The notes beneath the pieces were generated by a model. That model saw only the letters and a list, made by a program, of their open reading frames with translations, was not told where the DNA came from and made no database searches. Source: a virus. From it: a stretch of 33,763 nt of DNA. Numbering within the stretch: the first letter of the stretch is position 1; the number at the start of each line of letters is the position of its first letter. The stretch spans positions 1 to 33,763 of IMG/VR virus record IMGVR_UViG_3300010037_000002. The stretch is one strand, 5' to 3'. Positions 1-33,763 of the stretch are shown here, one piece after another. The position numbers and the translations under genes were made by a program.

Positions 1-123
1 ATTCGCCTAGATTAGATTAGTGTTATTTACTTCTTTTGTATTTATCGATTTGGCTAGAAATCCAAAGCCCTATGTTTATGCCGACTATTAAAGTAGATAT
101 TAGCTTTATTATCATTATTTTAA
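1..123. repeat. Terminal direct repeat, left copy
   Basis: Bases 1..123 are identical to 33641..33763. The simplest reading is the overlap left by assembling a circular molecule, so the unique genome is 33,640 bp. A real direct terminal repeat of a linear genome cannot be excluded from sequence alone. The repeat contains a complete 30-codon minus-strand ORF and no obvious packaging signal. Confidence 0.97.
23..115 (-). CDS. 30-residue single-pass membrane peptide
   Basis: An ATG ORF of 30 codons ends in TAA. It begins MIIKLISTLIVGINIGLWI, a hydrophobic stretch of about 17 residues, and is followed by a polar basic tail ending KYKRSK. That fits one membrane helix with a short charged end. It starts 5 bp after the stop of the HTH gene above it, so it would be the last gene on that mRNA. 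No family is recognised. It resembles three other tiny membrane ORFs in this genome in size and packing. A chance ORF is possible, but the compact placement favours a real gene. Confidence 0.5.
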   Translation of the reverse strand: MIIKLISTLIVGINIGLWISSQIDKYKRSK

Positions 124-680
124 ATTTTCCTAAGTACAAAAGCTCTAATTCCAGTCTTAACCGCGACATATCCAGATTCAAGTTTCAGTCTTTCAATCTC
201 TTTTGCCTTGGCTAAAACTTCATAAGCCTTTAATTTTTGTTTGTTCTCATATTCAAATGTTGTCTGCTTCATTTTAACGGATGCGGACTCAACTTTTAAA
301 ACCTTTTCTTTTTTACTCTTTGGAATTGGCTCGATCTTAACTTTTATCTGATTTGTCCTAACACCGTGTTTGAGTCTGATTTTCGATATTGTTGCAGGAG
401 TAACGCCGTATTCTTTACCCAAAGTAACTCCAGAAAGATTAGACTTAATTATTTCGTCCTCTTGTTTAATCGTAATCTTTCTTCTCGAAACTCTTTCAGA
501 TCCCGACCTGTTCCCTTTTCCGATAATTATTACGGCTGCTCTACGTATTTTCGATACGGTATTAGGGCTTATATTCCATTTTGCACCCGCTTCGATGTTG
601 TTAAGTTTCGATTCAATTAACAGTTTTCTTTCGTGCGGTTTTAGAACTACTTTTTTCTTTTTTACGGTTGGATTATCCAC
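120..680 (-). CDS. Tandem helix-turn-helix DNA-binding protein
   Basis: A 186-residue basic protein with two similar helix-turn-helix units. One lies at about residues 13-47 (core GAKWNISPNTVSKIRR) and the other at about 68-110 (core GKEYGVTPATISKIRL). The shared A/G-x(n)-[IV][ST]P-x-T[VI]SKIR pattern points to an internal duplication. The C-terminal third is a charged helix rich in K, E and L. The start is GTG at 680, overlapping the stop of the preceding gene by 8 bp, and there is no upstream ATG in frame. It probably binds phage DNA as a regulator or terminase-like small protein. The role is inferred from the fold only. Confidence 0.75.
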   Translation of the reverse strand: MDNPTVKKKKVVLKPHERKLLIESKLNNIEAGAKWNISPNTVSKIRRAAVIIIGKGNRSGSERVSRRKITIKQEDEIIKSNLSGVTLGKEYGVTPATISKIRLKHGVRTNQIKVKIEPIPKSKKEKVLKVESASVKMKQTTFEYENKQKLKAYEVLAKAKEIERLKLESGYVAVKTGIRAFVLRKI

Positions 681-864
681 GTTTGCTTAAATTATCAATT
701 AACATTTTATCTAATTGCTCTGGCGTTTCCTGTACTTTGAAATAGTAATCTTCATCAAAACAAATAACCGACCCCGTTTCATTTATGATTTGGGAATAAT
801 CTCTTACTAAGTCGAAATTAACCCTTATTCGCTTATCGTTTTTCAATGTTAGAATTATAAACAT
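673..864 (-). CDS. Small protein of unknown function (63 aa)
   Basis: A 63-residue protein starting MFIILTLKNDKRIRVN. It looks like a small all-beta plus helix fold, with two beta strands, the loop CFDEDYYFKV, then a helix EQLDKML. The shape is loosely like the short FlbD-type proteins, but I cannot assign it to that family. It lies 3 bp after the exonuclease gene stop region on the same operon and overlaps the HTH gene that follows by 8 bp. Confidence 0.7.
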   Translation of the reverse strand: MFIILTLKNDKRIRVNFDLVRDYSQIINETGSVICFDEDYYFKVQETPEQLDKMLIDNLSKRG

Positions 865-867
865 AAT

Positions 868-1500
868 TTAAAACTGTTTATTAGTTTCTATTTTAGAAAT
901 ATATTCTAATTTGATTTTAATAGCTTCATCAAGCCTTTCTTTAATCAAATCAATTGTTTTTTCGCAACGTTCAATTATTATTTCGTGCCAAAATTCCTCG
1001 CCCTTATGGATTAAATAATTGAAAAAATACGCTTTTTCTGATCCGGTCGACATCATTTGCATTTGCATTTGACTGAAATATTGTTTCGATACTTCGTTAG
1101 TCGCTACCAATTCGAAAAAAGTTGTTGACTTAGGGCATTTGATTTCTAAAACTGAATTATTTGAAACTAAACCGTCAGGACTTGCGCCTGAGTGATCGCA
1201 ATTTTTAAAGAAATTACAGTTTGAAACTTCTAAAAAGTCGGATTGTTTCAGCTCTTGGAACTTATTAAATGCTAAAGGCTCTAAATCAATACCTCTTTGC
1301 ATATCGTAAGAAACAAAATTTTCTTCCATTTCTCCGTAAAGATCTTCAATAGCCTTTTCGATTGCGTAGCTTTTACCCGTTTCTCCTAACCCTCTTACTC
1401 CTAATAGTTTGTGAATTCCCGAAGCCGAAAACTTACCGTAACGGTCTTGTTTCCATTCTTGCGTCCTTTGCTCGTTACTGTTTTGCGTTGAATTCTGCAT
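868..1500 (-). CDS. YqaJ-type viral recombinase / lambda-exonuclease-like nuclease
   Basis: A 210-residue protein of the YqaJ/lambda exonuclease family, which digests one strand of duplex DNA ends to make 3' overhangs for annealing-type recombination. Expected PD-(D/E)XK motifs are visible. The N-terminal segment is RTQEWKQDRYGKFSAS, then RGIDLEPLA (E74), SPDGLV (D109), LEIKCP (E119, K121) and the Gln-rich YFSQMQMQMM near 141-150. Length is normal for the family. Its start lies inside the end of the next gene upstream (26 bp overlap), so the two are probably co-translated, as exonuclease/annealing-protein pairs usually are. It likely serves concatemer formation and repair of phage DNA. Confidence 0.93.
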   Translation of the reverse strand: MQNSTQNSNEQRTQEWKQDRYGKFSASGIHKLLGVRGLGETGKSYAIEKAIEDLYGEMEENFVSYDMQRGIDLEPLAFNKFQELKQSDFLEVSNCNFFKNCDHSGASPDGLVSNNSVLEIKCPKSTTFFELVATNEVSKQYFSQMQMQMMSTGSEKAYFFNYLIHKGEEFWHEIIIERCEKTIDLIKERLDEAIKIKLEYISKIETNKQF

Positions 1501-1972
1501 ATTCTTTTTCTGTTTTTTCGGTTACTGTATAAGTTTTTTTAATTGATTCGATTGTTGCTTTTGCGCCACTTGCTTTTTCAAACATTTCAGAAGTGAATTC
1601 TGGCTTAACTTTTGGTGTTAATTTAGGTTGTAATGGTTTAATCCTAATGCCTCCGACTATTTGTCCTTTCATTTTTACATTTGAATCAACATACAACTCA
1701 ACATGAATATTATTCCAATTGTCAGTATCCGTGCTTTTATTTAGTGAAAACCCTCTTATTACCGAAGCATTACCCGCATTTAAAACCCATGGCTTAATCG
1801 GCTCGTTAAAATAAGCAATATTATGATTTCCTTTGTTACCCGCTACGACAACTCCTATTTCTTGTTTTACGCATTTAATAGTAAAAATAAGCGGTTTCCC
1901 TTGCTCTATCATTTCCTCTAAATCAACCACCCCTAAGTGGTCGGACTTATATACTTTTCTGTAGTTTGCCAT
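1475..1972 (-). CDS. Conserved phage protein next to YqaJ (possible ssDNA-binding or annealing partner)
   Basis: A 165-residue protein starting MANYRKVYKSDHLGVVDLEE, with a beta-rich body (IFTIKCVKQEIGVVVAG, then FNEPIKPWVLNAGNAS) and a charged C-terminal tail. I recall this N-terminal pattern as a recurrent unnamed family in Bacteroidetes phages. It overlaps the exonuclease gene by 26 bp in another frame, which ties its expression to that nuclease. By analogy with lambda Red and other YqaJ operons, a DNA-binding, annealing or nuclease-inhibitor role is a fair guess. No RecT/Erf/Redbeta motif is visible, so function remains inferred from position. Confidence 0.8.
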   Translation of the reverse strand: MANYRKVYKSDHLGVVDLEEMIEQGKPLIFTIKCVKQEIGVVVAGNKGNHNIAYFNEPIKPWVLNAGNASVIRGFSLNKSTDTDNWNNIHVELYVDSNVKMKGQIVGGIRIKPLQPKLTPKVKPEFTSEMFEKASGAKATIESIKKTYTVTEKTEKEYAEFNAKQ

Positions 1973-1986
1973 TTGTGTTTTTCAGG

Positions 1987-2109
1987 TTATTTTAGATTAA
2001 CTATTAAAATTGTTAGCCCTATGATTATCAGAATTACCATTGCGATGAGAATCCAAGTCGCAATTAAATACCTGACACGTTCGTTTTCCATTTCTTCTTT
2101 GTAGTTCAT
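1987..2109 (-). CDS. 40-residue single-pass membrane protein
   Basis: Forty codons from ATG to TAA. A charged N-terminus (MNYKEEMENERVRYL) is followed by about 22 strongly hydrophobic residues (IATWILIAMVILIIIGLTIL), giving one membrane helix. The ATG shares its A with the TAA of the upstream gene (TAATG at 2107-2111), a classic coupling signal. It fills an otherwise empty 135-bp gap ahead of the recombination pair. Family unknown. It could act at the host inner membrane early in infection, but nothing proves this. Confidence 0.7.
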   Translation of the reverse strand: MNYKEEMENERVRYLIATWILIAMVILIIIGLTILIVNLK

Positions 2110-2726
2110 TAATAACTCTTTTGAATTGATTTAGATTCGCCATTATGTTTTCTGACTTTTGAACAAATACCCATTATACTTGCTCGGTCAACTTGGTACA
2201 TTTTAAGAACCTCAACTACTTCTGCCATTTGGTGAATTTCAATTTTACTTAGTTCCGAAAAATATTCGTGAAGATGTCCTGAGACTTCATCGGTCGTATC
2301 TTCTTTCGCTTCTAAAAAGTCATCATTCCAATTTGTCATTGGCTTTAAAGCCTCAATCGCCTGAGTGCATTTTTGATACATTGTTTTATTCACTTGCGAT
2401 ATGGTCGGCATTTTACAAGCGATTTTTGAAAGCAATGACGAGAAATAAGAGCCTGTTAAGACTAAATCCGTGGTCATTGTCGCCATTTGTTCCCAAAGTT
2501 TATGATCTGTGGTTTCGTAAACTCCGCAATCTTGAAACTTAGGAGTCAAAAGTAACTGTTGAAGCCCTTTATAATCTCGGTCGTAGTTCGCGTTAATCAT
2601 TTCGGAATACCAATATGAATCACGACTATTATAAAATTTGCCTTCTGAATTTCTAAGGAAATAAATCTTTGCTGGTGGCTGATTCATTATTTGTTCAGCA
2701 ATTGTTTTTTGTTGTTTTTTACCCAT
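2109..2726 (-). CDS. Unknown early protein (205 aa)
   Basis: I chose ATG at 2726 (MGKKQQKTIAEQ); the open frame extends three codons further to a TTG at 2735. The protein is mixed alpha/beta, with an aromatic-rich N-terminal part (SRDSYWYSEMINANYDRDYKG), a central helical part and a basic C-terminus. No catalytic motif is recognised. It overlaps the 46-codon gene upstream by 8 bp and hands over to the membrane ORF by TAATG. It lies in the operon that also carries the recombination genes. Confidence 0.75.
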   Translation of the reverse strand: MGKKQQKTIAEQIMNQPPAKIYFLRNSEGKFYNSRDSYWYSEMINANYDRDYKGLQQLLLTPKFQDCGVYETTDHKLWEQMATMTTDLVLTGSYFSSLLSKIACKMPTISQVNKTMYQKCTQAIEALKPMTNWNDDFLEAKEDTTDEVSGHLHEYFSELSKIEIHQMAEVVEVLKMYQVDRASIMGICSKVRKHNGESKSIQKSY

Positions 2727-2859
2727 TTTTAACAAGTGTATCCAGCTTTGTAGCGATTAAAAAATTGTTAAAAAAGTCCTGTTCTTCAAATGATAATTCG
2801 GAATATGTTTTTCCGTTTATATACCACCTGCCGTCTTTATTTTGAATCGTTATTGTCAT
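2719..2859 (-). CDS. Small protein (46 aa), unknown function
   Basis: An ATG ORF of 46 codons starting MTITIQNKDGRWYINGKTYS and ending in TAA at 2719. It reads like a small folded domain: a beta hairpin (IQNKDGRWYINGK) followed by an acidic helix SELSFEEQDFFNNFLIATKL. This organised amphipathic pattern and the 8-bp overlap with the following gene argue for a real gene. No homologue comes to mind. Confidence 0.65.
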   Translation of the reverse strand: MTITIQNKDGRWYINGKTYSELSFEEQDFFNNFLIATKLDTLVKNG

Positions 2860-2874
2860 TGGTTTTGGTTTTTA

Positions 2875-3036
2875 TTAATTTGATTTCTCTTCAATTTTAA
2901 ATATTCTCTTAAACACTCTTACGTGACTTCTGAATTCAGCAAACGCTATAATCATACTCTTTGCCTCTATTTCAATTTCACGTTCCTGACATTCGTCATT
3001 TGATTCTACATAGTAGTGTATTGTGTATTTTCTCAT
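2875..3036 (-). CDS. Small protein (53 aa), unknown function
   Basis: Fifty-three codons from ATG at 3036 (MRKYTIHYYVESNDEC) to TAA at 2875. There is one beta strand, an acidic EIEIEAKSM segment, and a basic helix (FAEFRSHVRVFKRIFKI). The start overlaps the stop of the 79-residue gene as ATGA. That position, and a residue pattern unlike random translation, support expression. Function unknown. Confidence 0.68.
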   Translation of the reverse strand: MRKYTIHYYVESNDECQEREIEIEAKSMIIAFAEFRSHVRVFKRIFKIEEKSN

Positions 3037-3272
3037 ATTTTAAATAAACTATTTTTAAGATCTTCCAATGAAGCAAAAGCATCTTGCTCTAAGATTGTAG
3101 TATATCCAGAGTGATATTGTACCTGGGTTTCTCCTTCTGGTAAATTCACATCACCCCAACTACGCAAAGAATTTACCTTGCCTTCAAGTGTAGATTTACC
3201 CTCGATAACGTGTTGAACTGGTTTGTTGGATTCCATTGAGAAAATAGTTTCTCCGATTTTAAATTTGCTCAT
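3033..3272 (-). CDS. Small protein (79 aa), unknown function
   Basis: A 79-residue protein starting MSKFKIGETIFSMESNKPVQ. It looks like a small beta-barrel (a KFKIGETIF strand, then HVIEGKS), the style of many short conserved proteins in Bacteroidetes mobile elements. Its stop TGA overlaps the ATG of the next gene. No catalytic residues stand out and no function is assigned. Confidence 0.75.
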   Translation of the reverse strand: MSKFKIGETIFSMESNKPVQHVIEGKSTLEGKVNSLRSWGDVNLPEGETQVQYHSGYTTILEQDAFASLEDLKNSLFKI

Positions 3273-3290
3273 GATTTTATGTTTTGTTAG

Positions 3291-3380
3291 TTATCTAAAT
3301 ATTATCGTTATTAAAAAATAAGTTGCTATTGAAAAACCCGCTATGATTTGGTAATTCAGTTTCGATAAAAATGTTTTCAT
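3291..3380 (-). CDS. 29-residue single-pass membrane peptide
   Basis: Twenty-nine codons from ATG at 3380 (MKTFLSKLNYQ) to TAA at 3291, with a helix of about 17 apolar residues (IIAGFSIATYFLITIIF). The ATG overlaps the TAA of the HTH gene as TAATG. It accounts for the only gap between two annotated genes here. Size and coupling match the other tiny membrane ORFs at 23..115 and 1987..2109. Confidence 0.58.
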   Translation of the reverse strand: MKTFLSKLNYQIIAGFSIATYFLITIIFR

Positions 3381-3634
3381 TATTTACTAAGGTCTTTTTT
3401 AATCTTCTTTAAAAAGTTCAAATCGAATTCCGCTTTTAGTATTTCAGTTTCTAAATACGGCATCAATATTTTAACGCATCTCGCTTTTATATCATTAATT
3501 GCAATCGGAACTAATCTGCCGTTTTCGATGTTTGAAAAATTCTCCTGCCCTATTTTCAACATATTGGCTAAATCAACCTGTTTGACTTTTGCCGCAATCC
3601 GTAGTTTCTTTATTTCTTTCATCTTATTAACCAT
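3380..3634 (-). CDS. XRE-family helix-turn-helix regulator
   Basis: An 84-residue Cro/CI-type protein. The HTH spans about residues 8-45: LRIAAKVKQVDLANMLKIGQ with the recognition helix in QENFSNIENGR. A short C-terminal helix (DLNFLKKIKKDL) may dimerise. It overlaps the 66-residue gene upstream by 8 bp and may start at M1 (3634) or M5 (3622). It is the only recognisable Cro/CI-like regulator in the genome. With no integrase in sight, it more likely times early genes than maintains lysogeny. Confidence 0.85.
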   Translation of the reverse strand: MVNKMKEIKKLRIAAKVKQVDLANMLKIGQENFSNIENGRLVPIAINDIKARCVKILMPYLETEILKAEFDLNFLKKIKKDLSK

Positions 3635-3827
3635 TAATCATTACATATAATCTTTTAGACTTACTTCCAAAGTGACATTTATAAAGAGAGCCATCTAAAT
3701 CAATATCCCCGCAAATTCTGTCTTTAGGCGCTAAATGCCCCTCTCCCTCTTTAGTTAAAAAGATTCCGTTTTCGTAAAAATGAAATTCAACTATAAACTC
3801 TTCTTTGCATCCAATTATTCTAGCCAT
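3627..3827 (-). CDS. Small protein (66 aa), unknown function
   Basis: Starts MARIIGCKEEFIVEF and is beta-rich, with an acidic DICGDIDL-like turn region and a C-terminal strand KRLYVMING. It is the first gene after the TATCTTTG promoter-like box at 3857..3864, with a leader of roughly 23 nt. It overlaps the XRE regulator gene by 8 bp, so both probably share this promoter. No family recognised. Confidence 0.72.
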   Translation of the reverse strand: MARIIGCKEEFIVEFHFYENGIFLTKEGEGHLAPKDRICGDIDLDGSLYKCHFGSKSKRLYVMING

Positions 3828-3856
3828 CTTTTTTGTTTTGTTATTATTTTCTTCTG

Positions 3857-3864
3857 CAAAGATA
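3857..3864 (-). promoter_or_regulatory. Bacteroidetes-type -7 promoter box
   Basis: On the minus strand this reads TATCTTTG, a perfect match to the Bacteroidetes -7 consensus TAnnTTTG, in a 62-bp AT-rich gap just upstream of the 66-residue gene and the XRE regulator. A clear -33 TTG at 17-23 bp spacing is missing, so only half of the promoter is supported. Confidence 0.42.
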
Positions 3865-3889
3865 TATATTAATTTGAGTTAAACTAATA

Positions 3890-4060
3890 TTATTTTGTTT
3901 TATTTTTATTTGGAGTGATTCCGAAATGTAAATAATCGAGTATTTCCTTTACTTTTTGAAGTCTAACGGGTTCTTTTCCCGAAACTAACAAATCATTACG
4001 TTCTCTTTCTAAAGCCCCCATGTCGGGTGCAGTTCCATCATATTTTCTTTTTTTACTCAT
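3890..4060 (-). CDS. Small basic protein (56 aa), unknown function
   Basis: The ATG at 4060 (MSKKRKYDGTAPDMGALERE) is preferred over a TTG four codons upstream. The product is charged and helical, with a basic head and a KVKEILDYLHFG helix. It overlaps the stop of the helicase-methylase gene by 8 bp and is the last gene of that transcription unit before a promoter-like box. It could be an accessory of the methylase, but only position suggests this. Confidence 0.68.
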   Translation of the reverse strand: MSKKRKYDGTAPDMGALERERNDLLVSGKEPVRLQKVKEILDYLHFGITPNKNKTK

Positions 4061-6248
4061 TAACCATATCAAATAAAGTTAGAGTACTATTTTTTTCTTC
4101 AACAATAGCTTTATGATTATTGCTATTGATTTTAAAGTAAGATTCTTTTAGTTCAATAGATATTGATTTACGTTCCATTTTAATTGCCGTGAATCCTTCG
4201 CTTCCAATCCCACCAAAAGGACTTAAAACTGTTTCTCCTTCGTTAGAATATAAATGAAGTATTCTTTCGATTGTATCTAATTGAAGTGGGCAAATATGCT
4301 TTTCATCGTTTCCATCGCGTCCTGATCTATATTGAAGGGTTCTTGAATAGTCGATGTCATACCATACTGGAGAAGCATATTTTTGCCATAAATCAACTGG
4401 AAGATAATCCGGCTTAGAACTGTCTTTATCTTGGTGTGTAATTGGTGTTTCGTTTTCGCCTTCATTTCTGAAAAACAAAACATAATCAGGAATACCAACT
4501 CTTGACATTATAGAATCCTTTTTGATTGTTTTATGGAGTAGTCCGAGTGCTTTTGTACGCTGCATTTCAGTTACAGGATTTTTCCATAAAGTAACTTTTG
4601 AATGATAAATAAACCCTTCTTTTTGAAACCAATCAATTAACATTCCTGAGAAGTCGCGTAAACCGATATATCCCTCTTTACCTTTTTGTATTGGTAAATC
4701 CATACAATGAATAGCGCACATTCTACCACTTTTAAGAGTTCTTTTTAGCTCCGGAATAAGGTATTTAAAATGACTTTCGAATTGTTTGTAATCCGATACG
4801 TTACCCATATCCTCTTCTTTATCTGAATACACATAAAGTTCAGCGAATGGAGGAGAAAACACAACTATATCCGCGCAATTGTCAGGTAGTTTTGCAGTCT
4901 CCTGAACGCAATCCCCATTTATTAAATGATAATCTTCTGTTTTTATTTCTTTGTGCATGATTTTCACTTTTGATTTAGCTGTTTTGTAATTTGTTTCGGC
5001 TGAGTATCGAGCCATTTCTTTAATCCTTTCAAAGTGTTGTTTCTCTTTTTCTAGGATTGTTTGCCTAACATTTACCTGACTTTCCGGTATTAGAATATGA
5101 ACCGTTACTTTTTCTTTTTGACCGAATCTATAACAGCGCCTTACCGCCTGATAGAATGCCTCAAATTTAAAATCATAAGACATGAATACCATTTGATTGC
5201 ATTGCTGGTAATTCATTCCGAATGATGCAATAGCGGTTTTTGTTATTAGCGTCTTGAAATCCCCATCAGCAAAACCGTTTAGATTTTTTGCTTTCACATC
5301 TGGTTTATCCGAACCTTGAACATTTTTACAGTTTGTCAATAATTTTGATAAAGCATCAGTTTCCGGATTACCCAATCCCCAAACAATCCATTGATTATCA
5401 TTTGAGTTAACGAGTTCTACCGTTTTTTCAATTCTATTACCAAATGATTTTTTTAAATCTTTATGCAATTCAGTAGCTGAAACAGCAACATCGCCAAATA
5501 AATTATCACTTTCATTTTCAACATTAATAATATGCTCTACATATTCAATTTCTGGTAAAAAATATCCTTCTGAATCAAATCCTAAACTTGCAGGATTGTC
5601 AATTGCCATCGACCATCCTGATACGTATTTCCAAAAGTTATCCTTTGCGTGTTTCCTTAATCGCCATTTTGAAGTTTCTCCACCGTCATGAACAAAGAAC
5701 ATTGCGAGCATTTCCAAATAAGACATGCCTCCTAAGAATTCAGAATGCTGCCCTAATTCCATGTGATCGTTTGGCGAAGGCGTAGCGGTGCAACAAAGTT
5801 TATATGGAGTATGCTTGAATGTTTCGATTATCAAACTCGACATTTTACCGTCACGACCTTTTAATATTGAACTTTCATCCAAAACAACTCCGGAATATTG
5901 AAACGCATCGATGTTTTTTAATTGCTCGTAATTCGAAATATCAAAAACATCTAATTCGATACCGAACTTTACAGCCTCTCTTTTGGTTTGCTCTACAATG
6001 GCCAACGGTGCTAATATCAAAACTTTCTTTTTAGTCTTTTTTGATACTTGTTTCGCCCATTCTAATTGAGAGAACGTTTTACCCAAACCGCAATCATAAA
6101 ATAGGGCAAATTTACCTTTGGCTAATGCGGTTTTGATTCCGTATTTCTGAAAGTCTTTTAGCAATGGATTAAGTTTTGATTCTTTAATTTCAAATCCTGA
6201 TTCCGTAAATGTTTTTCTTTTTGATTCTAAAAAAGTTTGATATTCCAT
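4053..6248 (-). CDS. SNF2/superfamily 2 helicase fused to a DNA methyltransferase
   Basis: I prefer the ATG at 6248 (MEYQTFLESKRK); the frame opens at an ATG nine codons earlier (6275). In the longer numbering, the ATPase has Walker A DCGLGKT (61-67), motif II DESS (133-136), TATPSPND (163-170) and motif VI QAVRRCYRFGQ (376-386). From about 445 a methyltransferase follows, with SPPF (motif IV, 474-477) and, near the end, FGGIGS (motif I). This IV-before-I order is the beta class. SPPF is more usual for N4-cytosine than N6-adenine enzymes, although adenine specificity is possible. The protein probably moves on DNA and methylates it, as an orphan modification to evade host restriction. No nuclease domain or partner is visible. 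Confidence 0.93.
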   Translation of the reverse strand: MEYQTFLESKRKTFTESGFEIKESKLNPLLKDFQKYGIKTALAKGKFALFYDCGLGKTFSQLEWAKQVSKKTKKKVLILAPLAIVEQTKREAVKFGIELDVFDISNYEQLKNIDAFQYSGVVLDESSILKGRDGKMSSLIIETFKHTPYKLCCTATPSPNDHMELGQHSEFLGGMSYLEMLAMFFVHDGGETSKWRLRKHAKDNFWKYVSGWSMAIDNPASLGFDSEGYFLPEIEYVEHIINVENESDNLFGDVAVSATELHKDLKKSFGNRIEKTVELVNSNDNQWIVWGLGNPETDALSKLLTNCKNVQGSDKPDVKAKNLNGFADGDFKTLITKTAIASFGMNYQQCNQMVFMSYDFKFEAFYQAVRRCYRFGQKEKVTVHILIPESQVNVRQTILEKEKQHFERIKEMARYSAETNYKTAKSKVKIMHKEIKTEDYHLINGDCVQETAKLPDNCADIVVFSPPFAELYVYSDKEEDMGNVSDYKQFESHFKYLIPELKRTLKSGRMCAIHCMDLPIQKGKEGYIGLRDFSGMLIDWFQKEGFIYHSKVTLWKNPVTEMQRTKALGLLHKTIKKDSIMSRVGIPDYVLFFRNEGENETPITHQDKDSSKPDYLPVDLWQKYASPVWYDIDYSRTLQYRSGRDGNDEKHICPLQLDTIERILHLYSNEGETVLSPFGGIGSEGFTAIKMERKSISIELKESYFKINSNNHKAIVEEKNSTLTLFDMVNE

Positions 6249-6285
6249 ATTTTGTAAATAAAAAATGCCGACCATTAATTAAAAC

Positions 6286-6348
6286 GCATCTCACCTCGTT
6301 TCTCTTAATAATCGGCTAATATCTTTTGAATCGCTTATTGTGAGATGC
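6286..6348 (-). repeat. Inverted repeat in the helicase-methylase leader
   Basis: GCATCTCAC (6286..6294) and GTGAGATGC (6340..6348) are perfect 9-bp inverted arms 45 bp apart. A second shorter complementary pair inside (AATAA and TTATT) can extend the pairing. The repeat lies between the -7 box at 6361..6368 and the methylase start, so the predicted transcript would begin at about the first arm. It may be an RNA structure controlling translation or an operator. Confidence 0.5.
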
Positions 6349-6360
6349 TGCGATTTGTTG

Positions 6361-6368
6361 CAAATATA
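6361..6368 (-). promoter_or_regulatory. Bacteroidetes-type -7 promoter box before the helicase-methylase
   Basis: The minus-strand reading is TATATTTG, a perfect TAnnTTTG. It sits just after the stop of the 80-residue gene and about 110 bp ahead of the methylase start, in one of the few real intergenic gaps of the region. No convincing -33 TTG is seen. Confidence 0.42.
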
Positions 6369-6369
6369 C

Positions 6370-6612
6370 TTATTTCAACCTGGTAATTATCCCTTTAATC
6401 GTAGTAAATTGCTTATTAGGCATTAATTTCCTAGCGTTAGTTAATGTTGATCTAAAATTATTATCATTAAATGGGTCTAACCAGCTCCCGTCAATAACAT
6501 AATGCTTTTTAATTAATTCATTCCGGCAAATACCCTCGTTTAATTCTAGTAAATCCAATTCATTTTTAATCAATGCTAATTTTGAATTAGGTAATTTTTG
6601 ATTCTTTTTCAT
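6370..6612 (-). CDS. Small basic protein (80 aa), unknown function
   Basis: Eighty residues starting MKKNQKLPNSKLALIKNELD, mostly helical and basic. There is an acidic DLLELNEG turn, then SWLDPFNDNNFRSTLTNARKL. The layout is compatible with a small winged-helix-like DNA binder, but there is no diagnostic motif. Its ATG overlaps the TGA of the broken HNH gene (ATGA at 6609..6612), so its expression may once have depended on full translation of that gene. Confidence 0.68.
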   Translation of the reverse strand: MKKNQKLPNSKLALIKNELDLLELNEGICRNELIKKHYVIDGSWLDPFNDNNFRSTLTNARKLMPNKQFTTIKGIITRLK

Positions 6613-7094
6613 AATTTACTTAATTCATTTTGATATGCTAAATGCGCATCGTATTCGTTTTTGAACAATCCTAAATATTTAGTTTTTTTGTTAATATAAA
6701 TCTGTGACATCCATTTATTTACCCCGTTCGCCCAACAAACACCAGTGTACTTACTACTGCTTTTAATGTGTTTTTTATTTGTGTTTTCTCTTTGAGTTAC
6801 TATTTCTAAATTTTCAACTCTATTATCTGAACGATTAAAATTCTTATGATTAATAACAACTGTTTTATCGTTATGTTTATGTTATAAAAAGTATTCAGAA
6901 ACTAATTTGTGTACTTTTTTTTCTTTTTGATTACCATGTTTACATAAAACAACACTTAGGTATCCATGCGTGTTATCTCTTTGTTTTAAAAACCTTATTT
7001 TGTTATTCTTTAAGCTTTTTACACGTCCTAAACTAGACACTTTATAAATACCCTCGTACCCATCTATGTCTTTCCATTTCTCTAACTTATTCAT
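6609..7094 (-). pseudogene. NUMOD4-HNH-AP2 homing endonuclease interrupted by one in-frame TAA
   Basis: From ATG at 7094 the frame reads a NUMOD4 domain (WKDIDGYEGIYKVSSLGRVK), then ...KVHKLVSEYFL, then TAA at 6882..6884. Without any frame change it continues with HKHNDKTVVINHKNFNRSDN, RVENLEIVTQREN (the HNH_3 catalytic core), and an AP2-like DNA-binding end (SKYTGVCWANG...YLGLFKNEYDAHLAY) to a TGA at 6609 that overlaps the next ATG. The full product would be about 160 residues. The 70-residue truncated product lacks the catalytic histidine/asparagine region. No good restart codon lies just after the TAA. This is a single nonsense change, a sequencing error, or read-through. Confidence 0.88.
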
Positions 7095-7579
7095 AATCCC
7101 AAACTTTTTATTGCTGATTCTGTTAGTTCTAAATCATACCTTGTTAATGTTTCGATATTTTCTGATTTACCATGATTCCTGAAAACGTGAGAAAACATTT
7201 TTTCAATAGGTTTGTTTGCGTCCAATTCATAAACTAGTATTCCGTTATAAAAGTCAATCCAACTTTGACTTAATTGAATCGTTATATTTTTAAACAAAAC
7301 CCTTTCTTTGGCTTCGTCATAATCTTCTTGACATCTTCCTTGACAAAAATCAACACAATACGTATTGTGCTTACACGGATCATTCAAAACATTACCGTCT
7401 TCATCACAAGGCACAAACATTCCAAGTGTAAGCGGTTGTTTTAGGAAATTGGCGTAACTTTCAATTACAGATAATGCTTTGTCGTTATCATAACTATCAT
7501 ATTCGTAATGTTTTGACTTTCTAAATTTTAGCTCTTTATTTACAAAATCAGTCATGCTGATTAATTTAATTTCTCTCAT
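7091..7579 (-). CDS. Cys-rich protein of unknown function (162 aa)
   Basis: I chose ATG at 7579 (MREIKLISMTDFVNKELKF). The frame runs back to a TTG at 7636, which would overlap the PP-loop ATPase gene. A cluster of cysteines in the middle (PCDEDG..., CKHNTYCVDFCQGRC) could bind zinc or an iron-sulfur cluster. The rest is alpha-helical with many aromatic residues. It follows the PP-loop ATPase gene directly and overlaps the HNH gene as ATGA. The pairing with a sulfur-chemistry-type ATPase is suggestive only. Confidence 0.75.
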   Translation of the reverse strand: MREIKLISMTDFVNKELKFRKSKHYEYDSYDNDKALSVIESYANFLKQPLTLGMFVPCDEDGNVLNDPCKHNTYCVDFCQGRCQEDYDEAKERVLFKNITIQLSQSWIDFYNGILVYELDANKPIEKMFSHVFRNHGKSENIETLTRYDLELTESAIKSLGL

Positions 7580-7616
7580 TTCTATATTTTTATCGGTTAA
7601 AATTGCTGTTTGCGGG

Positions 7617-8525
7617 TTAATAAATGTTATAATCAAAAAACGATTGCTGGTAGCTGGCTTGTTTCACTTGCTCATAATTTATTTCATTTTCTGTCGGATT
7701 ACGTTCTAAGTCATTAATACCGCAAAGTCCATTGCAATCAAATAAAGGTTCTACTTTACACGCTGGCATTTCGTCAATACTTTTTAGCTTAGGATAATCG
7801 GGGTGTTTTACTAAAAACACTAATTCGTTTCCACTTTCTTTTGCCTCTTTGCTTTGGTTTTTTAACATGGTTTTAGGCTCTCCGGCTTCATCTGTCAATT
7901 CGTGTTCAATTTCCGCCATGGCGTAAAACTTATCAGGAAAATCACGTTTCATTTTCTGCCAATATCCTACACCACCTTGAACGCATCCTGTTTTGAAGCA
8001 ATTATTGTTTTGAAAACCTAAGTGATACATATTCGGAACTTCAACCCCTGCGCTTTCAACTATTTCAATACACTGTTTTTTATCATAACCAAACATAAGT
8101 AACGGATAAATACCTTTTGCTTTTGGGTGGTTTTTATTCATTCCAAAAGCCCGGTTGAATTCTTTTTTCTCAAATTCAAATCCGAAAACTTGAAAAGTAT
8201 ATTCTGCTGTTTTTTGCCAATCTTCTCGGCATTTTCTTTTAAGAACACTTGAACAAATTGCACCCGTCGCTACATTTAGCGATAAATGTTTTTTCCATAC
8301 CGCTTGGATTGAATCGTACTTTTCTCCTATTGCTGAAATTATCTCAATCTCTTTGTTGTACCATTTTTCACAATCTAATTTGAAACGATAAGTATCATCG
8401 TCCTCGTTATTCGTGTCAATCATCATTATTCTACAACGCCCTACTCCATACAAATCAATCGCTAGTTTACAAGCTACAGCCGAAGTCGCGCCACCCGACC
8501 ACCAACATATGATGTCTTTTTTCAT
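7617..8525 (-). CDS. PP-loop ATPase, phage PAPS-reductase-like
   Basis: A 302-residue N-type PP-loop protein. The ATP-binding PP-loop is WSGGATSAV (SGGATS at 10-15), followed by the alpha/beta Rossmann-like fold (MMIDTNNEDDDTYRF). Cysteines occur at ICSSVLKRKC (91 and 99), in NNNCFKTGC, and in a C-terminal CNGLCG. Members activate a substrate by adenylation and are linked to sulfur transfer, as in PAPS reductases, tRNA thiolation enzymes and DndC. Phage copies are common, but their substrate is unknown. The classical CysH C-terminal cysteine motif is not seen, so a true sulfate-assimilation role is unlikely. It is downstream of the zinc-finger gene and upstream of the Cys-rich gene. Confidence 0.87.
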   Translation of the reverse strand: MKKDIICWWSGGATSAVACKLAIDLYGVGRCRIMMIDTNNEDDDTYRFKLDCEKWYNKEIEIISAIGEKYDSIQAVWKKHLSLNVATGAICSSVLKRKCREDWQKTAEYTFQVFGFEFEKKEFNRAFGMNKNHPKAKGIYPLLMFGYDKKQCIEIVESAGVEVPNMYHLGFQNNNCFKTGCVQGGVGYWQKMKRDFPDKFYAMAEIEHELTDEAGEPKTMLKNQSKEAKESGNELVFLVKHPDYPKLKSIDEMPACKVEPLFDCNGLCGINDLERNPTENEINYEQVKQASYQQSFFDYNIY

Positions 8526-8578
8526 CTTTTCAATTTTTAAAATACCTCATCCGCATTGGGTAGGCTTGATTTAGTTTA

Positions 8579-8941
8579 TTAGAAATAATTTACTTCTTCG
8601 AATGATTCGCACTTATTCGGCATCGGCTCTTGATCTTCGAATGTATCAGGATATTTATTTGGTAAATCTCGTTTTTCAATCGAATACGGGTACATTAATT
8701 TATCGAGCTTATTGCATTTGAAAGACTTAACTTTTGTCATTACTCCATCGTCATTGTAATGCCTAGAATCTATATAAACCTCAATTTCAGTTTCTTCCAA
8801 GTGTTGGCAGAAATGGCATTGTTTCGAATTCTTTGGATTCTGATTACAAAGATTTTCATGGCTTGCCATTGCGTGTTTTCGCTTTAATTCTTTTTGGCAA
8901 AAATCACACTTGTAAATTGTTACGTTTTCAATTGTTTTCAT
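8579..8941 (-). CDS. C2H2/C2HC-type zinc-finger protein
   Basis: A 120-residue protein with a zinc finger C12-x2-C15-x12-H28-x3-C32 (CDFCQKELKRKHAMASHENLC) and a second Cys pair CHFC at 42-45, which probably pairs with a later cysteine. The C-terminal half is acidic (DTFEDQEPMPNKCESFEE). It probably binds nucleic acid or protein. Its ATG overlaps the TGA of the 41-codon gene upstream, and it precedes the PP-loop ATPase gene after a 53-bp gap. Confidence 0.8.
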   Translation of the reverse strand: MKTIENVTIYKCDFCQKELKRKHAMASHENLCNQNPKNSKQCHFCQHLEETEIEVYIDSRHYNDDGVMTKVKSFKCNKLDKLMYPYSIEKRDLPNKYPDTFEDQEPMPNKCESFEEVNYF

Positions 8942-9063
8942 TTTAAGTTGTTTTGTTGTTTAAATTTTACAGAAGAAATACTCCACGCGCTTACTTCTTT
9001 TTTATCTATTCGCTTGGTTAAGGTTTTCTTAATCCATTCTTTTAGTTGATCTTTATATTCCAT
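8938..9063 (-). CDS. 41-residue basic peptide, unknown function
   Basis: Forty-one codons from ATG at 9063 (MEYKDQLKEWIKKTLTKRID) to TGA at 8938. The product is very lysine-rich and helical. It sits 2 bp after the primase-helicase stop and overlaps the zinc-finger gene start as ATGA, so both ends are typical of a genuine packed phage gene. No family recognised. Confidence 0.68.
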   Translation of the reverse strand: MEYKDQLKEWIKKTLTKRIDKKEVSAWSISSVKFKQQNNLK

Positions 9064-9065
9064 AA

Positions 9066-10919
9066 TTAAAAAGGGCAATCTAGTTTTTCTTCTTCCGTTA
9101 ACTCATTTTCTCTTAAATCAAACGCTTCTGATATGGTAGCTGTTATCTGCGGTTTTTCTTCTTGTAAATCCTCGCCTCGCCTTTCTTTATCGAATAAGGT
9201 AAAAGGACTGCATCCATTAAAATAATATCTTGAATCTCGAATATTATAAGTTATACAATCAATGTTTTGAGGAATACCGACTAACTTTTGTTTTTTAATC
9301 TTTTGACTTCCAAAAATAACATCTGCGTCTTTAAAATCCAACGCCCTATTTGGCCTCCATACAAATAAAACATTATCAGCTTTGTCTGCAAACGTTCCGC
9401 CTCCTTTAATATTATTCAACTCAGGCCTAAAGTATCGCCCACCATCCTTTTCGTTCTTCCTAGCGGTTAATTGGTGTGCCACAAGGTTAACAGATAAATC
9501 TTTTTCGATTGCATACCTCTTTAATTGCGACATAAAACGGCTTATATATAAATCTTCCCTTTCGCCCGACTTCATCATATGCTCAACCGTGTTATAAGGG
9601 TCGATTATTAATGTTTTTATACCGTGTTTTTTAATCAGGTAATCGCACTTTTTAAAAATGGTTTCAATTGTGAAGTCCTTATCCGGATAAATGGTAAAAA
9701 AATGATCGTTTACAAAATCTAGCCCCTCGTTATATTCTGATTCACTCATGTAATTCTGAGTATAAAACGGATCGCAGCTTTTACCAATATAGGTTTCGAT
9801 TAAGTCATTAAAAAAATCGTCTAAAGGAAAGTTTTCTGGACTGAAAACCGCCGTTTTACAGCCTGTACCGACCGCCCTGATTAAACACAATTGATTCAAA
9901 AACAAAGATTTACCCTCGTTTTGATACCCCGTCCACAAATTAACCTCTCCGGCTTTCCAAGACCATGCTTTGTCTACTTCTTGAATTCCGGTAGTTTCTC
10001 CACGACTTTGACCGTTACGGTATCCGTTTAGCATCGATTGCCTTACTTCTTCAACTCTAAAAACTCCATCGACTTTAATCTCTTTAGCGAATTTGATAGT
10101 GTTTTTTAAAGCCTCTTTTCCGTATTTTAAAAGATAGTCGTTGGCATCTTTTTTATCAGCAAAATCCACTATTTTACATTTTTCAACTCCAAATCTTCTG
10201 ATTAATTCCGCTTGTCCTTTTTGTCCTGCCTCGTCTTTATCAACAGCTATGTATATAAAGTCTTTATTCTCGAACCATTTTAAATAGTTGTCGATATAGT
10301 CTAAATTTAAGTTTCCTTGAAGATTAAATCCGTTCGGAACTGATACCACATTTGTAACTCCGGCAGTATAAAAAGCCAATACATCAAACTCGCCCTCAAC
10401 GATTATACATTCTTTTTCTGTTGCGATATTGTCGAGGTTATAAAATATCTTTTCAGCATCTTTAACGAGCTTAAAATTCTTTTTACCGTCACGGAATTTT
10501 ATGTTTATTAATTCTTCGTTTAGGTAATAATCGAAGCAAATACAGTTTTCCTCTTTTTTAGTCTGAGGCATCCATTCTTTTGCCTCTCTTACTTTTAGCT
10601 GTTTTAAGGCGTTAAAATCAATCCCCCTAACATTCTGTATGTAATCAATGAATTTATCACTGTACAGTCGTTTAATGTTGTTTAAAATAGGTTTGTGGTA
10701 AATCTTTTCAGTTTCTTTTTTCTTAAACGTGTGTATTTGCCCTGATTCCCCGCAATGCCAACAATTAAAAAATCCTTTATCCCAATCTAGCGAAACGCAT
10801 TTATCCGACTTCTTTTTTCTGCTTTGGGAGCAGAACGGACAAATATCTTGTTTCGCTCTATCTTTGAATTTATGCTGATTATAAACATCAATTTCGAATC
10901 CGTTAATTTCATTGCTCAT
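9066..10919 (-). CDS. Bifunctional DNA primase-helicase (T7 gp4-like layout)
   Basis: A 617-residue protein with three parts. The N-terminal zinc-binding domain has C27, C30, C53 and C56 (CPFC...CWHC). The TOPRIM primase core has EGEFD (175-179) and DKDEAG (227-232). The RecA/DnaB-type helicase has Walker A GYQNEGKS (331-338) and Walker B LIID (437-440), plus the helicase-like HQLTARKN region. It would lay RNA primers and unwind the fork during phage replication. Since no DNA polymerase is encoded, the host polymerase is presumably used. It follows the initiator gene by 15 bp. Confidence 0.95.
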   Translation of the reverse strand: MSNEINGFEIDVYNQHKFKDRAKQDICPFCSQSRKKKSDKCVSLDWDKGFFNCWHCGESGQIHTFKKKETEKIYHKPILNNIKRLYSDKFIDYIQNVRGIDFNALKQLKVREAKEWMPQTKKEENCICFDYYLNEELINIKFRDGKKNFKLVKDAEKIFYNLDNIATEKECIIVEGEFDVLAFYTAGVTNVVSVPNGFNLQGNLNLDYIDNYLKWFENKDFIYIAVDKDEAGQKGQAELIRRFGVEKCKIVDFADKKDANDYLLKYGKEALKNTIKFAKEIKVDGVFRVEEVRQSMLNGYRNGQSRGETTGIQEVDKAWSWKAGEVNLWTGYQNEGKSLFLNQLCLIRAVGTGCKTAVFSPENFPLDDFFNDLIETYIGKSCDPFYTQNYMSESEYNEGLDFVNDHFFTIYPDKDFTIETIFKKCDYLIKKHGIKTLIIDPYNTVEHMMKSGEREDLYISRFMSQLKRYAIEKDLSVNLVAHQLTARKNEKDGGRYFRPELNNIKGGGTFADKADNVLFVWRPNRALDFKDADVIFGSQKIKKQKLVGIPQNIDCITYNIRDSRYYFNGCSPFTLFDKERRGEDLQEEKPQITATISEAFDLRENELTEEEKLDCPF

Positions 10920-10934
10920 TTGTTTTTGTTAGTT

Positions 10935-11618
10935 TTAGATTTGATTTGTTCTGCCTAAAATTTTGATTGTAAAATTAGACAAGTCTTGTTTTCTTAGCCA
11001 ATGTGAAAAATGTTCTTTAAATTCTTTTAAAGTCTTTTTCTGTTCCTGCATAGCTATTAAGTGAGTTCCGAAATTGTCTAACAAAAAATTAATTGTTTCC
11101 AATCTTATTTTATTTTGCATTGCTATTGTTTCAATCCATTGAAGTGAACTTCTGCATTCTGAGATAAAAGTGCCATTATTAATTATTGTTTCTTTCTTTT
11201 CATCTTCTCTTATCTTATCTTCTCTTAATGCTATACTTTCGCCATAGCTAATCGATGGCGGGGCTAATGGCGGGGCTATACTTTCGCTATTCTTACCCCA
11301 TCTTTTTTCAGCTCCTTTTTTACCGTTAATAGAGTTTTTCGACGACGATTTAGACGCGTTATCATGTTGATTATCAAGGAAATTTATAATAACGTACCCA
11401 TCTTGGATCTTAATAATAGCCTCGCCAATAAGTTCTTTAAATAAATCGTCGTTATTAAGGCGTTTTTTAGCTTGGTCAAATGTTAGCTTGCAATCTCGTT
11501 GCCAATACAAGCAACATATTTGACTAAACAATCCTTGAGAAGCCAAAGAGCAAAACATTATATCCCCTGTAAGGTATTCCGCTGGCTCAAATTGAAAGTA
11601 AGGAAGTCGCTTACTCAT
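10935..11618 (-). CDS. Phage replication initiator / helicase-loader-like protein
   Basis: A 227-residue protein with an N-terminal winged-helix-type replication domain (YFQFEPAEYLTGDIMFCSLA, then GLFSQICCLYWQRD), as in phage DUF1376/Lin1244-like initiators. A low-complexity linker (SESIAPPLAPPSISYGESIA, about residues 110-130) follows, then a helical C-terminal domain ending in FKEHFSHWLRKQDLSNF like loader proteins. The linker is encoded by short DNA repeats that look like iterons, an arrangement like lambda O. It lies between an excisionase-like HTH gene (TAATG overlap) and the primase-helicase. Confidence 0.82.
   Translation of the reverse strand: MSKRLPYFQFEPAEYLTGDIMFCSLASQGLFSQICCLYWQRDCKLTFDQAKKRLNNDDLFKELIGEAIIKIQDGYVIINFLDNQHDNASKSSSKNSINGKKGAEKRWGKNSESIAPPLAPPSISYGESIALREDKIREDEKKETIINNGTFISECRSSLQWIETIAMQNKIRLETINFLLDNFGTHLIAMQEQKKTLKEFKEHFSHWLRKQDLSNFTIKILGRTNQI
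11230..11287. repeat. Iteron-like repeats inside the initiator gene: candidate replication origin
   Basis: The 13-mer GCTATACTTTCGC occurs at 11230..11242 and 11275..11287. Between them the 12-mer ATGGCGGGGCTA is perfectly repeated in tandem at 11255..11266 and 11267..11278. The G-rich block stands out from the AT-rich genome. Iterons within an initiator gene are known from lambda O. Binding by the encoded protein is inferred. Confidence 0.55.
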
Positions 11619-11776
11619 TATTTCGCTAGGTTTTCAACTTCTTCACGTCGGTAATAAATATTTCTACCAACACTAATACTATTTATTAATCCTTTACTTC
11701 TCCAATTCTGCAAAGTCATTGCTGTTATTTGAAAATATGCACATACTTGTTTTGACGTCATTAAATTACTGTTCAT
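11618..11776 (-). CDS. Excisionase/MerR-like helix-turn-helix protein (52 aa)
   Basis: Fifty-two codons from ATG at 11776 (MNSNLMTSKQVCAYFQITAM) to TAA at 11618. It is a winged HTH of the 'helix_turn_helix_17' type: the first helix is SKQVCAYF, the recognition helix TAMTLQNWRSKGLI, and the wing VGRNIYYRREEV. These proteins bind DNA as small regulators or excisionases. It is the first gene of the early minus-strand operon and is coupled to the initiator gene by TAATG. It could autoregulate the divergent control region beside it. There is no integrase to partner it. Confidence 0.85.
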   Translation of the reverse strand: MNSNLMTSKQVCAYFQITAMTLQNWRSKGLINSISVGRNIYYRREEVENLAK

Positions 11777-11902
11777 CGATTATTTGTTTTTAATTCGGGG
11801 GCAAACATCGTTATATAATTTGATATAAAAAAACATATTTTAACAATATTTATTAAAACTTTTGTAGTAATATTGCCGAACAAAATTTAACAAAACAAGA
11901 AA
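11777..11902. promoter_or_regulatory. Divergent control region
   Basis: A 126-bp AT-rich gap between the first gene of the minus-strand early operon and the first plus-strand gene. Both must start here. Imperfect -7 boxes are visible: GATGTTTG on the minus strand and AACTTTTG or TAATATTG on the plus strand, each one base off TAnnTTTG. None has a well-spaced -33 TTG, so exact promoters are not assigned. Confidence 0.5.
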
Positions 11903-12166
11903 ATGGCAAATTGTAGAGCTTGTGGGGGCGTACTTGGTAGAGATTGTTATAATGAATCTGATTGTATGGATATATCAAGAAATCAAGATATGTACATGAG
12001 TCAAGATATAAGCAATATGGAACACTATGTTTCTATTTTAATCTATACTATGGAACAGAAAGGAATAAGCGTACCTAATTCATTTGCTGCCGAATCTCCT
12101 TTGATTTTTAAACTACAAAACGGGTGCGAAAACCGATGGCCAGAAGAAAGTTATTTGCCATTTTAA
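11903..12166 (+). CDS. Small Cys-containing protein (87 aa), unknown function
   Basis: Starts MANCRACGGVLGRDCYNESD, where the CxxC plus two further cysteines in the first 21 residues suggest a metal-binding knuckle. A helical middle (NMEHYVSILIYTMEQKG) follows and the end is short. It is the first gene on the plus strand after the divergent control region. A gap of 70 bp separates it from the next gene. Function unknown. Confidence 0.7.
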   Translation: MANCRACGGVLGRDCYNESDCMDISRNQDMYMSQDISNMEHYVSILIYTMEQKGISVPNSFAAESPLIFKLQNGCENRWPEESYLPF

Positions 12167-12236
12167 CAACTAAAATTTAAACATAACCAATTAAACAACT
12201 AGAATTATTAGAAGCTGAATTGAAAAATAAAAGGAT

Positions 12237-12635
12237 ATGAAATTAGAATTGAAACACCTAGCGCCTTATTTGTCTTATCAATTGATATGTCACGCAATGG
12301 GCGAGAATACCGAAGAATCAGAATATACTGATAATGTAGTTCCGACTGATTTTGTTTTGCATGGATTAGTAAATAATAAAGCATCTATAATTAACGAATA
12401 CGGAGATAAAAAACTAATCGACTTTGACGAATTATTCATAATCCTACGCCCGATTTCTGATTTAACAAAAGAGGAATTAGACGAATTTACAGTGTGTTTT
12501 AGAATGTATCACAACAAGAGTAATTTTGATTACAAACTAATGATTTACTCGGATATTGAATTATGCTTTAAAAAACATATCGATATTTTCGGACTGATTG
12601 AAAAAGGATTAGCAGTTGATAAAAACACGATATAA
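12237..12635 (+). CDS. 'KHLAPYL' family protein of Bacteroidetes phages and islands (132 aa)
   Basis: The opening MKLELKHLAPYLSYQL and the ending IFGLIEKGLAVDKNTI are signatures of an unnamed protein that recurs in Bacteroidetes prophages and mobile islands. The centre includes ILRPISDLTKEE. The function is unknown to me. It lies one base ahead of another family member typical of the same elements ('NELRLGN'), and its ATG overlaps the TGA of a 17-codon ORF remnant at about 12187..12240. Confidence 0.78.
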   Translation: MKLELKHLAPYLSYQLICHAMGENTEESEYTDNVVPTDFVLHGLVNNKASIINEYGDKKLIDFDELFIILRPISDLTKEELDEFTVCFRMYHNKSNFDYKLMIYSDIELCFKKHIDIFGLIEKGLAVDKNTI

Positions 12636-12636
12636 T

Positions 12637-13023
12637 ATGAAAGCAAACGAACTCCGCTTAGGAAACTTATTGCAAACAAAAGAAGGTAATAGGTTAGGTA
12701 GTGTTTTAAGAATAATACCTAACAGAATACAGTTAAAAATGTTTTGCAGCACGTTGTCAACAGGATTAGGCGACATAGAACCAATCCCATTAACCGAAGA
12801 ATGGTTGTTGAAATGCGGTGCTTATTGGGAAGATATAATATCTGAAAAAGATGCTTTCGTTATTGATATACACGAAGAATTAAGCATAGGGTGGTGCGGA
12901 TATTTGTTTTTAATAATATCAGGATGTATTGTTCAAATAAATGACACAAACTCCATCTATTTGCATCAGCTTCAAAATCTTTTTTACAATCTAAAAGGAA
13001 CGGAATTAACTTTAAATAAATAA
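12637..13023 (+). CDS. 'NELRLGN' family phage protein (128 aa)
   Basis: ATG at 12637 (MKANELRLGNLLQTKEGNR) is chosen over an upstream in-frame TTG at 12616, because the family normally starts just before NELR. The typical PIPLTEEWLLKCG and the C-terminal HQLQNLFYNLKGTELT motif are present. It is a beta-rich family found widely in Bacteroidetes phages and islands, with no known activity. It follows the KHLAPYL gene after one base, so the pair is co-translated. Confidence 0.82.
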   Translation: MKANELRLGNLLQTKEGNRLGSVLRIIPNRIQLKMFCSTLSTGLGDIEPIPLTEEWLLKCGAYWEDIISEKDAFVIDIHEELSIGWCGYLFLIISGCIVQINDTNSIYLHQLQNLFYNLKGTELTLNK

Positions 13024-13031
13024 ACAGAAAA

Positions 13032-13451
13032 TTGAATAAAGAAATTGCAAAACAGAAATTAAAAGCGGGGGAGATTCAGATACATTTTGATAACCTAAAT
13101 CATATTGATTTATTAAATGAATTAAGCCCATCTAATGAATGGTCAGGAACTTCTTATTATTACACAATAGATAATGCGCTTATTAGTCCTCTTGATAATT
13201 TATGTGTTATCAAAATATCCGACATAACAGAAGATAGTTCCGAAATGGAACAGACTGAAATGGAAACGATATTTTTAATTTCAGACTTGCAGCATAGAAA
13301 ACGCGGAGATATTGAATGGCTAAACTATAGATCAGATGATTTCGAATACCGCCTAAAACCAAAACCCGATTACAACAAAGAAATAGAGGCTTTGCAATTG
13401 AAGGCTGCTGAAAACGGAATGAAAGCCGTTGTGACTTTTGAGAATCTATAA
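13032..13451 (+). CDS. Unknown phage protein with TTG start (139 aa)
   Basis: The only plausible start is TTG at 13032 (NKEIAKQKLKAGEIQIHF), 8 bp after the preceding stop; no ATG occurs for over 70 codons. The N-terminal KQKLKAGEIQIHF and the EYRLKPKPDYNKEIEALQLK end are features of short Bacteroidetes phage proteins. A mutated ATG is possible, so expression may be weak. Function not known. Confidence 0.68.
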   Translation: MNKEIAKQKLKAGEIQIHFDNLNHIDLLNELSPSNEWSGTSYYYTIDNALISPLDNLCVIKISDITEDSSEMEQTEMETIFLISDLQHRKRGDIEWLNYRSDDFEYRLKPKPDYNKEIEALQLKAAENGMKAVVTFENL

Positions 13452-13496
13452 GGCCTTGCCTAGGCATTACCGATAGCAGATAAAAATAAAATAACT

Positions 13497-13811
13497 ATGA
13501 AAGGAAAATATTTAATAACCACTGACAACTATTTCTTTGCACCTGATGGGAAGCAATATAGAGCTGTATGGGGGGATGTAAAAGTAATTAATGACAAAGA
13601 GTCTTTAGGTATAAATACTAATGCAAGGAGTGCAAATTGGTATGCAGCAATAGGTTCAGAAGAGAATCATGTAATTGTAGCAGGTTGCCAAATTCATTAT
13701 TCAGTTAAGTGTGAAAATAAACCTAACACTGACTCAATAACCGACTATACTATTGATGGAGGAGTAAAGAGAGAGTATCAAACTACACCGCCAATCTATA
13801 TAGCTGAATAA
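13497..13811 (+). CDS. 'KYLITTDNYFFAPDG' family protein (104 aa)
   Basis: A 104-residue protein starting MKGKYLITTDNYFFAPDGKQ, then RAVWGDVKV, NARSANWYAAIG and VAGCQIHYSV. This is a conserved unnamed family common in Bacteroidetes phages and islands. It is beta-rich and probably a single domain. It ends the plus-strand unit, one base before the strong hairpin terminator. I know of no biochemical role. Confidence 0.8.
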   Translation: MKGKYLITTDNYFFAPDGKQYRAVWGDVKVINDKESLGINTNARSANWYAAIGSEENHVIVAGCQIHYSVKCENKPNTDSITDYTIDGGVKREYQTTPPIYIAE

Positions 13812-13840
13812 AAAAGCCGCTCAAATACTGAGCGGCTTTT
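13812..13840 (+). terminator. Strong bidirectional intrinsic terminator
   Basis: AAAAGCCGCTCA (13812..13823) pairs perfectly with TGAGCGGCTTTT (13829..13840) around a 5-nt loop AATAC. A/T runs flank both sides, so it can stop the plus-strand unit and also transcripts arriving from the lysozyme gene on the minus strand. The remaining gap to 13927 is AT-rich with nothing else visible. Confidence 0.92.
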
Positions 13841-13927
13841 CCTTTTCTAAAATCTAATCTAAAACCCAAAAATATAACAAAACAATGAAACTGAAAAACT
13901 GAATAATATCAAATATAACTAAATTTA

Positions 13928-14413
13928 TTATTTAAAATACATTTCTACTTCTTCTTTTCGTCGGGTTATTAATCCTTTCAATTTAATTCCGTTTCCGGTA
14001 ATCGCTAAGTTTTCCCAATAGGCGGTTAATTCAGCTTCTGGAATCTTTTTATTTACCTTTTCGAATAGGTTGAAATATTTTATTTTGCCATCTTTTCCGA
14101 CATAAGTTGCGCCGGCATTATAAATGAAATCAGCAATTGCATCAAACTCGTCTTGATATAAATCATCGCGGCAAAGTTTATCTACCAAAGGACTAACATA
14201 TTTAGCAAACCAGCCACGTAATAACCTATCCGCTTCTTTTGCCGTTATTGGCGCATCTTTCATTGTCACTTTTTTACCCGTATCAAAATAACGAGTAGTG
14301 CCATAACCGATAGTATGTACTTTAGCAGGGCATAAATAAGGCGATGGACAAAAATCCTCGTCTTTTTTTGTTTTAGCAATTAATGATTCGCTGACGCTTG
14401 TAATCTTTACCAT
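13928..14413 (-). CDS. Endolysin: GH24 (T4-type) lysozyme with Glu-Cys-Thr triad
   Basis: A 161-residue lysozyme. It has the T4-like active-site spacing E19-x8-C28-x5-T34 (E in KKDEDF, YLCPAK, HTIGYG). Cys in place of the T4 Asp20 is known in P1 Lyz-like enzymes. A conserved FIYNAGATYVG segment and LKGLITRRKEE follow, as in the family. There is no clear signal peptide, so release should depend on the holin genes next to it. The start shares the A of the upstream stop (TAATG). It degrades peptidoglycan at the end of infection. Confidence 0.93.
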   Translation of the reverse strand: MVKITSVSESLIAKTKKDEDFCPSPYLCPAKVHTIGYGTTRYFDTGKKVTMKDAPITAKEADRLLRGWFAKYVSPLVDKLCRDDLYQDEFDAIADFIYNAGATYVGKDGKIKYFNLFEKVNKKIPEAELTAYWENLAITGNGIKLKGLITRRKEEVEMYFK

Positions 14414-14637
14414 TATAACTTATTTGGATCTTTTACTGTCAATTGGCTTGTAATCCCAACAGCCGAACCGATAGCGGTTACATATGTAGCAATAGCGATT
14501 ACTCCTGCAGGAATTGCAACAACTCCGACAACTGGCAACGCTAAAATTACCCCACTAACCGTTACCGCTCCGATTGCGATATTCCTCAATACTTTGAAGA
14601 AAGCCGGAGTTTCTGATTTAAATCTTTTCATTATCAT
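14413..14637 (-). CDS. Holin-like protein with two membrane helices (74 aa)
   Basis: A basic N-terminus (MIMKRFKSE) is followed by two hydrophobic stretches at about 17-40 (LRNIAIGAVTVSGVILAL...) and 44-66 (GVIAIATYVTAIGSAVGI). The C-terminus is short and polar. This is a class II holin-type layout beside a lysozyme. It overlaps the lysozyme start and the upstream gene stop by a few bases. The role is deduced from membrane layout and place. Confidence 0.7.
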   Translation of the reverse strand: MIMKRFKSETPAFFKVLRNIAIGAVTVSGVILALPVVGVVAIPAGVIAIATYVTAIGSAVGITSQLTVKDPNKL

Positions 14638-14855
14638 TTTATAAATTTATTTACTAGCCAAATAGCTGTGTTAAAAATCAATGTTAAAATTAAGGCAATG
14701 CCCGAAAGCCTAGCTTTATATTCTTTTTCCCTTGTTAACATGGCCGCCTGGGCTTTGTCAATCCTAGATACTTTTTCGACTAATCCCTCTTGATTTGTCG
14801 CGCTGTCACTTTCTAAGTAAAAAAGAATTCTGTCTATTTTTTGGCCGTCGGTCAT
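14634..14855 (-). CDS. XhlA-like lysis accessory or class III holin-like protein (73 aa)
   Basis: A soluble, charged, coiled-coil-prone N-terminal part (LVEKVSRIDKAQAAMLTREK) carries one C-terminal membrane helix (GIALILTLIFNTAIWLV) and a short basic end. This resembles XhlA/class III holins or spanin-like accessories. It is immediately upstream of the two-helix holin-like gene and overlaps its start. It would act in the inner membrane in timing or assisting lysis. Confidence 0.65.
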   Translation of the reverse strand: MTDGQKIDRILFYLESDSATNQEGLVEKVSRIDKAQAAMLTREKEYKARLSGIALILTLIFNTAIWLVNKFIK

Positions 14856-14889
14856 TCTGATAATTTTATGTTAAAAGCAAAAATAACAA

Positions 14890-15189
14890 TTAATCTTCTT
14901 TTCTGACAAATTCAAGGCGTTGCAATGTAAGATTTTCAATAAAGACATTTGACTGCCCGTAATCGTTAAATTCTTGTTCCGTTAGTTGGATATTTCCTTC
15001 GTCGATTCTCTTTTTATCGCAGTCGAATACTTCATAATATAGCCCGCAAGTTTTAGCGGTTGTTTTAAATGTCAATACGCTAACCGAAATACTGTCGGCT
15101 ATTTTGTTTCTACCGATTTGAACCGGATTGATTTTTTGTGCGCTTAATGAAGAAGCAACAAGTAAAATTGGTAATAATAATTTTTTCAT
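14890..15189 (-). CDS. Secreted protein of unknown function (99 aa)
   Basis: I use ATG at 15189 (MKKLLLPILLVASSLSAQ): the open frame extends further back, but this is the first convincing start, giving a classical signal peptide with a cleavage site near SAQ. The mature part is short and polar, with two cysteines (C in KTCGLY and FDCDKK). It sits 5 bp after the large fibre gene, which also begins with a signal peptide. A role in the envelope (a spanin substitute, an exclusion factor or a fibre accessory) is possible and untested. Confidence 0.72.
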   Translation of the reverse strand: MKKLLLPILLVASSLSAQKINPVQIGRNKIADSISVSVLTFKTTAKTCGLYYEVFDCDKKRIDEGNIQLTEQEFNDYGQSNVFIENLTLQRLEFVRKED

Positions 15190-15194
15190 AATTT

Positions 15195-17639
15195 TTAATT
15201 TACAGTGTATCGAAAAGTAAATGACATTGACGTGTCGCCTACATCCATTGTCGTATACGAGACGTTGCATTTGTCAAAATCGCTGCTTTGTATAAAGATA
15301 GGAACATTGGCTGCCGTGGTAAAAGAGTGGGCTGTTCCGTTTCCTATATTTCTAGGCAAAGCCGAAGTCCTATTGAACGGAAGGCTTGCTGTAAACGCTG
15401 TTTGTCCCGTGCCTAAAGTACTAGAAACTCCGCTTAAATGTACTGTTACAGAGACTATATCCCCTATTCTTTGATAATATGCTTCTTTGCTGATCGTGCC
15501 TATAGTAAAATTAGACAAAGGAGTAATAGTTACTGTATATGTGCCGCTAGATGTGTTAGGAATGCTAGACGTAACAAAAGCAGTAGTCGCAATCTGAGTA
15601 GTATTTGTTCCAGCTGATGCGGTTGGAGCTGTTGGAGTTCCTGTAAGAGATGGAGATGCAATATTTGCTTTTGAATCGTGTTGCGACTTAGTAATGAAAT
15701 GATTTGATGCGGTAGCATCACTGCCTGATACCGTGCCATTGAATTGACCTTTGCTGCCGTTATCTGTTGATGTTCCGACTAATAAACTACCATTATTAAC
15801 TACTAATAATCTGTCTTGCCATCCACTACTATATGTTTGAATTTTAAATGTATCAGAACCACCTACTACTAATTGCTGCCCTGTTTCGCGACTAGTAATT
15901 CTATTTGTATCACCTATATGCCCTAATATTATGTCTGTGTCAATTTGTGTGTTTCCAACAACGTGTAATTTATCTTGCGGGTTAATAGTGCCAATACCGA
16001 TATTAGTTCCATTATCGTAAACAATACTATTCCCGAGAGTCGTTGTCCCAATGAATTTAGGCAAAAAACTAGTAGTCCCAGTTCCAGAAATAGGATTTGA
16101 AAGCGAACCGCCTCCTGCTAATAAAGCATCTGTGGTTGTTGCGCCTGATTTAACGAAGCCTGTACTGGCGATATTCGAACTATATGTTTTCGCTCCTGCA
16201 ATAGTTTGAGTTCCGTCCGTTATATGCCCATAAGTAACGCCTGTTTGAGCCGTTTGAAGATTATTTAATGCGTTGTGATCTGTAACCCCTGCGCTCGTAA
16301 AATTAGTCCCCATTTGATTATTTCTATCTATTTGAGTTGATGTAGTCGCGTTTTTTTGAACTATAATTCGGCCAACTAAAACCATATGACTCGTAATGAA
16401 ACTAGGGATATTTGCAGGCTCTGGAGCTACTTGTGCCTGTCCTAAACTATAATCGCCCGTACCTAAAACAATAGCCATTCCCGTGTCTTGCCCAACGCTA
16501 CGATACACGAAATTAACCGCGTAACTATTACTTGTCAGAGTAGCTAAACCGCCTGTTGCGTTATATTGTGTATTGTTGTATTGTGTCACGACTGATTTAC
16601 TCCATGTGCCAGAAGTATTTACAAATTGATAGCAAGTTTGAACGTTTGAAGCAACCGCGGTTAGGGGTATCTCAATACCGCCTTTCCAAGCGGTACCCGA
16701 TGAAACTGTGATGACTCTAGTTGCAGATTCCCCTAACAACACTCCCCCTGGTTCGAATCTGAATTGCTGCGTCTTTTCCCAACTCTTTTGTAATTTATTA
16801 GATAAAGCTAGTCCTAAAGAGTCGTAGTCGGCAATATGTAAACTTGTGCCATCCCTATATACTTTAAATACGGGAATAATCGTAGTGTAATTAATTACGG
16901 ATTCCGTAGTTGTCACAACCAACGATACCGCACCTGTCGTGGTGTTATATTGAGCCGTAATGTAATTTGTCATTTGGTCTGTCAAAGCAAAAGTACTGCC
17001 CGCTATAGCGAAACTTTTAGGCCTGCCTGATCCATTAGCATTTGCAAACATCGTGTAAACTCCATTTCCTAAAGTTACCGAACCAGCGCCTAAATCCGTT
17101 ATTGTCGGAATGCTCGAAACTCCTGCCGATAACTGAACCGAAGTAGTAGAAATAATATTCCATTTACCCGATCCGTCTGACTCAAAATAACCAGAACCAT
17201 TAGGGAAATTTACCACCGCATTAGTCGCTCCACCGATTAAATCCGAACCGTTAGGTAGTACGATAATCATTCGAGCAGCAGAAGCTAAAGAGCTTTCGTC
17301 TGTAATCCAAATTCTTTGGTTTGCGGTTGTTGCAGGCGGGAGCGTTACGTTTCTATTAGCTGTAATATTGGTATATGCTATAAGTCTATTGGTAGTCCCT
17401 GTAATAGTATAGTTAGCGTCATTTACAGCTACTCTAGACTCTCCCGTGTTAACCAAAGCAAACGGAATCTTTCCCTGAGTTCCATCTGTTCCTGTTGTGG
17501 TTAAATACGTCGGTGTTGAAACTGTTTGGGCGGAATTATTTTTAATCCCATAATCGAATTCCTGTTCTTGTCCCGTGCTGACCTGCCCTATTGCCCAGAA
17601 AGGCAAAAAGAGTAATAAAAGTAATTTTAGTTTTTTCAT
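15195..17639 (-). CDS. Large tail fibre / receptor-binding protein with signal peptide (814 aa)
   Basis: An 814-residue fibre-like protein dominated by Ser, Thr, Gly and Asn. Fibre modules are visible: GIGTINPQDKLHVVG (the common 'GIGT-sP-KL-V' fibre repeat) near the middle and SLTGTPTAPTASAGTN plus TTQIATTAFVTSS toward the end. A compact beta-rich tip follows. Unusually it begins with a clear Sec-type signal peptide, MKKLKLLLLLFLPFWAIGQ. It lies at the end of the tail cluster, right after two smaller fibre genes. It should contact the host surface and define host range. The C-terminal end shows no chaperone protease domain. Confidence 0.85.
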   Translation of the reverse strand: MKKLKLLLLLFLPFWAIGQVSTGQEQEFDYGIKNNSAQTVSTPTYLTTTGTDGTQGKIPFALVNTGESRVAVNDANYTITGTTNRLIAYTNITANRNVTLPPATTANQRIWITDESSLASAARMIIVLPNGSDLIGGATNAVVNFPNGSGYFESDGSGKWNIISTTSVQLSAGVSSIPTITDLGAGSVTLGNGVYTMFANANGSGRPKSFAIAGSTFALTDQMTNYITAQYNTTTGAVSLVVTTTESVINYTTIIPVFKVYRDGTSLHIADYDSLGLALSNKLQKSWEKTQQFRFEPGGVLLGESATRVITVSSGTAWKGGIEIPLTAVASNVQTCYQFVNTSGTWSKSVVTQYNNTQYNATGGLATLTSNSYAVNFVYRSVGQDTGMAIVLGTGDYSLGQAQVAPEPANIPSFITSHMVLVGRIIVQKNATTSTQIDRNNQMGTNFTSAGVTDHNALNNLQTAQTGVTYGHITDGTQTIAGAKTYSSNIASTGFVKSGATTTDALLAGGGSLSNPISGTGTTSFLPKFIGTTTLGNSIVYDNGTNIGIGTINPQDKLHVVGNTQIDTDIILGHIGDTNRITSRETGQQLVVGGSDTFKIQTYSSGWQDRLLVVNNGSLLVGTSTDNGSKGQFNGTVSGSDATASNHFITKSQHDSKANIASPSLTGTPTAPTASAGTNTTQIATTAFVTSSIPNTSSGTYTVTITPLSNFTIGTISKEAYYQRIGDIVSVTVHLSGVSSTLGTGQTAFTASLPFNRTSALPRNIGNGTAHSFTTAANVPIFIQSSDFDKCNVSYTTMDVGDTSMSFTFRYTVN

Positions 17640-17647
17640 AGTTGTAA

Positions 17648-18340
17648 TTAAAGTGTGTAATCTATTCTAACTCTAGCGTTTAATGTTATTGCTTTTTTAA
17701 ATGTAACTGTACTTCCTGATTGCGTAAAAGTTAATAAATCAGACTCAAAACCAACTGATTCTAAATCCTGAGGCGATTCATTTATCCATCCTTTAAACGC
17801 TACTGCGCCAGAAGGGATGACGTAAGATTGACCGCTGCCAGCATATCTTTTTGAAACTGGGCGAATGGTATTAAGATCTGACAAATTAGCCTTTAGTGCT
17901 AACGCGTTGAAAACAGCATTTTCACTCGGTGTGGTGCTTACAAATCCGGTTCTTATAAATTGCGTTATACCTGCTAATTCCACATTTATCGGTATTTCAA
18001 CGCCTATAAACCAATAAGAGCCATTCGATACTAATGCGTTTAATTCTTCTGTACACACGATTGTAGCGCCACCACTTACATTGTAAAAAGTACCCGCGCC
18101 AACCAATATAAATTCTTCTTGTGTTGTTGTCGGCAATGTTTCTCCATCCGCTACCGATACAGCTCTGAATCCAACGCCACCGGTAACAGATATGTAAGAA
18201 GTTAAAAAGTCGGCTAAAGATTGAACTGTTCCGCTTTTTAAATCAGCGCCAACTTCATGAGGTATTTTGTCGGTTAAATTAAAAGCAGCATCGGGTAATT
18301 GACCTACTCTTACCGTATTTACATCGTTTGGATTTATCAT
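17648..18340 (-). CDS. Tail fibre protein with shared anchor module (230 aa)
   Basis: The first about 45 residues (TVRVGQLPDAAFNLTDKIPH, then EVGADLKSGT) match the start of the neighbouring 182-residue protein, so they probably form a common attachment module. The remainder differs: beta-rich, with a C-terminal domain ending TFKKAITLNARVRIDYTL, typical of structural or fibre proteins. It is coupled to the upstream gene by TAATG. It likely forms part of the tail tip, possibly as an alternative adhesin. Confidence 0.75.
   Translation of the reverse strand: MINPNDVNTVRVGQLPDAAFNLTDKIPHEVGADLKSGTVQSLADFLTSYISVTGGVGFRAVSVADGETLPTTTQEEFILVGAGTFYNVSGGATIVCTEELNALVSNGSYWFIGVEIPINVELAGITQFIRTGFVSTTPSENAVFNALALKANLSDLNTIRPVSKRYAGSGQSYVIPSGAVAFKGWINESPQDLESVGFESDLLTFTQSGSTVTFKKAITLNARVRIDYTL
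18228..18274. repeat. 47-bp exact repeat in the fibre anchor module, copy A
   Basis: Identical over 47 bases to 18776..18822. It encodes the KIPHEVGADLKSGT part of both anchor modules. The surrounding sequence has diverged, so this segment is either conserved by gene conversion or recently duplicated. Confidence 0.9.
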
Positions 18341-18888
18341 TATAATCTCATTACTTGAAGTTCAACTAAATAAGGCTGCATGTTTTTATCCGTGCCACTA
18401 ACACCTACTACGCTTGTTGACCTTGAAAACGCAGCCCCAGAATTAATATTAGAAGCCGCATGCGTGTTTCCTCCTGATTGAAAAGACTCCGAATGCATAT
18501 CTACAGTATGCGAATGCGCCACAACTACCGCGTCCCTAGATCCGCCAGTTAATCCGACTACATTGCTTGTGACTCCATAAGCAACACCTACCCTGCCATC
18601 TTTGTTTATAGTTCCGTTGTTTCCGTTGCAAATAGCATATCCTAGCATTAGATTTACACCTAGTCCAGTGTCATCAAAGTTTGATGTTATATATAGCGTA
18701 TTTACGTGAAGTGTAATAACCTCGTATTGCATAGCTCCGATAAAGGGAGTTATAAATGCTATCAGCTCATCTATCGTTCCGCTTTTTAAATCAGCGCCAA
18801 CTTCATGAGGTATTTTGTCGGTAAGACTAAATGGCGATGGGGGCAATTCCCCAACCCTTACCGTTGTTATTAAATTTGGATCTATCAT
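18340..18888 (-). CDS. Tail collar-domain fibre protein (182 aa)
   Basis: The N-terminal anchor module is shared with the next gene (TVRVGELPPSPFSLTDKIPH...). The C-terminal half is a phage tail collar domain: GYAICNGNNGTINKDGRVGV, then VAHSHTVDM and the ending MQPYLVELQVMRL. Collar domains shape fibre tips in many phages. TAG and ATG are adjacent at the upstream junction. It probably assembles at the tail end as an adhesin or fibre component. Confidence 0.85.
   Translation of the reverse strand: MIDPNLITTVRVGELPPSPFSLTDKIPHEVGADLKSGTIDELIAFITPFIGAMQYEVITLHVNTLYITSNFDDTGLGVNLMLGYAICNGNNGTINKDGRVGVAYGVTSNVVGLTGGSRDAVVVAHSHTVDMHSESFQSGGNTHAASNINSGAAFSRSTSVVGVSGTDKNMQPYLVELQVMRL
18776..18822. 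repeat. 47-bp exact repeat in the fibre anchor module, copy B
   Basis: Partner of 18228..18274; same orientation and the same coding phase in the collar-domain gene. Direct repeats like this could let the two fibre ends recombine. Confidence 0.9.
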
Positions 18889-19401
18889 CTATATTTCGTT
18901 TGTTCTTATTATTTCGTTAACATCCCCATTATTAATAACTTCGTTCGGACTCCCTGAGTTCAAAACGGTAGTCCCTAATTTAGCCGTTAAAGGTTTGTGA
19001 AATCCAGATATTGATCCGGAAAAAGATATAAATTCGTCTATATTATTAGTTTCTGAAAGACTGCCTATATATCCTTTTCCGTAGTCGATTATCGGGTAAA
19101 TTGTACCTTGTATTTTCCAATCTAAAAGTATTTTATCTCTTTTTAACTGCTTTAATTTATCATAGCTGGCCACGCTGAAATTACCGCCTGACACGGTGGT
19201 GTTTAATTGAAGTCCGTTAAAACTAATACTGTAAGATTGCATTACCGGGCGTGAAGTTACCCATCCTTGGTTATCTCTCGTGGTAGTATCCATGAAATCT
19301 GAGGTTTCATCCATAGAATTGGATGTTAAACACCCTATCGGCAGCCAGTTGTTATTCTGTTTTAAAAATAAAATTCGGTCTTGTCCATTTGTAAAATCCA
19401 T
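18889..19401 (-). CDS. Second tail-tube-like protein (170 aa)
   Basis: Resembles the major tail tube protein (24108..24548) in layout. An ILFLKQNNNWLPIGCLTSNS start compares with ILYIYDDTIYRPVACLTKNS there. A central SYDKLKQLKRDKI aligns with SHDYLLSIQQLREPI, and both then have a beta strand and a ...FISFSGSISG versus ...STFTATLEGSG ending. It is encoded after the baseplate gene, so it may be a distal tube or baseplate ring rather than the main tube. The stop codon is TAG. The fold relation is inferred by eye. Confidence 0.72.
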   Translation of the reverse strand: MDFTNGQDRILFLKQNNNWLPIGCLTSNSMDETSDFMDTTTRDNQGWVTSRPVMQSYSISFNGLQLNTTVSGGNFSVASYDKLKQLKRDKILLDWKIQGTIYPIIDYGKGYIGSLSETNNIDEFISFSGSISGFHKPLTAKLGTTVLNSGSPNEVINNGDVNEIIRTNEI

Positions 19402-19420
19402 ATTTCAAAGGTATGTTTTT

Positions 19421-21637
19421 TTATTTAATAGTTGGTTTTACCGTTTCTCCGTAATCCATAGTGTAATTATATACAATATCCATTAATTCCCCAGCAAACA
19501 GCTCTAAATGCTTGCAAGTGGTTACATTTGTTGCGGTATCATAAGCCCATTCAATAAACATAAACTTGCCTATGTTATTAATTGTAGTTAAAGACATGTA
19601 AGGGATATATCCGTAAAAATCGCCTCTAAACACCTTAGTAGGGCGCTGAGCGATTCTTAATTCCTCTTCGGCCGCGATTCTTAGTAATGGAAATTTATCA
19701 GCGCTGTTTTTTCTAGTCCATAATGTAGTCGGACTATTGCTTGAGTTGTAAATAGCTCCTAAATATACTACGTCGGCATTATCGCCATTATAAACGGTTT
19801 GATTAGCTTTTACTATTGAGCTTACCCCATTCCTTTCTACAGTATGGAATTCCCCTTCTGGAGACCCGGTTGATTGAGACGGTATTATATCTAGCGAGCT
19901 AATAAAAGTAGTGCTATTTGCCCCTAAGTTTTGACAAGCAATTATAGCGATTGTTAAGGTGTTGTCAGATTGTATTTTAGGGAAATTTAGTGTAATACTC
20001 CCTTTTTTGCCCGGTAAATAAAATATAATATATTTAGTTGAATCCGTTGACCAAACCGCGTTTTTGAAATCATCAAGAGGTGTTTCGCTATTTTTAGGAG
20101 TGTAATCTAAATAATAAATACCCTGCTTTATTTGCATTTTTACAAATGAACTGCCAAATTTAGAAGTTACATTGTAATCCATTTTCATCGATACTTCGTC
20201 ATCAATAGTTACGGCTATTGGATCACTTTTCACCGTTACGGTAGTAGACCCCAAGCTATTCGTGTTTCTAAAGTAAAATCCATAATCTTGGAATGGGTCG
20301 TTAAGAAGGTAGTAAGGGTCGTTAACCGTCCAGTTATCATAACTAAGTGAAAAATTGTTTTTCACTAATCCGGGATTATTTAATAATCCACTAACAAGCC
20401 CATATTTATACCCAAGTCGAAACCCTCCAATACTGCCTCTTATTTCAATTCGCTGATTTGACCCGCAATGATGAGGGTAGAAGTTATCTATCTGACTACC
20501 TAGTGATTTATTTAAATTAACCGTTTTAGTCCCTTTGTAAATATTGTTTATATCAAATCTCCTAAACAGTACATAAGGATCGAAAAATATTTCATTAGGT
20601 TTGTAAATATACCATTCGCCATCTGACTGAGTGATACACGCTTTAAAAATATCCAATATAGACTTTAAAACATCCTCGCAAGACATTTTAGTTTCATCAT
20701 CTTTTCTAATAAATCTATTTGCGTTTAGTTTTACGTTACTAAATACATCGCTACCGAACGGCAAACCATCGTATAAGATATTTACACTTGTATTTATCGG
20801 CATATGTATTCCGGTGCGTTTTAAACAATGGTAAATAATATCTATTACTAACATTTTTCCGGTAAAATTAAGACCGTTATCTTTAACAAATGAAAGGTTA
20901 GAAATTGCACCTAACCCATCCACACAATCCAGCGTAATAATCCATTCGTCTTTAACATAATCTTGATAAACCCCATCAGGATTTAAATACCCTTGAAATA
21001 TCAATTTACTGTTTCTATATAGCTTTACAGATAAGTCTTGTTCGCTTTCGGAGTACAAGTCTTCTAACGTCACATCTTTGCTGGCTTCTAATTTCAGCGA
21101 AATTCCACCGCCCCTAATAGGGTCTAAGTGATTGTTCACGCTGGCTTTCTCAATTATCGCAGTTCCGTGTATTTCTTGCGCGCCACCTATGTAGTTTTTC
21201 TTGAATATTTCACACAAGTAAGTATCGTTAACGATATTTTTATACTGAAAAAAGTACTTTAAATTAATAGTGGTAACAAGTGAAATGTCTTCCGAATCTA
21301 TTGATATGGCAGGATTAATCGCACTTAAATAAACCGTTATAAAAGCGTCTATATCTATAGACGCCTCTATAACCGTGTTGTCGACTATAGCATAAGATAT
21401 TCCAGCAGTACTATAATTATCAACTAAAAAAGCTAATGTATTAGCTATTGTCGCTTGTGTAGCTCCGCTTACTTCCACTTTTGAAGGGTCGCCGCCGCCG
21501 AAAACCTGATAATCTACAATTACTTCGGTAAATCCGTTAGGATAAACTAAGCTAACGCCATTAATATCTATTTTGTAATTAAACCCAATCCCTACGGCTG
21601 GGTTTTCGTCAAATGTTATTAATATTTTCTTACCCAT
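19421..21637 (-). CDS. Tail-tip / baseplate hub-like protein (738 aa)
   Basis: A large beta-rich protein directly after the tape measure gene, the usual place of distal-tail/tail-associated baseplate proteins. It contains DPIRGGGISLKLEASKD, YQDYVKDEWIITLDCVDGLG and MSCEDVLKSILDIFKAC plus GEWYIYKPNEIFF, patterns I associate with the central baseplate protein of Bacteroidetes siphophages. No enzymatic domain is clear. It should seat the fibres and seal the tube end. The TAATG start overlaps the tape measure stop. Confidence 0.75.
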   Translation of the reverse strand: MGKKILITFDENPAVGIGFNYKIDINGVSLVYPNGFTEVIVDYQVFGGGDPSKVEVSGATQATIANTLAFLVDNYSTAGISYAIVDNTVIEASIDIDAFITVYLSAINPAISIDSEDISLVTTINLKYFFQYKNIVNDTYLCEIFKKNYIGGAQEIHGTAIIEKASVNNHLDPIRGGGISLKLEASKDVTLEDLYSESEQDLSVKLYRNSKLIFQGYLNPDGVYQDYVKDEWIITLDCVDGLGAISNLSFVKDNGLNFTGKMLVIDIIYHCLKRTGIHMPINTSVNILYDGLPFGSDVFSNVKLNANRFIRKDDETKMSCEDVLKSILDIFKACITQSDGEWYIYKPNEIFFDPYVLFRRFDINNIYKGTKTVNLNKSLGSQIDNFYPHHCGSNQRIEIRGSIGGFRLGYKYGLVSGLLNNPGLVKNNFSLSYDNWTVNDPYYLLNDPFQDYGFYFRNTNSLGSTTVTVKSDPIAVTIDDEVSMKMDYNVTSKFGSSFVKMQIKQGIYYLDYTPKNSETPLDDFKNAVWSTDSTKYIIFYLPGKKGSITLNFPKIQSDNTLTIAIIACQNLGANSTTFISSLDIIPSQSTGSPEGEFHTVERNGVSSIVKANQTVYNGDNADVVYLGAIYNSSNSPTTLWTRKNSADKFPLLRIAAEEELRIAQRPTKVFRGDFYGYIPYMSLTTINNIGKFMFIEWAYDTATNVTTCKHLELFAGELMDIVYNYTMDYGETVKPTIK

Positions 21638-23466
21638 TATATCGCGATTGACCCTCCTAATTTTAAGTTTTTATTCATTGTATTTGAAAGAACACCAATC
21701 AAAGATTGACCACTAATCTCAAACACAACATTTTGAATTCCTCCAGAATAAGATCCGCCACTAACGGAGTTAGAAGGACTTGACACGCTATTACCGGCTG
21801 ATACTGAGCTTTTCCCAGTGTTTTGAGATGCTTTAGAACTTAAAAATGTACCGCCTGATTTCAACGCTATTCCTCCCGCGATTGCCGCTAATCCTGCGCC
21901 TACGCCTAATATTGATCCAAACGTTGCCGTTACAGCGGCTAAAGCAATTGAAGCAGATCCCATAGAAATCAATTTATCCCCAATACCCGAAAGTATAGAC
22001 CCCATGCTTGCGATTAACGAATTACCCACGGCTTCAAATGCGCTGCCTCCTGTCGCTAAGGCTTCTCCTATTCCTGCTCCGATTCCGGAAAAAATAGTTA
22101 CAGAACTTGTATTGACTAAGTCTCTTAACTCATCGCTCCATTTAATATACTGACCTTTAATTTTCGTAAACCCTGCTTTCATACGTAAGAGCCACTTCTC
22201 CCTATCTGCATCCATGTCCTGAGCTAAAGAAGAAAAAATACCGGTTTTATGCTGAACACCTAGATTTAAAGCGTCTTCAATATTGAATTTATCCGGCATT
22301 TTCAGTCCTGATTTAACCAATAAATTAACCGGCACTACGATAGGTGTTTCAATAGACGCCTTGACCTTCTTAATCTTTTCTTCTTTGTAATCTAGCTTGA
22401 TAGATGCTTTTACTTCAATAGTGGACTTTTTAGCCCACTTATCCATTTCGGCGGAATTAGCACGTATGCCATCTTGAACATCTGCTAAATCTGCTTTGTA
22501 TGTTTTTAAAGCCCTGTCTGCTTGTTGCCACGCTTTATATGTAGACTCATTGAATTGCTCGGATGTTAATTTTTTATTTAACTCATTACGCTTGGTTAAT
22601 TCTTCATTGTGAATTTTTATTAACTCCGTTTCTCTGTCTCTTAATTCAACTTCTTTTGCCGCTAAATCGCCTAATTTACCAGCATACGCCTGCGCTCTGG
22701 CTTTTGCTTTTAATGCGTCCGTAACTTCTCGAACCGCACCCGCTACATTGCCATTTAATATCTGTTCTTTGGTTAGATTGCCAAAAAACAAAGGGTATTC
22801 GTCTTGCAATTTCTTAACCGCAATAAGCCTGTCGGACATCGATAAATTAATATCTTTTGCCGCAGAAGTATAAGCCCCTACGCTAGCTACTTGCTCGGCT
22901 GAGCTTTTAGCGGCTTCTTTGTTTACGTCTCTCAGTGCCTTTCCGAACCCGTCAAAGTTTCCGGTTAGCTTACTAAAAACATCGCCAACAGTAATTCCTT
23001 TTTGCGACATTATCGTCAATCCAGTTGTAACCAATGATACAGCTAAAAGAATCCCGCCAGACCCCATTAAGCTACTAGCTACAGCTTTTAGCGCCCCGCC
23101 AGCTCCTCCGCTTGATTTTGATAAATAACTAAATGCTTCTGCTGTAGCGGTAATATTATTACCTATACCCATTATCCCAAATGGCGCATCCTGAGCTATT
23201 CGGCTAAACTGCATTAGCGTGTTGCCTCCGTTGGCTATTTTAGGAGCGGCCCCTGAAAAAGAATTACCGGTGTCTTTAATAGCTGATTTCAAATCAGACA
23301 AAGACTTCTTAGCGTCTTTTATTTGGGCATTGATTTCCTTAGTATCTAGCCCCAGCGTTATCTGTTCGAGTTTTACCTTAGATAGCTCTTTAATATCTAA
23401 TTCTACCTCTTTAATTTTTTTATCAAAGTCGGATTTATCCGCTCCTATCTGGATTTCTAACGCCAT
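21637..23466 (-). CDS. Tail tape measure protein (609 aa)
   Basis: A long, mostly helical protein, rich in Lys, Ala and Glu. It starts with an amphipathic coiled coil (MALEIQIGADKSDFDKKIKE...) and has hydrophobic stretches in the middle (GGILLAVSLVTTGLTIM) and again near 500-550 (SIALAAVTATFGSILGVGAG), as expected of tape measures that cross the host membrane. The Ser/Gly-rich C-terminus is typical. At about 0.15 nm per residue, the tail would be near 90 nm. It lies directly after the frameshifting chaperone pair. Confidence 0.92.
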   Translation of the reverse strand: MALEIQIGADKSDFDKKIKEVELDIKELSKVKLEQITLGLDTKEINAQIKDAKKSLSDLKSAIKDTGNSFSGAAPKIANGGNTLMQFSRIAQDAPFGIMGIGNNITATAEAFSYLSKSSGGAGGALKAVASSLMGSGGILLAVSLVTTGLTIMSQKGITVGDVFSKLTGNFDGFGKALRDVNKEAAKSSAEQVASVGAYTSAAKDINLSMSDRLIAVKKLQDEYPLFFGNLTKEQILNGNVAGAVREVTDALKAKARAQAYAGKLGDLAAKEVELRDRETELIKIHNEELTKRNELNKKLTSEQFNESTYKAWQQADRALKTYKADLADVQDGIRANSAEMDKWAKKSTIEVKASIKLDYKEEKIKKVKASIETPIVVPVNLLVKSGLKMPDKFNIEDALNLGVQHKTGIFSSLAQDMDADREKWLLRMKAGFTKIKGQYIKWSDELRDLVNTSSVTIFSGIGAGIGEALATGGSAFEAVGNSLIASMGSILSGIGDKLISMGSASIALAAVTATFGSILGVGAGLAAIAGGIALKSGGTFLSSKASQNTGKSSVSAGNSVSSPSNSVSGGSYSGGIQNVVFEISGQSLIGVLSNTMNKNLKLGGSIAI

Positions 23467-24115
23467 TATTTAACTTGTTTTAGGTATTCTGAATAGGCCA
23501 ATAGATAAGATTCCCTTTGTTCTTTGCTTACTCTTGATTTATCTTTATTCCCATTGTCCAAACTCATGAATTTATCAATAGTTTTCGGCATTGTTTTAGG
23601 GTCTTGGTGACTGCCTATATAAGCGCTCCACGAAATTTGCCTAACTTTTTCCCATTCCCTTAACTGCATTCTTTTATAAGCAAAAAGGCGAATTTGGAAC
23701 TCCGCAAAAGTCATGTCGTAAACATCACTTAAACGCATCCCAAATTCGCCACAAGCAAATGATATTACATCAGCTTTGAAATCTATTTCGCTGCTTTCAC
23801 TTTTTTTTTGCTATCGTCAGAAGGGACATCTTTGTGCATCGATTCATAAAAAGCAACTTGGAATTCAGTCCAGAAAAACCCGCCTATTCCGCCATTGTCA
23901 TCAATCATGTCAAATATTGTGTTCATCGTGAAATCAATCTCTTTACCAGACCTCTTGTGTGAATACAATAATGAGTAAAACATGATTTTAGGAATCAATA
24001 CAGCGTCATCTTGCGAGCTTAATTCGTTAAGCATTAAGCCTGTCCCCTCTAATAATTCATTTAAAAATCCAATTCCAAAATGAAATTCCTTATCTAATAA
24101 CGTCTTTCTATGCAT
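23466..24115 (-). CDS. Tail assembly chaperone fusion made by -1 frameshift (gpG/gpGT type)
   Basis: A -1 slip at the A9 run joins the 110-residue upstream protein (codons 24115 down to 23801) to a second frame that runs open from 23801 to 23466, giving about 216 residues. The downstream portion includes SESSEIDFKADV, CGEFGMRLSDVYD and FQIRLFAYKRMQ. The unslipped product ends at TAG 23783..23785. The second portion is usually read only as this fusion, although an internal ATG at 23738 would give a 90-residue protein. In lambda-like phages the fused chaperone helps the tape measure and tube assemble and is absent from the virion. Confidence 0.85.
23783..24115 (-). CDS. Tail assembly chaperone, unslipped form (110 aa)
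   Basis: A 110-residue mostly helical protein (KEFHFGIGFLNELLEGTGLM...FWTEFQVAFYESMHKDV) that ends in a Lys-rich tail after the A9 run. It sits between the tube gene and the frameshift product, where gpG-like chaperones are found. It overlaps the tube gene end by 8 bp. It would coat the tape measure during tail assembly. Confidence 0.83.
   Translation of the reverse strand: MHRKTLLDKEFHFGIGFLNELLEGTGLMLNELSSQDDAVLIPKIMFYSLLYSHKRSGKEIDFTMNTIFDMIDDNGGIGGFFWTEFQVAFYESMHKDVPSDDSKKKVKAAK
23801..23809 (-). promoter_or_regulatory. A9 slippery site for -1 ribosomal frameshift
   Basis: The minus strand reads GC-A9-GTG; in frame 0 it is AGC AAA AAA AAA GTG, containing the canonical heptamer A-AAA-AAA. 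The -1 frame after it is open for 111 codons. No structure was tested downstream. Homopolymer sequencing error is a small alternative explanation. Confidence 0.82.
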
Positions 24116-24548
24116 TTGGATCAGTTGTTACAATGTCGCCAGAACCTTCTAATGTAGCTGTGAATGTGCTGATTTCGTCACCCGCGCCCTGATCTAAATT
24201 TAAATCTGAAAGAATAGCCGATCCGTAGTAAATAGCAGAAGTTACGCCTGTGTCTAGTTTCCACGTAATAGGCTCTCTTAGCTGTTGAATTGAAAGCAAA
24301 TAATCATGTGACGCTTTTGTTACATCACCGCCTACCGAAGTCGTGTCGATATACTCCCCGTCCGCATCAATAGTGTAATTTAAAGTTCCAGCTTGTTTTA
24401 CAGTAACTCCTGGATTGCATTTTGTTTTTGATTCAATAATACTAACGGCTGTTTTTAAGCTGTTTTTAGTCAAGCAAGCAACGGGTCTGTAGATTGTATC
24501 GTCATATATGTATAAAATCCCTACCTCGCCTTTTATTGGTAAACCCAT
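24108..24548 (-). CDS. Major tail tube protein (146 aa)
   Basis: A 146-residue beta-sandwich-like protein (GEVGILYIYDDTIYRPVACL...YTIDADGEYIDTTSVGGDVT...DEISTFTATLEGSGDI). The layout is typical of TP901-1-type tail tube proteins, and it lies between the tail terminator and the tail chaperones as expected. Multiple copies build the tube through which DNA passes. A second protein of the same type is encoded at 18889..19401. Confidence 0.85.
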   Translation of the reverse strand: MGLPIKGEVGILYIYDDTIYRPVACLTKNSLKTAVSIIESKTKCNPGVTVKQAGTLNYTIDADGEYIDTTSVGGDVTKASHDYLLSIQQLREPITWKLDTGVTSAIYYGSAILSDLNLDQGAGDEISTFTATLEGSGDIVTTDPNA

Positions 24549-24557
24549 GTTTTTATT

Positions 24558-24986
24558 TTATATTAAAGTTAAATTTAATCTTAAAAATGATCTGAAAATA
24601 TTTTCTGTATCAGTAACTGTATCTAGCTGAGTTTCAAATGTTGTATTTTGAATAAGTGTTTTAAACCCTGTTATCGTTATTTTAGGCAACAATAAAGTAT
24701 AAACATCATGCTCAATATCATTTAATAAAACTCTACTGCCGGAGTTTCCGGCGCTTGATGTTTTGGTGTAAATCTCAATTAATAAAGAAGTTTCCCATTG
24801 GTACTCGCATTTATTCGGCTTTACAACTTCTTTTGTTTGAGAAGTCAATAACACGTATTCGTTTAGCTTATTGTTTCCTGTAACTCTGCTATCAAAGCAT
24901 TTTATGTTTTTACCTGATACGTTGATATTGTTGACTAAGTTGAAAACTGCCTTTCTAATAAATTTATCGGGATTTACTGTTACCAT
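24558..24986 (-). CDS. Tail terminator / completion protein (142 aa)
   Basis: The ATG at 24986 (MVTVNPDKFIRKAVFNL) is preferred over a GTG two codons earlier at 24992. A DUF3168-like layout is seen, with a helix after the start, beta strands CEYQWETSLLIEIYTK, a helix DIEHDVYTLLL and terminal strands. The place, between the HK97 gp10-like gene and the tube gene, is the usual position of the tail terminator that caps the tube. Assignment by position and overall pattern. Confidence 0.72.
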   Translation of the reverse strand: MVTVNPDKFIRKAVFNLVNNINVSGKNIKCFDSRVTGNNKLNEYVLLTSQTKEVVKPNKCEYQWETSLLIEIYTKTSSAGNSGSRVLLNDIEHDVYTLLLPKITITGFKTLIQNTTFETQLDTVTDTENIFRSFLRLNLTLI

Positions 24987-24999
24987 AGTCACAAAAATA

Positions 25000-25515
25000 C
25001 TAAATTTTTTTATTGAATTGTTTAATGGCTAGTTTTAATCGTTTTTCGTAGTCTTTTTTGCCTTTAATCCAAGCAGGGTATAAAAAAGGTTGGGGCTCAG
25101 ATCCATTATTTATCTTATTTATACACGCTATCCATACATTTTTAGTGTCATACCCTTTGGCTTTAAACCAAATAGTCATAGCGTCAATAAAATCCTGAAA
25201 CGTACCGCCTTTTTTGCCTTTATAACTGTTCGCCATTGCTTCAAATTCCGGTGGTACTTTAACCAATAAACCTGTGCCGAATTCAACATAAGCTCCGTAT
25301 AATTCGTTTACGGTTACTTTGTAATTAGTCGGGTTAATCTTTGATGTACTGATTGATTGAGCTAATTTGCCGAAGTTTTTAGGCGCTCGTTTTTTAGCAT
25401 CTTCCTCAATACTTAATGCCGCCGCTTCTGTTTCTCCAGCGATTACTTTTTCAGCTTCTTTACCAAATTTCCTTAGTTCGGTAATGGTTTGAGTAACCCC
25501 GTTAACGCTACCCAT
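25000..25515 (-). CDS. HK97 gp10-like tail-connector protein (171 aa)
   Basis: Includes VNGVTQTITELRKFGKEAEK, EDAKKRAPKNFGKLAQSIS, GAYVEFGTGLLVKVPP and ending SEPQPFLYPAWIK. The RAP..TG.L..SI and YxxxxEFGT...PFLxPA signatures identify the HK97-gp10 family. These proteins link head closure and tail terminator during neck assembly. The ATG overlaps the stop of the small membrane ORF upstream (TAATG). Confidence 0.9.
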   Translation of the reverse strand: MGSVNGVTQTITELRKFGKEAEKVIAGETEAAALSIEEDAKKRAPKNFGKLAQSISTSKINPTNYKVTVNELYGAYVEFGTGLLVKVPPEFEAMANSYKGKKGGTFQDFIDAMTIWFKAKGYDTKNVWIACINKINNGSEPQPFLYPAWIKGKKDYEKRLKLAIKQFNKKI

Positions 25516-25673
25516 TATCTGTATTCTTGAACTATATTGCGTAAAAGCAACATAAATAATTCAGTTTCAGTTAATTTAGGGTTTAAAAATCTTTGTACAC
25601 TAGAACATATAGCAATGTATAAGCATAGCGAAATCAAGACGTATACGATAATTTTTCTTTTATTATCATCCAT
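25515..25673 (-). CDS. 52-residue membrane protein inside the neck-gene cluster
   Basis: An ATG at 25673 (MDDNKRKIIVYVLISLCLYIA) gives 52 codons ending TAA at 25515. It has one N-terminal membrane helix with three cysteine/serine-rich turns (ICSSVQ) and a helical tail ELFMLLLRNIVQEYR. It overlaps the head-closure gene by 8 bp and the gp10-like gene as TAATG. Such a membrane gene in the middle of the head-tail genes is unusual. Function unknown. Confidence 0.68.
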   Translation of the reverse strand: MDDNKRKIIVYVLISLCLYIAICSSVQRFLNPKLTETELFMLLLRNIVQEYR

Positions 25674-25989
25674 TAGCTATTATATTAACTTCTCTGAATA
25701 ATTCGTCATCATATCGTATATCGCTAGCGACATAAAATACACCTCTATATTCTATTTTTAGATTGTTTTTAATCTGGTCATTCAAAGCGACATTACTTCT
25801 TATTTTGAAAGAGCAACTATCCTTTAATTCAACACTGCCTAACGTATTGTCTTTACTTGATGAGTTTTGTTTTACTTCTGCCCAAAACGAACCTAAAAAA
25901 GAATCCGTAACGGTATTTCCACCGTACCCATCAGAAGAAATGCTATTAGTCCAAAGTTTTATTTTGCGTGAATAATGTCTAGATATCAT
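25666..25989 (-). CDS. Head closure / head-tail joining protein (107 aa)
   Basis: A 107-residue small beta-barrel type: ISRHYSRKIKLWTNSISSDG, YGGNTVTDSF, FWAEVKQNS and a terminal strand VNIIANG. These match head-tail joining (SPP1 gp16-like/HK97 gp7) patterns, and the position after the connector fits. It plugs or extends the portal channel after packaging. Confidence 0.83.
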   Translation of the reverse strand: MISRHYSRKIKLWTNSISSDGYGGNTVTDSFLGSFWAEVKQNSSSKDNTLGSVELKDSCSFKIRSNVALNDQIKNNLKIEYRGVFYVASDIRYDDELFREVNIIANG

Positions 25990-25991
25990 AA

Positions 25992-26441
25992 CTATAAAAA
26001 TCTACGGTAAACATCCAAAGCCTCTTTTACGCTTTCCGGTATCAAAGTCGAATTAACTTGTTTTTCACTTTCGTAATACCATACTTTAATCATTTGTAAT
26101 GCCGCTTGGATTAGCTCGTCAGGAACATCTGAAGGCAAAACATACCCGACTTTCAGCGTAACGGTTTTAACGTCAGGAAATATATCGTATAAAGAAAAAT
26201 GACAAACAAAAGGCGCGGGATCAGTCACTATCTCATTAATAGGATAGTCGTACACTTTAACCTGACAAGCTCCTTTATAGGCCATTTGACGCTCATAAAC
26301 TAAATGATTAGTTCGTTTCTCTACAAATCGCAAAGCCGCATTAATCATTGATGTTATCTCTGTATCATCTTCGGTTAATGTCGAATCAATACGTAAGTAG
26401 TTTTTTGCCCTTGCTAATGTTATTACATTTATGTAAGCCAT
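25992..26441 (-). CDS. Head-tail connector protein (gp6/gp15-like, 149 aa)
   Basis: A 149-residue, helix-rich adaptor. TLARAKNYLRIDSTLTEDDT, EITSMINAALRFVEKRT and VPDELIQAALQMIKVWYYES are characteristic of the gp6-like connector family (YqbG/HK97 gp6). It would form the ring under the portal. It follows the small ELIE protein by TAATG and leads the neck operon. Confidence 0.88.
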   Translation of the reverse strand: MAYINVITLARAKNYLRIDSTLTEDDTEITSMINAALRFVEKRTNHLVYERQMAYKGACQVKVYDYPINEIVTDPAPFVCHFSLYDIFPDVKTVTLKVGYVLPSDVPDELIQAALQMIKVWYYESEKQVNSTLIPESVKEALDVYRRFL

Positions 26442-26596
26442 TATTTCTTAGCTTTCTTTTCCTCGATTAACTCGATTTTATTCTCTTTCAAAATTGGCTC
26501 AGCATCATCCTCGATTAACTCGATTTCGTCATTAATGCGGTAACTTTTTCTATCCGACAATTTATAGAACGGAACTAATACTTTGTATTTTTTCAT
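26441..26596 (-). CDS. Small acidic protein after the capsid gene (51 aa)
   Basis: An ATG at 26596 (MKKYKVLVPFYKLSDRKSYR) gives 51 codons ending TAA at 26441. A short strand-turn unit is followed by an acidic stretch in which (I)ELIE[DE] occurs twice. The DNA has an 18-bp direct repeat CCTCGATTAACTCGATTT at 26461..26478 and 26509..26526 encoding it. Small proteins in this place are common between capsid and connector genes. Its role is unknown. It is coupled to the connector gene by TAATG. Confidence 0.75.
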   Translation of the reverse strand: MKKYKVLVPFYKLSDRKSYRINDEIELIEDDAEPILKENKIELIEEKKAKK

Positions 26597-26615
26597 TGTA
26601 ATGATTTTAATAATT

Positions 26616-26623
26616 CAAAAGTA
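26616..26623 (-). promoter_or_regulatory. Promoter-like -7 box restarting transcription after the capsid gene
   Basis: The minus-strand reading is TACTTTTG, a perfect TAnnTTTG, only 1 bp past the T tract of the capsid terminator and about 20 bp before the 51-codon gene. No well-spaced -33 TTG is visible, so it is a candidate only. Confidence 0.38.
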
Positions 26624-26624
26624 C

Positions 26625-26655
26625 AAAAAAAGCCTCTCATTTCTGAAAGGCTTTT
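26625..26655 (-). terminator. Intrinsic terminator after the major capsid gene
   Basis: On the minus strand, AAAAGCCT and AGGCTTTT stems close a 12-nt loop that includes an inner TCA/TGA pairing, followed by seven Ts. It lies just downstream of the capsid stop (26674). It would set the high capsid-to-neck expression ratio if partly leaky. Confidence 0.85.
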
Positions 26656-26673
26656 AAATTATCGATTTAATGA

Positions 26674-27822
26674 TTAGGTGATTGCGGTAAAATCTCCAAG
26701 AACCAAAGCGGCTGGTTGCTCAACAGCTAATGCCGTTTGGCTTTCGATACGAGCTGTGATATTGTTTTTCACAAAGTTAGTACCCTCTTGCTCTGAGAAC
26801 TCAACAGATAAACCTTCTGTGTTTACCTTAGTAACTCTTGACCAATCCCCAAGTAAATATTTACTTGCAGCGATCCACGTAGCTTTGTAAACAGGAATAC
26901 CGTTAATTCTTAATTGACCATTTTCAACTGTAACCACCCCCGGTAAACCGTAACCCGCACCGGTAGATTTTTCAGTTTTCAAAATATCCCAATAATCAGA
27001 AGGACGCATAACAATGGCATTCACTTCGTAATCAAGATTTTCCTGAGTTGCAATATCATTGATCAACATTTCTACTTTGTTCTTACCTGTGATTATCTCA
27101 GGAGAATCAGTTGCGGCAGCAGCCATAACCGTATAGAAAGCAGCGTTTTCGGCTTTAAAGTAATCTCTACGCAATGCTTTAGGCACGAACGATGTTAAGA
27201 AAGGCAGGTTGTTAGCCATTTTTTTAGAATAACGAGTAAAACCAGCGATAAAGTCGGTATTACAGTCAATCATCGTTATATCGTAATCAATCTGAGTTTT
27301 AGAAGCCCCCTCTGTTTGAGTCGAGATAGAACCCTCAGACGTACCTTCTCTTGGGTATGTATAAGTACCACCTTCAATATCCACGCTTCCAACTAAATCA
27401 GATACGTTTAATTTTTGCCCCGGCTTCATTACGACATCGAAGTTATAATCTTTAGGCTGCGCGCCTGTTAGATTAGCACTAAGTGTCATGTCTCCAACTG
27501 TTTTAACTTGGATAGATTTCCCCCCTCTAACGGTTTTAATGTCATTAAAGTTGTCCTTTAATGCTTTGGTCATGTTTTCGAAGTAACCACCTTCTTTTTT
27601 CTCAACTCCTTTTTCTTGAAGTTTCAAATCCAATTTATCCGCATGATCTTGAATCGCTTTCAAAGCTGATTTCAATTCTTCAACAGACGCATCTTTATCG
27701 GCTTTCATTTTAACCTCTAGCGCTTCGATTAATCCTTTTACTTCAACTGTATTTTCAGTTGCTTTTTGCTCTACCTGAGCTTTAATGCCTTCTAAAGCTG
27801 TTTTAATTTCAAATGCTTCCAT
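26674..27822 (-). CDS. Major capsid protein, HK97 fold (382 aa)
   Basis: A 382-residue HK97-type capsid protein. The first about 80 residues are a charged coiled coil (EAFEIKTALEGIKAQVEQKA...), the delta domain that acts as an internal scaffold and is removed by the prohead protease. The core contains GDMTLSANLTGAQP, YTYPREGTSEGSISTQTEG and NAIVMRPSDYW, with RINGIPVYKATWIAASKYLLGD near the end. The protease gene 13 bp upstream supports this. The cleavage site is probably near residues 95-105; the exact residue is not determinable here. Confidence 0.94.
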   Translation of the reverse strand: MEAFEIKTALEGIKAQVEQKATENTVEVKGLIEALEVKMKADKDASVEELKSALKAIQDHADKLDLKLQEKGVEKKEGGYFENMTKALKDNFNDIKTVRGGKSIQVKTVGDMTLSANLTGAQPKDYNFDVVMKPGQKLNVSDLVGSVDIEGGTYTYPREGTSEGSISTQTEGASKTQIDYDITMIDCNTDFIAGFTRYSKKMANNLPFLTSFVPKALRRDYFKAENAAFYTVMAAAATDSPEIITGKNKVEMLINDIATQENLDYEVNAIVMRPSDYWDILKTEKSTGAGYGLPGVVTVENGQLRINGIPVYKATWIAASKYLLGDWSRVTKVNTEGLSVEFSEQEGTNFVKNNITARIESQTALAVEQPAALVLGDFTAIT

Positions 27823-27835
27823 CTTAATTTTTAAT

Positions 27836-28480
27836 TTACAATTTAAACGATTTTAATAACTCTAATGTAAGCGGCTGTTCGTTTAAAGTGTCATCTTTTG
27901 ACGGCTCATTTGAAAGTGCTTTTAATATTGTTTCAATTTGTCTTAATCTGTCATCAGAGTAATTCAAATTATATGATTTCTCTATAAGTTCCATAATCCC
28001 GTAGTGAGATTTGATCCCTTTAATGTTTTGAACGGTAGCTAATGAATTAGCCGCCCACGAAGATAAGAAAGAATATTCCATCAATTTATACTCCTTGATG
28101 ATGTTTTTATTCTTTTGGTCGCGCTGTATTACTTGGTAACCTATGCTTAGTTCGGCATTTAAGCCACTCTCGTGCATTAATTTCACGTCCGTAAACATGT
28201 CTTTCCCTAAAGGCTTGTTCATATTGAATTGGCTAGTAGTAAGCAATCCGTAAGAATCTTTAGCGTCAATCGATAAAGGCACTCCAATCATCATTGTGGG
28301 GTTATGGTCTTTTAAAACCCTGATACGTTTGAAGTTTTCCGTTGCTGTTTTATCGAATGATCCAGGAGCGGAAATATCGCCGTCTGAATCTATATTATTG
28401 TAAGCATTAGCATAAGCAACAACGATTCCTTTTGCCTCGTCTAAATCCTTTAAATCGTAAGCTAATTGTTTAAAGTTCAT
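27836..28480 (-). CDS. Prohead protease (HK97 / U35 family, 214 aa)
   Basis: A 214-residue serine protease of the prohead maturation family. The start GIVVAYANAYNNIDSDGDIS is typical, with H59 in VLKDHNPTMMIG and S112 in AELSIGYQV as likely catalytic residues. The C-terminal part is acidic. It cleaves the capsid delta domain during head maturation and is encoded between minor head and capsid genes as in HK97. The third catalytic residue is not clear. Confidence 0.92.
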   Translation of the reverse strand: MNFKQLAYDLKDLDEAKGIVVAYANAYNNIDSDGDISAPGSFDKTATENFKRIRVLKDHNPTMMIGVPLSIDAKDSYGLLTTSQFNMNKPLGKDMFTDVKLMHESGLNAELSIGYQVIQRDQKNKNIIKEYKLMEYSFLSSWAANSLATVQNIKGIKSHYGIMELIEKSYNLNYSDDRLRQIETILKALSNEPSKDDTLNEQPLTLELLKSFKL

Positions 28481-28483
28481 TAT

Positions 28484-29251
28484 TTATTGTTTAAAAATCA
28501 ACATTCCGTTAATATCTCTTTTTGCTTTAAATGCAATTGTGCATCTGCAATTTATTACTTGGCTTGCCGGTGCTTTTGTGTCACCCGGATAATCCATTTT
28601 CGAACCATCAGCCATAACAAAACTAGCGCTTAAATCCACACGTTGACCATTTTCAATTAAATGGTCGTGTCTTGTTCTATTATCAACTGCCGAAATCCAT
28701 TCTTTTGTCAATGCTAAATCGCTTTGTTCAGCCGTTTTAATGGCAGCATATCCGGCAGCAAAAGTTGTTTCCGTCCTTGCTATCCTTAACGCTTGCCATT
28801 TATAAAACGACTGTGACCTTTGAACTATGGCGTAAATCGCATTTTGCAAATCAATTACTGTTGCATTTTCGCCTAATTGCTCTTTTATAGCTTTAATTAA
28901 ATCATCTATCAAAGTGTTCTTAACTGAAACTATTTTAATCCCGCCCTCGTTATTTAAAAAGGCTAATATCTCAGATAATAAGAATTGATTAAACAACACG
29001 TTAGCTATCTTTTTAACCTTCTCTAAATCTTTATTTACTCTATTTCCGTAATTAATCCCGATAGTCGAATAAACATCTACAAACATAGCTTTTATTTGTT
29101 CGTCTGTAATATTAGCATGTAGCGTGTAATCCAGAGTCGCAAACGATATGTTACGAGCCGGGATACCTTTTAATATCGCGCTAATGTGTTTTTGAACAAT
29201 GCGATATGCTTTGCGCTCGTATAACGGCTGTATTTTATCCCACGCTATCAT
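28484..29251 (-). CDS. Mu F-like minor head / head morphogenesis protein (255 aa)
   Basis: The C-terminal half carries the Mu gpF/SPP1 gp7 domain: ALRIARTETTFAAGYAAI, EWISAVDNRTRHDHLIENGQ and INCRCTIAFKAKRD (the CxC end that closes the fold). The N-terminus is helical. These proteins associate with the portal inside the head and help DNA ejection or head assembly. The ATG is coupled to the portal stop by TAATG. Confidence 0.92.
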   Translation of the reverse strand: MIAWDKIQPLYERKAYRIVQKHISAILKGIPARNISFATLDYTLHANITDEQIKAMFVDVYSTIGINYGNRVNKDLEKVKKIANVLFNQFLLSEILAFLNNEGGIKIVSVKNTLIDDLIKAIKEQLGENATVIDLQNAIYAIVQRSQSFYKWQALRIARTETTFAAGYAAIKTAEQSDLALTKEWISAVDNRTRHDHLIENGQRVDLSASFVMADGSKMDYPGDTKAPASQVINCRCTIAFKAKRDINGMLIFKQ

Positions 29252-30642
29252 TAAATATTATTTGCATTATCCATTACACCCGCACTAACATCATCTATTC
29301 GTTGTTTGTTGGTTGTCAACCAAACAACGTCCATCCCATCATCTTTTAGTGTTTCGTATTTCAAAACAGTACGCATTTCGTTTGGGGTAATTGGCGCGTC
29401 TTTCATCCACGCCATCATGTCTTTCACATCGGCTTGCATTTCCGGTAATTCAGTAACATCCCATTCAATTACCGCTTTTTCATAACCTTTGAAACGAGGT
29501 AGGAAATATTGATTTAATGCCGATTCTAATAGTTTTAAATCAGGTAAAATATTGTCTGTAATAGCTTGTTTACGCGCTTGGTTAGTATCTGTGCTACCTA
29601 ACGAAGCTTTCCCATCGTTGTTAATCAGCTCATCAGGCCAATTCAAAACATTGCATATAGATTTTCTGTCCCACGCAAGATATTCAAACGGCTTTAATTC
29701 ATCTGTGGTTAACGAAATACGTGTAAATCCAAGCTCCCCACTTGCTCCAGCTATTCTGCTTAATCGCTCTGGACTTTTGTCCATTTCAACCAATCGCTCT
29801 TTTAAGGATTCTGCTTGTTCTGGCGATAACGGAGTCCCTCCGTTTTTGGCGTGAATAAATCCAAAAGCACCCCCGTTTTGAAGTGTCTTAATATTTAAAT
29901 CAATTCCGCTATTCTGAGAATTAATATTTCTTAAAGCGGATCTAAGCGGACTTATTCCGTATAAATGCGATCCGTTTAAATCGAAATTAGGATTTGCATA
30001 TTTAATATGAATAACGTCTTTAGCTTTAAATTTAATCATCTGATTACCGTCAATAAGCATATAATGACTTATCGGACTTTCAACGCCTAACATATTCGCA
30101 TTAGATTTTAAAACTATTTGGATTAGTTGAGCTGGCAAAACATATAACTGAACCGGTACGCCTTTATTCGATCCATCTTCTGGCGACATTAAATAAAAAT
30201 AGCAATTGCCTATTGTTTTCATATAGGTTTTGTACAGCGCCCATACTTCTGACCATGTTTGAAGCTCATTAGGGTGATCTAAAGGGAAAGCAAGTTCTTC
30301 GTCAGAATATGCTTTGTTTTCTAATTGTAGTTTTTTGACAGATTGAATAAAGCTAGACAATCCTTTGGTCGCGTTGTTAAGCTGTGTTAATTTAGAATAT
30401 GCTTTTTTATCTTTAATCTGCTTTACACAATACGGCACGCTTTGGGTTTTCGTTGCCATTTGATTCACGCAAGCGTAAACATCTGGATTGATATTATAAC
30501 CTTTGTCTAAGTATGTTTTGTTGTTGGTGTCGTAGTGAGTATATCCGCCTCCTAAATATTGAAAGAACGCCTGATTGAAAGTATTTTTACCGATAAGCTT
30601 GATTGCTTGTGTAGCAATGAAATTTGATAACATATTCGCCAT
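29251..30642 (-). CDS. Portal protein (HK97 family, 463 aa)
   Basis: A 463-residue portal. Typical signatures are PDVYACVNQMATKTQSVPY, NCYFYLMSPEDG, QLYVLPAQLIQIV, IHIKYANPNFDLNGSHLYG and the SLGSTDTNQARKQAITDNIL segment with NWPDELIN. Twelve copies form the DNA portal that docks the terminase and neck. Normal length for the family. It follows the large terminase gene by 24 bp. M4 is an alternative start. Confidence 0.95.
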   Translation of the reverse strand: MANMLSNFIATQAIKLIGKNTFNQAFFQYLGGGYTHYDTNNKTYLDKGYNINPDVYACVNQMATKTQSVPYCVKQIKDKKAYSKLTQLNNATKGLSSFIQSVKKLQLENKAYSDEELAFPLDHPNELQTWSEVWALYKTYMKTIGNCYFYLMSPEDGSNKGVPVQLYVLPAQLIQIVLKSNANMLGVESPISHYMLIDGNQMIKFKAKDVIHIKYANPNFDLNGSHLYGISPLRSALRNINSQNSGIDLNIKTLQNGGAFGFIHAKNGGTPLSPEQAESLKERLVEMDKSPERLSRIAGASGELGFTRISLTTDELKPFEYLAWDRKSICNVLNWPDELINNDGKASLGSTDTNQARKQAITDNILPDLKLLESALNQYFLPRFKGYEKAVIEWDVTELPEMQADVKDMMAWMKDAPITPNEMRTVLKYETLKDDGMDVVWLTTNKQRIDDVSAGVMDNANNI

Positions 30643-30666
30643 ACGCCAAAATTAATGATTTTATTA

Positions 30667-32058
30667 TTAAAATGTGAAAAAATTACTGTCAATCAAATTT
30701 CGTTCAATACCGTAACAAGTTAAATCTATATGTTCATCATGTTTTCCGTTCGGGAACACTGCTATTTGATGAAGGAAATTTTCATTCCATGATCCTTTAA
30801 TCAGTATTACACGTCCACCTTCAATAAAATGGGAACAAGCTCTCGCATTTTCTATCTTAGAACTATTTACGAATGAGGTCTTTATTTCCGCAATATTTAA
30901 GTTGGTTTGCTGCCTAATTATCTGAACTATTGATTTACCGCTCGCTTTGGGCTCTACCAAAGATAATCCGATATTTACTCCACTTGATGAGATGTGATTA
31001 GGCAGGAATTTAATCAAATCCGGCATTTCTAGGTATTTATCAATACTTGAAAGTATTACATAGTTGTTATCCCACTTAGCGCCTACTTGAAACCCGCTCG
31101 GATCGTTTTTCGTGTCTTTTGTATAAGCCCCATCAATAAATAGTTCCCATTTAAGCGAATGAATAGGGACTTCTGATTTATCCATTATGGTAAACCAATC
31201 TTTACGCCATTCCCCACCCTCTGCTGGTGATGGAATTTGCATGTATTGCCCAGCGAAATTATACCTATTCGCTTGCCTTATTTGCTCTAGCTCTTCAAAG
31301 TTATGCTTCTCTGACCATAACGGGTTGTTGTCAATATCTAACGCTGGCAAACATAAATGTTCCCATTTTTCCCCAGATCCGCCATCCAAAAGAAAGCCGC
31401 TTAAATCTTCTTCGTGTAGTCGCTGCATAATCACAATAATAGGCGTGTCCCTGTCATTTACTCGGCTTCGAATTGTTGAATTATACCTTTCGTTTACCGC
31501 GCTTCTTTTAGCTTCCGAATTGGCGTCATCTGGCTTTAACGGATCATCTATAATTATCGCTCCCGAAAATATTTTACTTTCCGCTACACCCGCTCCAAAT
31601 CCCGTAATCGCTCCCCCAGAAGCGGTCGCATAAACCCCGCCTCCGGATTCATTAAACCACTTCTTTTTACCTTGCGCGTCCTTCTTTAATTTCATAGGCC
31701 ACAAAGCATTAAACGACTCGCTCTCTATATACTCTTTTGTTTGGCTAGAGTTATCAAGTGCTAAGTCGTCTGAATAAGATAAATGAATAAACTTTGCGGA
31801 TGGATTACGGGCTAAACACCAACTAATGAAGCATTTTACAGCTAATTCAGTCTTTCCGTAACGAGGGGGAATATTGATTATACCTCGCTTTATTTCGCCA
31901 TCAAACACTTTAGTTAAGAATTCGGATATTAAAGCGAAATGAGGTGCTACAATGAAGTTTCGTCTATGATTCTCTTTGTAAATGTATCGGGTAAAAAATA
32001 ATAAATCTCTTTCGCATTTTATCTTTATAACCTTTTGAATATTAGTAAGATTTGTCAA
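30667..32058 (-). CDS. terL: Terminase large subunit
   Basis: A 463-residue packaging motor. The ATPase domain has Walker A PPRYGKT (64-70), Walker B IIIDDP (168-173) and a Q-rich VIMQRLHEEDLSG motif. The RNase H-like nuclease domain has D309 (FIDGAYTKD), E369 (LVEPKASGKS) and D444 (DEHIDLTCYG). The only available start is TTG at 32058, 17 bp inside the small terminase gene; no ATG follows for over 100 codons. The protein cuts concatemers and pumps DNA into heads. Confidence 0.96.
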   Translation of the reverse strand: MTNLTNIQKVIKIKCERDLLFFTRYIYKENHRRNFIVAPHFALISEFLTKVFDGEIKRGIINIPPRYGKTELAVKCFISWCLARNPSAKFIHLSYSDDLALDNSSQTKEYIESESFNALWPMKLKKDAQGKKKWFNESGGGVYATASGGAITGFGAGVAESKIFSGAIIIDDPLKPDDANSEAKRSAVNERYNSTIRSRVNDRDTPIIVIMQRLHEEDLSGFLLDGGSGEKWEHLCLPALDIDNNPLWSEKHNFEELEQIRQANRYNFAGQYMQIPSPAEGGEWRKDWFTIMDKSEVPIHSLKWELFIDGAYTKDTKNDPSGFQVGAKWDNNYVILSSIDKYLEMPDLIKFLPNHISSSGVNIGLSLVEPKASGKSIVQIIRQQTNLNIAEIKTSFVNSSKIENARACSHFIEGGRVILIKGSWNENFLHQIAVFPNGKHDEHIDLTCYGIERNLIDSNFFTF

Positions 32059-32482
32059 GATTATTATTTATTAGTTTTATTTCTTGATCTGTCAGTTTTC
32101 CAGCGTCAATATTTATGTTGGTATTCACTATTGGCGCAAATCCGCCACGAGCCTTTAGGTAGTTTACAGTTGCGGATATTTGGTCTTTCTCTTGTTCGGC
32201 TGTCATGGCTAAAGTTGCCAAGTGAGCTAACATTTTTTCATTTGTAGGCAATATAGACTCTATTTCCGCCTTTGCGGTCTTTTCGATTATCAACGGCTCT
32301 ACCTTTGCCCGGAACTTATTAAATTCATTTTCCGCTTCCGAATACCATCGCCAAATAGTCACGCTTGAAACATTACATTTTGTTTCAATTTTCTTCAATA
32401 TATTTTTCTTATCAATACCCTTTTTTAAATCCTTAAGTATTGATTTTATTGCGCTTTCTTTATTAAATTCCCCTTTTGACAT
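32042..32482 (-). CDS. terS: Terminase small subunit
   Basis: A 146-residue protein with an N-terminal HTH (ILKDLKKGIDKKNILKKIET, then KCNVSSVTIWRWYSEAENEF), a helical centre and an acidic C-terminal arm (NINIDAGKLTDQEIKLINN). It overlaps the large subunit gene by 17 bp. It binds the phage packaging site and recruits TerL. A TAAATTTG box 5 bp upstream of its ATG would imply a leaderless transcript. Confidence 0.9.
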   Translation of the reverse strand: MSKGEFNKESAIKSILKDLKKGIDKKNILKKIETKCNVSSVTIWRWYSEAENEFNKFRAKVEPLIIEKTAKAEIESILPTNEKMLAHLATLAMTAEQEKDQISATVNYLKARGGFAPIVNTNINIDAGKLTDQEIKLINNNLDKSY

Positions 32483-32486
32483 ATTG

Positions 32487-32494
32487 CAAATTTA
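32487..32494 (-). promoter_or_regulatory. TAnnTTTG box just upstream of the small terminase
   Basis: The minus-strand sequence is TAAATTTG, a perfect -7 consensus. It lies after the lipoprotein terminator at 32513..32534, so the late operon needs a promoter here. The start point would fall near the ATG at 32482 (leaderless or nearly so), and no -33 TTG is at the standard distance. Confidence 0.35.
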
Positions 32495-32512
32495 GTCAAA
32501 TATCATTCAAAT

Positions 32513-32534
32513 AAAAAACCGCTTATTAAAGCGG
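32513..32534 (-). terminator. Intrinsic terminator after the lipoprotein gene
   Basis: A minus-strand hairpin CCGCTT-TAAT-AAGCGG is followed by six Ts. The lipoprotein stop codon TAA lies in the loop, so the gene ends inside its terminator. It separates the lipoprotein gene from the packaging operon. Confidence 0.85.
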
Positions 32535-32801
32535 CTGTTCTGTTAATCCTTCAAAGTTGCAAATCTTTTGATTTAAATAATATTCCTGATAATCTACAAC
32601 TTCGTATCTATCTCTTTGAGCTGGACTGTAACCAGGCATTTTTACTTCTATATAATCCCCTCTTTGATCTTCTCCGGCAGACGTTATTAAGCCGCAATTA
32701 ACTTCTTCTGATCCGTAATTTATTGGCTCGTACTCTTTTATTTCTGGCGTTGAGCAACTTAACAATACGATTGATAACGTAGTGAATAATAACTTTTTCA
32801 T
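32526..32801 (-). CDS. Small secreted lipoprotein (91 aa)
   Basis: A type II signal peptide MKKLLFTTLSIVLLSC with lipobox LLSC, so C16 would be lipidated and the mature protein anchored to a membrane. The remainder is acidic and short (STPEIKEYEPINYG...), with two further cysteines (VNCGLI and KICNFEG). It is transcribed alone: terminators lie on both sides and a promoter-like pair sits inside the upstream one. Phage lipoproteins often block receptors against superinfecting phages or act as outer spanins. Either is conceivable here. Confidence 0.85.
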   Translation of the reverse strand: MKKLLFTTLSIVLLSCSTPEIKEYEPINYGSEEVNCGLITSAGEDQRGDYIEVKMPGYSPAQRDRYEVVDYQEYYLNQKICNFEGLTEQPL

Positions 32802-32825
32802 GTCTTTTATGTTTTTAGATTTAAT

Positions 32826-32855
32826 TAAAGATAAACAAAAACCCCATCAAATCAA
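32826..32855 (-). promoter_or_regulatory. Candidate promoter of the lipoprotein gene
   Basis: On the minus strand TTG (32853..32855) is followed by 19 bases and TATCTTTA (32826..32833), a 7/8 match to TAnnTTTG. The leader to the ATG at 32801 would be about 18 nt. The -33 element overlaps the hairpin loop of the preceding terminator. Confidence 0.4.
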
Positions 32856-32866
32856 TGACGAGGTTT
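32835..32866 (-). terminator. Intrinsic terminator ahead of the lipoprotein gene
   Basis: The minus-strand RNA AAACCUCGUCA pairs with UGAUGGGGUUU over 11 bp (two G-U pairs) around a 6-nt loop and ends in UUUUGUUU. Because of the G-U pairs, the stem is good only on the minus strand. It ends the unit of the two genes at 32954..33618. Confidence 0.83.
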
Positions 32867-32890
32867 AAAGAAACTCTTTCGAGTCGTGTT
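32835..32890 (-). ncRNA. Candidate short RNA in the 152-bp gap upstream of the lipoprotein gene
   Basis: A perfect -7 box TATTTTTG (32897..32904) points to a start near 32890. The resulting ~56-nt RNA would hold a small hairpin GACUC-GAAA-GAGUU with a GNRA loop and then the strong terminator stem. It encodes nothing convincing beyond a 15-codon TTG ORF. It may also be simply the 3' end of the upstream unit. Confidence 0.27.
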
Positions 32891-32953
32891 CAGATTCAAA
32901 AATACTCCTTTCTTTTAGTTAATATTGAATTGACTTATTGAAAGGTAATGAAA

Positions 32954-33157
32954 TTAATCGTGCCAACTTTCTGTTAATGATTCATCTTTAAATAACGAAA
33001 AGTCAATCATTCCTCTTTCCTGAGTGATTTCAACTCTCATAAAAGCCTTGCCCTTACTTGTGCCTGTCGGTATGGCATAAACCCCCATTGGTACGTTTTC
33101 TGCTGTTCCAAATTTATTTATCAGGAATCTTTGTGCTAAAGTTATTTCCGCTAACAT
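32954..33157 (-). CDS. Small protein (67 aa), unknown function
   Basis: Starts MLAEITLAQRFLINKFGTAE, a helix, then a beta-rich body (VPMGVYAIPTGTSKGKAFMR) with an acidic end. It lies 17 bp after the DUF4494-like gene on the same strand. The next gap contains the terminator of this unit. Family not recognised. Confidence 0.72.
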   Translation of the reverse strand: MLAEITLAQRFLINKFGTAENVPMGVYAIPTGTSKGKAFMRVEITQERGMIDFSLFKDESLTESWHD

Positions 33158-33174
33158 ATTTACTTTTGATTAAA

Positions 33175-33618
33175 TTATTCAACTTCCCCACTTACATACG
33201 GAAATATATCCAAAATCTTTGACTCTGAAACCGATGGAATTTCATAATCCCCCATGCTGTTTTTCATTGCTTCACAAGTATTCTCATAAGCATGTTTTGC
33301 ATCATTGCCCTGAACCAATAAATATATATTAGTTTTACGTTCTTTTCCGCTTTCTTCGTCGTAAGCCGTTAATGAAATTTTAGATTTAAACCATTTATCA
33401 CAATCTTCAATCGGATAAACTTCTGAGAAATTTACGGGTTTAATATTTGTGATTTTGAATTCCTCACTAATGTAAGAAGTCATTTCTTCATTAATTCGGC
33501 TTTCAGCTTCTGTGTAAGATAATGCATCAACCAAATAAGCTTCTGTGACAATTTTTTGAACTCCTGTATCCTGAGTTTTACGGTATTTTACTTTGCATTC
33601 GTACCAAGTTGTATTCAT
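33175..33618 (-). CDS. DUF4494-like conserved protein (147 aa)
   Basis: TWYECKVKYRKTQDTGVQKI, VTEAYLVDALSYTEAESRIN, SEEFKITNIKPVNFSEVYP, DKWFKSKISLTAYDEESGKE and the YEIPSVSESKILDIFPY end are the features of DUF4494, a family restricted mostly to Bacteroidetes genomes and phages. Its role is unknown. On the circle it follows the tiny membrane ORF and palindrome at the junction. The full-length match makes this one of the surest family calls outside the structural genes. Confidence 0.85.
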   Translation of the reverse strand: MNTTWYECKVKYRKTQDTGVQKIVTEAYLVDALSYTEAESRINEEMTSYISEEFKITNIKPVNFSEVYPIEDCDKWFKSKISLTAYDEESGKERKTNIYLLVQGNDAKHAYENTCEAMKNSMGDYEIPSVSESKILDIFPYVSGEVE

Positions 33619-33635
33619 ATTTTTATTTTAATTAC

Positions 33636-33647
33636 GGCGAATTCGCC
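33636..33647. repeat. 12-bp perfect palindrome at the circle junction
   Basis: GGCGAATTCGCC is a perfect palindrome spanning the start of the terminal repeat, in the otherwise AT-rich gap upstream of the DUF4494-like gene. It is followed on the plus strand by TAGATTAGATTAG, a short tandem run. It may be an operator or hairpin. No T tract follows, so it is not a typical terminator. Confidence 0.7.
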
Positions 33648-33763
33648 TAGATTAGATTAGTGTTATTTACTTCTTTTGTATTTATCGATTTGGCTAGAAA
33701 TCCAAAGCCCTATGTTTATGCCGACTATTAAAGTAGATATTAGCTTTATTATCATTATTTTAA
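33641..33763. repeat. Terminal direct repeat, right copy
   Basis: Identical to 1..123 over all 123 bases. See the left copy for interpretation. The small minus-strand membrane ORF (23..115) is repeated here at 33663..33755 and should be counted once in the circular genome. Confidence 0.97.
33663..33755 (-). CDS. 30-residue membrane peptide (duplicate of 23..115 by contig overlap)
   Basis: The same 30-codon ORF as at 23..115, repeated because the contig ends overlap. In the closed genome there is one copy, between the tandem-HTH gene and the DUF4494-like gene. Confidence 0.48.
   Translation of the reverse strand: MIIKLISTLIVGINIGLWISSQIDKYKRSK

Follow-up and report, generated by a model that had tools for sequence, protein, structure and literature searches.

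A NUMOD4-HNH homing endonuclease gene interrupted by an in-frame TAA in a virus near phages of flavobacteria, and a candidate leader RNA upstream of its intact relatives

The locus and its interrupted frame

The window analysed here is a stretch of viral DNA of 33,763 nucleotides (IMG/VR record IMGVR_UViG_3300010037_000002, taken as a whole). On its minus strand lies a homing endonuclease frame that is broken by a single stop codon and overlaps a gene on either side:

7091..7636, minus strand: upstream gene, 181 aa, unassigned function; ATGA overlap with the start of the HNH frame
6609..7094, minus strand: interrupted NUMOD4-HNH-AP2-like homing endonuclease frame, 160 sense codons and one TAA
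6882..7094, minus strand: open stretch of 70 residues ahead of the stop; contains NUMOD4 and the first strand on the HNH side, without the HNH core
6882..6884, minus strand: in-frame TAA, codon 71
6612..6881, minus strand: 90 open codons past the stop; HNH_3 core and AP2-like end
6370..6612, minus strand: downstream 80-aa frame, orphan; ATGA overlap with the end of the HNH frame

Read from 7094 to 6609, the frame consists of an ATG at 7094 opening 70 codons, the TAA (6884..6882), 90 more codons, and a TGA. Its start shares an ATGA (7091-7094) with the end of the 181-aa gene, and its terminal TGA shares another with the ATG at 6612 of the next gene. A preliminary description of this DNA had given these coordinates and a frame continuing past the TAA to the overlapping TGA; re-reading the sequence bears out both, to which we add the strand (minus) that had been left unsaid. 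Ninety open codons past the stop are expected in 5e-5 of base shuffles of this DNA (26.7% GC), and the other two minus-strand frames of the same stretch hold 7 and 18 stops, so the openness of the post-stop frame is not due to chance. The HNH half has no hidden start of its own, as no restart codon (ATG, GTG, or TTG) occurs ahead of codon 129, and the viral record holds no second, intact copy of the gene elsewhere. Similar 12-base stretches at both gene ends (ATTATGAATAAG and ATTATGAAAAAG) were considered as a sign of duplication and not accepted as evidence, because starts of the form ATGAAAAAG are common.

The domains fall on both sides of the stop. NUMOD4 (Pfam, residues 5-50, 4.5e-17) is contained wholly in the 70-residue stub, and HNH_3 (Pfam, residues 77-104, 3.5e-7) follows the stop. 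The term AP2-like, already used in the preliminary description for the end of the protein, is fair: the Pfam AP2 match (residues 114-154) stays below the cut-off with 18 of 33.3 bits, but the family profile extends to structures of plant AP2/ERF domains (3.5e-5). Among solved structures, I-HmuI is the nearest (PDB 1u3e; profile match, E 1.4e-24). With NUMOD4 and an HNH core with its conserved residues present, and an uninterrupted frame absent (TAA at codon 71), the gene is, judged by its sequence, a free-standing NUMOD4-HNH homing endonuclease of the I-HmuI-like kind, and a broken rather than a working member.

Comparison with known systems places it among familiar company. I-HmuI of Bacillus phage SPO1 has the NUMOD4 and HNH arrangement in common with it over ~105 residues, whereas the window gene is free-standing, carries the AP2-like end, and is interrupted. 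I-HmuI itself is intact and intron-encoded. P12002L_0033, an HNH homing endonuclease of Polaribacter phage P12002L (56% identity over 96% of the length), is also free-standing but open throughout and set between other neighbors. The free-standing homing endonucleases of T4-like phages (the mob and seg genes) are, as here, nucleases between phage genes. A broken homing endonuclease of this kind is an ordinary case.

The virus lies near phages of flavobacteria: among isolates, its primase is closest to that of Tenacibaculum phage JQ (62%), and the SNF2-methyltransferase of the window has a counterpart with 79% identity in Flavobacterium columnare phage FCV-1. A PAPS-reductase-like gene (PHROG 424; window, minus strand, 7617-8525) lies immediately upstream of the operon that contains the broken gene. 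Elsewhere in the window, a major-tail-protein-like gene (minus strand, 18889-19401) ends in TAG and is followed directly by the in-frame ATG of the next gene (18340-18888); suppression of this TAG would fuse the two genes and add 182 codons. Genes adjoin in frame at 24558 and 28484 as well, and such an arrangement may be fortuitous.

Relatives of the gene and the state of its second half

Relatives at 38-61% identity were found in IMG/VR and among phage isolates. When aligned with these related phage HNH proteins, a check that the preliminary description had proposed, the stop column proved open: all 19 of the 19 close relatives examined in detail read through it with a sense codon. Among the 178 matched loci of the wider family, none supports termination at codon 71 as a family feature. 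Homologues all ending here had been named as evidence against an interruption, and their absence favors one.

The residue aligned with the stop is Asn or Gly in the nearest relatives and Pro in two distant ones, none of which has a codon one substitution away from TAA. In the wider family (178 matched loci) the column is variable, and residues one base from TAA are present as a minority. The earlier statement that one base change separates the window from an intact enzyme therefore holds formally, but not with respect to the codons of its nearest relatives, which are all more than one substitution away.

Three of the 178 matched loci contain stops inside the match. In one (L137) it is a single in-frame TAA, at a different place from that of the window. 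A second HNH relative (L249, 1501-1815) holds six in-frame TGA codons, several of them at glycine positions of the family, and its sequence suggests a virus with a host that reads TGA as an amino acid. The third (L268, 1501-1833) has one in-frame TAG and either uses a different genetic code or is a further interrupted copy.

An IMG/VR search for close copies of the region, using a pattern not fixed at the stop codon, returned nothing, and neither an intact nor an empty allele of the exact locus was found. Likewise, no relatives of the downstream 80-aa frame were found, so no empty site could be recovered through that gene. In host genomes, a single-sequence scan found no copies, and a profile scan found more distant ones. 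The family itself can be traced as an insert: an HNH relative in one locus (L043) is flanked by the counterparts of primase and of the 227-aa gene of the window, while these two genes adjoin with an empty junction in two others (L041 and L044) and in the window, and in a fourth (L056) an HNH relative follows soon after primase. These arrangements make the HNH gene family look like an insert that related phages may or may not carry between conserved genes.

The part behind the stop has not decayed. All 21 of its 21 conserved positions are kept, its 90 codons are free of any further stop, and its identity to the nearest relatives exceeds that of the pre-stop part. In simulations of random change, 10 substitutions keep the observed state in 4% of trials and 20 in 0.1%, suggesting that neutral change since the stop arose would have been limited to fewer than about 10 substitutions (about 4%). 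Taken with the undecayed half, the simulation implies that the stop is either recent or not real.

Explanations for the stop codon

TAA terminates 38 of the 47 genes in the window. As the usual terminator, it acts as a stop at codon 71 too and is not recoded; a virus that decodes TAA as an amino acid is ruled out, because TAA is neither absent nor rare in this role.

With a probability of roughly 0.68, we regard the gene as a free-standing NUMOD4-HNH homing endonuclease that lost its function not long ago through a nonsense mutation at codon 71. A freshly inactivated selfish gene had been among the four readings offered at the outset and is now the best supported of them, given the open relatives, the undecayed post-stop half, and a family that behaves as an optional insert. 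What was observed is the interruption, the family, the open homologues, the undecayed remainder, and the normal use of TAA; what we infer is that the virus itself carries the stop, rather than the consensus being wrong, and that the stop is recent. An I-HmuI-like HNH gene with an AP2-like end would have settled between two neighbors in a compact operon, and the mutation would halt translation after the NUMOD4 part, ahead of the HNH core. With no core translated, the phage would make no nuclease and the element could no longer home. In addition, the 270 untranslated bases from the stop to the next start would weaken translational coupling of the downstream gene. Lost coupling to the 80-aa frame is thus possible, and its effect may be nil because this frame is an orphan. 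Against recent inactivation count the lack of an intact or empty allele and the distance of more than one substitution to the nearest relatives' residue, which leaves no single step from the common form. Moreover, the stop is seen in only one contig, hence a consensus error is possible.

Such an error (in consensus or sequencing, or by a minority variant) is the main rival, though an unlikely one; most viruses of the sample would then be intact and the base in the contig wrong or a minority. A remainder without any decay fits this well, as does a single metagenome contig without a near copy for comparison. However, with Asn or Gly in the close relatives, one miscalled base could explain the stop only if the true residue were an unusual one, as those lying one base from TAA are a minority even in the wider family, and the long neighbor genes (primase and SNF2-methyltransferase) are unbroken.

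Far less probable is programmed read-through or recoding of the TAA to give low-level full-length enzyme, a possibility that the preliminary description had listed and that gained no support. The post-stop part looks selected, and the base following the stop is C, a context commonly considered leakier. Nevertheless, TAA is the normal stop here, the relatives do without read-through, no recoding element was found (no Rfam match in the window), and a single frameshift would not reach the post-stop frame, which continues in phase. Retention of the 70-residue stub as a small DNA-binding protein, for example a repressor or an anti-homing immunity factor, is equally improbable: the stub does contain the whole of NUMOD4, but no relative terminates at codon 71 and the post-stop part, which would be free to decay, is undecayed.

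Recent inactivation by a nonsense mutation would mean that the window shows a homing endonuclease just beginning to decay, a stage expected from the homing cycle; this matters little beyond annotation, where the 70-aa ORF should be labelled as an interrupted HNH gene.

A candidate leader RNA before intact relatives

Of greater importance than the broken gene is a candidate leader RNA, close to a promoter-like box, that is often present upstream of intact relatives. In its layout, a TAnnTTTG box is followed by a hairpin (loop ~8 nt), another hairpin with a loop complementary to that of the first, TTTTT, and the start codon. Examples are as follows:

L006 2904-2985: two-hairpin leader directly before an HNH gene
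L007 2576-2654: two-hairpin leader directly before an HNH gene
L008 2205-2292: two-hairpin leader directly before an HNH gene
L018 4528-4609: two-hairpin leader directly before an HNH gene
L040 6467-6548: two-hairpin leader directly before an HNH gene
L056 4753-4835: two-hairpin leader directly before an HNH gene
L281 11601-11683: two-hairpin leader directly before an HNH gene
L047 9934-10015: two-hairpin leader before a GIY-YIG-like gene (frame named by reading the sequence, not by profile search)

A descriptor of this layout, which demands the loop complementarity, gives 29 matches in the window together with 1.2 Mb of retrieved loci, versus 0 or 1 per dinucleotide shuffle. The promoter box was left out of the descriptor, and still 26 of the 29 matches lie after one, compared with 7% of random places. 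In an alignment of ten sequences (L224, L281, L047, and L230 found by the descriptor, the other six by eye upstream of HNH genes), 99.5% of cells pair and 16 of the 21 pairs change on both sides in a compensatory manner, whereas versions slid by 1-3 columns are only 25-46% paired. These figures call for some caution, given the complementarity built into the descriptor and the four rows that came from it.

The leader is present before the HNH gene of Flavobacterium phage tooticki6-1 and, in Polaribacter phages P12002L and P12002S, before another gene. FCV-1 probably has it as well: directly ahead of its HNH gene the covariance model gives a match, although a weaker one (E 0.02). No Rfam family matches the leader, and no description was found in the literature searched, most subscription papers lying outside its scope. 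Scanning two host genomes with the RNA model gave no hits, which is not informative either way.

We consider it probable, with somewhat less confidence than the inactivation of the HNH gene, that this is an undescribed class of 5′ leader RNA in flavobacterial phages: hairpins with paired loops after a TAnnTTTG box, followed by a U-run, before HNH, GIY-YIG, and other genes, including the SNF2-methyltransferase gene of the window (same layout, different sequence). The leader may act as a conditional terminator or as a put-like antiterminator. Several T4 homing endonucleases have upstream inhibitory hairpins, RNA structures, or terminators (PMC2988022), and the put RNA of HK022, located behind an early promoter, consists of two hairpins (PMC9378689). 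Both are analogues rather than demonstrated relatives; most described T4 hairpins hide the ribosome-binding site, whereas the flavophage leaders have paired loops, a U-run, and a start codon outside the fold. If true, the leader would be a new regulatory element, supported by covariation and shared by homing endonucleases of two unrelated kinds as well as by further phage genes, and it occurs in isolates that can be grown (tooticki6-1, P12002L, P12002S, and probably FCV-1).

The window's own element precedes the SNF2-methyltransferase gene, with a likely start at ATG 6248:

6368..6361, minus strand: promoter-like TATATTTG box, ahead of the two hairpins
6355..6261, minus strand: two-hairpin leader layout, 6-bp and 12-bp stems, then a T-run

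Its loops form a 9-nt pair, GCATCTCAC (6348..6340) with GTGAGATGC (6294..6286). The covariance model of the HNH-linked leaders does not detect this copy, Rfam has no match to it, and the nested fold of the stretch favors the 9-bp pairing alone. Given the miss by the model and this fold, the element may be related to the HNH-linked leaders in layout only. A leader of the same layout also accompanies a second SNF2 homologue (L032).
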